Positions 1 to 64,000 of a stretch of DNA of 64,000 nt are shown piece by piece. The DNA is from Planctomycetota bacterium (lineage in GTDB: Bacteria > Planctomycetota > Phycisphaerae > Phycisphaerales > SM1A02). A program made the translations under genes and the position numbers. The notes under the pieces were generated by a model. That model was given only the letters and a program-made list of their open reading frames with translations, was not told the origin of the DNA and made no database searches. The stretch covers positions 744,001 through 808,000 of the forward strand of contig JAIOPG010000002.1 in the NCBI GenBank assembly GCA_021414025.1, read 5' to 3'. Every line of letters begins with the position of its first letter. Within the stretch, counting starts at the first letter, position 1.

Positions 1-637
1 ACTGGCCCAGCGTCAGCGCCGAAGCGGATTCGGATTGATCGCCGCCGATCAAAATCAGCGACGGCAGCGGCAGCTTGCCACCCATCACATCGCCGATCGC
101 CTTGACCGCGGTGCCCTCCGCCTTGATCTGCGCGTACTTCGGCCGTCCATCCATTTCCACATAGACCTGGTCCTTCAGGCGGGTGATGGTGATGCCGGGC
201 ATGACCACTTTGGCGTCGCCGCCCTTGCTGGCCATGAGCTGCACCTTTTGATCCTGCCCCTGGAACTGCGGCGAGCGGATGGTCATGGTCTCTTCGACCG
301 CCGGCAGCGCGCCGTACTTCGCCGTCAGCCCGTGCACCGTTTCAACGGCCTTCTTCATGGACTCTGGGGATTTCTCCTCCGCGGTCCAGGTGGTCGAAGG
401 CGCAGGCGACTTGAACTCCGGCGGAATGTCCATCGGGGCGCCCGCGGGCGGAGGCATGTCGCTTGGAATCGCCGGCGCATCGGGCGGAGTCGGCGGCGGA
501 GTCGTGGGAGCTGCGGGAGGCGCGCTGGGTGTCGAGCTCGGCATGGTCTGGGCCATGGCAAAAGGCACCGCGGTCAGACCGGCGCAGAGAACGAGAGCGG
601 CGAACGCGGACGACTTGGACAACGTGGACTTTTTCAC
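1..637 (-). CDS. Secreted Pro-rich protein of unknown function (3' end cut by the window)
   Basis: Read on the minus strand from a GTG at 637 preceded by AGGAG seven to eight bases upstream. The product opens with a signal peptide (Lys-Lys n-region, Ala/Leu/Val core, Ala-Met-Ala-Gln cleavage area near residue 30). A Pro/Ala-rich linker of about 40 residues follows, then a folded part with alternating beta-type segments (MTIRSPQFQGQD, VQLMASKGGDAKVVMPGITI). Secreted LolA-like or DUF2092-type planctomycete proteins look like this, but the family assignment is an inference and the C-terminus lies outside the window. The protein should be exported. The next gene on the same strand, folK, ends 33 bp upstream of this start. 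Confidence 0.65.
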   Translation of the reverse strand, partial: MKKSTLSKSSAFAALVLCAGLTAVPFAMAQTMPSSTPSAPPAAPTTPPPTPPDAPAIPSDMPPPAGAPMDIPPEFKSPAPSTTWTAEEKSPESMKKAVETVHGLTAKYGALPAVEETMTIRSPQFQGQDQKVQLMASKGGDAKVVMPGITITRLKDQVYVEMDGRPKYAQIKAEGTAVKAIGDVMGGKLPLPSLILIGGDQSESASALTLGQ

Positions 638-669
638 TTGCAGACTCCTGATGGAAATTTTGTGACGAC

Positions 670-1179
670 TCAAACCGGACCGATACAGCGACCGATCGCC
701 GTTTGGTCCAGCGATTCGACGAGCGAGTGTACGCTCATTTTTTGAGTTGGAAGTATCAAATCTCCGGCGAGCTCGGAGAGCGGTTTGAGCACAAATTGCC
801 GCCCGAACATGCGCGGATGGGGCAGTTGCAGCCCCGGCTCGTTCACCAGGTGCTTGCCGACAAACAGCAAGTCGAGGTCGATGGTCCGCGGGCCGCCCTC
901 GCCCTCCTGGTCGCGGTCTCGCCCCAGAGATTTTTCGATGCGCATGCAGCCGGCCAGCAGCTCCCGCGGCGAATGCGGCGACCACCCCGTGACCACGGCG
1001 TTGAGAAACATGCCCCCCGCGTGTTCGCCCACCGCGACCGTTTCATACACGGAACTGGTGTTGACGCTGGTCAGCACGCGTTGATCGATGATCGCCTTCA
1101 CAGCCTGCCGCAGCAGGCTCTGCCGGTCGCCCATGTTGGATCCCAGCGCGATGCCGACAAATTCGCCTTGAAAAATCAT
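670..1179 (-). CDS. folK: 2-amino-4-hydroxy-6-hydroxymethyldihydropteridine pyrophosphokinase
   Basis: HPPK transfers pyrophosphate from ATP to 6-hydroxymethyl-7,8-dihydropterin in folate synthesis (cytosol). The 169-residue product has the family length. It shows the N-terminal GSNMGDR motif (residues 13-19), the RIEKSLGR segment (about 80-87) and the signature GGPRTIDLDLLFVG (95-108) holding the two metal-binding aspartates, then LPHPRM. The start at 1179 is fixed by an ATGA overlap with the end of cinA, so translation is probably coupled. A longer in-frame upstream extension only reads cinA in the wrong frame. It is the last gene of the pyrF - binding protein - cinA - folK run. Confidence 0.9.
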   Translation of the reverse strand: MIFQGEFVGIALGSNMGDRQSLLRQAVKAIIDQRVLTSVNTSSVYETVAVGEHAGGMFLNAVVTGWSPHSPRELLAGCMRIEKSLGRDRDQEGEGGPRTIDLDLLFVGKHLVNEPGLQLPHPRMFGRQFVLKPLSELAGDLILPTQKMSVHSLVESLDQTAIGRCIGPV

Positions 1180-2441
1180 TTCTTCCACTCCCAGATGATC
1201 GGCGCGGCGAAGGCCTCCTTGCCAAGCAACGCAAATCGCAGCAGGGCCAGCGCGCTCTTGGCCGAGCGATCGCGGATGGAGGCGCGGTCGCCGGGGAAGC
1301 GGAAGTGCTTCACCGCTTCGAAGCGCGGCCCGCTGATGGCGATGAAAACGTCGCCCACTGGTTTCGCGGCACTTCCGCCCGTCGGGCCCGCGATGCCGGT
1401 GATGCTCGCGGCCCATTCTGTTTTCAGAAGTCCGGCGCACCCCCGCGCCATCGCCAGCGCCACTTCCGCGCTGACCGCGCCATGCTCGGCCAGCATGTCG
1501 CCCGGCACCTGCAGCAGGTCGATCTTGGCGCTGTTGGCGTATGTGACGGCGCCGCCCGCGAACCATTCACTCGATCCGCTCTCCGCCGTCACCAATCCAG
1601 CCGTCAATCCGCCGGTGCAACTCTCCGCCAGCGAGAGCCGCTCCCCCCGCTTGAGCAGCAATTTTCCCAGCGATCCGGCGAGAGTCGTTTCATCGCGACC
1701 GAAGGCATAGGGCGCCCACAATTTCTCGACTTCAGCGGCCACGCGGCTCATGGCGCCGGGCTCGGCGGCCTCGCCCACGCCGCGGATCCGTGCCGAGACG
1801 ATCGATCCGCTGGCGGTGGTGCCGATGAGCGGGTTCTGCTCGCGGCCCATGCGATCTCCCAGAAGTTCGGCGAGAAAACTTTCCCCCTGTCCGAAGGCGT
1901 GAACCGCCGAAGTCGACATAGCCGCCCTTGGCAGATGCGGCGCAACCTCCACGTCGAACATCGGCTTCATCTCGTTGGGCGGACCGGGCAGGCACCAGAT
2001 CTGCGCCGCGCCGATCTTCGCGCTCAGGCCGGGCGCCGTTCCCTGCGCATTGGGCAGGCAGCGCGAACCCCGGGGCCGCAGCGCCTGCACCTTGTTGATG
2101 GCAGGCATGGCGCGGTCGCGGTGCTTGAACCAGCGGTCGAGTGAGAGCAACGCCTCCGCATCCACCTCCAGAGGCTCGGCCACATCCATCGCGCGGCGCA
2201 GCGCCTCGCGGGTGAGATCGTCCTCGGTGGGGCCAAGCCCGCCGGTCATGACCACAATGTCGTAGCGCGAGGCGAAGGCCCGCAGCGCCAACTCGACGGC
2301 CACCAGGTCATCCATCACGGTGCGGAACTCGCAGACCAGCACGCCCCGGGCGGCGAACTGCGCCGCCAGCCACTTGGCGTTGGTGTCCTGCGTCTGGCCC
2401 AGCATGAGCTCGTCGCCGACGGAAATGATCGCGGCGCTCAC
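1176..2441 (-). CDS. cinA: CinA family protein (MoCF-type domain plus nicotinamide-nucleotide amidase)
   Basis: 421 residues, the usual CinA size. The N-terminal domain is of the molybdopterin-binding fold (COG1058), with TGGLGPTEDDLT at 66-77 and LPGPPNEM at 151-158. The C-terminal domain is the PncC-like nicotinamide mononucleotide deamidase, with AESCTGG at 272-278 (the Ser nucleophile region), GAVTYANSAK and ITGIAGPTGG. In other bacteria it recycles NMN and repairs ADP-ribose derivatives. The GTG start at 2441 shares a GTGA overlap with the stop of the upstream gene, and the stop overlaps the folK ATG, so the three genes form one translationally coupled unit. No key motif is missing. Confidence 0.9.
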   Translation of the reverse strand: MSAAIISVGDELMLGQTQDTNAKWLAAQFAARGVLVCEFRTVMDDLVAVELALRAFASRYDIVVMTGGLGPTEDDLTREALRRAMDVAEPLEVDAEALLSLDRWFKHRDRAMPAINKVQALRPRGSRCLPNAQGTAPGLSAKIGAAQIWCLPGPPNEMKPMFDVEVAPHLPRAAMSTSAVHAFGQGESFLAELLGDRMGREQNPLIGTTASGSIVSARIRGVGEAAEPGAMSRVAAEVEKLWAPYAFGRDETTLAGSLGKLLLKRGERLSLAESCTGGLTAGLVTAESGSSEWFAGGAVTYANSAKIDLLQVPGDMLAEHGAVSAEVALAMARGCAGLLKTEWAASITGIAGPTGGSAAKPVGDVFIAISGPRFEAVKHFRFPGDRASIRDRSAKSALALLRFALLGKEAFAAPIIWEWKK

Positions 2442-4009
2442 GCCGCTTTGTGGCTGGCCGCCTGGTCCACGATCCACTGGTAATTCTCCTGAAAATAGGG
2501 GGCGAAGATGCGCCGCAGCGAATCGGTCGGGGCGTTCTGCTCCGGCCAGAGCCCCTTGTCCTTCCACTCGCCGCGAAGCCATCCGTCGCGGAGCATCTTG
2601 AGATTGTCGATGTCGCCCAGCGGGCGCGGACCTTCGGGTGTGGCCATCGTCGGCAGCGCATCGAATTTCTCCAGCCAGCTCTTGAGCTGCGGGTCGCTCA
2701 CATCCGAGGCGCGGACCAATCCGTGGTTCTCCTTCGGATAAGCCGGATGCGCCGCGATCGCCTGCCACGCGGCCTTCAAATCCTTGTGCGAATCCATCGC
2801 CATGGTTTGAAAGAGCAGCGGAATGAACGAGCGCATGCTGGAGTTGTCCACCTTGGGCGCCGTGGCGATGGCGACCGGATCGACCTGGTCGATGAATTGC
2901 GCCATCTCACTGGTGTAGAGCGAGCGCATCACCGGCATGCGGCGCAGCTCGAACTGGCCGGGGCCTCCCGGCGTGCCCTGACGAAATTGCCAGAGCCGCT
3001 GGGCATCCTTGGAAAGACAGAACTCCATGAAGCGGATCGCGGTCTCGCGGTGCGGCGGGTTGCGCAGCATGGCGACCGGATCAGGATCGACCGAACTCTG
3101 CCCGAGCGGCGCGATAAAGATGACCTGCGGCTCGGTGCCCGGCCGACCCGCTTCCACGGCGGCCTCGATCATGGTCTGCGTCTGGAAGCGCGCGTTGAAG
3201 TCGATGGTGATTCCGGCGGCCGCATCCCCTGCTGCGACATCGATCGAGACTCGCGGACTGCTGGCCGCGAAACCGCGGGCGTTGGCGGCGGTGCGGCGCA
3301 GGATCGCCAGGCCATCGAGCCAGCTGGTCTGCTGCGTGATTGCCTCGAAGGCGGTGAGCACGCTTCCTGATTGCGAGGGATTGACGATGCTGATCCAGCC
3401 AAAAAGGCGAGGATCCGCCAGGTCGCTCCAGGTTTTCAGCGGCTCCACATGAAGATGCTCGAGCACTTGCAGGTTCATCACGATGCCGAAGGTGGAGAGC
3501 GCCACTCCATACCAGTAGCCCTTGGGGTCGTAGAGCTTTTGCCCGGCGATGTCGGTCATCTCGTAGCAGCCCTGCACCAGAGCCGCGGGCAACTCCACGG
3601 GTTCAAGAATGGTGGCCGTCTTGGTCTCACCGCCGACCGTGACTGAGACCGGCTTCTTCAGCGTGTCGAACTCGTAGCTGCCGCCGCCGAAGATCAGGTC
3701 CGCGTCGCCGCCGACCTCAAGGCCTTGGCGCAGGCGCGACTCCCACGCGGCGGTGAGCATCCGGCGGATCTCGACGGCGCCACCCGGCGTGCTCCAGAGG
3801 ACATCGGCGGGCTCGCCGTAGTTCTTCTCATGCCAGGTGCGGAAAGCGCGGGCAAACTCGTAACGGATCTGCTCGTTGTTGGGCGTCACGATCACCACTT
3901 CGCGGGTCGCACGCGCCGAAGCCGGTGCGTTGGAACCGCTCGGCCTCAGCAGCAGCGGCGTCGCCAGCAAACCCACGAACGCGGCTGCCAGCAGGACAAG
4001 ACGAGTCAT
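2438..4009 (-). CDS. Extracellular solute-binding protein (family 1-like, unknown substrate)
   Basis: 523 residues beginning MTRLVLLAAAFVGLLATPLLL, a signal peptide or N-terminal anchor. The mature part starts with EVVIVTPNNEQIRYEFARAF, the first strand and helix of periplasmic binding proteins of the iron/sulfate/maltose type. Further on are GGDADLIFGGGSYEFDTLKKP, YGVALSTFGIVMNL and PHRETAIRFMEFCLSKDAQRLW, all typical of class II binding proteins. The C-terminal 150 residues are longer than in a simple binding protein. No permease or ATPase gene is adjacent, so the transport partner and ligand are unknown. An ATG 15 bp upstream (4024) is an alternative start; neither has a clear ribosome site. 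The stop overlaps the cinA start. Confidence 0.75.
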   Translation of the reverse strand: MTRLVLLAAAFVGLLATPLLLRPSGSNAPASARATREVVIVTPNNEQIRYEFARAFRTWHEKNYGEPADVLWSTPGGAVEIRRMLTAAWESRLRQGLEVGGDADLIFGGGSYEFDTLKKPVSVTVGGETKTATILEPVELPAALVQGCYEMTDIAGQKLYDPKGYWYGVALSTFGIVMNLQVLEHLHVEPLKTWSDLADPRLFGWISIVNPSQSGSVLTAFEAITQQTSWLDGLAILRRTAANARGFAASSPRVSIDVAAGDAAAGITIDFNARFQTQTMIEAAVEAGRPGTEPQVIFIAPLGQSSVDPDPVAMLRNPPHRETAIRFMEFCLSKDAQRLWQFRQGTPGGPGQFELRRMPVMRSLYTSEMAQFIDQVDPVAIATAPKVDNSSMRSFIPLLFQTMAMDSHKDLKAAWQAIAAHPAYPKENHGLVRASDVSDPQLKSWLEKFDALPTMATPEGPRPLGDIDNLKMLRDGWLRGEWKDKGLWPEQNAPTDSLRRIFAPYFQENYQWIVDQAASHKAA

Positions 4010-4049
4010 GCTCGGCGGCCACATGCGGATCGTTGGAATGCGCGGCTCA

Positions 4050-4925
4050 TCAAGCGCTGCCGACTTTGGAAGTTTGCCCTTGCAGGCCCGCCGCCATTTC
4101 CTTTGCAAAATCCCTTGCCGCCTTGGCCACATGCTGCGACCACTCGCCCTCCTGCCCGTCGAAGGCCTGCATGACCGAGCGGCTTGCGGAGATCAAGGCG
4201 CCGCGTCCATGAATGAAGCAGCTCAGCGCATCGGCCATGCTTCCGCCCTGGGCACCGAACCCCGGCACCAGGAAAGGCGTGTGGGGCATGCGCCGCCGCA
4301 ACTGCTCGGCATCGGCTGCCTTGGTGGCGCCGACCACGGCGCCGAGCGAACTGAAACCGCACTCGCCCTTGAAGGGCTCGCCTGCGGAGGCGACCAGATC
4401 GCCCACGCTCTCGGCGACGGTGCGTCCATCGGCCAGCTTTTGACTTTGCAGCGCGTCGCCCGAGGGATTGCTGGTCCGCACCAGCGCAAAGACTCCGATG
4501 CCCGCCTTCAGGAATGGAAGGAAACCGTCCGTGCCCAGATAGGTGTTGGCGGTCACCCAGTCGGCGCGGAACTCATGCTTGGCGGCGGCGGCGTAGTGCT
4601 CGGTGCTCAGGCCGATGTCGCCGCGCTTCCAGTCCAGGATCACCAGGAACTTGCCGCGCGCATGGGTCAGCAATTTCATCAACGCGGTCATGCCTGCCGC
4701 GCCGTAGCGCTCGAAGCAGGCCGACTGGAACTTGACCGCCGGAACGTGCTGCTCAATCGCGTCCAGGAAAGTGTGCCCCCAATGCTCGAAGGCATGCGCC
4801 GGATCCTGACGCTGACAGGTCGGCGGCAGGCGGTCGAAGACCGGATCAATGCCCACGCACACCGGGGAGTTTCGCTTGTGAACCCAATACTCGAGCCGGT
4901 CTGCGGGGTGCATGTGATGGGGCAT
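4050..4925 (-). CDS. pyrF: Orotidine 5'-phosphate decarboxylase, long type
   Basis: Decarboxylates OMP to UMP, the last step of pyrimidine synthesis. The catalytic motif LDWKRGDIG is present with its Asp-Lys-Asp network, preceded by VPAVKFQSACFERYG and followed by ANTYLGTDG and FLVPGFGAQGG (phosphate site). The length of about 290 residues matches the longer type 2 enzymes seen in actinobacteria and planctomycetes. Several in-frame ATGs exist (4964, 4934, 4925, 4913), none with a good ribosome site. 4925 was taken as a compromise; the conserved core begins at HPADRLEYW just after 4913. It is first in the minus-strand run leading to folK and is divergent from the DUF971 gene. Confidence 0.9.
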   Translation of the reverse strand: MPHHMHPADRLEYWVHKRNSPVCVGIDPVFDRLPPTCQRQDPAHAFEHWGHTFLDAIEQHVPAVKFQSACFERYGAAGMTALMKLLTHARGKFLVILDWKRGDIGLSTEHYAAAAKHEFRADWVTANTYLGTDGFLPFLKAGIGVFALVRTSNPSGDALQSQKLADGRTVAESVGDLVASAGEPFKGECGFSSLGAVVGATKAADAEQLRRRMPHTPFLVPGFGAQGGSMADALSCFIHGRGALISASRSVMQAFDGQEGEWSQHVAKAARDFAKEMAAGLQGQTSKVGSA

Positions 4926-5019
4926 GGCCCGCATGATAGAGGCACCACGAGAAGCCTCGCCCATCCATCGCGCGTCGGTGCCCGCTTGGGTTTCGATCGA
5001 TTTTGCCTAGGATGGAGCC

Positions 5020-5367
5020 ATGCACGCTCACGACGAGACCTCCGAACCGCCGCCCAAGGCCCTTCACCTGGAGAAATCCAGGGGGCTCACCGTGACGTGG
5101 CGCGACGGCACTCAGGGCTTTATCGATGTGGGCACGCTCCGCCGCATGAGCCAGAGCGCCGACGCGCGACAGGAGCGAGAGTCGATGGCGACCAATCCCC
5201 TGCACATCATGAAGCATGCCTCGCCGGGCCCGCTGGCCGCCGTTGGTGCCGAGCTGGTGGGCAACTATGCCGTGCGGATTCGCTTTTCCGATGGACACGA
5301 CACGGGGCTCTTTGCCTGGGCTTACCTGCGGTCACTGGCCCAGGCCCCGCCCATTCCCTCTGCCTGA
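5020..5367 (+). CDS. DUF971 domain protein
   Basis: 115 residues. The pattern of DUF971 (the N-terminal domain also found in gamma-butyrobetaine hydroxylases) is clear: VTWRDGTQGFIDVGTLRR near the start, then GNYAVRIRFSDGHDTGLF and AWAYLR at the end. In other bacteria such stand-alone proteins are linked to iron-sulfur or Mrp/ApbC contexts, but nothing nearby confirms a role here. It is divergent from pyrF (95 bp between the chosen starts) and followed by nearly 290 bp without a gene that holds two hairpins. Confidence 0.8.
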   Translation: MHAHDETSEPPPKALHLEKSRGLTVTWRDGTQGFIDVGTLRRMSQSADARQERESMATNPLHIMKHASPGPLAAVGAELVGNYAVRIRFSDGHDTGLFAWAYLRSLAQAPPIPSA

Positions 5368-5423
5368 GGCGCAACTCACGCCAAGTAAGCGAGTTCGGCG
5401 GGATTCCCGACCGTTGATCGCCA

Positions 5424-5460
5424 TTGGAACTCTTGCGACCGGCGCCGAGTCGAGTTCCAA
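5424..5460. repeat. Inverted repeat in the intergenic region before the phosphoesterase gene
   Basis: Perfect 9-base arms TTGGAACTC (5424-5432) and GAGTTCCAA (5452-5460), separated by 19 bases that contain GGCGCC and a further GAC/GTC pairing. It lies 57 bp after the DUF971 stop. It has no T-run, so it may be an RNA structure or a protein site rather than a terminator. Role unknown. Confidence 0.45.
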
Positions 5461-5587
5461 CTTCAGTTCCAGCCGGCGAGTTGTCTCAAATCCCCTTTGG
5501 ACTTTGTGCATCATTCCGCGCGATTTCGCCGATGTTTCTGTGCGTCCATTCCGTCGGCCGCCTCAATCAGCATCTTTCTCCCCTCCG

Positions 5588-5618
5588 CCCCGTCGACCGC
5601 GCAATTTTGTCGACGGGG
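5588..5618 (+). terminator. Hairpin with 10-bp perfect stem, terminator-like
   Basis: CCCCGTCGAC (5588-5597) pairs perfectly with GTCGACGGGG (5609-5618) around an 11-base loop, and TTTGTT follows. The stem is strong and the T-tract modest. It lies 220 bp after the DUF971 stop and about 40 bp before the phosphoesterase start. It could end transcription from upstream or act as a regulatory structure in the phosphoesterase leader. Confidence 0.45.
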
Positions 5619-5656
5619 TTTGTTCATTCAACGGCCATGCGGGTACTAATCTCGCC

Positions 5657-7573
5657 ATGCGAATGAGAACCGCGTCGCCGTGCATTTTTTCCAGGGCCTC
5701 GGCGTTGGCTCGCGTCATGCAACCAACCGCTTTCGCGCTTCTCGCCTCGCTGCTGTGCGCCGCTGCTGCGCCCGCTTCGCCGCCGCCCTTCATCCGCGAG
5801 GGCAAGCCCTACATCGACCAGCAGGTCGTTCCCGTGGAATTGCCGCCGCGACCCTTCCGCATTGCGATCCTTCCCGACCGCACCACCGGCCGCGACTGGG
5901 GTTTGCCCTATCTCGAGGCTGCGGTGCGTGACCTCAACCGCATCGAGCCCGACGCGGTCTTCAACATTGGCGACATGGTGCAGGGCTACACCCGCGACGC
6001 GGCCGAGTGGGAGCGCCAGCTGGCCCAGTACCAGGCCATCACCAGCAAGATCAACGCGCCCTTCCTGCCTGTGCCCGGCAACCACGACGTGAACAGCGGC
6101 TCGCGCGAGAAAGGCGACCGCACCTTCGCCGACCTCTACCTGCAGCGCATCGCGCCGCTGCAGTACATGGCGGAGCTCGATGGCGCCAGCGTGATCGTGA
6201 TGTTTTCCGACGAGGGCCTGGGCGACGGCGTGATGCAGGTCAGCGAGGGCCAGCGCAACTTTCTGCAGACTTCGCTGGACCGCGCGGCGAAGCGCGGCAA
6301 GCCGATCATGGTGCTGATGCATCGTCCGCTCTGGCTCTCCGACAATTTGAAGTGGTGGGAGACGATCCACCCGATGCTGGTCAAGGCGGGCGTGGATGCG
6401 GTGATCGCGGGACACCTGCATTTCCTGCTGGATGAGCCCGATCGCGACGGCATCAAATACCTGGTGGTCGGCACCTGCGGCGGCTCCATCGACCAGCACC
6501 CGCTGGCCGGGCAATTGCAGCATCTGACCTTCGTGCAGATCGCTCCCGAGGGAAAGCTGGAGATCTACCACCAGCCCGTCGGCATGACGCTGCCCGAGGA
6601 TTTCGTGGTGCATGCCGATCAGGAGTGCGTCTACAAGCTGCGCGACAATCCCGGCTGCCTGACGCTCGAAGGCGCGCTGCCCGACTCCTGGAATGCCAAG
6701 ACTCCCGTGAGCGGCACCGTCACGCTGAAGGTGAAGAACCCCCTCGACAAGACCATCTCCATCACGACCTCCATCGCGCGCGACCCGTCGCCGTGGATCG
6801 TCGACGGCGAGATGTTCGTCAGCCGCACGCCGGTCGATGCCTTCAACCCCTTCACCACCGATGCCGGCACCGCGTGGACGCTTGAGGCGCCGGCGAGCAT
6901 CGTGGTGCCCGCCAAGGGATCGATCGAGATTCCGCTGACGCTCAAGAGCGCGCCGACCAAGGATCCGCGGCAGCCGCCGACGATCGAGTGCGTGGTCAAG
7001 ATGAAAGACTCCAAGGGGCGCTCCGTGCCAACCTTCATTCCCCTGCGGCCCGACATCGAGCGCACTGTGAATGTGTCCGCCAATCCGCGCAAGCCCGCCG
7101 GCAAGGTGCCGATCTCCTCGTGGAAACCCTCCCCTTTCGACTCGCTCGAGAACGATCCCACCGTGCGCTTCTCAAGCTCGGGCGTGAATGGCCAGCCGAT
7201 CGTGCTGCGCATCGAGGTGCCCGACCAGATCCAGAGCGGCTACCCGCAGGACAAGCGCGACGTGGAGGCACGGCGGAAGAATCCCGCCGCCGACGCCGTG
7301 GACATCCGCTGGGAGGACGCCCAGGGCAAGGCCTGGTGCATGGTTGAACCCTTCACACCGTGGAGCGAGTCCAGCCGCAAGGAATGGAAGCCGGTGACCC
7401 GCACGGGCTCGCTCGAAGGGTCGCCCGGCTGGTGGCTCGAGGTGGAACTTCCTGATTCCACCCGAACCGTCAACGTGGGAGTTGCGGACAATGACCAGAC
7501 CTATCACACGCAATGGCGGTGGATGGTTTCGGAGAAGCGCCTCGCCCCGCTGGCGGCTTCGGCGGATCGCTGA
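5657..7573 (+). CDS. Secreted calcineurin-like metallophosphoesterase with C-terminal beta domains
   Basis: About 638 residues. The export signal includes FALLASLLCAAAAPASPPP. The phosphoesterase core shows NIGDMVQGY, VPGNHDVNSG, VLMHRPLW and IAGHLHFLL, i.e. the GD, GNHD, H and GHxH metal motifs. The usual first motif D-x-H is replaced by LPDRTTGRDW, a variant seen in secreted planctomycete members. After about residue 310 come beta-rich segments (VSGTVTLKVKNPLDKTISI) and a C-terminal part resembling a carbohydrate- or surface-binding module. It probably acts outside the inner membrane on phosphoesters; the substrate is unknown. The start was set at ATG 5657; ATG 5717 gives a shorter signal peptide without positive charge and is the alternative. 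Confidence 0.8.
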   Translation: MRMRTASPCIFSRASALARVMQPTAFALLASLLCAAAAPASPPPFIREGKPYIDQQVVPVELPPRPFRIAILPDRTTGRDWGLPYLEAAVRDLNRIEPDAVFNIGDMVQGYTRDAAEWERQLAQYQAITSKINAPFLPVPGNHDVNSGSREKGDRTFADLYLQRIAPLQYMAELDGASVIVMFSDEGLGDGVMQVSEGQRNFLQTSLDRAAKRGKPIMVLMHRPLWLSDNLKWWETIHPMLVKAGVDAVIAGHLHFLLDEPDRDGIKYLVVGTCGGSIDQHPLAGQLQHLTFVQIAPEGKLEIYHQPVGMTLPEDFVVHADQECVYKLRDNPGCLTLEGALPDSWNAKTPVSGTVTLKVKNPLDKTISITTSIARDPSPWIVDGEMFVSRTPVDAFNPFTTDAGTAWTLEAPASIVVPAKGSIEIPLTLKSAPTKDPRQPPTIECVVKMKDSKGRSVPTFIPLRPDIERTVNVSANPRKPAGKVPISSWKPSPFDSLENDPTVRFSSSGVNGQPIVLRIEVPDQIQSGYPQDKRDVEARRKNPAADAVDIRWEDAQGKAWCMVEPFTPWSESSRKEWKPVTRTGSLEGSPGWWLEVELPDSTRTVNVGVADNDQTYHTQWRWMVSEKRLAPLAASADR

Positions 7574-7617
7574 ACGTTCGCCCGCGCATTGCCTTTCTCG
7601 TATGATGCCCCTGACTC

Positions 7618-7649
7618 TTGACGGACCACGCTGGATTCGGTTTTAATAC
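7618..7649 (+). promoter_or_regulatory. Sigma-70-like promoter before the mini-lipoprotein pair
   Basis: TTGACG at 7618-7623 and TTTAAT at 7642-7647 are 18 bases apart; the overlapping TAATAC at 7644-7649 is a second -10 choice. The site is about 20 bp before a GGAGA ribosome site (7656-7660) and the ATG at 7668. Predicted by eye only. Confidence 0.45.
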
Positions 7650-7667
7650 TCAGACGGAGACCCCACC

Positions 7668-7862
7668 ATGAAGAAGATCATTCTCGCCCTCACGACCCTC
7701 TCGCTCCTTTCACTCGTCGCCTGCGGCGGCGGAGGCAGCGGCGGCAAGGTCGCCGTCACCCCGCGCAAGGTCGACACGACCAACAAGGTCACCAAGAGCG
7801 CCGGCGGCGGATTGAAGGCCAAAGAAGGCGAAGAGCCGGCAACCACAAAAAAGGGTGGCTGA
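7668..7862 (+). CDS. Mini-lipoprotein, 64 residues
   Basis: Starts MKKIILALTTLSLLSLVAC, a lipoprotein signal with lipobox LVAC, so only about 45 residues remain after processing. The mature part begins with a Gly/Ser-rich tract, then VAVTPRKV and GGGLKAKEGEEPA, and ends in Lys and Gly. It has no enzymatic domain. The ribosome site GGAGA lies 7 bases before the ATG and a good promoter lies upstream. It is paralogous to the next gene in its signal peptide and in the GGGLK-K-GE-PA motif. Its role may be a small envelope peptide or structural lipoprotein; this is unproven. Confidence 0.7.
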   Translation: MKKIILALTTLSLLSLVACGGGGSGGKVAVTPRKVDTTNKVTKSAGGGLKAKEGEEPATTKKGG

Positions 7863-7946
7863 TTCCAAGACTCGCGACGGCTTCGCGGAAGTCGCTGCCT
7901 GCGCGGACACTCGGAGTTCAATCCCATCTTTGAAGGAGATGCGCCC

Positions 7947-8186
7947 ATGAAGAAATTCATTCTTTCCGTTGCCGCGATTTCGATGCTTTCTCTCGTTGCC
8001 TGCGATGACAAACCCAAGGCCACGCCGCGCACCGTTCAAAATCCAGGATCAGCAGATGGGCCGAAAGCCGGTGGCGGATTGAAACCCAAGGATGGGGAAC
8101 TGCCTGCGGGCACACCGCCCGCGACCCCACCTGCAACTGCGCCAACGACTCCGCCGACAACTCCGCCGGTCAAGAAGCCCGGCTGA
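7947..8186 (+). CDS. Mini-lipoprotein, 79 residues, paralogue of the preceding gene
   Basis: Starts MKKFILSVAAISMLSLVAC with lipobox LVAC. The mature part carries KATPRTV, GGGLKPKDGELPAG and a C-terminal Pro/Thr-rich tail of repeated PPATPPAT/PTTPP units ending in Lys-Lys-Pro-Gly. The upstream site AAGGAG (7933-7938) is close to ideal. The shared signal sequence and GGGLK motif show it arose by duplication with the gene 84 bp upstream; the Pro/Thr tail is unique to this copy and could span or contact the cell wall. Function unknown. Confidence 0.7.
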   Translation: MKKFILSVAAISMLSLVACDDKPKATPRTVQNPGSADGPKAGGGLKPKDGELPAGTPPATPPATAPTTPPTTPPVKKPG

Positions 8187-8259
8187 TCAACCCGGCGGGC
8201 CGCCTTGGCCGATCCGTCACGATCCCAATCGATAGGGCTGAGTTTCGCTCAGCTGGGTC

Positions 8260-9153
8260 TCACCGCGCATCAGATCGGCCGAGTCCATTCCAGAAGCCGT
8301 TGTCCACTTGACCGTCCTGGTTGAAATCGTCGAGTTCGGTTGAATCGAGGGCCTCAGTGTGCCCGTCGCAAAACACTATGTTGATCTTGCCGCTGTTGCG
8401 CGGCGCCGGTGTGGCGCGGCAAATCGGATCGCCGGGCGTGCTCGCCGTCGCACCATTCTCCCCCTTCATCACGCCGTCGCCACCGCCCTGGTAGCCGTAG
8501 TTGCTCGAACCCGTGGGGCCGCCATTCACTCTGCGGCACCCTTTGGAACCGAAGTCCTTCGAGGCAAGCGGCGGATCGAGGGCATAGACCCCGTTCTTGG
8601 TCCAGGGCGACTCCATGGTTTGCCCGCCGGAATTATCGATGCCTTCGGCCTTGGTGCCGTTGGTGTCTCCGATGCAAATCGTCCGTGATGGCGCGCCGAT
8701 CATCGAGCCGGTTCGAGCATGGAAAGGCTGGTTGTAAGGCTCGGTCCAGGCGGCGTTGTGACGGCCGTTGCCGAGATAGTGATAGTTGAATCCGTAGCCG
8801 CCCCAGGTCATGTCCAGATTGTGCGCAAAGGGCGTCAGCATGCGCTGGCGATCATCGTCGGTAAGCAGCGGACTGAGGTAGACCTCCTGGATCGACATGT
8901 AGGGCCAGAGGGCGTCGGACCATCGGATGCGCGGCGTTGGAGGAGCCGGATAGGCCCCCGCGGGATAGTGTCCCTTGTTGTCGGCGATGTACAGCTGAAT
9001 TCCCATGCCCAGCTGACGCAGGTTGTTCATCGACCGATTGCCGCGAAAGGACATCATGGCGTGGCCGATGCTCGGCACCAGAATCGCGATCAACAGCGCA
9101 AGGATGGTGATCATCACCAGGAGCTCGACAAGTGTGAACGCGGATCGTCGCAT
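8260..9153 (-). CDS. Prepilin-type N-terminal domain protein with H-X9-DG signature
   Basis: 297 residues. FTLVELLVMITILALLIAIL is the class III prepilin signal: cleavage before Phe, Glu at +5, then a hydrophobic helix. The body includes NNLRQLGMGIQLYIADNKG, and the C-terminal region holds NSGKINIVFCDGHTEAL, the Planctomycetes H-X9-DG element. Such proteins are abundant pseudopilin-like surface or secretion components in this phylum. The start at 9153 was preferred because AAAGGA sits 7 bases upstream; the in-frame ATG at 9159 would abut that site. The gene follows the KAP-like ATPase gene by 10 bp on the same strand and may be co-transcribed. Confidence 0.85.
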   Translation of the reverse strand: MRRSAFTLVELLVMITILALLIAILVPSIGHAMMSFRGNRSMNNLRQLGMGIQLYIADNKGHYPAGAYPAPPTPRIRWSDALWPYMSIQEVYLSPLLTDDDRQRMLTPFAHNLDMTWGGYGFNYHYLGNGRHNAAWTEPYNQPFHARTGSMIGAPSRTICIGDTNGTKAEGIDNSGGQTMESPWTKNGVYALDPPLASKDFGSKGCRRVNGGPTGSSNYGYQGGGDGVMKGENGATASTPGDPICRATPAPRNSGKINIVFCDGHTEALDSTELDDFNQDGQVDNGFWNGLGRSDAR

Positions 9154-9163
9154 CTTCATTCCT

Positions 9164-10630
9164 TTATCGCTTGGTTCCACGCACAAGCGTGCGCTGCCGG
9201 ACCATTTCGAAGATGGATGAGGGAATGGTCTTGGCGCTGGAATCGGCGTGAGCCATGTGTTCCTGCATCATGGCGTAGATCATGCGGCAGGCCTCGCGGG
9301 GATTGCCGCAGCCGGCCAGGGCCTCCTCGATGCGCGGCCGCCCCACGCTCGCGTCAAACAAGTTCTCGATGGGCACCGCCGACGAGGGTCGCGAGGATGA
9401 AGCACGGATCCTCGCGTCGCAGACCCGGGCCAGCATGTTGCCCGTCCACTGCAATCGCTCCACCGCGTTCTGCTTGTCCAGCCGCGCGGCCCGGAAGAAG
9501 GCGCCATCCTCCCGCGCGAAGCGGTCGCCCAGCTCCGCCGGCAGCAGCAGTTTCACCGCAAGGCCGCGGTGCTGCAGGAAGCGGCTCGAAAGCAGCGGCC
9601 AGACCATGCTGCGCATGTGGTCGACGTCCCCCGCAATCGCGGTCGGCTCATCGACCCGGTCGACCAGGATCGCGATGCTGCCATAGTCGGCCTGGCGCAG
9701 CACGGCCAGCAAGCGGTCGATCATCGCGAAGCGAGAGTCGTCGCCGCGATCGGTGGGCATGGTCGCCTTGCCGATGGCCACCTCGATGTTGTGCAGGCTC
9801 TCGCGGAAGCTCGCCGTCGAGCGGCTGATGCAGCGCACACTGCGGTGCATGCCGCGGGCGATGAAGCCCATGCGCGACTGGCAGCGGATCCAGGTCCAGC
9901 TCATGTAGATCGCGCCGGCGGCCAGCAGGATGGCCATCCCCAGCAGCGCCTTGCGGGGTTCCTGGAACATGCCCAGTCCACCGAAAATGGCGGCAAAAAC
10001 CATCAGGACGATCGCCCAGTTGGCGGCGGCCTTGCTTCCGCTGGCGCCGCCCAGGCCCAGCGCGGACTTGAGTTTGCGCGACCGCTTGGGTGCCGAAGGG
10101 GCGTGGTCGTAGGCAATCTGCAGCAGCAGCATCTCGCGTCGCACCAGGGTCGGAGCCTTGCGCAGCATCTTCCGGAAGTTCGAGACCTGCAGGCGCGGCT
10201 GTTCGACGCTGCCCAGCAGCTGGTCCACCAGCGGCGGCACCACCACATGCAGCACCATGTCGATGTGGTCCGACAGCGTGACTGATTCCAGTGCCGCGGA
10301 CTGGTTCTTGGAGCGCTCGTGCCGGGCGATGCGCCCGATCATGGCGTCGAAGTTGTTGTGCTCGATCACCAGCACGCGGTTGCGCGGATTCTCCCGGTTG
10401 AAGTCGCGGTACTCCGCCTCCATCTGCAGGCGCAGCGCCGTCTTGCCCGAGCCGCGCTCGCCGAAGACCACAGCGGGCGAGGGATGGGTGGGATCGCCGA
10501 AGATCTTGCCGAAATCGGGGTGCCGGCAGGCGCCTGCCGACTGGGTCAGCACCGGATCCTGGGCCGCCTCCTCCGCCACGAAGGGATTCGAGGCCAGTCC
10601 GTGGCGACCAAGAAATTCAGACAGATTCAT
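9164..10630 (-). CDS. KAP-like P-loop NTPase with membrane hairpin inserted between Walker A and Walker B
   Basis: 488 residues. Walker A is GERGSGKT (57-64) and a Walker B-like strand is IAILVDRVDEP (319-329). Two hydrophobic helices, about 204-222 and 228-247, lie between them. That inserted membrane hairpin is the hallmark of KAP NTPases, which act at the inner face of the membrane. The C-terminal part has the sensor-like RIEEALAGCGNPREACRMIY. The ATG at 10630 has AAGGGA ten bases upstream. Substrate and process are not known; the following H-X9-DG pseudopilin gene is 10 bp away. A general AAA/STAND ATPase would be the alternative reading. Confidence 0.65.
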   Translation of the reverse strand: MNLSEFLGRHGLASNPFVAEEAAQDPVLTQSAGACRHPDFGKIFGDPTHPSPAVVFGERGSGKTALRLQMEAEYRDFNRENPRNRVLVIEHNNFDAMIGRIARHERSKNQSAALESVTLSDHIDMVLHVVVPPLVDQLLGSVEQPRLQVSNFRKMLRKAPTLVRREMLLLQIAYDHAPSAPKRSRKLKSALGLGGASGSKAAANWAIVLMVFAAIFGGLGMFQEPRKALLGMAILLAAGAIYMSWTWIRCQSRMGFIARGMHRSVRCISRSTASFRESLHNIEVAIGKATMPTDRGDDSRFAMIDRLLAVLRQADYGSIAILVDRVDEPTAIAGDVDHMRSMVWPLLSSRFLQHRGLAVKLLLPAELGDRFAREDGAFFRAARLDKQNAVERLQWTGNMLARVCDARIRASSSRPSSAVPIENLFDASVGRPRIEEALAGCGNPREACRMIYAMMQEHMAHADSSAKTIPSSIFEMVRQRTLVRGTKR

Positions 10631-10672
10631 CTGGGCGGAGTCCCTTCGGGTGCACCCAATGTAGTTCATTTT

Positions 10673-12073
10673 TTAGTGCTCGACACGATGGCCGAGCAGC
10701 GGGCTCAGCTCGCCCACCACCTTGTCGACGGTGGCCTGGTCCCGCGCCTCCAGGTTCAGGCGCAGCAGCGGCTCGGTGTTGCTCATGCGCACATTGCACC
10801 ACCACTCGCCCGCGTCCAGGCTGAGCCCGTCGAGCTCGTAGGTCTTGGACCTGGGGTAGGCCTTCTTGAGCGCCGCGATGGCGCCGAGTTTGTCCTCGTT
10901 CTCGAAATTGATCTCGCCGCTCTGGCGGTAGCGACGGAAGGGCTTGACCAGCTCGGAGAGCGACTTGCCCCCGCCATCGACCAGCGCGTTGACCACCGCG
11001 ATGAAGGCGCGGGCGCCCGAGTCGGTGGCGAACATGTCCTCGAAGTAGAAATGCCCGCTGAGCTCGCCGCCGATCGGCGCCTTCACCTCGGCCAGCTTGG
11101 CCTTCATGAAGACATGCCCCACGCGGCTCTCCACCGGAGTGCCGCCCGCCTCGCGAATTGCCTCGGCCACGCTGCGACTGGAGCGCAGGTCATAGACCAC
11201 GCCGGCGCCGGGTTTTTCCTTCAGGAATCGGCCAAGCATCACCGCCAGCAGCAGATCGCAACCGACCGGCTCGCCCAGTTCGTCGACGATCATGCAGCGG
11301 TCGGCGTCGCCGTCGAAGCAGACGCCGAAGTCCGCCTTGGTCTCGCGGACGCGCGCCCGCACCTCCGCCAGGTTCGCCTCGACCAGCGGGTTGGGCTCGT
11401 GCACGAACTCGCCGCTGGAGTTGTCGAAGTGGATCGGATCGATCTTCAGGCCGGCCACGCCGCCAAAGACCTTGGGCACCATGGTGCCGGCCATGCCGTT
11501 GCTGGCGTCGATGACCACCTTGAGCTTCTTCGATCCGTCGATCGTCTTGGGATTCATCAGCCGCAACAGGTGCGACTTGTAGGCGCTCCACACGTCGCGC
11601 GCCTCGCGGCGACCGCCCTTGGCCACGCACTTCTCGCGCTCGACCATCGCCGCGAAGCGCTGGATGTCGTTCAGCCCGGTCTCCTGGCCGACGGGCTTGG
11701 CGTGGATGCGGCTGATCTTGAAGCCGTTGTAGTTGGCGGGATTGTGGCTGGCGGTGACCTGGATGCCGCCGGCGCACCCGAAATGATTGATCGCGAAGTA
11801 GACCACCGGCGTGTCCACCAAGCCGATGTCGATCACGTTGGCCCCATAGTCCTGCATGCCTTGGGCCACGGCGTCGGCCAGCGACGGGCTGCTCTTGCGC
11901 ATGTCCCGGCCCATGACAATGTGGTGCATCATCGGGTCGGTGAAACCCTGGGCGGCGGCCTGGGTCAGCAGGAATTCCGCAGCCCCATAGCCGATGTGCC
12001 AGGCCAGCTTCTCATTGAGGGGCTTGGGGTAGGTGGCGCGGACGTCGTAGGCTTTGAACACTTTGGCCAGCAT
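10673..12073 (-). CDS. Phosphomannomutase/phosphoglucomutase
   Basis: 466 residues of the alpha-D-phosphohexomutase family. Motifs in order are FKAYDVRATYP near the start, VTASHNPANYNGFK with the phosphoserine, CFDGDADRCMIVDE (Mg-binding loop), GGELSGHFYF (sugar-binding loop) and RMSNTEPLLRLNLEA (phosphate-binding loop). It interconverts hexose 1- and 6-phosphates for nucleotide sugars and cell envelope glycans. Sequence alone does not decide between mannose and glucose specificity. It lies upstream of the KAP-like ATPase gene (42 bp gap) on the same strand and is divergent from the rpsB promoter. Confidence 0.9.
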   Translation of the reverse strand: MLAKVFKAYDVRATYPKPLNEKLAWHIGYGAAEFLLTQAAAQGFTDPMMHHIVMGRDMRKSSPSLADAVAQGMQDYGANVIDIGLVDTPVVYFAINHFGCAGGIQVTASHNPANYNGFKISRIHAKPVGQETGLNDIQRFAAMVEREKCVAKGGRREARDVWSAYKSHLLRLMNPKTIDGSKKLKVVIDASNGMAGTMVPKVFGGVAGLKIDPIHFDNSSGEFVHEPNPLVEANLAEVRARVRETKADFGVCFDGDADRCMIVDELGEPVGCDLLLAVMLGRFLKEKPGAGVVYDLRSSRSVAEAIREAGGTPVESRVGHVFMKAKLAEVKAPIGGELSGHFYFEDMFATDSGARAFIAVVNALVDGGGKSLSELVKPFRRYRQSGEINFENEDKLGAIAALKKAYPRSKTYELDGLSLDAGEWWCNVRMSNTEPLLRLNLEARDQATVDKVVGELSPLLGHRVEH

Positions 12074-12127
12074 GGATTCTCCAAAAAGAGCGATTTTGAA
12101 GGGGGGATCCTAGCGGGCAAATCAGGC

Positions 12128-12157
12128 TTGCCTTGGAGAGGCGAACTTCGTTACAAT
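12128..12157 (+). promoter_or_regulatory. Sigma-70-like promoter of rpsB-tsf
   Basis: TTGCCT (12128-12133) and TACAAT (12152-12157) with an 18-base spacer. Transcription would begin near 12164 and leave an approximately 178-nt leader before rpsB. The region is divergent from the phosphohexomutase gene (start 12073). Confidence 0.5.
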
Positions 12158-12206
12158 CACCCTTCGCGCCGCAATTGATTTTTTGTGGAAGCGTCAGAAG
12201 GAGACC

Positions 12207-12339
12207 CCGTGGTGCTCTTGCTGGTTTTGTCTCGGCGACCCGCAGTGGGAAGCCGAATCTCATGTCCAAAGCGCCCTGATGGCGATTCGGACCACGGACG
12301 AACGCCGGTGTCGCTGCAGATCGCCCAGAAGGAATCGCC
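12207..12339 (+). promoter_or_regulatory. Structured rpsB leader with mutually exclusive helices
   Basis: A continuous 3' strand at 12284-12297 pairs with two separate 5' segments: CCGAATC (12253-12259) with GATTCGG (12284-12290), and CCGTGGT (12207-12213) with ACCACGG (12291-12297), both perfect 7-bp helices that would stack. In competition, GGCGATTC (12281-12288) is perfectly complementary to GAATCGCC (12332-12339). That last stretch overlaps the AAGGA ribosome site and ends 2 bases before the rpsB ATG. So the first fold frees, and the second hides, the initiation region. This suits autoregulation by S2, as known for rpsB leaders elsewhere, but the ligand is inferred. Confidence 0.55.
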
Positions 12340-12341
12340 CC

Positions 12342-13229
12342 ATGGCCTCACTCGCACAGGAACTCGTCGAAGCCGGAGTCCACTTCGGACAACGCCGAAG
12401 CAATTGGAACCCGCGCATGGCTCCCTACATCCACGGAGTCAAGAACCAGGTGCACGTGATCGACGTGCGCGAGACCATCAAGGGCATCCTGCTCGCCAAG
12501 CGATTCATCGCCCGCATCGTCGCCGAGGGCAAGGACGTCTGCTTCGTCGGCACCAAGCGCCAGGCCCGCGGCTGCATCGAGACTCGCTGCGCCGAGGCCC
12601 GCATGCCCTACGTCACCGAGCGCTGGCTCGGCGGCACCCTGACCAACTTCCGCACCATCCGCGAGCGGCTGCGCCGCCTCGAGGAGCTTGAGACCCTGAT
12701 GGCCAGCGGCGACATCCGCAACTACTCCAAGAAGATGGAGAGCCAGCTCGGTCGCGAGCAGAAGAAGATTTTCCGCAACCTCAACGGCATCCGCAACATG
12801 GCCAAGCTGCCCGGCGCCCTGGTGGCGATCGACGTGAACCGCGAGATGAACGCACTGCGCGAGGCGAAGAACCTGGGCATTCCGACCATCTGCCTGATCG
12901 ATTCCGACGGCGACCCCGAGTTCTCCGACATTCCGATTCCGGGCAACGACGACAGCATGCGGGCCATCGACATCGTGATCCGCGAGCTCTGCGCCGCGGT
13001 CGAGGAAGGCCGCACCACCCGCGTCGAGGCCGCCGCCACCCAGGGCGAGCGCAGCGACGCGACGGCGACCTCCGAAGGCGAATTGACCGACGGGGCCCCC
13101 GCTCCACGGTCCAGCCGCGGCGGACGAAGCGTCTTCCGCGTCCGCGCCCAGGCCGACGAAACCGCCGGGTATTCGGCCCGCGAGCCCGACGCCGCGGCGG
13201 CGACCCCCGCCAGCGCCGACAAGATCTGA
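12342..13229 (+). CDS. rpsB: Ribosomal protein S2
   Basis: 295 residues. The S2 core runs from LVEAGVHFGQRRSNWNPRMAP through VGTKRQARG, ERWLGGTLTNFRTI and PGALVAIDVNREMNALREA to PTICLIDSDGDPE and IPGNDDSMRAI. After about residue 225 there is an Ala/Ser/Arg-rich tail of about 70 residues, longer than in E. coli S2; such tails occur in other phyla. The ATG at 12342 follows AAGGA at 12329-12333. A long in-frame upstream reading is leader RNA, not protein. It forms an operon with tsf (82 bp downstream). Confidence 0.96.
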   Translation: MASLAQELVEAGVHFGQRRSNWNPRMAPYIHGVKNQVHVIDVRETIKGILLAKRFIARIVAEGKDVCFVGTKRQARGCIETRCAEARMPYVTERWLGGTLTNFRTIRERLRRLEELETLMASGDIRNYSKKMESQLGREQKKIFRNLNGIRNMAKLPGALVAIDVNREMNALREAKNLGIPTICLIDSDGDPEFSDIPIPGNDDSMRAIDIVIRELCAAVEEGRTTRVEAAATQGERSDATATSEGELTDGAPAPRSSRGGRSVFRVRAQADETAGYSAREPDAAAATPASADKI

Positions 13230-13311
13230 GACTTCCGCGCGGCGGTCGTTCGCGTGCGCGGCACCGGCGAATTCGACGCGCATCATTGATCCACTTTTTT
13301 AGGAGAAACCA

Positions 13312-14112
13312 ATGGCAACAGTACAAGTGAATCCCAAGGACGCGATGGCCCTTCGCCAGCGCACCGGACTGGGCGTGATGGATTGCAAGGACGCGCTGGC
13401 CCAGAATGGCGGCGACATGGCCAAGGCCGAGGCGTGGCTGCGCGAGAAGCTCAAGGGCAAGATGGATGCCCGCGTCGACCGGCCCGCGGGCCAGGGCGTG
13501 ATCGCGGTGTTCAGCCAGCCGGGCAAGGCGGCGATCGTCGAGATCCGCGCCGAGACCGACTTCACCGCGAAGAACACTGAGTTCCGCGCCATGGCGCAGA
13601 CCCTCGCCAAGCTCGGCTGCGAGCAGAGCGGCGAGATCGCCATGACCGCCCCGATGAAGGCGGCACTGGACGAGGTCCGCATCAAGACCGGCGAGAACAT
13701 CTCCTTCGGCCGCGGGCTCTGCCTGCAGGGCGGCAACTTCGCCCACTACATCCACCATGACGGACGCCTGGGCGTGCTGCTGCAGTTCGAGGGCACGCTG
13801 GCCCCCGACCTCGCCACCGGCATCTGCCAGAGCGTGGCCGCCGCCGTGCCGACGCCGATCGCGGTCGACGAGTCCGGCGTGCCCGCCGACGTGATGGCCG
13901 CGAAGCGCGCTGAGGCGGTCGCCGAGGCCAAGGCCACCGGCAAGCCCGAGCAGATCGCCGTGAAAATGGCCGAGGGCAAGATCCGCAAGTTCCTCGAGGA
14001 AGTCACCTTGCTCGGCGCGGTCTACGTCAAGGACGAGACCAAGAAGATCAAGGATCTGCTTCCCGCCGGGACGCGCGTGCTTCGATTCGTGCGCATGACC
14101 GTCGGCGGCTAA
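13312..14112 (+). CDS. tsf: Translation elongation factor Ts
   Basis: 266 residues; recycles EF-Tu-GDP. The UBA-like N-terminus has LRQRTGLGVMDCKDAL (signature 1) and the core has EIRAETDFTAKNTEFR (signature 2, with TDFTAKN in place of TDFVAKN). The dimerisation region FLEEVTLLGAVYVKDETK is near the C-terminus. AGGAG precedes the ATG by 8 bases. The rpsB-tsf order is conserved in bacteria. The stop codon overlaps the stop of the convergent HIT gene by two bases, and an intrinsic terminator follows about 20 bp later. Confidence 0.96.
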   Translation: MATVQVNPKDAMALRQRTGLGVMDCKDALAQNGGDMAKAEAWLREKLKGKMDARVDRPAGQGVIAVFSQPGKAAIVEIRAETDFTAKNTEFRAMAQTLAKLGCEQSGEIAMTAPMKAALDEVRIKTGENISFGRGLCLQGGNFAHYIHHDGRLGVLLQFEGTLAPDLATGICQSVAAAVPTPIAVDESGVPADVMAAKRAEAVAEAKATGKPEQIAVKMAEGKIRKFLEEVTLLGAVYVKDETKKIKDLLPAGTRVLRFVRMTVGG

Positions 14113-14576
14113 GTCAACCTCAAGCCATTCAAAACCTTCGCGATCTCCGCGAAGGTTTTTTCATGCGCCTCCTGCGCGGCCGGCGCAGTCTCGCCGCTCT
14201 GCACCTTGCGATAGAGATCCGCGATGGTCCAGCCCTGGGTGCGCGGGTCGGATTCGTGCCGCGGCGCCACATGCAGGTGGACCTGCCGATGCGCCTCCGC
14301 GAAGCAGGTGACGTAGGCACGCTCGCAGCGGGTCGCCACCCGGACGGCCGCGCTCACGCTGGCCAGGATGAGGCCCAATTCCTGCGACTCCCGCGCCGTG
14401 AGCAGGTCCAGGCTCGCCGCGGGGCGCACCAGGTCGATCACGCACCAGCCCGCGACCGGGCTCGGCGCCGGGTGGGGCCGCAATCGCCAATGGGCGCCGT
14501 CGTGGTCCTTCTGCACCGCGACATGCCCGCCGCCCTCCAGGGAAACGTGCAATGCGACAGATTCGCTGCGGTTCAC
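14109..14576 (-). CDS. HIT family nucleotide-binding protein
   Basis: 155 residues from GTG 14576, fixed by a GTGA overlap with the stop of the MazG-like gene. Histidine-triad pattern: HRQVHLHVAPRHESD, compatible with H-x-H-x-H followed by H, after VAGWCVIDLVRP and RESQELGLILASV. HIT proteins hydrolyse or transfer nucleotide mono- or dinucleoside phosphates. The final His of the triad is displaced relative to classical Hint proteins (HVAPRH), which recalls the Fhit/GalT-like or DUF4931-type branch. Its last codons form the tsf terminator hairpin on the other strand. Confidence 0.75.
   Translation of the reverse strand: MNRSESVALHVSLEGGGHVAVQKDHDGAHWRLRPHPAPSPVAGWCVIDLVRPAASLDLLTARESQELGLILASVSAAVRVATRCERAYVTCFAEAHRQVHLHVAPRHESDPRTQGWTIADLYRKVQSGETAPAAQEAHEKTFAEIAKVLNGLRLT
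14131..14161 (+). terminator. Intrinsic terminator of rpsB-tsf, inside the HIT gene
   Basis: AAACCTTCGCG (14132-14142), loop ATCTC, CGCGAAGGTTT (14148-14158), then T through 14161: an 11-bp perfect stem and a six-T run. It begins about 20 bp after the tsf stop and lies wholly within the 3' coding part of the convergent HIT gene. Confidence 0.85.
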
Positions 14577-14860
14577 TTCTCGCCCTTGGGGCCGCCGTCG
14601 GGGCCGAAATACTTGTCCTTCACAGCTTTCTCCAAGTCGACCCCGGTGATGTTGGCCAGCGTGCACATCCACGCCAGGCAATCGGCGAACTCCTCCTCCA
14701 GGTTGGCGCGGTCGGGCTTGCCCTTGGCGGCCTGGCCCAGCGCGTGGGCGAGCTCGCCGATCTCCTCGCTCAGCCAGAGGAAGGTGCCGGGGATGCCGCG
14801 GGCATTGTCCGTCGCGAAGTAGCGGTCGCGAATGCGCTGTTGAAATTCGGCCAGTTGCAT
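14573..14860 (-). CDS. MazG-like nucleotide pyrophosphohydrolase domain protein
   Basis: 95 residues. The all-alpha NTP pyrophosphatase pattern is visible: FLWLSEEIGELAHAL (EExxE-type metal site) and LEEEFADCLAWMCTLANITG (ExxD site), then VDLEKAVKDKYFGPDG. Members hydrolyse canonical or modified NTPs to NMP and pyrophosphate. It is a single compact domain, smaller than MazG itself. GTGA overlap with the HIT gene suggests a joint nucleotide-housekeeping role. The 5' side faces a tRNA gene on the same strand (47 bp away). Confidence 0.85.
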   Translation of the reverse strand: MQLAEFQQRIRDRYFATDNARGIPGTFLWLSEEIGELAHALGQAAKGKPDRANLEEEFADCLAWMCTLANITGVDLEKAVKDKYFGPDGGPKGEK

Positions 14861-14905
14861 GCGTGCAGGCTAGCACGCCGGCGGCCGGCGCTCGCAGTGA
14901 GGAAG

Positions 14906-14979
14906 CGTCCTTGGTGCGGGTCGAACGCACAACCTTCGCCTTCGGAGGGCGACGCTCTATCCAGTTGAGCTACAAGGAC
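14906..14979 (-). tRNA. tRNA-Arg (anticodon CCG)
   Basis: Cloverleaf on the minus strand: acceptor GTCCTTG/CAAGGAC, D-arm GCTC-AACTGGAT-AGAGC, anticodon stem TCGCC/GGCGA around loop CTCCGAA (anticodon CCG), variable AGGTT, T-arm GTGCG-TTCGACC-CGCAC, discriminator G. CCA is not encoded. It decodes CGG, a frequent Arg codon at this GC content. Confidence 0.93.
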
Positions 14980-15041
14980 TCCGAGCGCGGAATTGTAACA
15001 CTCGAATGCGGCGTTTGCCGCCGCCGGAATGGAAGGTTCGT

Positions 15042-16274
15042 ATGCTTGCGGCGATGTCCGAGAGCCCCGCACCGACCGCATCGCAGAGGCCCACGCCGCT
15101 GCTCGCCGTGCTGGTGCTGACCTTCGTCTGCTCGCTGGGCACGGGCTCGCTCTGGAGCGCCCTGCCCTTCGTCACCCAGCGCGATTTCAAGTTCACCGAG
15201 ATGGAGAATCTCTGGCTGGCCGTCATGGACGCGGTGGTCTACATCGCGGCCGCGGCCTATTGCGGGCGAATCGTCAAGGGATTGCGGGCCCATCTCTCGC
15301 CGCGCAGCATCATCCTGGCCACGCTCATTCTGCAGGCGCTGGTCTGCCCGCTGCCGATGGTGATCGGCGTGCCCGGCATCATCGTGACCGCGTGCGTCAC
15401 CAGCGCCGCGAGCGCCTTCATGTGGGCCTCGATCGAGAGCTTCCTCTCCGCGGGACGGCATGGGCATGGGCTGCGCTCCGGCATCGGCATGTTCAACGTC
15501 ACCTGGACCGCGGCGGTGGCGGTGGCCTTCTACATCATGGCGCCGCTCTTCGCGACCGACCAGACTCGCGTGGCCATCCTGGCGATCGGCCCCTGCTGCA
15601 TCATTGCCGCGATCTGCCTCATCTGGTTCCCGGCGGCCCCCGCGCCGCACTCGGGGGATGCACACGCCACCTTCATCCCCGCCGTCTACCGGCCGCTGCG
15701 CACCGCGTCGCGCTTCCTGATTCCGACTTCGTATCTGCTGATCGGATCGATCGGTCCGCTGCTGCCCTATGTGATCGAGCGCATCGAAATCGCGCCGGTG
15801 ATGGCCACGCCGCTGGCGGCGACCTGGCTGACGATGCGGGTGATCGCGATCACCGGCATGTGGCGACTGCACTTCTGGCACGGCAAGTGGAGCACGCTTG
15901 CCGTGGGCGCCGGACTGATGACCGCGGGATTCGCCGCGGCGGTACTGGCGAATTCGCTGCCGGTGCTGGTGGCGGGCTTGATCGCCTTCGGCGCGGGGCA
16001 CGCCATCCTCTATTACGCCAGCCTTTATTACGCGCTGAGCGTGGGTCACGGCGACGTCGGTGCCGCGGGAACCTTCGAGGCCCTGGTGGGCGGCGGTTAC
16101 CTCATGGGTCCGATCGCGAGCCTGGGCGGAGTGGCCCTGGGTGGCGGCGTCAATGTGGTCTGGTGCGTGCTCATCGTTGCCGGGCTGGCATCGCTGCTGG
16201 CCCTGCGCGAATGGTGGCGCTGGCGGCGCCATCCCGTGCTCGACAACCAGCCGCACAGCTCACTGATGCATTGA
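15042..16274 (+). CDS. Major facilitator superfamily transporter
   Basis: About 410 residues with some 12 hydrophobic segments, from TPLLAVLVLTFVCSLGTGSL to VVWCVLIVAGLASLLAL. The loop between helices 2 and 3, GRIVKGLRAHLSPRSI, is the usual basic MFS loop. There is no substrate-specific motif that can be named. The ATG at 15042 has GGAAGG six bases upstream. An ATG at 15054 is the alternative. The 3' end overlaps the photolyase gene tail-to-tail by 15 bp. Confidence 0.75.
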   Translation: MLAAMSESPAPTASQRPTPLLAVLVLTFVCSLGTGSLWSALPFVTQRDFKFTEMENLWLAVMDAVVYIAAAAYCGRIVKGLRAHLSPRSIILATLILQALVCPLPMVIGVPGIIVTACVTSAASAFMWASIESFLSAGRHGHGLRSGIGMFNVTWTAAVAVAFYIMAPLFATDQTRVAILAIGPCCIIAAICLIWFPAAPAPHSGDAHATFIPAVYRPLRTASRFLIPTSYLLIGSIGPLLPYVIERIEIAPVMATPLAATWLTMRVIAITGMWRLHFWHGKWSTLAVGAGLMTAGFAAAVLANSLPVLVAGLIAFGAGHAILYYASLYYALSVGHGDVGAAGTFEALVGGGYLMGPIASLGGVALGGGVNVVWCVLIVAGLASLLALREWWRWRRHPVLDNQPHSSLMH

Positions 16275-17732
16275 CGATCGATTGAGTGCGGTGCGCTTTG
16301 CATTGAATGATTTCAGCGCTGCAAGCGCTTCCGCGCGGGCGGTTGCATGATCCACGATCGGCTGCGGATAATTTACACCGAGAATGATTCCGGCATTTCG
16401 CAACGCATCGGGTGACGCAGCCCATGGCTGATGGATGAACTCGGATGAAAGGTTCTTGAGCTCGGGCACCCAGCGCCGCACGTAGTCGCCCTTGGAATCG
16501 AACTTCTCCCCCTGCAGCACCGGATTGAAGATGCGAAAGTAGGGCGCCGCGTCGGCGCCGCAGCCCGCGCTCCATTGCCAGCCCAGGGTGTTGCTTGCCA
16601 AGTCTGCGTCCACGAGTGTCTCCCAGAACCACTCGGTGCCGCGCAGCCAGTGCTGGCGCAGGTGCTTCACCAGGAAGCTGCTGACGTTCATGCGAACCCG
16701 GTTGTGCATCCATCCCGTGGCCCAGAGCTGCCGCATGCCCGCGTCGATCAGCGGGTATCCAGTCCGCCCCCGCTGCCATGCGCGAAGCTGCCCATGGTTC
16801 GATCGCCAGGGGAACTTCTTGAATTCCGTTCGCAGCGGCTCCTCGGCGGTGCGCGGAAAGTTTGCCAGGATGTGGTAGCCGAACTCGCGCCAGCCCAACT
16901 CGGCGCGGAACTTTTCAGCGTTGCCGCGGAAGGGCTTCGACTCCCCCTTGAGGCGGGTTTCCAGTGCATGCCAGGCGCGACGCGGCGAGAGTTCGCCGAA
17001 GTGAAGATGCGGACTCAGCCGGCTCGTGCCCGGCACCGCCGGAAGATCGCGGCCTTTGCCATACGCACCGACCGACCGCTTGAGAAACGACCGCAGATGT
17101 GCCGCGGCACCCGCTTCGCCCGGAGTCCATTCGGCGGCAAGCCCGGAGATCCAGGCCTTGTCGGGCATGAGTTTCAGCTTCGCCAATGCCAGTGAGCGGG
17201 GCCAGAATTTCGGCGGCACAAGTTTTCTCGGCGCGGGCCTGGGCTGCTCGGGTGATGGGAGTGCACGGCAGGTTTTCCAGAATGGCGTGAAGACCTTGTA
17301 GGCCAAATCGCCGCCGGTGCGGATCTCGTCAGGGTTAAACATAAGCGATGACTGGAACCGGTGCAGTGAAATCGATCGAGACTGGGCTGCGGCTTTGAGT
17401 GCAACCTCCAGTTCAGCCGCCCATGGCTCATATCTGCGGTTGTAGGCAATCGCGGTCGCTCCGGATTCCTTCGCCAGGGCCATGAGTTCCTTCACCGCAT
17501 CGCCGCGGCGAAGAATCAGGCGCGAGCCCTTGGCTTCGAGCGAGCGGCTCAGCGCACACAGCGATTGATGGAGCCACCATCGACTGGCGCCGCCCACGGC
17601 CCAGCGACCCGCACGCACATCGTCCAGGCAATACACCGGAATCACGGGTTCGCCCGTTGCGGCAGCAAAGGCGAGTGCAGGCTGGTCGTCCAGTCGAAGA
17701 TCGAGCTGGAACCAGACAATCGTTCCGCTCAT
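16260..17732 (-). CDS. phr: Deoxyribodipyrimidine photolyase
   Basis: 490 residues of the cryptochrome/photolyase family. The N-terminal Rossmann domain begins IVWFQLDLRLDDQPAL (chromophore domain). The FAD-binding domain contains GTSRLSPHLHFGELSPR, TGYPLIDAGMRQLWATGWMH, NRVRMNVSSFLVKHL and DADLASNTLGWQWSAG, all standard for class I CPD photolyases. It uses blue light to split pyrimidine dimers. Translation is coupled to the upstream epimerase gene through an ATGA overlap, and the end overlaps the MFS gene tail-to-tail. The pairing of phr with a TIGR01777 epimerase is also seen elsewhere in bacteria. Confidence 0.93.
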   Translation of the reverse strand: MSGTIVWFQLDLRLDDQPALAFAAATGEPVIPVYCLDDVRAGRWAVGGASRWWLHQSLCALSRSLEAKGSRLILRRGDAVKELMALAKESGATAIAYNRRYEPWAAELEVALKAAAQSRSISLHRFQSSLMFNPDEIRTGGDLAYKVFTPFWKTCRALPSPEQPRPAPRKLVPPKFWPRSLALAKLKLMPDKAWISGLAAEWTPGEAGAAAHLRSFLKRSVGAYGKGRDLPAVPGTSRLSPHLHFGELSPRRAWHALETRLKGESKPFRGNAEKFRAELGWREFGYHILANFPRTAEEPLRTEFKKFPWRSNHGQLRAWQRGRTGYPLIDAGMRQLWATGWMHNRVRMNVSSFLVKHLRQHWLRGTEWFWETLVDADLASNTLGWQWSAGCGADAAPYFRIFNPVLQGEKFDSKGDYVRRWVPELKNLSSEFIHQPWAASPDALRNAGIILGVNYPQPIVDHATARAEALAALKSFNAKRTALNRSSMHQ

Positions 17733-19153
17733 GCGGAGGGATCCATGCGGCCAAGCTCGAATTGAAGCGCGGATCGAAGCGTGGGTAAATTGAAACGGAA
17801 GCCATGAGCCAGCAATTTTTTTGGCTCCACAAAGGCGCCACCGAGCAGCAACTCACTTCCCATTTCACCAAAGAGGGTTCGCACTACAAAGGCCGGCAGC
17901 GGAAAGACGAAGGGCCGATGCAATGTTCGAGCAAGCTCGCGGCCGAATTCCCGGTTTGAAAGCGGCGGCGGCGCCGTCGCGTTGACCGGCCCGCTGATTC
18001 CCGGCGTGTCAATGGCGAATTGAATGGCCGCCAGAAGATCGTCCAGCGCGATCCAGCTCATTCCCTGCCGGCCGTCTCCCACGGGACCGCCCAGGCCACA
18101 CTTGAAAGGCGTGAGCAATTTTCCAAGCACGCCCCCCTGGGCCGTGACCACGACGCCGATCCGAAGGTGCACCACGCGGATGCCCGCATCGCTTGCGGCC
18201 TTGGTGGCGCGCTCCCATTCCTGGCAGGTCTCGGCGAGGAATCCCTCGCCGCGCGACGAGGTTTCATCTAGCCGCTCGTCGCCGCGCGATCCGTAGAAAC
18301 CAACGGCGCTGGCGGCAACCAGGACTTTGGGCTTGTCATTCAATTTCGCCAGTGCTTCACAGAGTTGGCGCGTGCCGTCGACTCGGCTCGAGCGAATGGC
18401 GGCCTTGCGCCGCGCGGTCCAGCGGCCGCCCGCGATGTTTTCACCGGCCAGGTGCACCACGGCATCGCACCCTTCGAGATATCGAAGGTCGAATTCACCG
18501 CTGGCCTGGTTCCACGCAATGTCTTGGGACTCCGCACCCGGCTTCGTCACATTTTTGTCATGGCTTCGCTCCGCTGATTGTTGCCGAACGATTCGGCGCA
18601 CCTCATCGCCGGCGCAATTCAGGAAGGCCACAAGCTGTCGGCCCACGAGTCCAGTCGCCCCGCTGATAGCGATGGTTCGGCTCCCGGGATTCCTTCGTTC
18701 AGCATTTCTCCGCAGGTCGTTGGCCGTTCGAGCATGACGGAACTGAAACTGCCGCTCCAACTGACGGCGAATGAATCCGGCTCCAAGCCATCGGCCCAGT
18801 GGCGGAAATGGCTCCTGGTATTCCACGCAATCTTCCAGCGTGCTCAACCCTGATGCCTTGCGTTGAAAACGGTGCTCGTGCATCCAGGTGTGGAAAGGTC
18901 CCTTCTCCTGCCGATCCCGGAACCCCTTGCCCGGCTCGACACGGTCGTGGACCGCCCGCCAGTGAATTTTCAACGGACCCTTGCGCAACTCGATCACCAC
19001 CGTGCTGCCATTGGCCAGTGGCCCCGAGGAAGCGATGACCCGGGCATTTTCCCAGGGGGGAATCAAACGGACGAGCGCCCCCTCGCGAAAATGCCACGCG
19101 GAGAGCGCCTCGGCAGGCGCGGGCATCTCGCTTCTTCGATTCAGCGTGGGCAT
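17729..19153 (-). CDS. SRPBCC domain fused to TIGR01777-family NAD(P)-dependent epimerase
   Basis: 474 residues. Residues 1-150 are a START/SRPBCC-like ligand domain (FREGALVRLIPPWENARV; HTWMHEHRFQ; LEDCVEYQEPFPPLG). Then comes an extended SDR: TIAISGATGLVGRQLVAFL (Rossmann Gly motif), DAVVHLAGENIAGGRWT, RVDGTRQLCEAL, AASAVGFYGSRGDE (Tyr of the active site) and a C-terminal DUF1731 block, FGEMGSELLLGG. The substrate of this family is unknown. ATG 19153 was chosen because it starts the SRPBCC core; a later ATG at 19126 is possible. The stop overlaps the photolyase ATG. Confidence 0.88.
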   Translation of the reverse strand: MPTLNRRSEMPAPAEALSAWHFREGALVRLIPPWENARVIASSGPLANGSTVVIELRKGPLKIHWRAVHDRVEPGKGFRDRQEKGPFHTWMHEHRFQRKASGLSTLEDCVEYQEPFPPLGRWLGAGFIRRQLERQFQFRHARTANDLRRNAERRNPGSRTIAISGATGLVGRQLVAFLNCAGDEVRRIVRQQSAERSHDKNVTKPGAESQDIAWNQASGEFDLRYLEGCDAVVHLAGENIAGGRWTARRKAAIRSSRVDGTRQLCEALAKLNDKPKVLVAASAVGFYGSRGDERLDETSSRGEGFLAETCQEWERATKAASDAGIRVVHLRIGVVVTAQGGVLGKLLTPFKCGLGGPVGDGRQGMSWIALDDLLAAIQFAIDTPGISGPVNATAPPPLSNREFGRELARTLHRPFVFPLPAFVVRTLFGEMGSELLLGGAFVEPKKLLAHGFRFNLPTLRSALQFELGRMDPSA

Positions 19154-19255
19154 ATCGGCTTCACCTGCGCAGACTCTACTCGTTGCAGGCGGCGGGCGGC
19201 TCGCCCCACCCGTCGCGCACACAAGACCCGCGGGAGATCGTAGGATTCGCTCCTG

Positions 19256-19834
19256 ATGGAGCACTCCGCGATGATCGATCTGCGTTTGGCCGAAAGCCGC
19301 AAGGCGGTCGAAGCACTGACGAGCCTGAAGCCTCGCGTGGCGACGGCGGTCGAGCTGCTGACGCGCACGATCAAGGCGGGCGGCACCATCTTCACTTGCG
19401 GCAATGGCGGATCCGCCGCTGAGGCATTGCACCTGGCCGAGGAATTGACGGGCCGCTACAAGAGCAATCGGGCGGCCTTGCGGGCGATTTCACTCTGCTC
19501 CGATCCGACCGCCCTGACCTGCATCGCCAATGACTTCGGCTTCGAGCAGATCTTCGCGCGGCAGCTCGAGGCCCTGGGCCGCAGCGGCGATCTGCTGGTC
19601 GTCTTCTCGACCAGCGGCAAGAGCCCCAATCTTTTGCGGGCCTTGGAAGCGGCCAAGCGGCTACATATCTCCACGCTCGGGCTTTTGGGCCGCGATGGCG
19701 GGCCCGCCTTGAGCCAATTCACCCACTCCATCGTGATCGCGGGGGTCGACGGCGCCGCCGTTCAGGAGGCCCATCAGATGATCCTGCACATCTTGTGTGA
19801 AGCGTGCGAACACTTCGGACAGACGCTTCGTTGA
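19256..19834 (+). CDS. gmhA: SIS-domain sugar isomerase, phosphoheptose isomerase type
   Basis: 192 residues. GTIFTCGNGGSAAEALHLAEE and LLVVFSTSGKSPNLLRALEA are the two SIS phosphosugar-binding segments, and AAVQEAHQMILHILCE is the C-terminal GmhA pattern with the catalytic Glu/His pair. The enzyme makes D-glycero-D-manno-heptose 7-phosphate from sedoheptulose 7-phosphate for envelope heptose. An in-frame ATG at 19271 is an alternative start. It is divergent from the epimerase gene. No other heptose gene is in the window, so the pathway is inferred from the family alone. Confidence 0.85.
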   Translation: MEHSAMIDLRLAESRKAVEALTSLKPRVATAVELLTRTIKAGGTIFTCGNGGSAAEALHLAEELTGRYKSNRAALRAISLCSDPTALTCIANDFGFEQIFARQLEALGRSGDLLVVFSTSGKSPNLLRALEAAKRLHISTLGLLGRDGGPALSQFTHSIVIAGVDGAAVQEAHQMILHILCEACEHFGQTLR

Positions 19835-19844
19835 GCGAGAGCCC

Positions 19845-20924
19845 ATGACCCACAATCCATCATCAACCGCTTCGCCGGTGGCCCCCGCCAAGTGTTCCGC
19901 GTGCATCGGCAATGTGATCTGCCAGGGCCTGGTACCGACCTGGTTGCTGATCGGTGCTCTGGCGAAATTGTTCGATCGCACTCCGGCACTGCTGCCCAAG
20001 CCTGTGCGAAGCGTCTACTCCTGGATCGCGGGCCTGGTCGGCATGAGCTCGGAGGCGGACCTCACCCGCTTCTTCGACATCGCGCTGCGGTCGACGATCG
20101 CCATCGAGATGTCGCTGGTGGCCACGATGCTCTTTCTGCCGCGCTTCGGACGCGGGCTCGCCGGACTGGTGCTCGCGCTTTTTGTGGTGATCCTGACCAG
20201 CGTGGTGATTTCCGGCGATGCCAGTTGCGGCTGCTTCGGAAGCAAGGGACCGCCGCCGATTGTCGTGCTGATTGTGGATGCCACGCTGCTGGCGGGCGTG
20301 CTTTTCTTCAAGCCCAAGCCCTGTCCGGTCAAGAAGATGTTCGTCGGCGTGTGGGTCGCCGCCGTCGCGTTTTCTTTCGCGTTTGCCTTCGGCATGCCCG
20401 ACAAGGTGGTGGTCGAACCAGTCAAGCCACCAGCCAATCCTCAGTCACAGCAAACAGCAACGCCAGCGACCACCGGGGCATGGCCTACCCCGCCGGCGCA
20501 ATTGCAGCCCTACTACATGCCGCAGTTCGCGCAATGGGTGGGCCAGCCGCTTCGGTCGCAGCCGCTGGCGGCGCTGATCAAGCAGCCGCTGCCCGCCGAT
20601 CTGGAGAAGGGCCGCTGGATCGTGATGTTCTACCGCGAGGATTGCGACCACTGCCATACCGTGCTCGAGAATTACTTCACGGTCAAACTGCCGGCGCCCA
20701 CACTGCTGGTGGCCATTCCCGACACGGATCCCCTCGCGGCCCTGCCCAATCCCTGCAGCGACTGCAAGGTGACCTCCTTCATCAAGGGGCCGGAATACGT
20801 GGTGGGCACGCCCGTTCTGATGGCCGTCGAGAATGGCATCGTCAAGAGCGTGTGCGAGGACGCGGAAAATAAGGAAAGCCTGGAAGCCACGATCAACTTC
20901 CGCGCAGCCCCTCAACCCAAGTGA
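19845..20924 (+). CDS. MauE/DoxX-like membrane protein with C-terminal thioredoxin-like domain
   Basis: 359 residues. The N-terminal half has about five membrane helices and the MauE-type Cys signature SGDASCGCFGSKG on the extracytoplasmic side, plus an early CSACIG pair. A Pro/Gln/Thr-rich linker (about 190-220) leads to a thioredoxin-like part, GRWIVMFYREDCDHCHTVLE, with a CxxC active site, and a second PCSDC motif. Such fusions are thought to move disulfide electrons across the membrane, as VKOR- and MauE-type proteins do. The partner is unknown. It starts 10 bp after gmhA and converges on tilS. Confidence 0.72.
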   Translation: MTHNPSSTASPVAPAKCSACIGNVICQGLVPTWLLIGALAKLFDRTPALLPKPVRSVYSWIAGLVGMSSEADLTRFFDIALRSTIAIEMSLVATMLFLPRFGRGLAGLVLALFVVILTSVVISGDASCGCFGSKGPPPIVVLIVDATLLAGVLFFKPKPCPVKKMFVGVWVAAVAFSFAFAFGMPDKVVVEPVKPPANPQSQQTATPATTGAWPTPPAQLQPYYMPQFAQWVGQPLRSQPLAALIKQPLPADLEKGRWIVMFYREDCDHCHTVLENYFTVKLPAPTLLVAIPDTDPLAALPNPCSDCKVTSFIKGPEYVVGTPVLMAVENGIVKSVCEDAENKESLEATINFRAAPQPK

Positions 20925-20961
20925 TTGCGATTGCGAATTGTTGCGCGATCCCGCCGCGGCA

Positions 20962-21945
20962 TCACGCGAGGTGGACCTTGCGCGAAGTCACGCTGAGCGA
21001 TTTCTTGCCCAACTGAAAGATGCGAGGCTTGTTGATGCGGTCGCGGATGGCGTGAACCGCGTCCTCGAGCTCACGCTCATTCGCCTCGGGTGACAGTTTC
21101 TGCAACCGAGTTGCCAGCAGCGCCGGCCCGCATGAACGCAACTTAGTCCGCGACCATGGCCCCGCTCCGGTCGCCACCGTCGCGGCAGTCTTCTCGAGCA
21201 GACGGCCGCTCTCGCGCAATCGCCTTGCGGCCCGGCTGGCGCGCACCGCAGAACCCTGGTGGATGGAGTCGAGAACGGGCAGGATGCCGGCGCGAATCCG
21301 CGCCCGCGGCTTGGTCGGATCCGCGTTGGTCGGATCCTCGCGCCAGGGCAGCGAAACTTGCTTGAGCAGCGCACGGAGATCCTTGCGCGAAAGCTCCAGG
21401 AAAGGCCGCAGCACCAGCACGCCTGATTTCATTTTGCGTTTGCCCCGCATGCCGCCGATCGCCTTGGGTCCCGCGCCGCGGGCAAGGCGAAGCAGCATGG
21501 TTTCCAGTTGGTCCTCGGCGTGATGGGCGGTGAGGATGGCGCTGGCCCCGGCCTGGGCCGCCGCCTTGGCAAGCGCCTCGTAGCGATGTCGACGGGCCCG
21601 ATCCGCAACTCCCGCTCCGGCGCCGGGCCGGACCTTCATCACGCTGCATGGCACTTCGAGCCAATGGGCCAATTGCCGGGCGAAGTCGGCGTCCATCGCG
21701 GCTTCGGCGCGCAGGCTGTGATCCACGGTCGCCAGACACATCGACCAGTCGCCGCGCCGCATAATGGCCTTGGCCACCAGGGCGAGCGCCGTTGAGTCCG
21801 CCCCCCCGCTGGCGGCGACGCAGATCGTGCCGCCCTTGGGAATCGCCTTGAGCGCCTTGGTCAGCACCGCCGCCGAAGGATGCCGCGACGCCTTGAGCAG
21901 CGCGTCGGCGAGTGAAGGAAACTCGATTTCCTGCACGGTTGTCAT
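20962..21945 (-). CDS. tilS: tRNA(Ile)-lysidine synthase
   Basis: 327 residues. TICVAASGGADSTALALVA is the PP-loop ATP pyrophosphatase motif. LATVDHSLR, GVADRARRHRYEAL and ILTAHHAEDQLETMLLRLARG are the N-domain signatures of TilS. The C-terminal substrate domains are short, as in many non-enteric bacteria. It converts the CAU anticodon wobble C to lysidine so that tRNA-Ile reads AUA, and is normally essential. The gene converges with the redox protein gene (37 bp gap). Confidence 0.9.
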   Translation of the reverse strand: MTTVQEIEFPSLADALLKASRHPSAAVLTKALKAIPKGGTICVAASGGADSTALALVAKAIMRRGDWSMCLATVDHSLRAEAAMDADFARQLAHWLEVPCSVMKVRPGAGAGVADRARRHRYEALAKAAAQAGASAILTAHHAEDQLETMLLRLARGAGPKAIGGMRGKRKMKSGVLVLRPFLELSRKDLRALLKQVSLPWREDPTNADPTKPRARIRAGILPVLDSIHQGSAVRASRAARRLRESGRLLEKTAATVATGAGPWSRTKLRSCGPALLATRLQKLSPEANERELEDAVHAIRDRINKPRIFQLGKKSLSVTSRKVHLA

Positions 21946-22007
21946 GGCAGGGCTTGCGCGTCAGGCGCGGCGGAGCAATCGAGTGCGTGGGTCATGGTCG
22001 CATGATG

Positions 22008-22739
22008 CTAGGCGACCGCCTGATAGGACCGTTGCTTGGTGGTCTTGATCTTCGGGGTTGCCGGGGCAATTTGCTTCGCCGGAGCAAGAAGCGTCTCGAC
22101 CAGATGCGCCGGACTCTTGGCGATGCGGCTGGCGCCGATCTCCTCGGCCAGGCCGTCGGCGCGATTGAAGACGCCGCCGCCGACCACGATCTCAAGATCG
22201 GGAATCGCGTTGACCCCGCGGATGGAGTCGATGATGGTGCGAATGCCCGGCGCGTCGCTGGCCGCCGAAGCGAAGAGCACCAGGAAGTGCGGCTTGCGCT
22301 GGTGGACTTCCTGCAGGATCTCGTCGTGGGCCACGCCCCCGCCGCCGAAGGTCACCTCGAAGCCGGCGGCCTCGAGCAGATCCGAGGCGAGCTGGCCGCC
22401 AAGGTCCTCGTTCTCGTTGGGCCCGCAGAACACAAGCACGCGCTGTCCGTTGCGCTTGGCCTTGGTGTATCCAAGCTGCAGTTGGTCGACCACGTTGCGC
22501 AGGGCGCGGGTGGCGTAGTTGAAGGCGACCTGCTCGATCTGGTCGTGCCGTGAAAGTTTGTGCAGCGTTTCGTGGATCGGCCACGCCACGCACTCCGCCA
22601 TCATTTCGCTCGTGATGCCGCGGGACAGGCCGCGTGCGACAATGCCGCGAACCTCTTCGCGATTGCCTTCCATCAGCTTGGGCAGAAGGTGATCGATGAC
22701 GAGCTCGGGGCGGGCGACGATGGTGACGGGTGTGCTCAT
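22008..22739 (-). CDS. B12-binding-domain protein lacking the axial histidine motif
   Basis: 243 residues. A helical cap (HLLPKLMEGNREEVRGIVARG; WPIHETLHKLSRHDQIEQ) precedes a Rossmann-like domain, VLVFCGPNENEDLGGQLAS, GFEVTFGGGGVAHDEILQEV, FLVLFASAASDAPGIRTII and LEIVVGGGVFNR. This is the layout of MerR-associated and methyltransferase-associated cobalamin modules. The D-x-H-x-x-G loop is replaced by NENEDLGG, so base-off cobalamin binding through His is not expected. GGAAG lies 7 bases before ATG 22739. It may be a sensor-type or degenerate module. No methyltransferase gene is adjacent. Confidence 0.7.
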   Translation of the reverse strand: MSTPVTIVARPELVIDHLLPKLMEGNREEVRGIVARGLSRGITSEMMAECVAWPIHETLHKLSRHDQIEQVAFNYATRALRNVVDQLQLGYTKAKRNGQRVLVFCGPNENEDLGGQLASDLLEAAGFEVTFGGGGVAHDEILQEVHQRKPHFLVLFASAASDAPGIRTIIDSIRGVNAIPDLEIVVGGGVFNRADGLAEEIGASRIAKSPAHLVETLLAPAKQIAPATPKIKTTKQRSYQAVA

Positions 22740-23057
22740 GTTCGTACTTCCAATGGTGTTCGCGTTGACCTCATGTCTTGCGAACCCGGTTGCTTCGCCG
22801 CAACTCCGCGCGGCGTGTGACCATCGGACGCATCGAACACGCCTCGCCACGCGTTGCAGACAAATAAATATCGGACACGAATCGCGATGGTTATACGACA
22901 CCACGTTTCTTTCCCGGATTGCACAACTCTTGGAAACAGATGGAGATACGCAAGATCGGCCTGAATTCGGTCGCAGGTTCTAATCCTGTTGCCCCATTAC
23001 GATGCGGCCCTTGTCCCAAATCCTCGGGCGGCTGTTGAGAGAATTGGAGGTCCCCCA
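22740..23057. other. Divergent intergenic region with a tRNA 3'-end-like fragment
   Basis: 318 bp without a gene. An A/T-rich patch at about 22856-22895 probably holds the promoters for the two divergent genes, though no clean -35/-10 pair was found. At 22973-22996 the sequence resembles a tRNA T-arm plus acceptor 3' end (GCAGG-TTCTAAT-CCTGT followed by TGCCCCA), but no matching 5' acceptor GGGGCA lies at the right distance upstream, so it is at most a remnant. This sits at the left edge of the accessory block. Confidence 0.4.
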
Positions 23058-23531
23058 GTGAAGCGATTCACCATTTGCATGTTCGTGTGTTTGCTCGTCG
23101 CTTGCACGTCGACGAAGTCCACTCAAGAAACAGGAGATCCATCTATGAGGCTCGGGAACTTTTCAGTCAGTCTGACGGTCAAGGACATCGCGGTGTCCCG
23201 CGCGTTCTACGAAAAACTCGGCTTCAAGATGGTCGCCGGCGACCAATCCAAGAACTGGGTCGTCCTCCAGAATGGAGATGCCAGGATCGGCCTCTTCCAA
23301 GGGATGTTCCCCCGCAACATGCTGACCTTCAACCCCGGATGGGACGGCAACAAAAACACTCTGACCGACTTCGAGGATGTCCGCGAGCTGCAGAAAATGC
23401 TCAAGGCCCGCGGCATCACTCCCGACCCAGTCGCCGATGAGTCCACCACCGGCCCCGCGTACATCATGCTCACCGATCCCGACGGCAATCCGATCCTGAT
23501 CGATCAGCACGTGCCCAGTCCGAAGAAGTGA
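23058..23531 (+). CDS. VOC (glyoxalase-fold) protein with lipoprotein signal and an internal alternative start
   Basis: 157 residues from GTG 23058, which has GGAGG 7 bases upstream. The N-terminus VKRFTICMFVCLLVACTSTKS is a lipoprotein signal with lipobox LVAC. The rest is a single VOC domain: FSVSLTVKDIAVSRAFYEKLGF, WVVLQNGDARIGLFQGMF, and YIMLTDPDGNPILID. A second good ribosome site, AGGAG at 23132-23136, precedes an in-frame ATG at 23145 by 8 bases; from it the complete VOC domain would be made without the signal. Both an anchored and a cytosolic form are thus possible. Substrate unknown. Confidence 0.8.
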   Translation: MKRFTICMFVCLLVACTSTKSTQETGDPSMRLGNFSVSLTVKDIAVSRAFYEKLGFKMVAGDQSKNWVVLQNGDARIGLFQGMFPRNMLTFNPGWDGNKNTLTDFEDVRELQKMLKARGITPDPVADESTTGPAYIMLTDPDGNPILIDQHVPSPKK

Positions 23532-23547
23532 ACGACAACTCTCCGCG

Positions 23548-24273
23548 ATGAATCGCCAAGTTCTTGATCTATCCGGGCTCGCCGACGCGATCGAACAACT
23601 ACTCACTCGCATCGTCGAGCGATTTCCTGAATCCGGGCTTCGAAAGAATGCAACACTTCTTCTGGAGTATGCGCGAGAACTCGAACGCGATCGTGAAACG
23701 CTGGTGAAAGTTCCAGGCTGGATTCGCCTCATCAGCTGGCTCGGTGGCTTTGCGGTTGTTGGATTCATCTTTCTTTCTGGCGTGTATGTGGTCAAGACGG
23801 AATCCGGCATTGAAACGCTGCCCAATTTTCTGCAGGCGCTCTCGGCAGTGATCACAGTTTTCGCTGGCGCGACCGCCGGCTTCTTCACGATGCGATCCAT
23901 CGAACAATCCCAGGTGCGCCGACTCGCTCTCAGCAAACTTCAATTCCTGCGCGAGATGGCGCATGTCATCGACATGCTGCAATTGTCGAAATCTCCTGTC
24001 GCAATCATGTTTCCACCGAATCCTTTGGACCCCGCCGATGCGACGCGTTCGCACAAACCCATTCTCACTCCCAAGGAGATGTTCCAATACCTGAGCTACT
24101 GCGGAGAACTCTCTGCGTTGATAGGAAAACTGGCGGTGATCTTCATCGGCTGGGTTCACGATCCGACCTTGCTGGCGACCATCGACGATGTCGAGGATCT
24201 GTGCTCGGATTTGGAACGCAAGATGCTCAGCAAGCTGCTGCTCATCGAGCAACTGCATCAGCGATTGCGTTGA
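23548..24273 (+). CDS. Membrane protein of unknown function with two helices and coiled ends
   Basis: 241 residues. Two hydrophobic helices, about 60-80 (LISWLGGFAVVGFIFLSGVY) and 92-115 (LPNFLQALSAVITVFAGATA), lie between helical, charged flanks. The N-terminal flank (LLLEYARELERDRETL) and the middle (SQVRRLALSKLQFLREMAHV) look like coiled coils. No catalytic motif was recognised. It starts 17 bp after the VOC gene on the same strand. It could be a sensor or scaffold; nothing decides. Confidence 0.65.
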   Translation: MNRQVLDLSGLADAIEQLLTRIVERFPESGLRKNATLLLEYARELERDRETLVKVPGWIRLISWLGGFAVVGFIFLSGVYVVKTESGIETLPNFLQALSAVITVFAGATAGFFTMRSIEQSQVRRLALSKLQFLREMAHVIDMLQLSKSPVAIMFPPNPLDPADATRSHKPILTPKEMFQYLSYCGELSALIGKLAVIFIGWVHDPTLLATIDDVEDLCSDLERKMLSKLLLIEQLHQRLR

Positions 24274-24407
24274 GGAGGAAAGATCACGCGCATTGGCAGG
24301 TGTGGCGAGATTCGAGGCGAATATTCGGCTATATTGCCCGCATTCAATACTGACTAGGTCCGTAAAGGCAGTTGCCTCTCGCTTAAACACATCGTGGAGC
24401 AAACAAT

Positions 24408-25145
24408 ATGGCAGACATCCGCAGGGCGTTAAAAAAGTTCGCACCGACTTTTATCCAAGCTCGTGAGGCTTCGTTGAATGAAGCAGATACTGTGCTACGT
24501 CTCTGCAAATGCTTTACAGATGTCTTCGGCTACGACGCAATTGGGGACATCAGCCGCGAAGCAAATCTCAAGAACAAGTTTGTAGATGTTTGCTTAAAAA
24601 TTGACGACCAAATTCGCATCCTTGTGGAAGCAAAAGCTGCCCCCGTTCAACTTCGTGATCGTCATATCGAGCAAGCACAAGCGTACGCATCACACAATAA
24701 CTATCCATGGGTTCTTTTGACAAATGGAGTCGAATGGAACCTTTACCACCTCACCTTTGGCGAGGGAATTGAGTATGAAATTGCTTTTAGTGTCTCTTTG
24801 GATAAAGAAGAATCATTTGACGAAGCTGTCGAAAAACTTAGTTACCTTCACAGACACTCTGTTAAGAAGGGTCTATTAGAGAAGTTTTGGGAAACCGAGA
24901 CTGCCCTGAGTGCTGGTTCGATTGGGAAATCTTTGTTTACCGATTCGGCGCTCAATTTTTTGCGCCGACAGATTCGCAAAGACAGCGGGATGTTGGTTGA
25001 CACAGAAGAGTTGGCCTCTTCAATACAGCAAATGTTTACGGCAGAAGCTCGCGAGCAAATTGGCCCCGTGAAAATTCGCCGCAAAAGAAAAACAAAAACA
25101 AAGACTGCCTCAGCGAGTGTTCCAAACGATTCGAACCCGAATTGA
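24408..25145 (+). CDS. Stand-alone HsdR N-terminal (PD-(D/E)xK-like) domain protein
   Basis: 245 residues, clearly more A/T-rich than the core genome around it. The segment FVDVCLKIDDQIRILVEAKA fits the D-x(n)-E-x-K nuclease core of the type I restriction R-subunit N-terminal domain (HSDR_N), preceded by NEADTVLRLCKCFTDVFGYD and followed by YPWVLLTNGVEWNLYHL, both common in this domain. The C-terminus is basic (KIRRKRKTKTKT). There is no helicase domain and no HsdM/HsdS gene beside it, so it is an orphan nuclease-like module of the accessory block. It may serve in defence; this is inference. Confidence 0.7.
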   Translation: MADIRRALKKFAPTFIQAREASLNEADTVLRLCKCFTDVFGYDAIGDISREANLKNKFVDVCLKIDDQIRILVEAKAAPVQLRDRHIEQAQAYASHNNYPWVLLTNGVEWNLYHLTFGEGIEYEIAFSVSLDKEESFDEAVEKLSYLHRHSVKKGLLEKFWETETALSAGSIGKSLFTDSALNFLRRQIRKDSGMLVDTEELASSIQQMFTAEAREQIGPVKIRRKRKTKTKTASASVPNDSNPN

Positions 25146-25199
25146 AATTGCAGAGTAAATTTTTGCGGATCTCACGCATTGTCTAATCGACAGCACTTC

Positions 25200-26741
25200 A
25201 TGATGACCTATCATTCGGCATTTGGTATTGCGGCGGGACTGTTGTCCTTTGTTGCCTATCCGATTTACATAGCCGACATTCTGAAAGGCAACACCAAACC
25301 CAGTAAGGTGACTTGGTGGGTCCTATCGATCCTTAACGGAGCGATCGCTGTCAGTTATTACGCTGCCGGTGGCCGAGAAGCGATTTGGATACCCATTAGC
25401 TATTGTGTTGGATTCTTGAGCGTCGCGCTTCTTTCTCTAAAATATGGAGCACATTCCAAAAGCGGGTTGGATTTTATTTGTTTGGGAGGAGCGATTCTAA
25501 GCATTGGACTCTGGCTCGTGCTTAAGTCCCCCAATATCGCGCTTACATTACTCATCCTTACCGACTTCCTTGGACTTGTGCCGACCATTTGCAAGGTTTA
25601 TCGAGAGCCGAGAACAGAAAATCGTTTGTCGTGGATCATTGCTGCAGTAGCTGGGGTACTGAATCTATTTGCGATTAGCGAATGGACAACAGTCGTGGTC
25701 GCATATCCCTTGTATGTGGCGATACTAAATTTGCTAATTACTCTTCTAATCATTCGTCCGCAAACTGCATCAGTTTCCAATCCAAGTATTGGACTTGTTC
25801 CAATCTTTCCGCATTTTAAGAAGTTCGAACTTTCTGATAAGGACAAATTCGAAGCATTTACAGAAAAATTTCCTCCCTATTCCGATTTCGAATTCGGCAG
25901 CCTTTGGGCATGGGATGTGAAAGAAGATATGGAGTTTTCTTTTTTGAATGGAAATCTTGCAATCCGGTTTACTGATTATGTGAGTGGCGAACCTTTTTAT
26001 ACTTTCCTTGGCGACAATAAAGTTAATGAGACTGCGGAGCAGTTGATCTCCCTTTCCGAAACATGTGGCTATGGCAGCGCTCTTAGCCTTGTCCCCGAGG
26101 TAGCAATCTGCAAACTGGACAACACTCGTTTCAAGGCGGAAGAAACCCGCGAACACTTCGACTACCTCTACGAATTGGAACAACATGTCACTTTTGAGGG
26201 TGGGAAACTAAAGAGCCGACGTAACTTCCTCAATGGATTTTTAGAGCAGAATCCACATTATTGCGCTTTGCCGCTCGACCTGAACGACGAAGATGCGAAA
26301 GGGAAAATACTCACATTGTGCAAGAAGTGGGAAGACAATAGGGGATACCCAATTCCGCATGAAGCAAGCGCACACGCACGCTTCCTGGCGGCTGCCGAGC
26401 ATTTCAATTATTTGACTATCGGTATCACAGTGGATAGCGAGTTGATAGCGTTCTGTACCAGCATTCTGCTTCCAGGTGGTCATGCGAACGGATTGTTCGA
26501 AAAGGTTGATACTGCGTATCACGGAATTCATTCCCTATTACGCAGCGAAGTTGCAAAATATTTACGATGGAAAGGATTTACGTACTTCAACTATGAACAG
26601 GACTTGGGCATTGAAGGTTTACGCCAATCAAAAATGTCCTTTAATCCCGTTATGTTTCTCAAGAAATACAAAATTTCTCGCATAGTCGCAGCCAACGACA
26701 TGGTTGTAAATCAAGACAACGACGATGAAATGCGCATTTAG
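25200..26741 (+). CDS. Polytopic membrane domain fused to DUF2156 (aminoacyl-lipid synthase-like) domain
   Basis: About 513 residues. The first 190 form some seven helices with a PQ-loop/SWEET-like start (YPIYIADILKGNTKPSKVTW). The remainder has the DUF2156 pattern: FPPYSDFEFGSLWAWDVKED, LAIRFTDYVSGEPFYTFLG, NYLTIGITVDSELIAFCTSI, and FTYFNYEQDLGIEGLRQSK followed by KMSFNPVMFLKKYKI. DUF2156 is the GNAT-like fold of MprF, which moves amino acids from tRNA to phosphatidylglycerol. Here the membrane half is much smaller than the MprF flippase and looks unrelated. A/T-rich. ATG 25200 was chosen over an upstream TTG (25179); ATG 25203 follows directly. Confidence 0.72.
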   Translation: MMTYHSAFGIAAGLLSFVAYPIYIADILKGNTKPSKVTWWVLSILNGAIAVSYYAAGGREAIWIPISYCVGFLSVALLSLKYGAHSKSGLDFICLGGAILSIGLWLVLKSPNIALTLLILTDFLGLVPTICKVYREPRTENRLSWIIAAVAGVLNLFAISEWTTVVVAYPLYVAILNLLITLLIIRPQTASVSNPSIGLVPIFPHFKKFELSDKDKFEAFTEKFPPYSDFEFGSLWAWDVKEDMEFSFLNGNLAIRFTDYVSGEPFYTFLGDNKVNETAEQLISLSETCGYGSALSLVPEVAICKLDNTRFKAEETREHFDYLYELEQHVTFEGGKLKSRRNFLNGFLEQNPHYCALPLDLNDEDAKGKILTLCKKWEDNRGYPIPHEASAHARFLAAAEHFNYLTIGITVDSELIAFCTSILLPGGHANGLFEKVDTAYHGIHSLLRSEVAKYLRWKGFTYFNYEQDLGIEGLRQSKMSFNPVMFLKKYKISRIVAANDMVVNQDNDDEMRI

Positions 26742-27065
26742 TCTGTGACCAGCTTGAACAATCGGATCCATTCGTTCGGTCACGACCTGGCGTGGCGGCG
26801 ACGGAAGAATTGTCCCCGCGCATCACCCAACATCTGCCAATCTGACAACTCGCCAGGCTAGGGAAAAGCATTTTTAGACAGGTGCGGAAGCGGCAAATGA
26901 AATCACACTTGTCGCGTAACCACTATGCCAGAAAGGAGTTGCGTGCAATTTGTTGTAAGGGTTGTGTTTGGTATGCCGTTTGATTTGGATATTGGTTCGA
27001 AAAAATTGGCGGCGCAAAGTGGCGCTCCAGTGTTGTGATTCAGCATTCAAACGGAGCATTCAGGC
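26742..27065. other. Gene-free region before the Pycsar-like operon
   Basis: 324 bp. Just after the DUF2156 gene there is an inverted repeat, GTGACC (26745-26750) with GGTCAC (26778-26783), possibly a transcription end without a T-run. The right half is A/T-rich and probably carries the operon promoter, but no convincing -35/-10 pair could be chosen. AGCATTCA occurs twice in tandem (27042-27049, 27055-27062) just before the start; the second copy overlaps the GGAG ribosome site. Confidence 0.4.
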
Positions 27066-28514
27066 ATGGCAAAGCAAATGATTACGGAGCGGGCGTTCGA
27101 TTTTAGAGGGTTCCAGAAGTTGGCCGGCTCTGGCATCAACGTTTTTGTGCCCACCCAGCTTGCGCACATCTATGTGAAGCTGGATTTCCAGTCCAAGTTC
27201 GAAAGCGCGCAGACCGCAGAGGATGCAAAGGGGTTTTTCCGCTCGGTGGCGCGGGCAACACTGGCAACCGACTTGGTGGCGAAAGGTTATGGAGGCGAAG
27301 TGCTGGAAGTTCAGGGGTCGATGCTCCACATCGGGGTCCCGCTCCCCGCGGCGACCTTTGACGCTCAGAGCCTTATGGGTTCCCTTCATGCCGCGTTGGG
27401 CGACCTGTTCAGCAGAGTTGGATCACGTGTCGACGGATGGCGGATGGCCTACGACAATGGTCGGACGCTGGTTGTGGCGAGTCGCGGCGTGCATGGCGAC
27501 TCTTCCTATGTCTCGCTCGGCAAGTCCGCAAATCGCCCGGCCAAGCACATCTACGCGCAACTCGAACTCCCAGAATCCGAACGCAAACTGAAGAGAGGGT
27601 GCTACGCCGAGTGGGATTCGAGGACCACAGCCTGGAAATATGGTGACCTTGGTCTGCTTCCCCGGATGCTGAAGGAGGCGCATAGGGCCTCGTCAGAGGC
27701 TTATCGCATTGAACCCCGAGTCTCCTTCATTGAAGCTATCTCGACAAAGCGCGGTGTGCGTGCGGATGCTGCGCCGATAGGACCTGGCGCGGTCAATCCA
27801 AACGTGCCTCGTACCTACTTCGGTTGGGTGATGCGCGCCGATCTCGACGGATTCACCGCCCGAGTCGAGGAGTGCTTCGACGATGATGCAAGACTGACCA
27901 AGCTCGCCTCGGATTTTTTGTTGTTGATGGAAGCCACTGCGAGTTTCACTATGGCTCACAAAGAAACGCTGGCCCAACTGCCGTGGGCCGGCGATAACTT
28001 CACGGTTGGTGCAATTTACGGCTCCAAGGATGAATATGACCGCTCAGCTCCCCGTCGCCTGACGGAACTCGTCCTTGACTTCGAGAAAGAATTGGCGACA
28101 CAGGCAAAGGCGGTGGGATTCGGCGGATGGGCGTACGGCGTCGCCGGTGGAGAAGTACACGGTAACGCGGGCGGAAACATGTACATCGCTACAGCCGAAG
28201 CGGGAGGACGCCGTTTCCTGCTCGGAGCGGGCGAAGGATTCGGGCGCAGCGCCCAAGCCTTCGGTGATGTCAACCCAAAAGCTGGGATGATTGTCATCTA
28301 TGAACCGGACTGGGCGCGGCTGGACGAGGGATACAAAAAGACCTTTGACAAGGCTACAACTGCTCACGGCACACAGTCTTCTTTGTTCCGACAGGCGCGG
28401 ACTGCCGCGCTGCAGTCAGAACGCGTTCGGCTTGCTACGGTCGGTGTCCCAACAATAATCAGCATCCCGGGTCGTTCGTCGGTTCCTGTGTCGACAAAAC
28501 CCTACTTCAAATGA
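27066..28514 (+). CDS. Tandem class III nucleotidyl-cyclase-like protein, first gene of a Pycsar-like operon
   Basis: 482 residues with two cyclase-like halves. Half 1 (about 32-166) has IYVKLDF, GGEVLEVQGSMLHIGV and VSLGKSANRPAKH. Compared with the cyclase at 29.65 kb, both metal aspartates are replaced (Lys38, Ser85), yet the Asn156/Lys160 motif is kept. Half 2 (about 253-402) has VMRADLDGFT (Asp259) and PWAGDNFTVG (Asp310), then WAYGVAGGEVHGNAGG and a Gly-rich GAGEGFGRSAQAFG without the Asn. The halves together could form one composite active site, as in animal adenylyl cyclase C1/C2. GGAG precedes ATG 27066. ATGA overlap with the E2-like gene. The family is not recognised beyond these motifs. 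Confidence 0.6.
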   Translation: MAKQMITERAFDFRGFQKLAGSGINVFVPTQLAHIYVKLDFQSKFESAQTAEDAKGFFRSVARATLATDLVAKGYGGEVLEVQGSMLHIGVPLPAATFDAQSLMGSLHAALGDLFSRVGSRVDGWRMAYDNGRTLVVASRGVHGDSSYVSLGKSANRPAKHIYAQLELPESERKLKRGCYAEWDSRTTAWKYGDLGLLPRMLKEAHRASSEAYRIEPRVSFIEAISTKRGVRADAAPIGPGAVNPNVPRTYFGWVMRADLDGFTARVEECFDDDARLTKLASDFLLLMEATASFTMAHKETLAQLPWAGDNFTVGAIYGSKDEYDRSAPRRLTELVLDFEKELATQAKAVGFGGWAYGVAGGEVHGNAGGNMYIATAEAGGRRFLLGAGEGFGRSAQAFGDVNPKAGMIVIYEPDWARLDEGYKKTFDKATTAHGTQSSLFRQARTAALQSERVRLATVGVPTIISIPGRSSVPVSTKPYFK

Positions 28515-29020
28515 ACAGGTGTTATGCCTTTGCACATCTCATCGCACGCGATCTGCGCGAGGGAACCGTTGAGACGGTGAGGGGCGCTGGATTTGTCGTA
28601 AGCGGCAGGCTGGACATTGGTCCCATCCTTGTCGGTATTAAGATCGAAGTGCCATGGCGGTTCCAGCAGGTAAAGCGTCTGCCGCCCACAATCTTCTGCC
28701 TAGAACCGTGGATGAAGTCCGGCCCTGACTGGCACAACGGACCACCCTTATGCTGGACGCTGCCAAATCTTTGGCGGGATTGCATGACGCGTCGCCAAAA
28801 GTCCGTCGCATCGATCATGTCGGAGGGGTGGAATTGGATGCGAAACAATGTTTCTGCTTTGGTTGCGAAGCACTATGACGCTGAACTCCGCGGACTGAAG
28901 GAGTGGCAGCCTGAATGGGATTTTTGGGGCCATGGGGCTAAGGGCGTAATCGAATACAAGTCGGAACAGCGACAATGCCGCGCAAACAACATCGCTCGGA
29001 AGCGACAAGGAGCAAAGTAA
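28511..29020 (+). CDS. E2-like (ubiquitin-conjugating fold) protein in the Pycsar-like operon
   Basis: 169 residues. A beta-meander (GFVVSGRLDIGPILVGIKIE) leads to LPPTIFCLEP, then SGPDWHNGPPLCWTLPNLW: His75, Cys81 and Trp88 are spaced like the HPN...CLD...W core of E2 enzymes and of the E2-only proteins of short type II CBASS. The C-terminal half is Trp-rich and helical (GWNWMRNNVSALVAKHYDAE; EWQPEWDFWGHG), again as in CBASS E2 proteins. Cys81 would be the thioester residue. Start and stop are locked: ATGA overlap with the tandem cyclase and no gap to the effector gene. Role inferred: conjugation of, or docking on, a cyclase. The fold call is from motif spacing only. Confidence 0.5.
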   Translation: MNRCYAFAHLIARDLREGTVETVRGAGFVVSGRLDIGPILVGIKIEVPWRFQQVKRLPPTIFCLEPWMKSGPDWHNGPPLCWTLPNLWRDCMTRRQKSVASIMSEGWNWMRNNVSALVAKHYDAELRGLKEWQPEWDFWGHGAKGVIEYKSEQRQCRANNIARKRQGAK

Positions 29021-29641
29021 ATGTCAGAACTATTGAACCCGATATCCAAAGTTATTGATCGAAATGAAAAAGTGCTAGATCGAACCCAGGAGGCAATCCG
29101 CGCAGCCGACACCAAGACGGGGATTCTCGTGGCGGTAGCAACCGCGATGGTTGGCGCTACGTTGCTATGCATTCCAGCGCCGGAGTATCGAAATTCCAAT
29201 ATGTTGATCATTGCCTTTGCCGCGATCGCGTTACCTGTCTTCCAAATGATGTGGTGTCTCCACACCACCATCCCTCATAACAACGCAAAAAAAACATCAT
29301 TGATCTACTATGGTGAAATCTGCCAGAAAACGCTCGAAGACTTTGTGAAAGATGCTGCCAATGCCGACGATGTTGTCTATCAGGAGGATCTGTTGAATCA
29401 GGTTCACCGCAACAGCCAAATCGCTTCGGCAAAGCATGGGCATCTGAAAATCGGCTTGGGAATGATGTGGTGGGCCATCCCCATATGGGGGGTTCTCACA
29501 TGTCTGCTGTTATATCTAGGCACAAATTCGTCTCCACTCGGCCCAACGACACCATTTTCAATCCGAAGTTGCAACTCATACATCACAGCAATAAACGTGC
29601 GTGGCAGCGGCGGCGACATGGACACGAGCCCCTGCTACTAA
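29021..29641 (+). CDS. Pycsar effector, PycTM-like transmembrane protein
   Basis: 206 residues. The N-terminus has RTQEAIRAADTKTGILVAVA, the (A)DTKAG-type helix entry of the Pycsar effector / DUF5706 family. Hydrophobic helices are at about 35-53, 61-80 and 146-167, with a long polar stretch in between (GEICQKTLEDFVKDAANADD) that would be the ligand-sensing part. PycTM proteins damage the inner membrane after binding cCMP or cUMP. The start ATG follows directly on the TAA of the E2-like gene, and the cyclase gene starts 10 bp after its stop. That order, effector then PycC, matches known Pycsar loci. Confidence 0.72.
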   Translation: MSELLNPISKVIDRNEKVLDRTQEAIRAADTKTGILVAVATAMVGATLLCIPAPEYRNSNMLIIAFAAIALPVFQMMWCLHTTIPHNNAKKTSLIYYGEICQKTLEDFVKDAANADDVVYQEDLLNQVHRNSQIASAKHGHLKIGLGMMWWAIPIWGVLTCLLLYLGTNSSPLGPTTPFSIRSCNSYITAINVRGSGGDMDTSPCY

Positions 29642-29651
29642 GAGGTTTTCG

Positions 29652-30359
29652 ATGGGAATGACACAAGACCTTAGTGCCGAAGTCAATAAAATCATCAAGG
29701 AAACTTGGTCCACAACGGAAGGCCGCGTTGTTCCTGAAGCCGAGAATATCGAACTCGGCAACAAAGGCGTGACGCTCGATGCCACATGCCTGTACGCGGA
29801 CCTTGCTGAAAGCACGAAGCTCGTCAACACCCTCCATCCGCAGATAGCCGCAGAGGTGTATAAGTGTTACCTAAATTGCGCGTGCCGGATCATCGGTAGC
29901 CAAGGCGGCGTGATTACAGCGTTCGATGGCGATCGGGTAATGGCTGTTTTCATCGGAGACACAAAGAACACCTCAGCTGTGCGGTCGGCGCTCGCAATCA
30001 ATCACGCGGTCGTCAAGATCATCAATCCCGCTTTCAAGGACCACTATAAGGAGAAGATCGGGGATTACGAGGTGAGCCATTCGGTGGGAGTTGATACCAG
30101 CAAGGTCCTAGTCGCCCGCACTGGCATCCGCGGCTCCAACGACCTCGTATGGGTAGGACGTGCAGCAAATTACGCAGCCAAGCTCTGCACACTGCGAAAC
30201 GGATTTTACGCCACCTGGATAACCGGAAGCGTCTACGACGGCATGAAAGGCAGCGTGAAGGTGACACCGGACGGGACCAAGAACATGTGGGAGGAACTAG
30301 TCTGGAAAGCACAGGGCGACCTAAAGATCTATCGGTCCGCGTACCACTGGAGTCTTTGA
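29652..30359 (+). CDS. pycC: Pyrimidine nucleotide cyclase, PycC-like
   Basis: 235 residues of a single class III cyclase domain. CLYADLAEST carries metal residue Asp50 and AFDGDRVMAVFIGD the second, Asp94. Then HSVGVDTSKVLVARTGIRG and NDLVWVGRAANYAAKLCTLR give the substrate and transition-state region with Asn173 and Lys177 (Lys where most cyclases have Arg). The GIRG-NDLVWVGRAANYAAKL run is highly characteristic of PycC proteins, which make cCMP or cUMP on phage infection. Which pyrimidine is used cannot be told. AGAGG lies six bases before the ATG. It is the last gene of the four-gene operon. Confidence 0.82.
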   Translation: MGMTQDLSAEVNKIIKETWSTTEGRVVPEAENIELGNKGVTLDATCLYADLAESTKLVNTLHPQIAAEVYKCYLNCACRIIGSQGGVITAFDGDRVMAVFIGDTKNTSAVRSALAINHAVVKIINPAFKDHYKEKIGDYEVSHSVGVDTSKVLVARTGIRGSNDLVWVGRAANYAAKLCTLRNGFYATWITGSVYDGMKGSVKVTPDGTKNMWEELVWKAQGDLKIYRSAYHWSL

Positions 30360-30421
30360 TTTACGAAGGTGCGGGACATCAGAAGTAACGGCCTCCCCGA
30401 TTTACCATGTAATCTTTCGTC

Positions 30422-30607
30422 ATGAGCCCCAGCCGCCGCGGTTTCTCACTGACCGAGATCCTCGTGACTCTCACGATTCTTGTGATCCTTGTCCTGCTGA
30501 TCGTCTACGCATGCGTGATAATGAGCCGCATGTCCAACAATCTGGTGGGACAACAGAAAAAGCGCACGATGGCTCCTGCAACATCACGCGTTGAAGTTCT
30601 TTGCTAA
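30422..30607 (+). CDS. Short prepilin-like protein, probably truncated
   Basis: 61 residues. RRGFSLTEILVTLTILVILV is a clean class III prepilin signal (cleavage before Phe, Glu at +5) and hydrophobic helix, but only about 25 residues follow the helix, far fewer than in any functional pseudopilin body. The stop is 10 bp before a 57-bp repeat copied from the start of menG, so the gene may have been cut when that rearrangement happened. It lies 62 bp after the pycC-like gene and returns to the core base composition. Confidence 0.55.
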   Translation: MSPSRRGFSLTEILVTLTILVILVLLIVYACVIMSRMSNNLVGQQKKRTMAPATSRVEVLC

Positions 30608-30617
30608 CTGAATCCCC

Positions 30618-30674
30618 ATAGGATCACGCCATGAGCAGCGCCGGCCCATCGTGGACCCCCGATCAATTGCAGGC
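30618..30674 (+). repeat. 57-bp direct repeat, copy 1 (captured start of menG)
   Basis: Identical over 57 bases to 31856-31912. It includes the 13 bases before the menG ATG and the first 14 codons. Sequence to left and right of the two copies differs. Together they bracket a unit of about 1.24 kb that carries the arsenite efflux gene. Confidence 0.9.
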
Positions 30675-30732
30675 TGAGTCCCCGGCAGGCGCGGCGACTC
30701 CGCACGAGTTGATCGGAGCCGCAAACTCATGA
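30631..30732 (+). CDS. 33-residue mini-cistron made from the menG start, coupled to acr3
   Basis: Begins at the duplicated menG ATG and reads [15 protein letters not shown], identical to menG through Gln14-Ala15, then [18 protein letters not shown] and TGA at 30730-30732. That stop overlaps the acr3 ATG (30729-30731) as ATGA. Thus the captured menG initiation region feeds a short reading frame whose end is placed to couple translation of the efflux pump. Whether the peptide has a role of its own is unknown; it is more likely a translational adaptor. Confidence 0.5.
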
Positions 30733-31859
30733 CACCGACGGCAGACACGCTGGCTTGTGAGCAGTGCATGCCCATCCATTCCGCGCGATTGCGCTTCCTC
30801 GACCGGTATCTCACGCTGTGGATCTTCCTCGCGATGACCGCGGGAGTGCTGCTCGGGCGATTCGTTCCCGGCGTGAAAGCCGCCGTCGACTGCGTGACTG
30901 TCGGCACCACCAACATCCCCATCGCCATCGGGCTCATCCTGATGATGTTTCCACCACTGGCCAAGGTGCGGTACGAGGAACTTCCGAAGATATTCGGCGA
31001 CTGGAAGATCCTCGCGCTATCGCTCTTCCAAACCTGGATCGTCGCCCCAACGCTCATGTTCGCGCTCGCGGCGATCTTTCTACATGACAAGCCCGAGTAC
31101 ATGCTTGGCCTGATTCTGGTGGGTCTGGCGCCTTGCATCGCGATGGTGCTGGTGTGGAATGACCTGGCCAAGGGAAGCCCGGAATACGCCGTTGGATTAG
31201 TGGCTTTCAACAGCATCTTTCAAGTACTTTTTTTCGGCGTCTACGCGTGGGTGTACATGACGTGGCTGCCGCCTTTGGTGGGGCTGCATGGAGTGGCCGT
31301 GGACGTGAGCATGGCGAGCATCTTTAAGAGCGTGCTCCTGTACCTGGGCATTCCCTTCATTGCCGGAATGTTCACGCGGATGATCCTCCGGGCGATCAAG
31401 GGCGACGCGTGGTATACGCGGAAATTTCTTCCCCGCATCTCGCCCATCACGCTGGTCGCGCTGCTCTTCACCATCGTGGTGATGTTCAGTTTGCAAGGTG
31501 ACCGCATCGTTGCAGCGCCGATGGACATCCTGCGGATCGCCGTGCCGCTGGTGCTCTACTTTGTCATCATGTTCTTTGCGTCGTTCTTCATGGCCCGCCG
31601 CGTGGGCGCGGACTATGAGCGATCGGCCACGCTCGCCTTGACCGCAAGCGGGAACAACTTCGAGCTGGCCATTGCGGTGGCAATCTCGGTCTTTGGGATC
31701 ACGTCGGGCATGGCCTTTGCCACTGTCATCGGCCCGTTGGTGGAGGTGCCGGTGCTGATTGGCTTGGTGAGCGTGTCGCTGTGGCTTGGGCGGAAGTTTT
31801 TCCCTGGCCAACTCTCTGGAAACGCAGATGAAGAATCGCTGACGGGTCCGATCAAATAG
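30729..31859 (+). CDS. acr3: Arsenite efflux transporter, ACR3 family
   Basis: 376 residues with ten hydrophobic helices. The ACR3 signature [20 protein letters not shown] has the essential Cys at residue 136, and [16 protein letters not shown] in helix 9 is also conserved, as is [18 protein letters not shown]. The pump exports arsenite. There is no arsR or arsC beside it, which is unusual for an ars locus and fits a recent insertion. The unit lies between two 57-bp copies of the menG start; its own stop codon (TAG at 31857-31859) lies within the second copy. Expression probably depends on the captured menG start region. Confidence 0.92.
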
Positions 31860-31912
31860 GATCACGCCATGAGCAGCGCCGGCCCATCGTGGACCCCCGA
31901 TCAATTGCAGGC
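31856..31912 (+). repeat. 57-bp direct repeat, copy 2 (native menG start)
   Basis: Perfect match to 30618-30674. This copy is the functional start of menG and also supplies the acr3 stop codon at its left end. The two copies show no mismatch, so the duplication is recent or kept by gene conversion. Confidence 0.9.
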
Positions 31913-32690
31913 CGACCCGCACTCCGACCCCGCGAAGGCGGAGCGCGTGCAGAGCATGTTCACCGCGATCGCCCCCACCTACGACCTGAACAATCGCATT
32001 CACTCGTTCGGTCTGGATCAGGCGTGGCGACGGCGCACCGTGCGCGAGGTGGCCAAGCGTCTCGCCTCGCCGGATCATCGCACCGCTGGCGATGCGGCCA
32101 AGCGACTTAAGCCGCTGCTGGATAAAAAAGTTCTCGACATGGCCTGCGGCACCGGCGACCTCACTGAGCTCTTCCGCAAGGCTGGCGCTCTGGCCACCGG
32201 CGGCGACTACACGCCGGCGATGCTGGAGATCGCCCGCGCGAAATCCGCCCGGCACGACGGCGCGGACCCTCGCATTCTCTTCGTCGAGGCCGACGCGACG
32301 CAACTCCCCTTCCACACCTCCACTTTTGACGCGGTCACCATCGCCTTCGGCCTGCGCAATGTCTCCGACCCCGCCAAGGCGATCGCCGAATTCTTCCGCG
32401 TGCTGCGGCCCGGCGGCGTGATGGCGATTCTCGAATTCGACCAGCCCTCATCGCGCCTCGTGCGCTTCGTCCACAATTTCTACACGCAGCGCATCATGCC
32501 GCTCACCGCGACCGCGATCGCCCGCGACCGCTCCGGAGCGTACAAGTACCTGCCGCGCAGCGTGAGCACCTTTCTGACTCCGCAGGGAATTGCGCATCTG
32601 GCGGCGGCCTCCGGCTTCGAGCGCATCGAGCACCACTCGCTCACCTTCGGCACCTGCGCCCTCACGCTGGCCAGCCGCCCCGCCCTATGA
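31869..32690 (+). CDS. menG: Demethylmenaquinone/ubiquinone biosynthesis methyltransferase
   Basis: 273 residues. RVQSMFTAIAPTYDLNNRIH and FGLDQAWRRRTV form the UbiE/COQ5 N-terminal signature; VLDMACGTGDLTELF is the SAM motif I (88-102); VTIAFGLRNVSDPAKA is the second family signature; VLRPGGVMAILEFDQP follows. It methylates the quinone ring (menaquinone is expected here, given the phylum). Its first 14 codons are the source of the 57-bp repeat. It is followed at 12 bp by an amidohydrolase-like gene. Confidence 0.93.
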   Translation: MSSAGPSWTPDQLQADPHSDPAKAERVQSMFTAIAPTYDLNNRIHSFGLDQAWRRRTVREVAKRLASPDHRTAGDAAKRLKPLLDKKVLDMACGTGDLTELFRKAGALATGGDYTPAMLEIARAKSARHDGADPRILFVEADATQLPFHTSTFDAVTIAFGLRNVSDPAKAIAEFFRVLRPGGVMAILEFDQPSSRLVRFVHNFYTQRIMPLTATAIARDRSGAYKYLPRSVSTFLTPQGIAHLAAASGFERIEHHSLTFGTCALTLASRPAL

Positions 32691-32702
32691 TGGCCGCGAG
32701 CA

Positions 32703-33596
32703 ATGCCATTCGACTCGCTGACCTACGCGTGGAATCACTCGGAACTGCTCCGCCCCGCGCTTGAGGGCCGCTTCGCCGCCGATTCGCATTCGGGCTGGAG
32801 CCGCCTGGACACCAGCTTCGACCATCTCACCGAGGCCGTGAAGCCGCTGACCGGCGCCATCGTCTGCGGCATCCATTCCGAAATCCTTGGCGTGCGCGTG
32901 CCGCACGCCGACATCGCCCAGGCCGTCGCGCAGGATCCCTTCCGCCTCATCGGCTTCGCGGGCATCGATCCGCTGTCCGGTGATTGGATCAAGCAGCTCG
33001 CCGCAGCGCGCAAATTGAGCCTGCATGGCGTCTGCGTCTGCCCCGCGGCGCAGGGCGTGCACCCCACACATCCCGAGGCGATGAAACTCTGGGCGAAGTG
33101 CGAGGCGGAAGGCCGCCCTGTGATCTCGCTGCCGCTGGGTTCCGCCAGCGGCTCGACGCCAATTGAGTTTGGCCATCCGACCGCGTGGGATGAACCCGCG
33201 CGGCAGTTTCCAAAGTTGAAGATCGTCATCGGCGGCTTCGGCTGGCCCTGGATCGACGAGTGCCTGGCGATGCTGGTGCGCCACCCGCAACTCTTCACCG
33301 AAACGTCGCTGCTGGTGCGGCGCCCCTGGCGATTGCTGCCGACTTTGGCCGACGCCGAATCCCTTGGAGTGCTGGAGCAGGTCCTTCCCGGCAGCGGATT
33401 CCCCTTTCTTTCGCCCAGCGCGGCGCTGCAGACGATTCTGACGGTGAATCGCTGGGCCAACGAGGCCGGTCCGCGCCTGAGCCCTGCCTCTCTGCGGGGA
33501 ATCACGGAAAGGAATATCTTCAAGACGCTGGGCGTGAATCCGCCGCTGCTGGCGCCCAAGGACCTCGCTTCCGACATTCCTGAAACACTGCTTTGA
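32703..33596 (+). CDS. Amidohydrolase-2-like TIM-barrel protein without clear metal ligands
   Basis: 297 residues. The run of strands fits the ACMSD-like amidohydrolase fold: FRLIGFAGIDPLSGDWIKQL, LHGVCVCPAAQGVHPTHPEA, RPVISLPLGSASGSTPIEFG, LKIVIGGFGWPWIDECLAML, and TERNIFKTLGV at the end (the usual 'N-a-x-r-l' helix). However, the N-terminal H-x-H pair is absent and the later His and Asp ligands are not obvious (IGGFG where IxxHxG is normal). It may be an inactive or recruited member. It follows menG by 12 bp. Confidence 0.65.
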   Translation: MPFDSLTYAWNHSELLRPALEGRFAADSHSGWSRLDTSFDHLTEAVKPLTGAIVCGIHSEILGVRVPHADIAQAVAQDPFRLIGFAGIDPLSGDWIKQLAAARKLSLHGVCVCPAAQGVHPTHPEAMKLWAKCEAEGRPVISLPLGSASGSTPIEFGHPTAWDEPARQFPKLKIVIGGFGWPWIDECLAMLVRHPQLFTETSLLVRRPWRLLPTLADAESLGVLEQVLPGSGFPFLSPSAALQTILTVNRWANEAGPRLSPASLRGITERNIFKTLGVNPPLLAPKDLASDIPETLL

Positions 33597-33630
33597 GAAT
33601 TTCATTCCGCGCATTCGAAGAACTCCACCC

Positions 33631-34284
33631 ATGAAATTGCTCCGACCAACCCTGCTGCTCGTCGCGATCTCCCTGATCGGCTGCCTTGTCGCGGGCTGCT
33701 ACAGCTTCCAGTGGCCCTGGTCCTCGGGCACGAATTTGATCACGGCGGGCCTGGCGGAGAATCCGATCAAGCTTCCCTTCGATCCCAAGCAATGCTTTTA
33801 CTCGGTCGAGCCTGCTCATACCTCGTTCTTCCTGAGCGACCTGGCACCGGATGAGTTCGAAGATGCCGAGTTTCTGACCGGCCAGGTGATCAACATCGAA
33901 CTGCTCTGGGAGCCCAAGCCCGGCTACACGCCGCTGGATCCCACCACCACCAATCTGGCGATCCGTCTGCTGGTTTTTTCAAATGGCGAGGCGGGCCTCT
34001 ACGGCGGCGGCGGTTTCGCCTGGCCCAAGGGAACGCCCGGCGAGACGGACATGCAGCTTCAGATCACCGGCAGCAACCTTTCGCTGCTGGCCAAGACCAA
34101 GGGTTTCGTCGACCTGTTGAGCCCCGGCGAGATGCTGGGCTCCGTCGATGCGAGCATGAACGAGCAGGCTTCAGTCCGCTTGCGGCGCACCGCGAGCCAG
34201 ATCATCTCCAACAAGCTGGGCGTGGTGCGCTGGGTGGACGCGGCGCCGCCGGCGAACCTCAATCTGGCTTCGACGGACCGCTGA
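33631..34284 (+). CDS. Lipoprotein of unknown function
   Basis: 217 residues. MKLLRPTLLLVAISLIGCLVAGC is a lipoprotein signal with lipobox LVAGC (a GC pair also lies at ISLIGC). The mature part has mixed beta segments such as EDAEFLTGQVINIELLWEPK, NLAIRLLVFSNGEAGLYGGG and ASVRLRRTASQIISNKLGVV, with no recognised enzyme motif. The final 26 bp overlap the end of the Nudix gene on the other strand. It may be an outer-membrane-associated planctomycete protein; the role is unknown. Confidence 0.7.
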   Translation: MKLLRPTLLLVAISLIGCLVAGCYSFQWPWSSGTNLITAGLAENPIKLPFDPKQCFYSVEPAHTSFFLSDLAPDEFEDAEFLTGQVINIELLWEPKPGYTPLDPTTTNLAIRLLVFSNGEAGLYGGGGFAWPKGTPGETDMQLQITGSNLSLLAKTKGFVDLLSPGEMLGSVDASMNEQASVRLRRTASQIISNKLGVVRWVDAAPPANLNLASTDR

Positions 34285-34963
34285 CATTTCCCAGGATGCG
34301 CTGGGCGATCTCAAGCATTTGCCGCGTGCAGGCGGACATGGGCTCCGGCACGTCCGTGGCGGGCACCAATTCCATGCTCTGATACTCCCAGTTGGGCGGC
34401 GCGTCGGGCGGCTGGACCATTCGGAGCTCGTGAACGATCTCCCACGTCGAGACGACCGGATCATGAAAGAGCGCGTGCGCGACGGCTCTGCTCTGGGATT
34501 GCACGCCGCACTCTTCCAGCAATTCACGCTCGATGCCGATCGCGGGATCCTCGCCCGGCTCCACGCTGCCGGCGGGAGCAAATTCCCATTCGTTCGGATA
34601 GCTGGCGCAGCGTTGGCTGCGCAGCCCAACCAGGCACTTGCCCTGCCAGTGCGCGACCGCCCGCGTGCCCAGACCCGTGAAGCCGCTCTTGAGGCCGGCC
34701 GCCCGCACCGCGTTCATGCGGTAGGTGGTTCGCGCCACGTGGATGGTGGCGCCGCCGTGGCCGTCGCGATGGACGCCAATCACGTGGAAGACCGGACCGT
34801 CGACCAGTTTCGGATTGCCCTGGCAGAGTTGCCGCCAGGCGTCGTCGATTGACCGCGCTTCGCACGTCGCGTTGAAAGGCTCCTCCACCACCACGATGCG
34901 CGGCGGCCGGCGCAGCCAGATCAGCCGCTGCGATGTGCCCGTTGATGGCGGCGGCTTGGACAA
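34259..34963 (-). CDS. Nudix hydrolase
   Basis: The Nudix box is complete: GSVEPGEDPAIGIERELLEE then CGV (pattern G-x5-E-x7-REU-x-E-E-x-G-U). Upstream segments ATIHVARTTYRMNAVRAAG and CLVGLRSQRCASYPNEWEFA are typical of hydrolases acting on nucleotide diphosphates with an N-terminal extension. The start is uncertain: no ATG is suitable, and TTG 34963, 20 bp after the POT transporter stop, was taken; GTG codons near 34894 would give a shorter protein. The substrate is unknown. Tail-to-tail overlap with the lipoprotein gene. Confidence 0.78.
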   Translation of the reverse strand: MSKPPPSTGTSQRLIWLRRPPRIVVVEEPFNATCEARSIDDAWRQLCQGNPKLVDGPVFHVIGVHRDGHGGATIHVARTTYRMNAVRAAGLKSGFTGLGTRAVAHWQGKCLVGLRSQRCASYPNEWEFAPAGSVEPGEDPAIGIERELLEECGVQSQSRAVAHALFHDPVVSTWEIVHELRMVQPPDAPPNWEYQSMELVPATDVPEPMSACTRQMLEIAQRILGNVSGPSKPD

Positions 34964-34982
34964 GGCGCGTGGGCGGGCCGGG

Positions 34983-36590
34983 TCACGCCCGCGCGACGGC
35001 GTCGGGATCGTCCTGCAGATACTCCTTCGGCTTGTAGAGCAGCACCACAAAGACAAAGAGCACGGTGGCGCCGATCATGAGCTTGGTGAAGAACCAGTAG
35101 TAGTCGGCTCCAATGAGCGTGGAGTTGCCGTTGGCGTCCATGGTGAAGCGATTGACCGCGGCCGTGAACAGGTTGCCCAGCGAAACCGAGAGCAAATAGA
35201 AGCTCATGATGAGCGACTTCATCTGGGTCGGCGCCTGCGTGTAGCTGAACTCAAGGCAGGTGATGGAGACCAGCACTTCCGCCGCGGTGATCACCACGTA
35301 GGCCAGCAGCTGCCAGCCGACGGTCGGCCAGTTGGCCCGCTGCGTGGATCCATCCTTCATCACTGCCACGCCGGCGGTCACGATGGGATTGACGATCTCT
35401 TCGAGCTGCTTCGCCGAGGGAGTGGCCGCGATCTTCTCCAGGTCGACCGCGGTCGCGTTCTGCTCACCCTCGCGCATGGCCTTGCAGGTCGCCACGACGT
35501 CGATCTTGCCGGCGAGGCACGCGGGAGTGACGACCTCGCGAAAGTGCGCCTCCTCCTTGTCGATCAGCCCCTGGGCGTAGCCGGTGATTCCAAAGGCCAG
35601 CACGGTCAGGGCGAATCCCATCAGGATCTTGCGCAGCGGTGTGAGTTTGAAAAGTTTGCCCATCACCGGATAAATGACGTAGGCGAAGAGCGGGATGTAG
35701 ATCAGGATCAGCAGCGGATTGATCGCCTGCACCTGGCTCTCCAGCCAGACGATGCCCATGAAATTCAGGTTCATCTGCTGGGCCTGCTGCACCCACGCGC
35801 CGCCGCTCTGGTCATAGAGCGACCAGAACATCGCCACGAAGATGTAGATGGGCACCAGCTTGAAAATGGCCTTCAACCCGGAGAGCCCGAAGGTCTCGCC
35901 GAAGTAGCGCATGCCGCGCGGCTGGATGTGCGTGAAGCGCTTGCGCCCCATGAAGAAGACGATGGTGGCGATGGCCATCAGGATGCCGGGGACGCCGAAG
36001 GCCCAGCCCGGTCCGTGGTTCTTCAGCAGCCACGGCGTGAGCAGCGTCGAGAAGAACGATCCGAAGTTGATGGAGAAGTAGAACCAGCCGTAGACCTTCT
36101 CGAGCAGATGCTTGTTGCGATGGCCGAACTGGTCGCCGACATTGGCGGAGACGCAGGGCTTGATGCCGCCGGAGCCGATCGCGATCAGCAGCAGGCCCGC
36201 CACCATCCAGCTCTTGGGCTCCATCGAGGCCTCAAGCGCCGCCGGCGGAAGATCGATCAGTGAAAGGCACAAGTGGCCCAGGCAATAGACGATCGAGAGC
36301 GACATGATGGTGACGTACTTGCCCAGGAAGGCGTCGGCGATGATGGCGCCGATCACCGGGAAGAAGTAGGCGCTGGCGACGAAGAGGTGCATCCACTCGC
36401 GGGCCTCGGTGTCGGTCATGTAGTTGGGGATCGCCTTGGCCGAGAGCAGGTACTGCGTCATGAAGACCACCAGGATGGTCTTCATGCCATAGAAGGAGAA
36501 TCGCTCGGCGGCTTCGTTGCCGACGATGAAGGGGATTCCCCCGGGCATCTTGTCGGTGTCGGTGGGGACGGTTCGATATTTGCTGGCCAT
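34983..36590 (-). CDS. Proton-dependent oligopeptide transporter (POT/PTR family)
   Basis: 535 residues with about 14 hydrophobic helices. The PTR2 signature is near the start: GNEAAERFSFYGMKTILVVF, with the ExxER proton-coupling motif, and later IAIGSGGIKPCVSANVGDQF (second POT signature) and the KVYGWFYFSINFGSFFS helix. Between helices in the second half is a soluble insert (about 390-450, containing EVVTPACLAGKIDVVATCKA) with two Cys; this is longer than in DtpA-type proteins. It imports di- and tripeptides. ATG 36590 starts MASKYRTVPTDTDKMPGGIP. Confidence 0.9.
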   Translation of the reverse strand: MASKYRTVPTDTDKMPGGIPFIVGNEAAERFSFYGMKTILVVFMTQYLLSAKAIPNYMTDTEAREWMHLFVASAYFFPVIGAIIADAFLGKYVTIMSLSIVYCLGHLCLSLIDLPPAALEASMEPKSWMVAGLLLIAIGSGGIKPCVSANVGDQFGHRNKHLLEKVYGWFYFSINFGSFFSTLLTPWLLKNHGPGWAFGVPGILMAIATIVFFMGRKRFTHIQPRGMRYFGETFGLSGLKAIFKLVPIYIFVAMFWSLYDQSGGAWVQQAQQMNLNFMGIVWLESQVQAINPLLILIYIPLFAYVIYPVMGKLFKLTPLRKILMGFALTVLAFGITGYAQGLIDKEEAHFREVVTPACLAGKIDVVATCKAMREGEQNATAVDLEKIAATPSAKQLEEIVNPIVTAGVAVMKDGSTQRANWPTVGWQLLAYVVITAAEVLVSITCLEFSYTQAPTQMKSLIMSFYLLSVSLGNLFTAAVNRFTMDANGNSTLIGADYYWFFTKLMIGATVLFVFVVLLYKPKEYLQDDPDAVARA

Positions 36591-36683
36591 GGTCAAGGAA
36601 GTGTAAAGAACTTTGCGCGGAGGTGCACCGCGCGTCCGCTGCACCGCGCCGACCCGAGTCACATGGGCGCGCCCGCGCGGGCG

Positions 36684-37205
36684 CTACTCCCCCGCCTTGA
36701 CGAAGGTCATGCTCTTGAGGTCCTTGGTCACGCCGGGGAATTGCAGCACGTGGTTGTGCATCACCACGTAGACCCCCGGCGCCAGGATCTGCACCGCCAG
36801 CAGCGCCTCGGTGAGGTTCTGCGTGGCGTCGGTCTTGCGCAGCTCCCACGGGCGCATGGCCCCGGTGAAGACCACGGGTTTCATGGGCTTTTTGGCGGAG
36901 CGAAAGCGGGCCAGCGATCGCTCGCCGCTCTGGGCCAGTCGATCGGTGCCGTGCACCACCACCACGCCATCGTGGTCCTGGCATCGCGCCACCACTTCCT
37001 CGGCGATGAGGTCGTGATCGGCCTCGGCCATGTCCAGGCTGTCCTTGTTCATCAGCGCGACGCGCGTGACGGATTCAATTCCGCGCAGCTCGAGGTGCGA
37101 GAGCATGACATCGAGCACGCTGACATGGTTCTTCAGCGTGCCGCCGAGCTCCTCGTAGGTCTTCTCGATTGTGCCGCCGGTGGAAATCAGTGCGATGCGC
37201 TTCAT
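36684..37205 (-). CDS. Single-domain asparaginase-like protein
   Basis: 173 residues from ATG 37205. IALISTGGTIEKTY is the first Thr motif of the asparaginase/glutaminase family and GVVVVHGTDRLAQSGE the second (Thr-Asp pair plus following residues). FTGAMRPWELRKTDATQNL follows. The C-terminal domain of type I/II asparaginases (another 150 residues) is missing and the gene ends normally, so this is the short stand-alone form found in several bacteria rather than an obvious truncation. The activity is not certain. It lies 39 bp after the DUF255 gene on the same strand. Confidence 0.72.
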   Translation of the reverse strand: MKRIALISTGGTIEKTYEELGGTLKNHVSVLDVMLSHLELRGIESVTRVALMNKDSLDMAEADHDLIAEEVVARCQDHDGVVVVHGTDRLAQSGERSLARFRSAKKPMKPVVFTGAMRPWELRKTDATQNLTEALLAVQILAPGVYVVMHNHVLQFPGVTKDLKSMTFVKAGE

Positions 37206-37244
37206 GTCGCGAGGATAGAAAGTTTTCGCAGTCGGCACGGCGCA

Positions 37245-39473
37245 TCAGCCCTCGACCAGGCGCTCCTCGGACGCCAGACATTCGCGGTCGGTGCAGACTT
37301 GCAGGCGCACGCTCAGGCGCAACGGCCGCGGCGTGGGGCGCGGCCGCGTCACGACAACGGCGACTTCCACTTGGCCCTCGTAGCCGAGCGAGCCGTCGGT
37401 GCAGCGAATCGCGGTTGGATAGCGGCACTCCAGGTTCACGCCTTGGTCGCGAGCGGAGATGTCGAAGTCGCTCAAGACATGATGGCCGCGGTCGATGTCC
37501 AGACGCAGCGCGAACTGATCGAAGGAATGATTCAGCGGTACCAGAGAGATGTTCACCGGCGACTTCGCCGATCCGCCGGGAACACGCCCCGGCAGAATCG
37601 CGCCGAGTTCCCCCGCCGCGATCAGCGATCGCACCGCGGAAGTCGGCTTCTCGGCGATGTCGCCGCTGGCGCGATCAAGAGTGGTCCAGGCGCGCTCAGC
37701 CCACTTGGTGTTCCCCGTCAACTTCGCCAGCGCGACCAGACATTGGGTGATTACACCGGCGCCCGATGGAGTCGCTCCGTCGTCGATCGCGCTGATCGAG
37801 GCGATACGACCGCTCTCGTCGGCCAGAGCCTCGACCCATCCGAGTTCGGAATTCCAGAACTTTGTCCACGCGGCATCCACGATCTCGCTTGCACGCTCAA
37901 GCCAGCGCGGATTCTTCGTGGCCTGCGAGAGCGCCAGCAATCCGGCGGCGAGGCAGGCGTAATCCTCGAGGTAGCCGGGGCCGCTGAGTTTGCCATCCTT
38001 CACCGAACGATGCACAAGACCGTCCGTGGGAGCAAGTTGCTTCATCACATCGTCCGCCGCACGCGTTGCCGCTTCGACCCAGCGCGGCTCCTTCATCAAT
38101 CGCCCCGCTTCGGCCAAGCCCTCGATGGCCAGGCCATTCCACGAGGCGATCAGCGTGGCGTCCTGACGCGGCGATGGACGGCGCGATCGCTCGGCAAGAA
38201 GTGCCTTACGCAAGGTGTCGAATCGCGAAGACCACTGATCCAAATCCACCTTCAGTTCCTTTGCCAACTTCTCCGGCCGCGCCCGCAATTGCAACACGAA
38301 TTTCGGCTCGTCCTCCGGATGGTGCGGATCTCGGAAGTTTGGCGAGCCCTCCATCGCGAAGGCGTCGACGGCCAGCGCCACTTCGCTCTTCAATCCGGCG
38401 AGCTCAAGCGTGCGCTGGATCTCCTGCCTGCTCCAGATGTAATTGAGCCCCTCGCGGCCATCGACCTCGGCGTCGATCGCCGCCATGAAGCCCCCGCTCT
38501 TGGTCTGCATCACACCGATCAGAAACTCCGCCAGCTCGCGCGTGACTTGCGCGAGGAATGGATCGCCGCTGCGGCCGGCCTGCCGCGCATAGAGCTGCAG
38601 CAATTGCCCCTGGTCGTAGAGCATCTTCTCAAAGTGCGGCACGGTCCACGTGGCGTCGACGGCATAACGATGGAAGCCCCCGTCGAGTTGGTCGCGCACG
38701 CCGCCAAGAGCCATGCCGTCGAGCGTGCGGGCCAAGGCCGCATCGGCGCGATCGCCTCCCACTGTCTGCAGGAAGAGCGAAAGCGATGGTTGCGGAAACT
38801 TTGGCGCTCCGCCAAATCCGCCATTGATCGAGTCGTGATAGGAAAGCAGGGCCTGCGCCGTGCTTGCTTGCAGCGCATCGTCCAGCGGTCGTCGCTGCGC
38901 CCTCAGCTTCAGTTGCGATTCCACCAGCCGCGATAGCTCAGCGGCCTGAGCCTCGATGTCGCTCCGCATGCTGAACCATGCGCCAGATATTTTCCCCAGC
39001 AATTCGGGAAAGCTGCTCCGCCCATGCATCGGCCGCGGCGGGAAGTAGGTGCCGGCGAAGAATGGCCGCAACGACTTCGGCTCCAGGAAAACGTGCAGCG
39101 GCCATCCCCCGCTCGCATGCCCCTCGGTGATCGAGGTGAAGACCTGGCATGCGGTCATCCACAAGGCATCCAGGTCAGGCCGCTGCTCGCGGTCCACCTT
39201 CACGCAGACGAAGTGCTTCCCCATCAGGCGCGCGATCTCCTCATCCTCGAAGCACTCGCGCTCCATCACATGGCACCAATAGCAGGTGCTGTAGCCGGTG
39301 CTCACCAGCAGCGGCACGTCGCGCTGACGCGCTTCCGCGATCGCCGCCTCCGACCAGGGGTGCCAAGGCACCGGATTGAAGGCGTGCTGCAGCAGATAGG
39401 GACTCGTCTCGCCGGCCAGAAGATTCGGCTCGCCTTTGGGCCCATGCGCCTTCGATGGCGAAGTCGGCTTCAT
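37245..39473 (-). CDS. DUF255 / YyaL-type thioredoxin-domain protein (SPATA20 family)
   Basis: 742 residues. The N-terminal thioredoxin-like domain has NLLAGETSPYLLQHAFNPVP, then STGYSTCYWCHVMERECFED with a CxxC, then VKVDREQRPDLDALWM, all diagnostic. The rest is an (alpha/alpha)6 barrel like that of N-acylglucosamine epimerases: GGFGGAPKFPQPSLSLFLQ, GGFHRYAVDATWTVPHFEKM, SWNGLAIEGLAEAGRLM. The biochemical role is unsettled in all organisms. Its ATG shares one base with the pheA stop (TGATG), which suggests coupling. Confidence 0.92.
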   Translation of the reverse strand: MKPTSPSKAHGPKGEPNLLAGETSPYLLQHAFNPVPWHPWSEAAIAEARQRDVPLLVSTGYSTCYWCHVMERECFEDEEIARLMGKHFVCVKVDREQRPDLDALWMTACQVFTSITEGHASGGWPLHVFLEPKSLRPFFAGTYFPPRPMHGRSSFPELLGKISGAWFSMRSDIEAQAAELSRLVESQLKLRAQRRPLDDALQASTAQALLSYHDSINGGFGGAPKFPQPSLSLFLQTVGGDRADAALARTLDGMALGGVRDQLDGGFHRYAVDATWTVPHFEKMLYDQGQLLQLYARQAGRSGDPFLAQVTRELAEFLIGVMQTKSGGFMAAIDAEVDGREGLNYIWSRQEIQRTLELAGLKSEVALAVDAFAMEGSPNFRDPHHPEDEPKFVLQLRARPEKLAKELKVDLDQWSSRFDTLRKALLAERSRRPSPRQDATLIASWNGLAIEGLAEAGRLMKEPRWVEAATRAADDVMKQLAPTDGLVHRSVKDGKLSGPGYLEDYACLAAGLLALSQATKNPRWLERASEIVDAAWTKFWNSELGWVEALADESGRIASISAIDDGATPSGAGVITQCLVALAKLTGNTKWAERAWTTLDRASGDIAEKPTSAVRSLIAAGELGAILPGRVPGGSAKSPVNISLVPLNHSFDQFALRLDIDRGHHVLSDFDISARDQGVNLECRYPTAIRCTDGSLGYEGQVEVAVVVTRPRPTPRPLRLSVRLQVCTDRECLASEERLVEG

Positions 39474-40585
39474 CAGAGCGTTCGCGTCGCCCGGGGATAG
39501 CTGCCCAGCACGCGCATCGTCGACACCGAAGGCTTCGCGGTGGCCAAGGCCGCCTGCAGCGCCGCATCGCTCTCATGCGCGTCGGCGTCGATGAAGAAGG
39601 TGTAGGTCCAGTTCTCCTGTCCGCTGGGCCGCTTGTCGATGTGGCTCAGGTTCACGCCATGCTTGCGGAAGGAATCCAGCACATCCACCAGGGCGCCGGG
39701 GCGATTGGCGGTGGCGAACATGATCGTGGTGCGATCCTCGCCGGTGGGCTTGGCGCTTTCGCGGCCCAGCACCAGGAAGCGCGTGATGTTGTTGTGATGG
39801 TCCTCGATCCCCTCGAAGAGCGCGTTCAATCCGAACATCTGCCCCGCCATCGATGAGCCGATCGCCGCGGTCGATGGATCGTTGGCGGCCTCCATGGCGG
39901 CCGCGGCGGTGCTGGCCACGGGCACCAGCTTCGCGCCGGGAAATCGCTGGGCGATCCACTTGCGGCACTGCGCGAAGACCTCGCCGCGCGAGCAGATTCG
40001 CTTGACCTCCGCAGGCGAGCCCACCGAAAGCAGGCACTGATTCACCAGCACCATCGCCTCGGCGCAGATGCGCACCTCGTGATCCTGAAAAGCGTCGAGC
40101 GTCTCCACAATGCCGCCGCCGATCGCATTTTCATAGGGCACCAGCCCGTGGTGGCAGCGGCCGCGCTCGACCTCCTCGAAGACGCTTTCAATGCTTTCCA
40201 ATTCCGCCAGCTCCACGCTGGAACCGAAATGCCGCAGAGTGGCGATGTGGCTGAAGGTGCCCTTGGGTCCGAGGAATCCGACGCGCAGCGGCAGCTCCAG
40301 GCCGAACGAGCCGCTCATCAACTCGCGCCAGATCGCCTCGATGGTGCGCGGCGGCAGCGGCCCGTCGCGCCGCGCCAGCAGGCGGTCCAGCACTTCCTTC
40401 TCGCGGTGCGGCGAGTAGATCGCCACGCCCTCGGCGCGCTTGGCGTTGCCCACCTCGATCACGATCCGGGCCCGCTCCTGCAGCAGCTTCAGAAGCTGGT
40501 CGTCCAGGGAGTCGATTCGCTCGCGCAATCCCTGCAGCGGCGTTTCCGGCGGCCGCGGGCTTGATTCAGGCTTGGAATTGCTCAT
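39473..40585 (-). CDS. pheA: Bifunctional chorismate mutase / prephenate dehydratase (P-protein)
   Basis: 370 residues. The AroQ-type chorismate mutase domain is at about 18-95 (RERIDSLDDQLLKLLQERAR; VAIYSPHREKEVLDRL). The prephenate dehydratase domain begins VGFLGPKGTFSHIATLRHF and includes HGLVPYENAIGGGIVET and HHNNITRFLVLG (Thr-Arg-Phe catalytic motif). The ACT domain at the end, RPGALVDVLDSFRKHGVNLS with HIDKRPS, binds Phe for feedback control. It makes phenylpyruvate from chorismate. ATG 40585 was chosen; an upstream TTG (40624) gives 13 unlikely extra residues. Confidence 0.94.
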   Translation of the reverse strand: MSNSKPESSPRPPETPLQGLRERIDSLDDQLLKLLQERARIVIEVGNAKRAEGVAIYSPHREKEVLDRLLARRDGPLPPRTIEAIWRELMSGSFGLELPLRVGFLGPKGTFSHIATLRHFGSSVELAELESIESVFEEVERGRCHHGLVPYENAIGGGIVETLDAFQDHEVRICAEAMVLVNQCLLSVGSPAEVKRICSRGEVFAQCRKWIAQRFPGAKLVPVASTAAAAMEAANDPSTAAIGSSMAGQMFGLNALFEGIEDHHNNITRFLVLGRESAKPTGEDRTTIMFATANRPGALVDVLDSFRKHGVNLSHIDKRPSGQENWTYTFFIDADAHESDAALQAALATAKPSVSTMRVLGSYPRATRTL

Positions 40586-40626
40586 GGAAGTGGCGACGAG
40601 CATAGCCGCGAGCCGATAGATCAAGC

Positions 40627-41415
40627 GTGTTCATCCCGCTGCTGGCCCTCTCATGGATTGGATCCTGCCTGTCGATCGGCTGCGGAGGCGTGCTGTGGGC
40701 CTTCGGCGGGCGCATCGTTCACCGCGCGGTGGCGGTGGCGGGATTCGTGTGCGGCATTCCCGCCGGCGTGCTGCTGAGCCAGGCGATGGGGATCGAGACG
40801 CTTCCCCCCTGGGCCAATGCAATCATCGGCGCCTTCGCGGGCCTGCTGCTGGCACTGCTCGCCTACCGATTCGCATTGGCGATCACGGTCGCGATTGTGG
40901 CGATGCTGGCCGCGGGAATCATCTCCGCCGCCGTCATCGACCGCGGGCTGATCGCCTCCGACCAGGCGCGGGCGATTGCCGAGACCCGCGCGGGCGGATT
41001 CACCGAGGCACTCAAGGCGGTCTGGACTCCCGCCGACTCCGACGCGGCCACGCTGCAGGAGCAGACCATGGATGCCTACAACCGCTTCTGGAGCACGCTG
41101 GATCCGCCGGAGCGCACGCTTTTCGGAGCCTCGATCATCGCCGCGGGCATGGCCGGATTGTTCCTGGGATTCTTCATGCACCGAAGCGCCGAGATGGCCG
41201 TCACCGCCACGGCGGGAAGCCTGCTGATCGCGTGGGGACTCTCGGGGATCTGGGGCGATGGTTCGCCGCGCCTCTCGGCGTGGGCCTTCGCGACCACGGT
41301 GCTGAGCTTCGTGGGATTCTTCGTGCAACTATTCTCTTCGCACAAGCCGAAGTCCGCGCCCGCGGCGGCCTCCGCGGGCGCGCCGGCGGGTCACGCGGGC
41401 AAGGGTGCGGGATGA
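40627..41415 (+). CDS. Multi-helix membrane protein, unknown (TMEM198/DUF4203-like)
   Basis: 262 residues from a GTG that is divergent from pheA. Seven or so hydrophobic segments with Gly-rich packing: FIPLLALSWIGSCLSIGCGG, VAVAGFVCGIPAGVLLSQAM, ANAIIGAFAGLLLALLAYRF, GASIIAAGMAGLFLGFFMHR and AFATTVLSFVGFFVQLF. The C-terminus is a short Ala/Gly/His tail. The first half resembles DUF4203-type proteins. A soluble loop (about 105-150) interrupts the helices. No function can be given. A small Zn-ribbon gene begins 16 bp later. Confidence 0.6.
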   Translation: MFIPLLALSWIGSCLSIGCGGVLWAFGGRIVHRAVAVAGFVCGIPAGVLLSQAMGIETLPPWANAIIGAFAGLLLALLAYRFALAITVAIVAMLAAGIISAAVIDRGLIASDQARAIAETRAGGFTEALKAVWTPADSDAATLQEQTMDAYNRFWSTLDPPERTLFGASIIAAGMAGLFLGFFMHRSAEMAVTATAGSLLIAWGLSGIWGDGSPRLSAWAFATTVLSFVGFFVQLFSSHKPKSAPAAASAGAPAGHAGKGAG

Positions 41416-41431
41416 GTGGCGGCGTGCCCCA

Positions 41432-41686
41432 ATGATGTCACCACTTCAAAAATTCTTTGTCTGGTTGCTGCCTCGCAGCTGGGCCGCGAGCATGGAGGCG
41501 GATTCTCGCATGTGGATGATGCGGTGTTCCTGCGGCGTCTCGCGGTCCATCTGGGAGATGGGCGGAATCCGTTGGAAGGCAAGCCGGTCCTTCACCTTCT
41601 CCTACATGAAGTGTCCGCACTGCGGCAGGCGCACGTGGCACAGACTCATTCGCAATGGTTCGGCGATCCCGAGGCAGGACGCATGA
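41432..41686 (+). CDS. Small zinc-ribbon protein
   Basis: 84 residues from ATG 41432 (ATG 41435 is adjacent). After a Trp/Leu-rich start (FFVWLLPRSWAASMEADSRM) come WMMRCSCGVSRSIWEMGGIR and YMKCPHCGRRTWHRL: a CxC and a CxxC pair, together one probable zinc ribbon. The element 'C-C-G-x-S-x-W-E-x-G-G-I-R' recurs in small bacterial proteins of unknown role. Its TGA overlaps the ATG of the next membrane gene, which supports both as real genes. Confidence 0.65.
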   Translation: MMSPLQKFFVWLLPRSWAASMEADSRMWMMRCSCGVSRSIWEMGGIRWKASRSFTFSYMKCPHCGRRTWHRLIRNGSAIPRQDA

Positions 41687-42090
41687 CACTCGGCCGCGTG
41701 GCATTGCTGTGCGGTGTGGCCGTGCTGGTGTTGGTGGCCAATGTCACCGCGAGCATTTTGTACATGTTCGTCTACAGCCTGATCATCGACCCTGGACACG
41801 ATCCGCAGCACTACCACAATTACATTCAGGTTGCCGGGCCGTATTGCAGCATCGTGGCCGGCATCCCGCTGATGTTTGCCGCAGGTTGGTGGGTGACAGG
41901 ATGGTGGCGGCGGGCGCTCGGCATGCGGCCGGCTTGGGTCGTCTGGGTGGCGTACGCCACGATCGATTTGCTCATCCTGCTCGCGGTAGGCCTGACGTTT
42001 GGCGTCGCCGTTTTGTTCGCGATCTCCTTCGGCACCAAGCTGGTGGCGGCGCTGCTCGGTGCCAAGCTCCGACTCGCACGCGCCGCCTAG
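41683..42090 (+). CDS. Four-helix membrane protein, unknown
   Basis: 135 residues. Four hydrophobic helices: VALLCGVAVLVLVANVTASI, an aromatic second stretch (YIQVAGPYCSIVAGIPLMFA), WVVWVAYATIDLLILLAVGL, and VAVLFAISFGTKLVAALLGA. No motif was recognised. Start fixed by the ATGA overlap with the Zn-ribbon gene, so the two are probably made together. Downstream lies a promoter region for the broken DUF1254 gene. Confidence 0.6.
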   Translation: MTLGRVALLCGVAVLVLVANVTASILYMFVYSLIIDPGHDPQHYHNYIQVAGPYCSIVAGIPLMFAAGWWVTGWWRRALGMRPAWVVWVAYATIDLLILLAVGLTFGVAVLFAISFGTKLVAALLGAKLRLARAA

Positions 42091-42138
42091 CGCGGCGCTG
42101 CAGCGAACTCGGCCATCGGGATGCAGCAGCAATCCTCG

Positions 42139-42168
42139 TTGCTTCCCGCTCACAGTGCGTGGTGTAAT
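42139..42168 (+). promoter_or_regulatory. Candidate promoter of the DUF1254 gene
   Basis: TTGCTT (42139-42144) and TGTAAT (42163-42168) are 18 bases apart; TAATAT at 42165-42170 is the better -10 hexamer but with a 20-base spacer. It lies about 45 bp before the ATG at 42214, which has AGGAGA as ribosome site. Confidence 0.35.
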
Positions 42169-42213
42169 ATCCGCCCCGCATTTTGACACCCCCATTTAGG
42201 AGAGACTGATCAC

Positions 42214-43690
42214 ATGAAATCACGGAGAACTTTCGGAGCGATCGCGGCTGCAGGACTCATGCTCACGCTGATCGCGGCGCGCCCCGCGCAACAAGAGACG
42301 CTCATCGAACGGGTTGCCGCGCATGTCAAGTCGCTCGCCGTGGCCGACGCGAAGGAAGCCGAGTCGCTGGCGATCGCCGTGGAGGGCTACATCTACGCCT
42401 ATCCGCTGGTCACGATGGAGATGACCCGGCGGGTCATGACCAATGTCGCAAGCCCCGAGGGGACGCACGCGCCGATGGGTCAGTTCATGCGGGCCCGGAC
42501 CTATCCCGACGCGTCGTTCCGTGATGTCACCGCGCCCAACGCCGACACGCTCTACACGATCTCATGGATCGATGTTTCGAAGGAGCCCTGGATCCTCTCC
42601 ATCCCCGACATGAAGGGCCGCTATTTCCTCTTCCCGATGCTCGATGGATGGACCTCGGTCTTCCAGGTTCCCGGCAAGCGCACCACGGGTACGGGCGCTC
42701 AGAAATATGCGATCACCGGGCCAGGCTGGTCGGGAACACTGCCCACCGGCGTGACCGAGTGCAAATCGCCGACCGGCATGGTCTGGATCCTGGGTCGCAT
42801 CTACTGCACGGGCACGCCCGAGGACTACAAGGCCGTGCACGCCGTGCAGGACGAGGTGTCGATCGTGCCGCTCTCCTCCTACGGCAAGCCCTACACGCCG
42901 AAGCCCGGACGCGTCGATCCGACCATCGACATGAAGACACCGGTCCGCACGCAGGTCCACGCCATGGATGCCGCGTCCTACTTCAAGCTCTTCGCCGAAC
43001 TGCTGAAGACGAATCCGCCCGCGGCTGAGGATGCGCCGATGCTGGCGCGGCTCGCCAAGATCGGCATCGTCCCTGGAAAGGATTTTGATGCAACCAAAAT
43101 CGAGCCGGCAATCGCCAAGGGGATCGCCGCGGCGCCCAAGCCCGCGCAGGAGCTGATCATGAGTTGGCTCAAGGCGGGCATCGTGGCCGGCGACGTGAAG
43201 TTGGAGAACGGCTGGCTCTTCACCACCAAGACCGGCCTCTACGGCACTTCATACCTGCAGCGCGCTCATCACCGCGATCGGCCTTGGCGCCAACCGGCCG
43301 CAGGACGCCGTCTATCCGACCTCGGAGGGACCGGATGTCCTGAAGAAGTACAGCGGCGCGACAAAGTATGTCATGCACTTCGCCAAGGGCGATCTGCCGC
43401 CAGTCGACGGCTTCTGGTCGCTCACGATGTACAACGCCGAGTACTTCTTCGTGGAGAATCCGCTCAACCGCTACACGCTGAGCCAGCGCAATGCGCTCGC
43501 GGCCAATGCCGACGGCTCGATCGATCTCTACATCCAGCACAACTCACCCGGCAAGGAGAAGGAATCAAACTGGCTGCCCGCGCCTGAGGGCGAGTTCGTC
43601 CTGATGATGCGGCTGTACTGGCCCAAGGAGAAGCCGCCCTCGATCCTCGACGGTTCCTGGAAAATCCCCGAGGTGAAGGAAGCGCCGTAA
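42214..43690 (+). pseudogene. DUF1254/DUF1214 protein interrupted by one frameshift
   Basis: Frame 1 runs from ATG 42214 with a signal peptide (FGAIAAAGLMLTLIAARPAQ), then DUF1254: AVEGYIYAYPLVTMEMTRRV, TAPNADTLYTISWIDVSKEP, SIPDMKGRYFLFPMLDGWT. Near 43258-43266, at a CGCGC tract, similarity jumps to the +1 frame, which continues ALITAIGLGANRPQDAVYPT, DGFWSLTMYNAEYFFVENPL and YIQHNSPG to TAA at 43690 (DUF1214). Joined, the protein would be about 491 residues, the family size. Loss of one GC from a GCGCGC tract would explain it, either as a true mutation or as a read error. Without it the gene would be intact. Confidence 0.8.
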
Positions 43691-43779
43691 GGCCGCGTGC
43701 GGCGAGAGATACGCGCAATGCACAGAGAGCTCCGTGTCTCCGCGCGCGATTCGCCGCTTCGATTCGCTACCATTCCGCC

Positions 43780-44241
43780 GTGGTACGAAAAGAGAACGAC
43801 GGCATCTGGGTCACGCTGAAGGAGACCATCGCCGCGCACTACGAGGATGTCTTCGCCTGCTTCACCACCGCCGACGGCCTGACGCGCTGGCTCACGCTCG
43901 CCGCGGAGGTCGATCTTCGCAAGGGCGGCACCATGAAGCTGGGATGGGACGCCAAGTTTCGCCGCTCCTTTGAAGTGCCCATTCTCGACTACGACGCGGG
44001 CGGCAAGGTCACCTGGGCGTGGCCGGTCGGCCTGGACGACGAAGCCGTGCCCATTGAATGGGTCGTCACGCCGGAGCCTGAGGAAGGCGCCCGCGTCATC
44101 CACCGTCACGGTCCCTTCCGGGACAACGCCGATTCCATCCTTGTGGCCGCCAACGACGCCGAGAGCTGGCGTTGGTACATGTGCAATCTTCGAACGGTCC
44201 TCGAGGCAAAAGTCGATATGAGAAAAGAGCGGCCGCTCTAG
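43780..44241 (+). CDS. SRPBCC (AHSA1-like) ligand-binding domain protein
   Basis: 153 residues from GTG 43780. One SRPBCC domain: VTLKETIAAHYEDVFACFTT, ADGLTRWLTLAAEVDLRKGG, VTWAWPVGLDDEAVPIEWVV, and the C-terminal helix ESWRWYMCNLRTVLEAKVDM. AHSA1-type proteins bind hydrophobic ligands or act as co-chaperone-like modules. The ligand is unknown. It is followed at 15 bp by a small membrane protein gene. Confidence 0.75.
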   Translation: MVRKENDGIWVTLKETIAAHYEDVFACFTTADGLTRWLTLAAEVDLRKGGTMKLGWDAKFRRSFEVPILDYDAGGKVTWAWPVGLDDEAVPIEWVVTPEPEEGARVIHRHGPFRDNADSILVAANDAESWRWYMCNLRTVLEAKVDMRKERPL

Positions 44242-44256
44242 CCGCGGAAGGAATCC

Positions 44257-44709
44257 ATGCCCCCACTTCGCACCATCTGGTTCGCCCTCGTCAGCCTCAG
44301 CTACTCCATTCTTCTCTTTGGAACCACCCTGCTTGGGTTCAAGCTCACCACGCAGAACGAAACCGGATGGGGCGCCGCCTTTCTGCCCCTGTCGCTGGCC
44401 ATTCTCACTCTGGCCCTGTCGATCATGTCGGTGATGATCAAGCGCAACTACAAGGTGGGCATGATCGGCATTCACCTTGCCCTCGTCATGCCGGTCATCA
44501 GCGCCGTGCTGCTGGCGATGCGCGCCTACGACCTCTACGAGACCGGCAAGCAGGGAACGCAGGTCACCCTCTCCGCCATGATGGCGGTGACCAGCATCTA
44601 CGTCTTCGTGACCATGATCCTGATTCGCCCGAAGAAAATTTCCGAGGAGCAGACCATCGACCAGGCGGAGAATGCGGGGACGCCGCTGCGGGATCTCAAC
44701 AGAAACTGA
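44257..44709 (+). CDS. Four-helix membrane protein, unknown
   Basis: 150 residues with helices at about 7-28 (WFALVSLSYSILLFGTTLLG), 39-60 (GAAFLPLSLAILTLALSIMS), 68-88 (GMIGIHLALVMPVISAVLLA) and 103-122 (VTLSAMMAVTSIYVFVTMIL), and an acidic tail. No family recognised. Its last 14 bp overlap the end of pgpA on the other strand. Confidence 0.6.
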   Translation: MPPLRTIWFALVSLSYSILLFGTTLLGFKLTTQNETGWGAAFLPLSLAILTLALSIMSVMIKRNYKVGMIGIHLALVMPVISAVLLAMRAYDLYETGKQGTQVTLSAMMAVTSIYVFVTMILIRPKKISEEQTIDQAENAGTPLRDLNRN

Positions 44710-45235
44710 AGAGGTATCTCAGCAGCAGCTGAGTCAAACCCGCGGCGAATCCCGCTGCGAGGTCGTCCAGGACAATGCCCGTGCCGCCGTGGAATCGCTG
44801 CAATCCGCCGATGGGCCATGGCTTCACAATGTCGAAAATGCGGAACAACACAAACGCGGTGCCGCCCACGACAATGGAGTGTTCAAACGCGCCGACGCCG
44901 CCCGGGGCGAGCGCCGCATCCCAGACCATCGCCAATGCCACGGCCTGACCCGCCACTTCGTCGATCACCACTTCGGAGGGATCCTTCCGGCCGATCGCCT
45001 GCTCGGCGGCGGTCCCCCACCGCACGCACATCCAGGACGCCGCCGCGGCCACGATCACCATCGTGATGATCCACACCGGTTGCGAGACGCCGATGAAGGC
45101 GAGCACGCCTGCCAGCACCACGGGCGGCAAGCTTCCCCACGTGCCCGACGCCGGTCGCATGTGACCCAGGCCGCACGCAGTCACGCCGCACCAGCGCATG
45201 GACCCGAGGGCAGGACGCAGCAAGGCAGAATTCAT
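44696..45235 (-). CDS. pgpA: Phosphatidylglycerophosphatase A
   Basis: 179 residues. CGLGHMRPASGTWGSLPPVV corresponds to the G-x-G-x-x-P-x-A-P-G-T-x-G-S start of PgpA. SEVVIDEVAGQAVAL has the acidic metal site, and FRIFDIVKPWPIGGLQ plus GGTGIVLDDLAAG complete the signature. It dephosphorylates PGP to phosphatidylglycerol in the inner membrane. The gene is coupled to pgsA by an ATGA overlap; the two enzymes catalyse consecutive steps. Confidence 0.93.
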   Translation of the reverse strand: MNSALLRPALGSMRWCGVTACGLGHMRPASGTWGSLPPVVLAGVLAFIGVSQPVWIITMVIVAAAASWMCVRWGTAAEQAIGRKDPSEVVIDEVAGQAVALAMVWDAALAPGGVGAFEHSIVVGGTAFVLFRIFDIVKPWPIGGLQRFHGGTGIVLDDLAAGFAAGLTQLLLRYLFSFC

Positions 45236-45891
45236 GAGTTGGAATCACTCTTTTTCGGTGAGCCGGGGCCCGCCAGAAGCGATCCCGCCCGCAGCAGCGC
45301 CGGAATGCCGCTGAGCACCGTCAGCACCACCGCCGACCAGAGCACGATCGGGTGGCCGATGCGGCACCAATCGGTCTGCGGGAGCCAGGTCTCGCTCGCC
45401 GCGAAGACGCACCAGGGAATGGCGATGCATTGCATCAGCATTTTCGCTTTTCCAAAGCGGTCCGCGGGGAAAGGCTTTCCCATGCCTTCCATGACGCCGC
45501 GCAGGCTGGTCACCAGCAGCTCGCGGGCCACCATGACCACCACCATCCACGCCGCGACGCCGCTACCGGTGATGTGAAGCTCCGGCGCTCCCGTCGAAAG
45601 CCCGGACGAGGCGAGGAAAATAAAAGTCCCCAGGACCAGCACCTTGTCCACGAAGGGATCCATCACGCGCCCGTACGGGGTGACGACATTCCAGCGCCGT
45701 GCGAGCCATCCGTCGAGCACATCCGAGAGCGCCGCGGTGACGAACATGATGCTCACCCACCAGCCCAGCGCGCCGCGCTCCGTAAGCGGCGTTCGGCCGA
45801 GGACTTCCAAGAGCGCAAGCATCGCGGCGGCAAGAACCAGCCTCGCCGAAGTGATTGCATTGGGCAGCAATCGCCACCACTCGGAGTTCAT
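45232..45891 (-). CDS. pgsA: CDP-diacylglycerol-glycerol-3-phosphate 3-phosphatidyltransferase
   Basis: 219 residues from ATG 45891. The CDP-alcohol phosphatidyltransferase motif D-x2-DG-x2-AR-x8-G-x3-D-x3-D is seen as DVLDGWLARRWNVVTPYGRV then MDPFVDK. Helices follow: VLVLGTFIFLASSGL, AAWMVVVMVARELLVTSLRG. It makes phosphatidylglycerol phosphate, the substrate of the PgpA encoded next. The preceding reading extends upstream to 46173 in frame but without a plausible start or family match. Divergent from the nuo operon. Confidence 0.93.
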   Translation of the reverse strand: MNSEWWRLLPNAITSARLVLAAAMLALLEVLGRTPLTERGALGWWVSIMFVTAALSDVLDGWLARRWNVVTPYGRVMDPFVDKVLVLGTFIFLASSGLSTGAPELHITGSGVAAWMVVVMVARELLVTSLRGVMEGMGKPFPADRFGKAKMLMQCIAIPWCVFAASETWLPQTDWCRIGHPIVLWSAVVLTVLSGIPALLRAGSLLAGPGSPKKSDSNS

Positions 45892-45978
45892 TGAGGCACT
45901 GTAACGGACTCTCGCAGAGGCGTCCGAGCCGCGGAAAATCCTGCGGCGAATCGCCTGCGGAATCCACATTTGCTCGGG

Positions 45979-46007
45979 TTGCGAGCCGCACAATCGCCGC
46001 TTATTCT
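45979..46007 (+). promoter_or_regulatory. Sigma-70-like promoter of nuoJKLMN
   Basis: TTGCGA (45979-45984), 17-base spacer, TATTCT (46002-46007), about 85 bp before the nuoJ ATG in the pgsA-nuoJ divergent region. Confidence 0.45.
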
Positions 46008-46091
46008 CCTGCGCCCGTTGCAGGAAGGAGTCCTGCACCTCACGATTTCCGAATCTCGAACGCACTGATCGCGAATCCCAAGTCCCACGCA

Positions 46092-47075
46092 ATGCCGCTT
46101 CTTCCTTTCTATATCGCCAGTGCCGTAGCAGCCGTCGGACTCCTCTTTGTGCTGCGCCCGGGGCGAAAAACATGGCGGCGCGGCGGCGCGATCCTGGCTC
46201 TGGCCGGATCGGGATTGTTCATCAGCGAAGCGCTTCGACTCGCCGGACCGCCCTCCGGCGGCGTGCCGATTCCGCTGCTGGTCGCCCTGGCGGGCATCGG
46301 CCTCTATGCGGCGGTCCGGGTCATCACCCATCCGCGGCCGGTCTTCGCGGCGCTCTACTTCATCGTCACCGTCATCTCCTCGGCGGTCATTTTCCTGCTG
46401 TTGCAGGCTGAATTCATGGCCTTCGCCCTGATCATCGTCTATGCCGGCGCCATCCTGATCACCTACATGTTTGTGCTGATGCTCGCCGACCAGGGTCCGC
46501 GCGAAGCGATCGGCCACCTGGACGAAGATGACTACGACAAGATTCCGCGCGAGCCGCTGGCCGCGGTGCTGGTGGGCTTCATCCTGCTCGCCACGCTTGC
46601 CTCGGTGGTGGAGCGCGTGCCGAGCACCTCCGTGCTTGCCGAGTCCTACCTGGATCAGAAAGTGGCGAAGCAGCAGGCCGAAGCCCTGGTGATGATGCCC
46701 AAGCGCCTGATGGAGTTCGTCAAGCGCGTCGATCCCGCCGCGGTGACCGTGACGGTCGCCCCCAACGCCGGAATCCAGGGCAGCGTGGTGCAGGCACAGG
46801 TCACCAACGCCGACGGCACGACGAAGACCATTCCGATTGATGCCGCCGGAAAGATCGACAACACGCAGATGGTCGGCCTGGACTTGGTGGCGCGCTACCC
46901 CGCGAGCCTTGAGCTGGCAGGCGTGATTCTGCTGATGGCCATGTTCGGCGCCGTGGTGCTGGCCCGCCGCCAGATCGAGTTTGGCGAGGACTCGGCGCGC
47001 GACGCCGCGGGCCTGCGCCGCATCGTGCTGGACGTACCGGATCACGAGCGTGCTGCTCCGGGAGGTGGCGCATGA
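46092..47075 (+). CDS. nuoJ: NADH-quinone oxidoreductase subunit J, with extra helices and an inserted soluble domain
   Basis: 327 residues, against about 165-200 for usual NuoJ. The NuoJ core is HPRPVFAALYFIVTVISSAV, then LLQAEFMAFALIIVYAGAIL and TYMFVLMLAD. Two extra N-terminal helices (about 5-22 and 35-52) precede it. After the helix at about 160-175 there is a soluble insert of around 100 residues (QQAEALVMMPKRLMEFVKRV; VTVTVAPNAGIQGSVVQAQV) before the final helix VILLMAMFGAVVLARRQIE. It is part of the proton-pumping membrane arm of complex I. First of five overlapping nuo genes. Confidence 0.88.
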   Translation: MPLLPFYIASAVAAVGLLFVLRPGRKTWRRGGAILALAGSGLFISEALRLAGPPSGGVPIPLLVALAGIGLYAAVRVITHPRPVFAALYFIVTVISSAVIFLLLQAEFMAFALIIVYAGAILITYMFVLMLADQGPREAIGHLDEDDYDKIPREPLAAVLVGFILLATLASVVERVPSTSVLAESYLDQKVAKQQAEALVMMPKRLMEFVKRVDPAAVTVTVAPNAGIQGSVVQAQVTNADGTTKTIPIDAAGKIDNTQMVGLDLVARYPASLELAGVILLMAMFGAVVLARRQIEFGEDSARDAAGLRRIVLDVPDHERAAPGGGA

Positions 47076-47410
47076 CGCACCTGCTGGCTTCGACTCAGTT
47101 CGGCGCCTCGCACGCCGTCACCGTCACGCTCGCCTTGAGCGCGCTGCTCTTTGTCACGGGTCTGGTCGGATTCCTGGTGCGGCGCAACATGATCCTGATG
47201 TTCCTCTCCACCGAGATCATGTTCCAGGCCGCGGCCCTGGCCTTCATCGCCTTCGGGCGGATGCGCATGGACACCGGCGGGCAGATCTTTGTGATCTTCA
47301 TCCTGACGGTCGCGGCAGCTGAAGCTGCTCTGGCCCTCGGTCTTGTCGTGCTGCTCTTCCGCCGCAAGGAAACCCTCAACAGCGAAGCGTGGTCGGAGCT
47401 GCACGAATGA
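47072..47410 (+). CDS. nuoK: NADH-quinone oxidoreductase subunit K
   Basis: 112 residues, three helices. RRNMILMFLSTEIMFQAAAL carries the conserved Glu of helix 2 and FVIFILTVAAAEAALALGLV the Glu of helix 3, both needed for proton transfer. The ATG overlaps the nuoJ stop and the stop overlaps the nuoL ATG, each as ATGA. Confidence 0.95.
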   Translation: MTHLLASTQFGASHAVTVTLALSALLFVTGLVGFLVRRNMILMFLSTEIMFQAAALAFIAFGRMRMDTGGQIFVIFILTVAAAEAALALGLVVLLFRRKETLNSEAWSELHE

Positions 47411-49563
47411 TGATGCTTCTGGCACAACATGAGGCCCCCGCTCACGCCGCCGTCACGGCGGTCGCAAAGGCCGTCGCCATGCCCGACCTGCGCTGGGCGG
47501 GTTGGATCCTGCTGCTGCCTGCGATCTCCGTGGTGCTCACCGGCCTTTGCGCCGCGCTTCGGGTGAAGAACAAGCTGCCCGGCTGGATCACGGTGCTGGC
47601 GCTGGCGGGCTCCTTCGCGCTGGTGCTCAAGCTCTACTTCCTGCGCGGCGAGGCGGGCGATCCGGTCACGATCCACCTCTGGGATTGGATGAACTTCCGC
47701 TGGGGCGATCAATCAAAGTGGCACTCGCTTCAAGCGGATGTCAGCATCTACCTCGACGGACTCACACTCTTCTGGATGCTCTTCGTGACCGGCCTGGGAA
47801 CGCTGATCGCGCTCTACGCCACCGAGTACATGGAAGCCGACGTCGGCAAGGGCTACGCGCGATTCTTCAACGGCGTGAGCATCTTCATTCTGGCGATGTG
47901 CACGCTGGTGCTGGCCGACAACCTGCTGCTGCTCTATCTGGGCTGGGAGGGCGTCGGTCTGGCCAGCTATCTGCTCATCGGTTACTTCTACAAGAAGCCT
48001 TCCGCCGTGGCCGCGGGCAAGAAGGCCTTCATCGTCAACCGCGTCGGCGACCTCGGCCTGGCCGTGGGCATCTGGCTGATCTGGGTGAACTATGGCTCGA
48101 TCGAGTACAGCACGCTTTTCCAGGTGTGGAACGACACCGCGCGCGGCGTGGGCGGCTTCGACCGCGCGTTGATTCCCTTCTGCCTGATGCTGGGCGCCTT
48201 CGGCAAGAGTGCGCAGCTTCCTCTCTACGTCTGGTTGCCCGACGCGATGGAAGGACCGACCCCGGTGTCGGCGCTGATCCACGCCGCGACTATGGTGACC
48301 GCGGGCGTCTACCTGATCGCCCGCATGTATCCGCTCTTCGCGCTGCATCCCGACGCGCTGGCCACCGTGGCCTGGGTCGGCGGGCTGACCGCGATCTTCT
48401 CCGCCACCATCGGCATGGCGCAATATGACTTCAAGCGCGTCTTCGCCTACAGCACCATCAGTCAGCTCGGCTACATGTTCATGGGGCTGGGCGTGGGCAC
48501 CACCTTCGGCGCCGCCTATCACACGCTGACGCACGCCTTCTTCAAGGCCCTTTTGTTCCTCACCGCCGGAGCCGTCATGCATGGCTTCGCGGGGCAGCTT
48601 GATCTTCGCAAACTCTCAGGCTTGCGCCGCGTGCCCGGCTTCGCGATCGTCAGCTGGACCATGCTCATCGGCTGCCTCTGGCTCAGCGCCTTCCCCTTCA
48701 CCGCGGGCATGCTCAGCAAGGATCTGATCCTGGTGCAGGCGATCGGTGGGACCGATCACGGATTCTTCTGGCTGGGCTGGATCGGCCTGATCACCGCGGC
48801 CTTGACCGCCTACTACTCCTTCCGCGTCTGGTTCCGCGTCTGCGCGGGGCCGGTCTTCTACATGCCCGGCGACGAAGGCCACGACGATCACGACAATCAC
48901 GACGACCACCATCACGGGGCGCACGACAAGCACGCTTCGCACGAATTCCATCCCCACGCGCCGCGCCTGGCCATCAATGGCGTCCTGATCCTGATCATGC
49001 TTGGCGCCTTCGCCACCGGCATTCCCGGCTACATGGCGCTGCAAGGACATGAGAACTGGGCGCAGGTCATGATCGCGCACTCCTCCGCCGTCGCGGGCAG
49101 CGTCGAAGCCCATGTCCACGACGCGGTCTGCTTTGGCATGAATCCGCACAAGCTGGTCGAGGTCTTCGGCACCATCGCGGCGCTTGGCGGCATCGGCGTG
49201 GCCATGTACTTCCATCTGCTGCAGCGACGGGCCGCTGATCGCCTTCGCGCCTGGCTGCTGGCCCACAACTCCGTGCGCTGGATCCCGGTGGCCATGGAGA
49301 ACAAGTGGTACGTGGATGAGATCTATCACGCGCTCTTCCGCGGTCCCGCGTGGATCACCGGACACATCCTGCACTTCACCGACAAGCATGTGGTGGACGG
49401 ACTGCTGGTCAACGGCTTCGGCCGCATTCCCGCCGCCTTTGGCCGACTCTTCCAGCCGCTCTACAACGGCGTGCTGCAGGGCTATGCCACCACAATGGCC
49501 GGCGGCGCGGCCCTGGTCATCGCCTGGATCGTCTATCGCTGGATCAGCGGAGGCGCGACTTGA
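47407..49563 (+). CDS. nuoL: NADH-quinone oxidoreductase subunit L, with a His/Asp-rich loop
   Basis: 718 residues. Antiporter-like proton-pumping subunit: LLYLGWEGVGLASYLLIGYF (conserved Glu), GKSAQLPLYVWLPDAMEGPT (Lys), VSALIHAATMVTAGVYLIAR, and DFKRVFAYSTISQLGYMFMG. The long lateral helix and last helix are represented by the C-terminal 140 residues. At about 491-518 a cytoplasmic or periplasmic loop is crowded with His and Asp (DEGHDDHDNHDDHHHGAHDK, continuing to about 518). The start at ATG 47407 is set by the ATGA overlap with nuoK. Confidence 0.95.
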   Translation: MMMLLAQHEAPAHAAVTAVAKAVAMPDLRWAGWILLLPAISVVLTGLCAALRVKNKLPGWITVLALAGSFALVLKLYFLRGEAGDPVTIHLWDWMNFRWGDQSKWHSLQADVSIYLDGLTLFWMLFVTGLGTLIALYATEYMEADVGKGYARFFNGVSIFILAMCTLVLADNLLLLYLGWEGVGLASYLLIGYFYKKPSAVAAGKKAFIVNRVGDLGLAVGIWLIWVNYGSIEYSTLFQVWNDTARGVGGFDRALIPFCLMLGAFGKSAQLPLYVWLPDAMEGPTPVSALIHAATMVTAGVYLIARMYPLFALHPDALATVAWVGGLTAIFSATIGMAQYDFKRVFAYSTISQLGYMFMGLGVGTTFGAAYHTLTHAFFKALLFLTAGAVMHGFAGQLDLRKLSGLRRVPGFAIVSWTMLIGCLWLSAFPFTAGMLSKDLILVQAIGGTDHGFFWLGWIGLITAALTAYYSFRVWFRVCAGPVFYMPGDEGHDDHDNHDDHHHGAHDKHASHEFHPHAPRLAINGVLILIMLGAFATGIPGYMALQGHENWAQVMIAHSSAVAGSVEAHVHDAVCFGMNPHKLVEVFGTIAALGGIGVAMYFHLLQRRAADRLRAWLLAHNSVRWIPVAMENKWYVDEIYHALFRGPAWITGHILHFTDKHVVDGLLVNGFGRIPAAFGRLFQPLYNGVLQGYATTMAGGAALVIAWIVYRWISGGAT

Positions 49564-51188
49564 TCCATCACCTCCTCCTCATCCTGCCAATCCTCACCGC
49601 GGCCGCCATTGCGTTCAGCTCGCAGCATTCCGCGAAGTGGATCGCCTTCGCCGGCTCCACCGCGACGTTCATCGCGGGCGCGGTCTTCGCGGTGCAATTC
49701 CCCAACTGGAGCACCGGCGGCTTCTGGCCCAACGAGGGCAGCACTTCAATCCTTGGCAGCTTCGGCGTGGATCTGAAGATCGGCGTGGACTCGGTCAGCA
49801 TGCTGCTGGTGCTGCTGACGGTCTTCCTCACGCCGCTTTCGATCGCCGGCAGCTTCAGCGCCATCCGCACGCGGCAGCGCGAGTACTACGCCTGGTTCAT
49901 GGTGCTGGAGACCAGCATGCTGCTGGCCTTCATGAGCCGCGATCTGATCTTCTTCTACATCGGCTACGAGTTCACGCTGATCCCGATGTTCTTCCTCATC
50001 AGCATCTGGGGCGGCCCGATGCGCGGGCCGGCGGCGATCAAGTTCTTCATCTTCACTTTCCTGGGCAGCGTCTTCACGCTCACCGCGGTCATCTTCGTCG
50101 CGGTGCGCCACTTTGAGAGCGCCGGCACCTGGACCTTCGGCATCGAGGAGCTGGTCAAGTTCTCCAGCACGCAGCTGAGCGACCGCGAGCAATTCTGGGT
50201 CTTCGTGGGATTGATCGTGGGCTTCGCCATCAAGACCCCCTTCTTCCCGACCCATTCGTGGCTGCCACTGGCCCACGACCAGGCCCCCACCGGCGGCAGC
50301 GTGATCCTGGCCGGCGTGCTGCTGAAGCTGGGCACCTACGGCGTCTTCCGCTTCGCGCTGCCGATGTCGCCGATCGGCGCGGTGGAGTGCTCCACCTTCT
50401 TCGCGATCCTGGGCATCATCGCCATCCTCTACATGAGCCTGGTCTGCTGGGTGCAGACCGACATCAAGAAGCTGATCGCCTACTCATCGGTCAGCCACAT
50501 GGGTTTCGTGGTGCTGGGACTCTTCGCGCTCAACCCAATCGGCCTGCAGGGCGCGGTGATGTACATGGTCAACCACGGCCTGAGCACCGGCGCCTTGTTC
50601 CTCTGCATCGGCATGATCTACGAGCGATACCACACCAAGGACATGGAGCAACTGGGCGGACTGGTGGCGCGGATGCCGGTGTGGAGCTTCTTCATGATCG
50701 TCTTCACGCTTTCCAGCGTTGGCCTGCCGGGCCTCAACGGATTCATCGGCGAGTTCCTCTGTCTGATGGGCGCCTTCGTAGCCGAGCATGACCAGCCCGC
50801 GGGCTATCCCGGCGTGCTCGGCCCCTGGTATGCGGTTATCGCGGCCATCGGACTGATTCTTGGCGCGATGTACCTGCTCATCATGCTGGGCAAGATCGTC
50901 TGGGGTCCACTTCGTGAACCGCACGGCGACGGACACGCGGGCCACCACGGCGAGCACGCCGCCAGCGAACTGCCGCGCGACCTCAACTTCCGCGAGATCG
51001 CCATCCTGGCGCCGATCGCGCTGGTCTGCCTGGCCATCGGCCTCTATCCGCAGCCGATTCTCAACGCGGTCGAGCCCAACGTGAAGGAAACCCTGGCGAG
51101 CTTCCCCAAGGTGATCGACGCCCACAACGCCAAGCTGGGCACGCCCAACCCGAACAAGCCCACCGTGCACGCGGAGGCCCCGCGATGA
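49560..51188 (+). CDS. nuoM: NADH-quinone oxidoreductase subunit M
   Basis: 542 residues. IFFYIGYEFTLIPMFFLISI has the conserved Glu, KTPFFPTHSWLPLAHDQAPT the Lys/His region, and SVILAGVLLKLGTYGVFRF and DIKKLIAYSSVSHMGFVVLG follow. The third pumping subunit pattern is complete. The start is a TTG at 49560 that overlaps the nuoL stop as TTGA; no better start exists downstream before the first helix. A shorter His-rich loop (EPHGDGHAGHHGEH) lies at about 453-466, echoing that in NuoL. Confidence 0.93.
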   Translation: MIHHLLLILPILTAAAIAFSSQHSAKWIAFAGSTATFIAGAVFAVQFPNWSTGGFWPNEGSTSILGSFGVDLKIGVDSVSMLLVLLTVFLTPLSIAGSFSAIRTRQREYYAWFMVLETSMLLAFMSRDLIFFYIGYEFTLIPMFFLISIWGGPMRGPAAIKFFIFTFLGSVFTLTAVIFVAVRHFESAGTWTFGIEELVKFSSTQLSDREQFWVFVGLIVGFAIKTPFFPTHSWLPLAHDQAPTGGSVILAGVLLKLGTYGVFRFALPMSPIGAVECSTFFAILGIIAILYMSLVCWVQTDIKKLIAYSSVSHMGFVVLGLFALNPIGLQGAVMYMVNHGLSTGALFLCIGMIYERYHTKDMEQLGGLVARMPVWSFFMIVFTLSSVGLPGLNGFIGEFLCLMGAFVAEHDQPAGYPGVLGPWYAVIAAIGLILGAMYLLIMLGKIVWGPLREPHGDGHAGHHGEHAASELPRDLNFREIAILAPIALVCLAIGLYPQPILNAVEPNVKETLASFPKVIDAHNAKLGTPNPNKPTVHAEAPR

Positions 51189-52795
51189 GCGCCTTCCTTC
51201 CCATGGGCCCGAAGATCGCGGTGCTGATGCCGGAGATCATCGTCTTCGGCGGCAGCGTTGTGGTCAGCATCCTGGGCCTGAGCAAGAGCCGCACGATCCG
51301 CAAAAGCGTTCCGATGATCGCCGCCTTCACGCTCTTGGCCGCCTTGGCCGCACTGGCCACCGGCTACTCCAACGAGGCCGCTGAGCAGGCGGGCGTGCTG
51401 ATGCCCGGCTTCAACAAGATCATCAAGGTCATAATCCTTGTGGTCGGACTGGGCCTGGTGGCCATCGCGGTCGGCCACGTCGATCGCCGCATGGAGGACG
51501 CCGTCGCCCGCGGCGTCACCGCCTTTGATCCGATCCGCGTGGTGCGCGGCGAGTTCCACGCCTTCATGCTGCTGAGCATCTGCGGCGCGATGCTGATCCC
51601 GGGCAGCCCCGATCTGGTGTGGTTCTTCCTGGCCCTGGAGCTGACCAGCCTGCCCACCTACATCATGGTGGCCATGAGCCGCGGCACGCGCCGCGCGCAG
51701 GAAGCCGCGGTGAAGTACTTCTTCCTCGGCGCCATGAGCACGGCGATCTTCCTGTATGGCTTCGCCCTGATCTACGGCAGCACCGGCTCGCTGCAGCTCT
51801 CCACCATCCGCGAGGTCTTCGCCGACCAGACCGCCCGCGGCGGCATCGACGCGCTGGGCATCACGGGATTGATCTTCTGCATCCTGGGCTTCTGCTTCAA
51901 GCTGGCCGCGGCGCCGATGCACTTCTACGCGCCGGACGTGTACGAAGGTGCCGCGAACCCCGTCACCGGATTCCTCTCCTTTATTCCCAAGATGGCGGGC
52001 TTCTCCGCGCTGGCGGTGCTGCTGAGCACGGTGGGATGGGCGGGCCACGCCGGACTCTCCACCAATGGACAGGTGATCGCCGGTCTGCCGGCGCCGATCC
52101 TGGCCACGCTCTGGATGATCTGTGCGCTCACGATGACGCTGGGCAACATCGGCGCGCTGCTGCAGAAGTCGGTCAAGCGCATGCTGGCCTACAGCTCGAT
52201 CTCCCACTCGGGCTACATGGTGCTGGCGATCATCGCGGGACCCGGCCTGGGCTTCCAGTCGCTGCTCTTCTACATGATCTCCTACGGCGTCACCAACCTC
52301 GCCATCTTCGGCGCCCTCTCCGGGCTGCAGAAGCGCGGCGAGGACGTCGAAAGCTTCGAGGAACTCAGCGGCATCGGGCGGCGCTACCCAGGGCTCGCGT
52401 CGTGGCTGGCCATCGGAAGCGGCTCGCTCATGGGCATGCCCCCGCTGGTGGGGTTCTGGGCGAAGCTGATGCTCTTCATGGCGGGCATCGAGGCGGGCCA
52501 CACGCCGCTGGTGATCATCGCCGCGCTCAACAGCGCCATCAGCGTCTGGTACTACCTGCGGCTGGTCGGCGTGCCGATCCTCTCGCCGCCGGGCACATCT
52601 TCCGAGGGCGTGCTCAAGGGACCCAGCTCATGGCCGCGCTTCGCCGCAGCAGTGGCGGCCGTGCTGGTGATTGTCCTGCCGATCTTCTCGTCGCGGATCC
52701 TGGCCAGCAGTGCCGGCGGCGACCCGGCCCGCCCGCTCACCACGGCCAAGCCCAAGGTGAAACTTCCGCTACACTCTTCGCCCACGCGGCTGTAG
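51185..52795 (+). CDS. nuoN: NADH-quinone oxidoreductase subunit N; gene ends inside a tRNA
   Basis: 536 residues. Motifs include MLIPGSPDLVWFFLALELTS (conserved Glu), CFKLAAAPMHFYAPDVYEGA (Lys region), GNIGALLQKSVKRMLAYSSI and SHSGYMVLAIIAG. It completes the membrane arm with NuoJKLM; no nuoA-I or nuoH genes are in the window. The final codons and the TAG stop (52793-52795) lie within the 5' acceptor stem and following bases of tRNA-Arg(ACG), so the mRNA and tRNA share 10 bases. Confidence 0.95.
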   Translation: MSAFLPMGPKIAVLMPEIIVFGGSVVVSILGLSKSRTIRKSVPMIAAFTLLAALAALATGYSNEAAEQAGVLMPGFNKIIKVIILVVGLGLVAIAVGHVDRRMEDAVARGVTAFDPIRVVRGEFHAFMLLSICGAMLIPGSPDLVWFFLALELTSLPTYIMVAMSRGTRRAQEAAVKYFFLGAMSTAIFLYGFALIYGSTGSLQLSTIREVFADQTARGGIDALGITGLIFCILGFCFKLAAAPMHFYAPDVYEGAANPVTGFLSFIPKMAGFSALAVLLSTVGWAGHAGLSTNGQVIAGLPAPILATLWMICALTMTLGNIGALLQKSVKRMLAYSSISHSGYMVLAIIAGPGLGFQSLLFYMISYGVTNLAIFGALSGLQKRGEDVESFEELSGIGRRYPGLASWLAIGSGSLMGMPPLVGFWAKLMLFMAGIEAGHTPLVIIAALNSAISVWYYLRLVGVPILSPPGTSSEGVLKGPSSWPRFAAAVAAVLVIVLPIFSSRILASSAGGDPARPLTTAKPKVKLPLHSSPTRL

Positions 52796-52859
52796 CTCAA
52801 TTGGATAGAGCACAAGCCTACGAAGCTTGGGGTTGCAGGTTCGAGTCCTGCCAGCCGCG
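52786..52859 (+). tRNA. tRNA-Arg (anticodon ACG)
   Basis: Acceptor GCGGCTG/CAGCCGC, D-arm GCTC-AATTGGAT-AGAGC, anticodon stem CAAGC/GCTTG around loop CTACGAA (anticodon ACG, expected to be deaminated to ICG), variable GGGTT, T-arm GCAGG-TTCGAGT-CCTGC, discriminator G. CCA is not encoded. Its first 10 bases are also the end of nuoN. Confidence 0.95.
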
Positions 52860-52905
52860 CTTTCTTTCACCGCGTGAATCCGGCGGACACAGCTGAGGAA
52901 GTCCG

Positions 52906-54660
52906 ATGAGCGTCAACGCCGAGATTGCCAAACTCTTCTTCCAGATGGCCGACGCCCTCGAAGTGCTGGGCGAGAACCCCTTCAAGGTGCTGGCCCACCG
53001 CAAGGCGGCGCGGGTGCTGGAAGACCTGGCCGACGATGTCGCGGATCTGGTCAAGGGCGATCCGGAGAAGCTGCGTGCCATCGAGGGCTTCGGCGCGGCG
53101 ACAGTGCAGAAAATCGAGGAGTTCGTCAAGACCGGAAAGATCAAGGGACACGACGAGCTGCTGGCGAAGCTGCCGCCCGGGCTGATCGACGTGCTGCGCG
53201 TGCCGGGGCTGGGGCCCAAGACGGTCAAGCTGCTCTGGGAACAGGGCGGTGTCACGAATCTTGCCACGCTCAAGAAGCAGCTTGCAAGCGGCGCGCTGGC
53301 CAAGCTGCCGCGCATGGGCGAGAAGACCCTCAAGAACATCGCGGAGAATCTTGCGTTTCTCGAGACGGCCGGAGAGCGGGCGAGACTGGGCGACGCCCTG
53401 CCGATCGCCGAGGCCTTTGTGCAGGAGCTGCGGAAAGTGCCGGGGGTCAAGCAGGCGGACTACGCGGGAAGCCTGCGGCGAGGGCAGGAAACCATCGGCG
53501 ACATCGACCTGCTGGCGGCCACGCTCAAGCCCGCCGCCGCGATGGAGTTCCTCTGCAAGCACCCGCAGGTCGCCAAGGTGCTGGCCTCGGGTGAAACCAA
53601 GTCCAGCGTGCGCCTGCACAACGGCATGCAGGTCGATCTTCGCGCCATCCCCCCCGCTGATTGGGGCGCGGCCTTGCTCTACTTCACGGGCAGCAAGGAC
53701 CACAACGTGATCCTGCGCGAAAGGGCGATCGCGCAGAAAATGCGCCTCAACGAATATGGCCTCTTCCCCGACGACGGTAACGAGACTCCGCCGCAGCAGC
53801 GCGGCGTGAAGGCGGTCGCGAGCAAGAGCGAGGAGGAGATCTACGCCAAGCTCGGGCTGGAGTGGATCGCCCCCGAGCTGCGCCAGGGCCGCGACGAGTG
53901 CGAGAAGAATCTCACCTCGCGGCTGATCGACATCAAGGACATCCGCCGCGAGCTGCACGCCCACACCACGGCCAGCGACGGCGGGCTCTCCATCGAGGAG
54001 CTGATCGAGGAGGCCAGGAGCCGCGGCTTTGATTGCATCGCCATCACCGATCACAGCAGGTCCAGCGCCCAGGCCAACGGGCTGTCGATCGAGCGGCTGC
54101 GCGAGCATGCGGCGGCCATCCGCAAGGCCGCGAAGAAGGCAAAGGACATCCACGTGCTGGTCGGCAGCGAGGTGGACATCCTGGCCGACGGGCATCTGGA
54201 CTATCCCGACGAAGTGCTCGCGGAGCTGGATTGGGTGGTCGCCAGTCCGCATACTGCTCTCAAGCAGACGCCGGATGCGGCCACGGAACGCCTTCTCAAG
54301 GCCATCGCCAATCCATACGTGCATGTGATCGGACATCCGACGGGGCGGATCATCAATGGGCGGCCGGGTCTCGAGCCGCACATGAAGCAGGTCATCGCGG
54401 CGGCGGCCAAGGCCAAGGTGGCTCTTGAGATCAACTCAAACCCGGCGCGGCTGGACCTGCGCGACGCGATGGTGCGGGCGGCGCATGAAGGCGGCGCGAT
54501 GATCTCGATCAACACCGACGCCCACGCGAGCGAGCACTTTGATTTTCTGAGGTACGGAATCCTGACGGCGCGGCGCGCGGGCTTGCCGCCGGAGGGCTGC
54601 GTCAACGCGTGGCCATGGAAGAAGTTCGAGAAGTGGCGGCTGTCGCGTGGGCGGAACTAA
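52906..54660 (+). CDS. polX: DNA polymerase X family protein with PHP domain
   Basis: 584 residues. Helix-hairpin-helix segments come first (LRAIEGFGAATVQKIEEF; LRVPGLGPKTVKLLWE). The polymerase palm has AGSLRRGQETIGDIDLL with the catalytic aspartates at about 199-201, and MQVDLRAIPPADWGAALLYF the third. The C-terminal PHP domain starts RRELHAHTTASDGGLSIEEL and includes IAITDHSRSS, ILADGHLDYPDE, IGHPTGRIINGRPG and ISINTDAHASEHFDF, so its metal ligands appear intact (3'-5' exonuclease or AP-site activity). It acts in base-excision or gap repair. Confidence 0.94.
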   Translation: MSVNAEIAKLFFQMADALEVLGENPFKVLAHRKAARVLEDLADDVADLVKGDPEKLRAIEGFGAATVQKIEEFVKTGKIKGHDELLAKLPPGLIDVLRVPGLGPKTVKLLWEQGGVTNLATLKKQLASGALAKLPRMGEKTLKNIAENLAFLETAGERARLGDALPIAEAFVQELRKVPGVKQADYAGSLRRGQETIGDIDLLAATLKPAAAMEFLCKHPQVAKVLASGETKSSVRLHNGMQVDLRAIPPADWGAALLYFTGSKDHNVILRERAIAQKMRLNEYGLFPDDGNETPPQQRGVKAVASKSEEEIYAKLGLEWIAPELRQGRDECEKNLTSRLIDIKDIRRELHAHTTASDGGLSIEELIEEARSRGFDCIAITDHSRSSAQANGLSIERLREHAAAIRKAAKKAKDIHVLVGSEVDILADGHLDYPDEVLAELDWVVASPHTALKQTPDAATERLLKAIANPYVHVIGHPTGRIINGRPGLEPHMKQVIAAAAKAKVALEINSNPARLDLRDAMVRAAHEGGAMISINTDAHASEHFDFLRYGILTARRAGLPPEGCVNAWPWKKFEKWRLSRGRN

Positions 54661-54740
54661 AGTTGCCAAAGGCCACGCACACTGCGTCGACATACCGGGT
54701 CACTATTTCCAGGTAGTGGATCTGCATGAGTCTTGTCACC

Positions 54741-54760
54741 TGTAACGCTTTGTTCGGCGT
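54741..54760. other. Integron-core-like half site downstream of the reverse transcriptase gene
   Basis: TGTAACGCTTTGTTCGGCGT; read on the minus strand it contains GCCGAACAAAGCG, one base away from an inverse core RYYYAAC followed by a typical attC-like start. A similar minus-strand element GCCCAACAAGGAGC lies at about 56365-56378. No matching R' half was found for either, so a full attC site is not shown. The surrounding 130 bp (54661-54790) hold no gene. Confidence 0.25.
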
Positions 54761-54790
54761 CAATAGCACTGGCGAGTACTTTCGAGTGAT

Positions 54791-56287
54791 TTAGTACGCC
54801 AATGCATTCTGTTTGAACAATTCCACTTCTTTAGGCTGAACTACTTCCTCAACTTCGCTCGCATCTGATACTACAATCTTCGTAACCTCCAAAGATTTTT
54901 TCAGCGCATCGTTGAAAATCCAACAAGATTCCCACAACTGCGGCGATCCCCTGTTCACTATCTGGCAAATGGGTTCATCGCTTTCGAACATGATGCCGAC
55001 AGCCTTAGGCTGTATGACTCGCTGTAACCAGATTTCAAGATAGCCGTTGTAGGGAACGCGAGCCATCTTTCCACGCACTTTCGTCCATAGGCGCACTTTC
55101 TCTTGACTTGGCGCAAGTGAAATCAAATGACTCAAGATACCTGCAACAGCTGGAAACGTTGCCGGCGAAACAGATGCAATATCAGTTGCAATAGCGACCT
55201 GTACTTCTAGATCTTCTGGAGCGTCATTCTGTTTAGAAATCCTGGTGTGGAACTCGCCCACTAGCCTCCGGAGAGCACCGCTATTCGGGAAGCGTTGACC
55301 AAAAGAGTGCAACCTCAGGAGCTGTTTTTGAATAGTTTTGGCATTGGCACTTCCCAGGTCTTGAAGCTCGATGCCAGCCAGCTTATCCGGCTTAATAGAC
55401 CCTTCGACAACGTTTCTACAAACAAAAGTTTTTGATACTCCGAGCTTCATGCCCACTAATCGCAACTTGTCGCTCACGATTTTTAAAACTGCTTCTGCGC
55501 GCTCGTCGCTATTTGCAAAAATCCTATAGTCATCCCTGTATCGGAGTATTCGAATGTCCCTGCTAGCCTTGATCGCGTCATTGATCTGTTCGTCTACAAA
55601 TCCAAGGACAAGCTCTGCCACGAAGTCCATGAGAACTGAACCTTGCGAGATGCCATTGGTTTGGCCGTAGCGACTAGCTTGGATATGTGAATCAATTATG
55701 TTGCCGAGAAGGGAGTTGTTACGTTTGTTCCTCTTGGACTCTTCTAGGCCGTGAAGCGCCCAGGCAATGCTGTGCGTGTACAGGGAACCATAGCAGTCGG
55801 TTACATCGGTATGAAGAAGATGGCTGAACTCTAAAGAATATGTCAGTGAACGTTGCTCGACGCTTTGCCACCAGCTTTTTATCTGCGCAGCAACATCTGA
55901 TTGATCATCGACCGACATCACCGGGGCACTACAACAATCGACTACTCCACCTTCAAATGCTCGGAGTCGTGTTCCTATGCTGTCCCAGTTTTCTTCCTCA
56001 CAAATGACATTTACCAAAGAGACATAAATGGCCGGATGCATCAGCTCGTAAGGGCGCCAGGCGAACTTTCCATCCTTGTTAGCAATAAAGTTATAGTTGA
56101 CATTCGGAAGATCGCTGGGGTTGGTCTTCTGAAATTGAGCGTAGTTACGCCCATCAAGCACGGTCGCAACATCACTCAATATCGGTTCGAAACTAATGTA
56201 CCTAGGTAGATCCCCGTTGAAGTAGCTGCTGCCCTTCAAGAAGTGGGCACGTGCCTCCTCGTTGGATAGGTCAATCAATCGCTTCAT
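54791..56287 (-). CDS. Defence-type reverse transcriptase (UG/DRT-like), YRDD active site
   Basis: 498 residues from ATG 56287 (ATG 56302 is an alternative; neither has a clear ribosome site). RT motifs are: A, HTDVTDCYGSLYTHSIAWAL (Asp161, Asp164); B, GQTNGISQGSVLMDFVAELV; C, ILRYRDDYRIFANS with YRDD instead of YADD; then KLGVSKTFVCRN and DKLAGIEL. The C-terminal 170 residues are helical and resemble the extensions of unknown-group and Abi-type RTs, not intron maturases or retron RTs. There is no X/H-N-H domain. Base composition is A/T-rich. The small gene upstream on the same strand is probably its partner. The DRT class is not resolved. Confidence 0.78.
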   Translation of the reverse strand: MKRLIDLSNEEARAHFLKGSSYFNGDLPRYISFEPILSDVATVLDGRNYAQFQKTNPSDLPNVNYNFIANKDGKFAWRPYELMHPAIYVSLVNVICEEENWDSIGTRLRAFEGGVVDCCSAPVMSVDDQSDVAAQIKSWWQSVEQRSLTYSLEFSHLLHTDVTDCYGSLYTHSIAWALHGLEESKRNKRNNSLLGNIIDSHIQASRYGQTNGISQGSVLMDFVAELVLGFVDEQINDAIKASRDIRILRYRDDYRIFANSDERAEAVLKIVSDKLRLVGMKLGVSKTFVCRNVVEGSIKPDKLAGIELQDLGSANAKTIQKQLLRLHSFGQRFPNSGALRRLVGEFHTRISKQNDAPEDLEVQVAIATDIASVSPATFPAVAGILSHLISLAPSQEKVRLWTKVRGKMARVPYNGYLEIWLQRVIQPKAVGIMFESDEPICQIVNRGSPQLWESCWIFNDALKKSLEVTKIVVSDASEVEEVVQPKEVELFKQNALAY

Positions 56288-56382
56288 GAATCCGCTAGCC
56301 ATTTCACGATGCCGCGCAATACGCGGCAGCGGACCGTGACCGCTGCGAAGGCTTGTCCTCTGGAGCTCCTTGTTGGGCACCA

Positions 56383-56706
56383 CTACCGTCTAGTCCTATT
56401 GGGAGGAACCGGAATGCCTATCTTTAATGCCGTATACGTATCGGACAGTTCGCACTCGCGCGTGAAGGCGTCAAAGTACTCCTTCTGTGCTGCGACCACC
56501 AACTCACTATGCAGAGTATTGGCCTGCTGACTCTTTACACCTACGAGCGATGCCGCTTGCAAATACAAACGCTTTCCACGAATCATCGCGGCACAGGTTT
56601 CGCGAAGCACTTCCGTGACCTCTCTCGCCTCTTGCCACTGCGCATAGATAGTCCGCAACTCATCTTTCATGTCTTTCACAGCAATCCCCTTCGTGGTGCC
56701 CGACAA
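56383..56706 (-). CDS. Small helical protein upstream of the reverse transcriptase
   Basis: 107 residues, nearly all helical and charged: DMKDELRTIYAQWQEAREVT, VLRETCAAMIRGKRLYLQAA, LHSELVVAAQKEYFDAFTRE. It ends with IPVPPNRTRR. No family recognised. It lies 80-95 bp before the RT gene on the same strand. The gap contains two small GC hairpins (AGCGG/CCGCT and GCCGCG/CGCGGC) and an inverse-core-like GCCCAAC directly after the stop. It may be an accessory subunit or antidote of the RT locus; that is inference from position. Confidence 0.5.
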   Translation of the reverse strand: MSGTTKGIAVKDMKDELRTIYAQWQEAREVTEVLRETCAAMIRGKRLYLQAASLVGVKSQQANTLHSELVVAAQKEYFDAFTRECELSDTYTALKIGIPVPPNRTRR

Positions 56707-56852
56707 TGATTAGACCTATCCGCCTACGCCGCAGAACCCGATCGCATGTCAGTCTAACACACTTCAAGATTCAATCGCTCACACATGCAACCGCTTGCCA
56801 TGACTTGGCATGCACCTACTTCATGGATGAGGGTGAAGTTTTATGCGGATCA

Positions 56853-56890
56853 GCCTAACTGTGATTCGCCGGCACGCCCTGATGAACGCG
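56853..56890. repeat. 38-bp direct repeat, copy 1 (remnant of the amidotransferase 3' end)
   Basis: 36 of 38 bases match 58069-58106. On the minus strand it encodes the last residues RVHQGVPANHS and stop of the amidotransferase. Both copies start exactly at GCCTAAC (GTTAGGC on the minus strand), a sequence that fits the integron core consensus. It lies in the 245-bp gene-free stretch between the small helical gene and the HEPN-like gene. Confidence 0.85.
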
Positions 56891-56951
56891 ATCTCGCTCT
56901 GTGACAGCCTTACGACCGCGCCACAACTTGGCCATGCGCACGTTGACCCAT

Positions 56952-58064
56952 TCAAAGAGAGCTATCGCTACTGCTGATTCGGCTTACTATGGCAAAAATG
57001 TCTGGGAGGTACTTTAACTGGTTCGGTTCTGTTTTCTGTAGTTGTTCGATCGCATCTTGCGACAAGGCGAGAGCCTCCGCGCTTGTAATACGGTTTTTCA
57101 AAAAGGACAACATTAGACTTTTGCGTAATATTCCGGTTGTTGAGGGCCCGATTCCAAGTTCATCCCAAATCCGCCAGCGCAGGGCAATCAGGAGTTCGCG
57201 TGCTTCTTCAACAGTAAGTGAAGGAAGGATGGCACTTCTAACCGGCTGTTCGGTATCTTCGTCAAAATCGCTGGGGTTGGCGAAGTCGTCTTCGTCCGTA
57301 TCCGTTTGCTCCACCATAGACGGGCGGGATGCTGTTTGTTCCGCGAGAGTGACATATTGAGCTGCGAGACTGGCAAGCAAAGATCTGAGTGCAAGACTTT
57401 CCTTCCTCGTGGCATCAAGATCCTGGCGCGACTCTTGGGCATAACTCATGAGTTCATCTAGTTTTTGCTCAATTGCCGCATAAGGAGTAGGCCGGGCGCT
57501 CTCGGGCATTTGAACCATAGAGGTTGGCTCAGATAAATTCTTGTTGGAATCCAACAGGATGTTGCGCTTTTCAATGAAGATGTCTAGTAGACGAGGGATG
57601 AGATTTAAGATGATGGCTTCAACACCCTCGGCAGGCGACTTATTTTCAAGCAAGTGCTTTGAGCGAGAGGTGAAGCAGAGAACAACGAGGCAATCTGCAA
57701 AAACCTCTTCAGGTAGAATGTCCTCGCTATTGGCGTGATCGTACTTGTTGCGAAGATCTCTAATATAGAACGCCATGGAACGTACGCTGTCATAACGAGC
57801 CTCATCCGGAAGTGTGGTGGGCGGCGAGTTGTTTCCATAATTTGAATATTTCCATGTGAGGATGTGAAAATAGTGTTGAGGCTCGTAATCCAAATTTTTT
57901 TTTCGAGGGCTTCGGCCTGCCGGCCAGTATTGGGCTAGGCAATCCGTGTCCCTGTCACATTGTTGGACCAATCTGAAGACGAGAGCCCGAGCAAAAATAC
58001 GGAGTGGCTCCTTGAGTTCAGTCCAAATATTGCCGTGTATGGGTGCCAAGTAATTAGTCTCCAA
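56952..58064 (-). CDS. HEPN-like protein with coiled centre, inserted unit
   Basis: 370 residues, A/T-rich. In the N-terminal third, SMAFYIRDLRNKYDHANSED contains RNKYDH, which fits the R-x4-6-H (often RN-x3-H) motif of HEPN RNases, in a helical context (LKEPLRIFARALVFRLVQQC). A central coiled segment (ELMSYAQESRQDLDATRKES) and an acidic linker (DTDEDDFANPSDFDEDTEQP) lead to a helical C-terminus with SLTVEEARELLIALRWRIWD. HEPN proteins are frequent toxins and defence effectors. The gene lies between two 38-bp repeats and is flanked by core genes on one side and the RT locus on the other. Family not otherwise known. Confidence 0.5.
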   Translation of the reverse strand: METNYLAPIHGNIWTELKEPLRIFARALVFRLVQQCDRDTDCLAQYWPAGRSPRKKNLDYEPQHYFHILTWKYSNYGNNSPPTTLPDEARYDSVRSMAFYIRDLRNKYDHANSEDILPEEVFADCLVVLCFTSRSKHLLENKSPAEGVEAIILNLIPRLLDIFIEKRNILLDSNKNLSEPTSMVQMPESARPTPYAAIEQKLDELMSYAQESRQDLDATRKESLALRSLLASLAAQYVTLAEQTASRPSMVEQTDTDEDDFANPSDFDEDTEQPVRSAILPSLTVEEARELLIALRWRIWDELGIGPSTTGILRKSLMLSFLKNRITSAEALALSQDAIEQLQKTEPNQLKYLPDIFAIVSRISSSDSSL

Positions 58065-58068
58065 AGAG

Positions 58069-58106
58069 GCCTAACTATGATTCGCCGGCACGCCCTGATG
58101 CACGCG
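58069..58106. repeat. 38-bp direct repeat, copy 2 (native amidotransferase 3' end)
   Basis: Contains the stop codon and last codons of the amidotransferase on the minus strand, and differs from 56853-56890 at two positions. The two copies bracket about 1.2 kb with the HEPN-like gene. Confidence 0.85.
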
Positions 58107-58811
58107 GTCGCCCGGCATGAGCACAATGTTCACCGCGTCGAAGAACCTGCGCCCGAGCCGCGCCTGATTGGCGGCATTGGTTTCGGTCTGCGTTCGCATC
58201 TGATTGCCGTCCAACCCTGCCTTCTGCAATTCAGCCGCCCCGCCATTGATCTGGCCCATGATCGTCTCGCGATTCCACTCCGGGTGGTACTGCACGCCGA
58301 AACTTCGCAGCCCCACTGAAAACGCGTGGATTGGACACGCAGTGCTCGACGCAAGCACAACTCCGCCTGCCGGCAACTTGCTCACCTCGTCGGAGTGCCA
58401 GCACATCTGCGGCTGCGACCAGGGCTGCCCCGTGAAGAGCGCGTCCTCCCGTCCGACGGCGTTCAGCTTGACCGCATGCCAGCCGATCTCCGGCTTGCTC
58501 ATGGCCCGCGTCTCGCCGCCCAGTGCGGCCGCCAGCAACTGCGCGCCCAGGCAAAGCCCGAGCACCGGCACGCCCGCCTCGTGGGCCATCTTCAGGAAAG
58601 CCTTTTCCGGGGCCATCCACGGCGCGTTGTTCAGATGCACCGTCTGCGGCCCGCCCAGCGATACCACGCCATGCACGTCATCCAAGTCCGGCGGCACCAC
58701 GCCCCCCGCGTTCAGCTCGATCACATGGATGCGCTGCCCATGATGCCGCAGCGATTCCATGAGCAGGTCGGCGGGACAATCAGACGAATGTTGAAAGATG
58801 ACGATGGCCAT
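58071..58811 (-). CDS. Class I glutamine amidotransferase (GMP-synthase-like)
   Basis: 246 residues from ATG 58811. GVPVLGLCLGAQLLAAALGG holds the nucleophile elbow Cys, and SFGVQYHPEWNRET the His/Glu pair of the triad. VHGVVSLGGPQTVH is the early oxyanion strand. There is no synthetase domain, so this is one of the stand-alone GATases of the YfeJ/GuaA-like group. They release ammonia or act as gamma-glutamyl hydrolases; the substrate is unknown. The final dozen residues (DRVHQGVPANHS) are the part duplicated beyond the HEPN-like gene. Confidence 0.88.
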   Translation of the reverse strand: MAIVIFQHSSDCPADLLMESLRHHGQRIHVIELNAGGVVPPDLDDVHGVVSLGGPQTVHLNNAPWMAPEKAFLKMAHEAGVPVLGLCLGAQLLAAALGGETRAMSKPEIGWHAVKLNAVGREDALFTGQPWSQPQMCWHSDEVSKLPAGGVVLASSTACPIHAFSVGLRSFGVQYHPEWNRETIMGQINGGAAELQKAGLDGNQMRTQTETNAANQARLGRRFFDAVNIVLMPGDRVHQGVPANHS

Positions 58812-58875
58812 GGATCGAAAGATAGCACGAAGAAAATCCGCAGGCATTCGGGCGCGGCCGCGTGGCGCCCCCACA

Positions 58876-59301
58876 ATGACTCGCATGAACATGGACGGAC
58901 CCGATGCCAAGCAAACACTCGCGGTTCAACGCGCCGCCGAAAGGATGACTTCCGGCCGCAACGCCGAGGACGCGGCGGCGGATCTGCTTGAGTCCAAGGG
59001 CTGCACGATCGCGGCACGCAACCTGCGGCTGGGCCATCTGGAGATCGACTTGCTCGCCACGCGGCCCGGCACCAACTTGCTCATCCTGGTCGAGGTCAAG
59101 GCCCGCCGCGCCGGCACGCACGCGCCGGAACTTCGCGTGGACCGAGTCAAGCAGCGCCGCCTGGTCCGCGCCGCGGAGATTCTGCTCTCGCGTCGCATGT
59201 TCCGCGGCTATCAAGTCCGTTTCGACGTCGTAGCCGTGGAGATGGATCGGAACCAGCGGCCCATGAATCTTCGCCACATCGAGCGCGCTTTCGACGCCTG
59301 A
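58876..59301 (+). CDS. YraN family (UPF0102) nuclease-like protein
   Basis: 141 residues. RNAEDAAADLLESKGCTIAA, RNLRLGHLEIDLLATRPG and LILVEVKARR make the conserved G-x-A-E...GEID...EVK core of UPF0102, a restriction-endonuclease-like fold. Its role is thought to be in DNA metabolism, perhaps with Holliday-junction-like substrates. Three possible ATGs (58876, 58885, 58891) lie close together; the first was chosen. It converges with the SurA-like lipoprotein gene (1 bp gap). Confidence 0.85.
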   Translation: MTRMNMDGPDAKQTLAVQRAAERMTSGRNAEDAAADLLESKGCTIAARNLRLGHLEIDLLATRPGTNLLILVEVKARRAGTHAPELRVDRVKQRRLVRAAEILLSRRMFRGYQVRFDVVAVEMDRNQRPMNLRHIERAFDA

Positions 59302-59302
59302 C

Positions 59303-60598
59303 CTAGCGGAAGTAGCGCGCCATCGTGATGTTGATCAGGCGCAGCTTCATCGCCTCAAGATCGGCGGCGACCCAGCGCGAGCGCAGATTCATGAAGTAGC
59401 GCTGCTGTTCCAGGCCGTAGCGCTGGTTCTCGATCTGGCGGCGCAGCTGCAACTGCAGCGGCGGATCGAAGATCGACCTCGCCGGCTCCTGCTGAGACGA
59501 AATCAGCGTCATCCAGACCACCTGGGTCTTGGTCTCCGACGGCCCGTCGACCTTGTTCAGTTCGAGCCCCTTGATCCGCGTCTTCATCTCATCCACCAAG
59601 TCGGGCACAGCGTCGATGCCGCCGCTGGGAATGGTGAACTCGCGCCAGAAGCCGCCGTCGGGAAGCTTGAGCTCCGCGGCGACTTGCGCGAAGGTCTTGC
59701 CCTCGGCGAAGCTCGCCTTGGCTTTGTCCACCTGCGCCGTGTCGCTCTTGAGCAGCGCGATGCGCCCCACCCGGATCGTCGGCAGAGGGTTGTAGGAGGC
59801 GCTGTTCTGGTCGTAGAGGCGCTCCATGTCGCGCCAGCTCACGATAGTCCGCGGCTGGATGCGCCGCCGCAGCAGATCGCCCGCCAGCGCCTGGTTCTTC
59901 TGGCGGTTCATGAACTCCTCGATGGTGGTGCCGGGGAACTCTTCCTCGATGCTGCGCTGCGCCTCGGCTCGGCTGCCTCCGCGGTTGGCAATCTCCTTCT
60001 CCTGCAAGTCCTTCAACCAGGCCAGCACGCCCTCCTTGGCACCCGCCGGGATCATGGCCTCCGCCTCGGAGATGATCAGCATGTTGTTCACATACTGATC
60101 GAAGGCCTCGCTGACCATCTGCACCACCTGGTCGCGGGCCTTCACGCGATCGGGCATGGCCGCGATCGTGGTGATGCGGTCCTCTCTGGACTTGAGAAAC
60201 TCGCTGGCATACAGCGGCTTGCCGTTGACCTGGCCCACGAGCGCGTCGACCGGCCACTTCTGGTCCACCTTCACCTGCACATCGATCTTCTCGGGTTCCT
60301 TCTGGGTCATCGTCATGCCGTCGGGAGCCTTGGAGACCAGAGTGGTCTTGTCGGTGGTGACCACGTTGCCGTTGGCGTCGGTCACGCTCTGGTCATCGCT
60401 GACGATTTTGGGCGGCTCGAACTCCGAGTCGGGAATGTTCACGATGCTCGGATTCACCTTGGCGGGAACATTGCCCTGGCTGAAGGCACAGGAGTCCACC
60501 TCGACGGCGCCCTTGGGCGTGGAGTCCGTCGCGATGCAACCCCCCAGCAGCAGCAGCGCGATGAATCGACCCACCGGGTCCAGAGGCCACGATCGCAT
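59303..60598 (-). CDS. SurA-like lipoprotein (parvulin-type chaperone/isomerase relative)
   Basis: 431 residues. The signal PVGRFIALLLLGGC has lipobox LLGGC. An acidic linker follows, then WPVDALVGQVNGKPLYASEF (the 'vNg.pIt..ef' opening of SurA/PrsA proteins), QVVQMVSEAFDQYVNNMLII, and REDRITTIAAM. The segment FAEGKTFAQVAAELKLPDGG matches the beginning of a rotamase domain, but the second half of that domain is poorly matched, so isomerase activity is uncertain. It would act in the periplasm on folding of envelope proteins. Confidence 0.75.
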   Translation of the reverse strand: MRSWPLDPVGRFIALLLLGGCIATDSTPKGAVEVDSCAFSQGNVPAKVNPSIVNIPDSEFEPPKIVSDDQSVTDANGNVVTTDKTTLVSKAPDGMTMTQKEPEKIDVQVKVDQKWPVDALVGQVNGKPLYASEFLKSREDRITTIAAMPDRVKARDQVVQMVSEAFDQYVNNMLIISEAEAMIPAGAKEGVLAWLKDLQEKEIANRGGSRAEAQRSIEEEFPGTTIEEFMNRQKNQALAGDLLRRRIQPRTIVSWRDMERLYDQNSASYNPLPTIRVGRIALLKSDTAQVDKAKASFAEGKTFAQVAAELKLPDGGFWREFTIPSGGIDAVPDLVDEMKTRIKGLELNKVDGPSETKTQVVWMTLISSQQEPARSIFDPPLQLQLRRQIENQRYGLEQQRYFMNLRSRWVAADLEAMKLRLINITMARYFR

Positions 60599-60661
60599 GG
60601 GGCAAAGTCTAGTCAAATGAAGTCGCCTCGGTGGCGCGTGGAGCCCTATACTCGCCCGACA

Positions 60662-61141
60662 ATGACCGACGAAAACGCGCCGAAGATTCAGGTGGATTCC
60701 GACTGGAAAGCCCAGGCCCAGGCGGAGAAGGAGAAGCTGACCAAGCAGGAGGCGAGCCGCCCCGCCAAGCCCGGCAAGGACGAGTTGCCCCCCGCCGATT
60801 TCCGCAGCCTAGTCGGATTGCTGGCCTCGCAGGCGATCAGCGGCCTCGGCGGCTACACCGATCCGCAGGGCCGCGTGATGGTCGACATCATGGGCTCCAA
60901 GTTCGCCATCGATCTGCTTGCCGTGGTCGAGGAAAAAACCAAGGGCAATCTCACGCCCGAGGAGCAGGCCGAACTCAGCGAAGTGCTGGGCGAGCTGAGG
61001 GCGCGATTCGTGCAGATCGCCCAGATGGTCGCGGCCAAGATGGCCAGCGGCCAGGGCGTCGAGTCGCTCAGCGGCGGCGCTCCGGCTGCGTCACGCAAGA
61101 ATCCCGACGCAGGCAGCGGCCCCAAGCTGGTGATTCCGTAA
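60662..61141 (+). CDS. DUF1844 protein
   Basis: 159 residues. A charged N-terminus (DWKAQAQAEKEKLTKQEASR) is followed by the DUF1844 pattern: PADFRSLVGLLASQAISGLG, SKFAIDLLAVVEEKTKGNLT, EEQAELSEVLGELRARFVQI. The family is common in Planctomycetes and some deltaproteobacteria; its function is unknown. The C-terminus is Gly/Ala/Ser-rich. Divergent from the SurA-like gene (63 bp between starts). Confidence 0.88.
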   Translation: MTDENAPKIQVDSDWKAQAQAEKEKLTKQEASRPAKPGKDELPPADFRSLVGLLASQAISGLGGYTDPQGRVMVDIMGSKFAIDLLAVVEEKTKGNLTPEEQAELSEVLGELRARFVQIAQMVAAKMASGQGVESLSGGAPAASRKNPDAGSGPKLVIP

Positions 61142-61174
61142 GAGCGCCGGCAACGCAACGTTGATTTTCTGAAA

Positions 61175-62578
61175 TCAGAGATTGAGCGGCGGCCCAGTGA
61201 AGGCCGGGATGTAGATCTGCGCGACGCTGATCCCGAATTGAATGATCGCCATGAGCACGAGGCCAGCGATGCACCACTTGCTCTCCTGCGATTCGCCCCG
61301 ATCATCCTGCGTGCCCGCCGCCGCCAGCCAGCCCAGCCCCAGCAGCACCCACGGATCAAAGTAGCGCTCGAAGTTCTGCGAGTTGGCCATCTGCGCGGCG
61401 GTCATCGCCGCCAGCATCGTGCAGACGACCCACGCGGCCTGGGAGTTCCGCCTCGAGGCGGCCCGCATCGAGAGCCCCGCGATTACTGCACCGCCCAGAC
61501 CCGCGAAACCCACGACGCCCCACGAGATGTCTTTCATCGAGGGGCTTCGACTGGCGATCGTCCAGATCGGTCCGCCCCAGCGGCCCACTCCGGTGGTGGC
61601 GATGTTCTTCGGGTCCGCGTCGAACTCCGGCATGCGGCCTTGGCTCGGAGTGCCTTCGACCTGGCTGTCGGGACGGATCACGATGTGCTGCGTGGTGGGC
61701 ACGCAGCAGGCGAAGGCGCAGGCCAGCAAGCCCGCGACCAGCGCCACAGAGCGCTGCCGCTTGGAGAGACTTGCGAGAAGGCATGGAAGCAGGACGCAGC
61801 CCCACAATCCCAGCAAAGCCAGCGTGACCGCGGGCGCGATCAGATTCACGGTGCTCGAGTGAAATTGCTGGAAGCGCGGCGGCACCAGCCCGCCCCATTC
61901 GTGGATCAGATGCGCCAGCACGGCCAACGGCGGAACGATCCACATGCCGATCTGCATGGCCAGCATCGCCGGGTCGCGCCGATCGGAGCTGCGCCAATGG
62001 CGAAACAACGCAATCACACCCGGCCCGGCGCACCAGAGCGAAGTCTGCCGCACCCCCACCGCCGCCGCGGTGAAGAGCCCACCCATCAACGAGGGCCGCA
62101 AGCCGCACGTGCAGCAGAAGGACATTGCCAGAGCGAGTGCCCCCAGCGCGAATCCCGGCGTGTCGGTGGTCATCCAGATCGCCGAGCCCAGCAGATAGTT
62201 GGAGAGCATCAACGGCGCGATGCAGAGCACACCGCGCAGGGGCCCGACCCAATATTGCGTCACCTGCCAGCAGATCAGGAAGGCCAGCAGCGCGAAGGTG
62301 CTCCCCACCACTCGCAGCTGCGTGAAGGTGCACTGCGTGAAGTGCTCCACGCCCGCGAGAGACCAGTGGAAGCCCGGGGCCGTCGCGGAAAAGGAATCGG
62401 CCATCTCGAATGCGGGAAATGTCTTGGCGATCCGCTGGATCTCGATCCAGTGAAAACTGGTGAGGTCGTAGGCCATGATCGTGCCGCCGCGCCCGGTAAG
62501 AATTGCCGGCAGCGTCAGGACAAAGAAGAGCACCGTCAGTGTGCTCCAACCGACGACATTGTTTCGGTTCTGCTGCAT
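61175..62578 (-). CDS. Polytopic membrane protein, GT-C glycosyltransferase-like
   Basis: 467 residues with about ten helices. The first long loop has FHWIEIQRIAKTFPAFEMAD followed by SFSATAPGFHWSLAGVEHF, which resembles the acceptor/lipid-binding loop of GT-C enzymes such as Alg10 or ArnT, though the Asp-Glu pair is not certain. YFDPWVLLGLGWLAAAG is near the end. A role in transfer of sugars from polyprenyl phosphates would suit the neighbouring UbiA-type gene, whose family makes decaprenyl-phosphate ribose. ATG 62578 was chosen over TTG 62590. Confidence 0.6.
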   Translation of the reverse strand: MQQNRNNVVGWSTLTVLFFVLTLPAILTGRGGTIMAYDLTSFHWIEIQRIAKTFPAFEMADSFSATAPGFHWSLAGVEHFTQCTFTQLRVVGSTFALLAFLICWQVTQYWVGPLRGVLCIAPLMLSNYLLGSAIWMTTDTPGFALGALALAMSFCCTCGLRPSLMGGLFTAAAVGVRQTSLWCAGPGVIALFRHWRSSDRRDPAMLAMQIGMWIVPPLAVLAHLIHEWGGLVPPRFQQFHSSTVNLIAPAVTLALLGLWGCVLLPCLLASLSKRQRSVALVAGLLACAFACCVPTTQHIVIRPDSQVEGTPSQGRMPEFDADPKNIATTGVGRWGGPIWTIASRSPSMKDISWGVVGFAGLGGAVIAGLSMRAASRRNSQAAWVVCTMLAAMTAAQMANSQNFERYFDPWVLLGLGWLAAAGTQDDRGESQESKWCIAGLVLMAIIQFGISVAQIYIPAFTGPPLNL

Positions 62579-62622
62579 GTCGCTTGTCAATCGTAAGCCC
62601 GCGCAGGAAATCCGGAGCCCGA

Positions 62623-63570
62623 TTAGCGCACCAGCATCTCCCCAAGGATGCGTTCGACGGGCGGGTAGTAGAGCACCAGGAGGGCGCCGACAAAGTAGAG
62701 GCCGATCGCCGCCAGCAGCACGCGGTCCTCGGTCAACGTTTCAAGCGGCTTGTCCGACAGGCCGAGATTGGCGCGGCGATAGAAGCGATGGATGCTGATC
62801 GCCACGAAGGGCGTGAGCAGCGAGAGCCCCAGCGCGCGGCTGCCATAGAGTCCGTTGGCGTGCTCTGAGAGCGTGTACATGAGGTAGGTCACCAGCACCA
62901 GGCCGGCGCTCAGTGCCAGCAGCCAGTTGAGCTCGTCGCGGCTGTCGTAGCCGGCGCGCGACTTCCATTCCACGATCTCCCCCTGCCGGACCGCGTTCTC
63001 TGCGGAGGCCTTGTCGCAGAGCCGCTTGGTGAAGCCCAGGAAAAGCGTGAGGAAGAAGACGCAGAGGATCAGCCAGATGGAGATTTTCACCTGGATCGAA
63101 GTCGCGCCCACCGCGGCGCGCAGGCAGAAGCCGGTGGCCACGATGGCGACGTCGACGAAGGGCGTCACCTTGAAGCGCACGTTGTAGATCAGTTGCAGCA
63201 CCACGTAGCTCAGCATGATCATGCCGGTGCTGGTGTTGATCCACCAGCCCAGCAGCGTGCCCGCGATCATCAGCAGCACGCCGACGGTGGTGGCGGTTCC
63301 CTCGCCAATCGCGCCGGAGGCGACCGGGCGCGAGCGCTTCACCGGATGCTTGCGGTCCTCGGCGGCATCGTGGGCGTCATTGACGGCGTAGGTTCCGCTG
63401 GCGGTCACGCAGAATGCGATGAAGGCCAGCAGCAGCGCGATCAACTTGTCGTGCAGGACTTCATGTGAGGTGTCGCGGCCCTGACCGGAGAACCAGAAGA
63501 GCATCGGCAAAAGCACAAAGACATTCTTGACCCAGTCGCCGGGACGGAAGAGGGACACCCAGGGATTCAT
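62623..63570 (-). CDS. Decaprenyl-phosphate phosphoribosyltransferase-like UbiA prenyltransferase
   Basis: 315 residues with about nine helices. LFRPGDWVKNVFVLLPMLFW and TYAVNDAHDAAEDRKHPVKR then SRPVASG are the first Asp-rich site of the UbiA family in the form seen in 5-phosphoribosyl-1-pyrophosphate: decaprenyl-phosphate transferases (Rv3806c type). LFLGFTKRLCDKASAEN and GYDSRDELNWLLALSAGLVL match the second Asp region. It makes the lipid precursor of arabinose or ribose donors. ATG 63570 was chosen over TTG 63588. The membrane glycosyltransferase-like gene follows 44 bp on. Confidence 0.85.
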   Translation of the reverse strand: MNPWVSLFRPGDWVKNVFVLLPMLFWFSGQGRDTSHEVLHDKLIALLLAFIAFCVTASGTYAVNDAHDAAEDRKHPVKRSRPVASGAIGEGTATTVGVLLMIAGTLLGWWINTSTGMIMLSYVVLQLIYNVRFKVTPFVDVAIVATGFCLRAAVGATSIQVKISIWLILCVFFLTLFLGFTKRLCDKASAENAVRQGEIVEWKSRAGYDSRDELNWLLALSAGLVLVTYLMYTLSEHANGLYGSRALGLSLLTPFVAISIHRFYRRANLGLSDKPLETLTEDRVLLAAIGLYFVGALLVLYYPPVERILGEMLVR

Positions 63571-63600
63571 GCGTCTTGTATCGGTCAAATCCAGATGCTT

Positions 63601-64000
63601 TCAAGAAATCGTGGAGGTCTTGCGGTCCTCGCCCGCTTCCACGCGCTCGATCTTCAGGGCCAGGCCGGTGTCGCTGCTGACTTCGATCAGGACGCCGGAA
63701 ACGCGCACCTCGCCGGCGGAGACTTCATACTGGACCGGCAGCGCCGTGGTCATGTGGTGCACCACGCGGCTCGCGTCGCGGCCGATCACGCCATCGCAGG
63801 GGCCGCACATGCCCACGTCGGTGATGAAGGCGGTGCCGCCCGAAAGAATTCGCGCGTCGGCGGTGGGCACATGCGTGTGAGTTCCGATGACGGCGGCGAC
63901 GCGGCCATCCAGATGGTGCGCCAAGGCCGCCTTCTCGCTGGTCACTTCCATGTGGGCTTCCACGATCACCAAGGGGCGCTTCTCGGGAAGTTCCTTGAGC
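63601..64000 (-). CDS. YmdB-type (TIGR00282) metallophosphoesterase, 5' part outside the window
   Basis: About 133 residues of the C-terminal half. TSEKAALAHHLDGRVAAVIG and THTHVPTADARILSGGTAFI carry the metal-binding His pair; TDVGMCGPCDGVIGRDASRV follows. These are close to YmdB, a 2',3'-cyclic nucleotide phosphodiesterase that affects biofilm and mRNA turnover in Bacillus. The usual DFHAEATSEK appears as VEAHMEVTSEK, i.e. the Asp of the motif is replaced by Glu. The start and first metal motifs are not in the window. The UbiA-type gene begins 30 bp downstream of its stop. Confidence 0.85.
   Translation of the reverse strand, partial: LKELPEKRPLVIVEAHMEVTSEKAALAHHLDGRVAAVIGTHTHVPTADARILSGGTAFITDVGMCGPCDGVIGRDASRVVHHMTTALPVQYEVSAGEVRVSGVLIEVSSDTGLALKIERVEAGEDRKTSTIS

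Follow-up and report, generated by a model that had tools for sequence, protein, structure and literature searches.

In Escherichia coli, ribosomal protein S2 represses the rpsB-tsf operon via its 5' untranslated region (5' UTR), and effective repression requires S1 as well (PMC10931766). In the parts of that paper used here, repression is assigned to structures away from the ribosome site, S2 is described as a late joiner of the 30S subunit, and the mechanism of autoregulation as still unclear. In the rpsB motif, the stem P1 is accompanied by two hairpins, P2 and P3, and the 3' extension of P1 forms a pseudoknot with J2-3; the groups named for it in the portion of Meyer et al. 2009 (PMC2704228) on which we draw are Proteobacteria, Cyanobacteria, and Firmicutes, and Planctomycetes are not among them. 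In the literature, searched mainly outside subscription papers, we found no planctomycete S2 leader described, in agreement with the initial annotation of this DNA, which had taken such a leader to be undescribed.

The window, i.e. the whole stretch of 64,000 nucleotides analyzed here, contains a conserved leader of ~178 nt (about 12164-12341) upstream of rpsB. As assessed with Rfam, there is no family match at this leader, nor at the leaders of 20 relatives, two of which have four below-gathering matches elsewhere. In the window, only two tRNA genes reach the gathering score, at 14906-14979 on the minus strand and 52786-52859 on the plus strand. The E. coli S2 leader matches the family t44 (RF00127) with 83.5 bits. 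At E ≤ 10, t44 had no hit within 12100-12400, and at E ≤ 0.001 it had none in any of 148 genomes of the class; among the 14 genomes used as controls for this search, E. coli passed the cut-off and Thermotoga maritima fell short of it.

The rpsB-tsf locus and its predicted transcript start

The rpsB gene is the sole PF00318-family match in its genome and is followed by tsf (Table 1). A PGM/PMM gene on the minus strand, starting at 12073, is divergent from rpsB, and the leader lies between the two. Shuffled versions of the 12050-12360 interval, in which the predicted promoter was found, gave 0.0 promoter-like sites, and the promoter words TTGCCT and TTACAATC are retained in the other eight leaders of the genus (alignment A2). 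Transcription is predicted to start at ~12164, upstream of every leader element, rather than downstream of 12260, a position that the initial annotation had regarded as incompatible with its leader. A terminator-like site was sought at the leader and none was found, which argues against a terminator-type attenuator.

Table 1. Features of the rpsB leader and adjoining genes, with positions in the window
Feature	Position	Strand	Basis
Promoter, predicted, sigma-70-like (TTGCCT, 18-nt spacer, TACAAT)	12128..12157	+	sole promoter-like site in 12050-12360
P0, 5'-terminal hairpin CCGCAA/TTGTGG, T-rich loop	12169..12188	+	read from sequence
Strand a, CCGTGGT, 5' half of pseudoknot helix a/a'	12207..12213	+	genus pairing, swap control
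Hairpin P2, TCGGC-ga-CCC-gcagt-GGG-aa-GCCGA	12232..12256	+	genus pairing, double changes
Strand x, AGCGCCC, inside conserved AAGCGCCC (12269-12276)	12270..12276	+	conservation, pairing with x'
Strand c, GGCG-a-TTCG, A12285 bulged, 5' half of c/c'	12281..12289	+	swap control, double changes
Strand a', ACCACGG, in c/c' hairpin loop, partner of a	12291..12297	+	genus pairing, swap control
Strand c', CGAACGCC	12299..12306	+	swap control, double changes
Strand x', GG-tgt-CGCT	12307..12315	+	conservation, pairing with x
Shine-Dalgarno site, AAGGA	12329..12333	+	read from sequence
rpsB, ribosomal protein S2, 295 aa	12342..13229	+	PF00318, 6.5e-76
tsf, elongation factor Ts, next downstream of rpsB	13312..14112	+	PF00889, 5.4e-41

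The hairpin P0 has counterparts in relatives from the genus (CACAA/TTGTG and CACAT/ATGTG, found by eye), and a T-rich-loop hairpin just past the predicted start recurs in other leaders, e.g. L006 and L012, in which a T-rich stretch lies between GCTC and GAGC. A 5' hairpin of this kind could serve S1 binding or protection of the 5' end.

A pseudoknot leader found by comparison of relatives

Genes for S2 were detected in 165 of the 181 genomes of the family, 14 of the 16 of the genus, and 146 of the 148 in the class sample. Leaders were drawn from the loci of this rpsB search and from 120 further stretches. Five of 196 loci were dropped before the word search, namely L032 and four that were partial or duplicates, and the 191 processed comprise 101 from the family, 21 from the order outside the family, and 69 from the rest of the class. 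Two words are conserved upstream of the Shine-Dalgarno (SD) site, AAGCGCCC and CGGTGTCGCTG, which are found in exact form in 90 and 63 of the 101 family loci, respectively. At a loose score, both words are present in 100/101 family, 15/21 order, and 11/69 other class loci; we regard the 11 passes in the rest of the class as noise, which may also affect the 15 in the order. Among the 122 family and order loci, 7 fell below the word score and 115 were kept, 8 of which, with odd interior lengths, were excluded from the alignment and the swap tests. The non-redundant set has 76 leaders: 65 entered alignment A1, and 11 were omitted (L022, L026, L084, L085, L086, L090, L093, L137, L138, L140, and L185), mostly for long interiors, L093 being doubtful. 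Pair counts for the genus refer to nine leaders (the window and eight others); the divergent G105, G108, and G113 were aligned and left uncounted.

In the leaders read, the elements follow one another in the 5' to 3' order a, P2, x, c, a', c', x', SD, and start codon, and longer members have an additional hairpin between c and a'. The strands x/x' and c/c' form an elongated hairpin, and a', in its loop, pairs with the upstream strand a, which lies 77 nt on its 5' side, with hairpin P2 sitting between a and x. Because a/a' crosses x/x' and c/c', the leader is predicted to be an H-type pseudoknot. The knot ends just upstream of the SD, with 13 nt between the two in the window and usually fewer in relatives. 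In 106 of the 115 family and order leaders, the stretch from x' to the start codon contains a word that a loose list counts as SD-like; it starts at a median of 7 positions past the last x' base, compared with 14 in the window.

Each helix of the knot, and P2, carries compensatory changes among relatives. In a swap control on 67 non-redundant leaders, in which own strands were compared with those of the others in 200 permutations, c/c' reached z 11.5 (10.1 when the 3' stretch was shortened) and a/a' z 8.0-8.1, and 17/67 and 11-12/67 leaders, respectively, singly beat 95% of their own swaps. The upstream strand paired against the SD region gave z -0.7. Negative controls gave z -0.6 and 3.7, the latter for upstream positions -110..-70 against the interior, probably because strand a falls there in leaders with long spacers. 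The 65 aligned cores contain 87 double-change cells, versus 38 in shuffled alignments (0/500 shuffles were as high), and an alternative c/c' register has 51, versus 35.8 in shuffles. Double changes occur in all six c/c' columns counted, despite a one-position register shift in some leaders. As for x/x', six pairs are formed in 65/65 leaders, a count that is partly by construction because x and x' were placed by consensus likeness; a seventh possible pair is formed in 7/65. Double changes affect two x/x' pairs (C-G to U-A once and G-C to A-U twice), and the other four are invariant.

Within the genus, the nine leaders have 4 doubly changed pairs, versus 0.8 in shuffles, and again 0/500 shuffles were as high. 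P2 forms 8/8 pairs in all nine, with changes on both sides at 3/8 pairs, and c/c' has one double change, from C-G to U-A, between the window and its relatives. The a/a' helix, with 7/7 pairs, is invariant in the nine leaders counted; it varies in other members of the genus (CCGTGGA/TCCACGG versus CCGTTGA/TCAACGG) and across genera, e.g. GAGATGGACC/GGTCCATCTC in L170. In L008, the 3' word GGTGTCGCTG is present twice, with starts 21 nt apart, as if x' had been duplicated.

Control at the DNA level, through promoter or repressor sites, could also conserve such a stretch, with pairing being incidental, and the location of the leader between divergent genes would suit this reading. It is made extremely improbable by the double changes that preserve pairing in all four helices (P2, c/c', a/a', and x/x'), and by the position of the element, which lies past the predicted promoter and extends as far as the SD.

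The initial annotation had proposed a switch in which 12281-12297 alternates between a stacked upstream pairing and a pairing with 12332-12339 that hides the SD. The three complementarities that it claimed are all present in the window: 12253-12259 (CCGAATC) with 12284-12290 (GATTCGG), 12207-12213 (CCGTGGT) with 12291-12297 (ACCACGG), and 12281-12288 (GGCGATTC) with 12332-12339 (GAATCGCC), the last overlapping the AAGGA site. When covariation was sought in the three helices, compensatory changes were found in the long-range helix, which is a/a' and covaries across genera, but not in the other two. The helix 12253-12259/12284-12290 has 7/7 pairs in the window and 5-6/7 in the eight genus relatives, in which changes lead to G-U pairs or mismatches, and its family analogue has z 1.2. 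It shows no compensation and clashes with P2 and c, which compete for the same strands, so that the proposed stack of two upstream helices is not borne out. The SD-sequestration helix, with which c also competes, has 8/8 pairs in the window and 4-5/8 in 7/7 complete genus relatives (the region is incomplete in the eighth), and its family analogue has z 0.0. This alternative helix over the SD is not conserved in the genus relatives and gains no support in the family. Pseudoknot-blind energies do favor the switch, since the sequestration helix and the stack, when imposed, give -58.2 and -53.9 kcal/mol, respectively, versus -52.8 for the core and P2 without a/a', and the complementarities themselves are real. 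Set against the incomplete pairing in relatives and the exclusion of P2, which has compensatory changes, these points leave the switch very unlikely. The elements c/c', x/x', and P2 were absent from that single-sequence model and were found by comparison. The broader proposal of a structured, r-protein-type leader of rpsB-tsf holds, as a conserved and structured 5' UTR with covariation.

The minimum free energy (MFE) of the whole leader shows no excess stability over shuffled sequences (z 0.02). The MFE of the window leader, -62.3 kcal/mol, belongs to a different fold, relative to which imposing the core and P2, with a/a' unpaired, costs 9.5 kcal/mol, the upstream stack 8.4, and the sequestration helix 4.1. 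In the window, pseudoknot-blind folding assigns P2 a pair probability of ~0.04, c/c' one of ~0.035, x/x' ~0.01, and a/a' 0. Forming the 7-bp a/a' helix would offset some of the 9.5 kcal/mol, though not clearly the full amount. In isolation, the window core (12269-12317) folds nearly as drawn, and 12262-12341 folds otherwise. Judged by x/x', the drawn fold is obtained for the isolated core of 60/67 leaders, a count without its own control, and cores with shuffled interiors are almost equally stable (mean z -0.6). Because pseudoknot-blind folding is unfavorable, the structure is argued from comparison, and the mechanism proposed below from analogy.

Distribution of the leader and its linkage to rpsB

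Searches were done with R1, a covariance model of the leader core made from 65 of the family and order leaders, so that detection of the leader is partly by construction, which does not extend to the rarity of other sites. In its own genome, the leader of the window is matched at E 3e-5, with one other place at E ≤ 1 (0.319). At E ≤ 0.01, R1 matches 153/181 family genomes, 152 of which are among the 165 with rpsB. Among 150 matches listed, 144 lie 30-97 nt upstream of the S2 domain; the remaining 6 are four in genomes without a listed rpsB place and two second matches elsewhere, and 5 further matches are outside this count. No R1 match was found in 13 of the 165 family genomes with rpsB, three of which (G057, G103, and G107) have this gene at the very start of a contig. 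In the genus g14 (G050-G053), rpsB is present and R1 matches 0/4 genomes, and the word search also failed in L161, its one leader in the set; the leader of this genus has apparently been lost or has strongly diverged.

In the class sample, 25/148 genomes match R1 at E ≤ 0.05. All 19 matches with E < 0.001 are directly before rpsB (10 in the family and 9 in the rest of the order), whereas 0/10 of those with E 0.001-0.05 are at rpsB, as assessed by comparing the places by eye. In the order outside the family, the genome-wide search with R1 found the leader in 9/21 genomes, and a search limited to upstream regions added L080. In a phylum sample of 195 genomes, nine outside the order match R1 at E ≤ 0.05. 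The best match outside the order, in L206 (E 5e-6), was rejected as false, since there are long open frames at this place and none was recognized as S2; R1 E-values are accordingly rough. Judging from these searches, the leader is present in most of the family and part of the order, with no confirmed case elsewhere in the phylum.

A pattern scan of GTDB returned at least 119 stretches. Among those listed, 36 have a same-strand rpsB start 10-42 nt downstream and 83 have no S2 match (tblastn, 1e-10). The rpsB-linked stretches, at least 36, carry 30 planctomycete names, four names reading 'uncultured bacterium', and two others. The planctomycete names are mostly Phycisphaerae, Phycisphaerales, Phycisphaeraceae, or plain Planctomycetota, with one Kuenenia. 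Bins named 'Cyanobacteria' and 'Limnohabitans' were taken as mislabeled, because their S2 proteins are 68 and 72% identical to that of the window.

Related forms may exist elsewhere in the class. Nine of the 69 leaders from outside the order have AAGCC...GGCTG at equal spacing before rpsB, and all belong to the family f10, of which they represent 9 of the 11 loci fetched (L047, L049, L050, L051, L054, L059, L068, L102, and L129). CTTGGC often lies between AAGCC and GGCTG in this form. The AAGCG...CGCTG of the order itself occurs in 2/69 rest-of-class leaders, a T-A pair at the inverted position in another count of 2/69, and six non-Watson-Crick combinations were counted there. From its sequence, the f10 form is probably a sister S2 leader in which one of the x/x' pairs is inverted. 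Three leaders of the family f8 (L121, L128, and L133) have AAGCGAT...ATCGCT or AAGCGA...TCGCT upstream of rpsB, possibly a further variant of the leader.

Putative control by S2 and comparison with known leaders

Taken together, comparison of relatives shows a predicted pseudoknot structure, its conservation, and its attachment to rpsB. As to function, sequence comparison and the E. coli precedent make it probable, in our view, that the rpsB-tsf leader is a cis-acting regulatory RNA that senses free S2 via the pseudoknot and blocks initiation; most likely, it is the planctomycete version of the known self-control by S2. When S2 is in surplus over assembling 30S subunits, it would bind the knot. 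The bound knot would be stabilized, and binding of the 30S subunit at the adjacent SD would be blocked or stalled, which would lower synthesis of S2 and, as it is encoded in the same operon, of EF-Ts. Because the SD is close behind x', a bound and stabilized knot would lie in the footprint of the initiating 30S subunit. We infer S2 as the ligand, repression as the outcome, steric blocking rather than entrapment as its mode, and the transcription start. Since E. coli S2 and S1, as described in the parts of PMC10931766 used here, repress from structures away from the ribosome site, a similar logic is plausible in this leader.

Alternatively, as a structured regulatory or stabilizing element of rpsB-tsf, the leader might respond to something other than S2 by itself, such as S1, S1 in complex with S2, EF-Ts, or a further factor, or it might be a ligand-free standby or translation-enhancing structure. 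The T-rich loop of the 5' hairpin may suit S1, E. coli repression is described as effective with S1 as well (PMC10931766), and the SD is free in the pseudoknot model. In the scans, by contrast, the element adjoins rpsB and no second recurring neighbor was seen (matches away from rpsB being unannotated, except that in L206), and S2 is the only r-protein encoded by rpsB and tsf. On these grounds we consider this alternative unlikely, though it deserves more weight than the switch, and we retain sensing of free S2 as the preferred reading.

The occurrence of GTGCCCTTGAGG in E. coli h26 (read in L348) prompted the idea that the leader mimics S2 sites of 16S rRNA; this was rejected, because the leader and the 16S rRNA of the same genome share 4 8-mers and 1 9-mer, versus 4.2 and 1.2 after shuffling. 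This 16S rRNA is without GCGCCCTT and GGTGTCGC, and contains AGCGCCC and GGTGTC once each.

On balance we lean slightly towards an order-specific class of S2-sensing leaders, marked by a conserved sequence of its own and by a loop that pairs upstream in a pseudoknot. Such a class would have had an origin separate from that of the proteobacterial rpsB motif, or would have diverged until the sequences are no longer recognizably alike, with pseudoknot control by S2 next to the SD perhaps being class-wide. The last point comes from the putative sister form in another family of the class, with its inverted x/x' pair. The analysis provides a candidate regulatory RNA for bacteria in which we found no S2 leader described, defines it by coordinates, a consensus, and a covariance model, and illustrates how a plausible single-sequence model can be corrected by comparison. 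Given that S2 joins late and that the E. coli mechanism is described as unclear in the source cited above, a second RNA that differs in sequence but has its pseudoknot elements in a similar order would make it possible to ask what S2 recognizes.

As an object, the leader is of the same kind as the 20 r-leader candidates obtained by comparative genomics in Eckert and Weinberg 2020 (PMC7247131). The main text of that paper contains neither 'uS2' nor 'Planctomycet', and in the parts consulted its sole mention of rpsB is in the row of a Bacteroidia L13-type leader. Like t44, as outlined in the sources used here, the planctomycete leader is located in the 5' UTR of rpsB(-tsf) and has a pseudoknot upstream of the ribosome site. 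If a/a' is equated with P1, the order of elements is also the same, i.e. P1 5' strand, P2, J2-3 strand, P3 (in longer members), P1 3' strand, and J2-3 partner. The words differ, being AAGCGCCC and CGGUGUCGCUG in planctomycetes and GGGUGC and GUGGAGGC in the t44 consensus, and R1 has no match at E ≤ 10 in the E. coli S2 leader. Furthermore, the planctomycete J2-3 pseudoknot helix, unlike that of t44, is long and conserved and continues into c/c', which surrounds the 3' strand of P1; lengths are different as well. The shared order does not show descent; together with the different words and the lack of an Rfam match, it suggests a leader built like an S2 leader, short of membership in t44. A precedent, for another gene and protein, is offered by the rpsO leaders, in which one r-protein, S15, is described as being served by distinct structures across phyla (PMC4137082).
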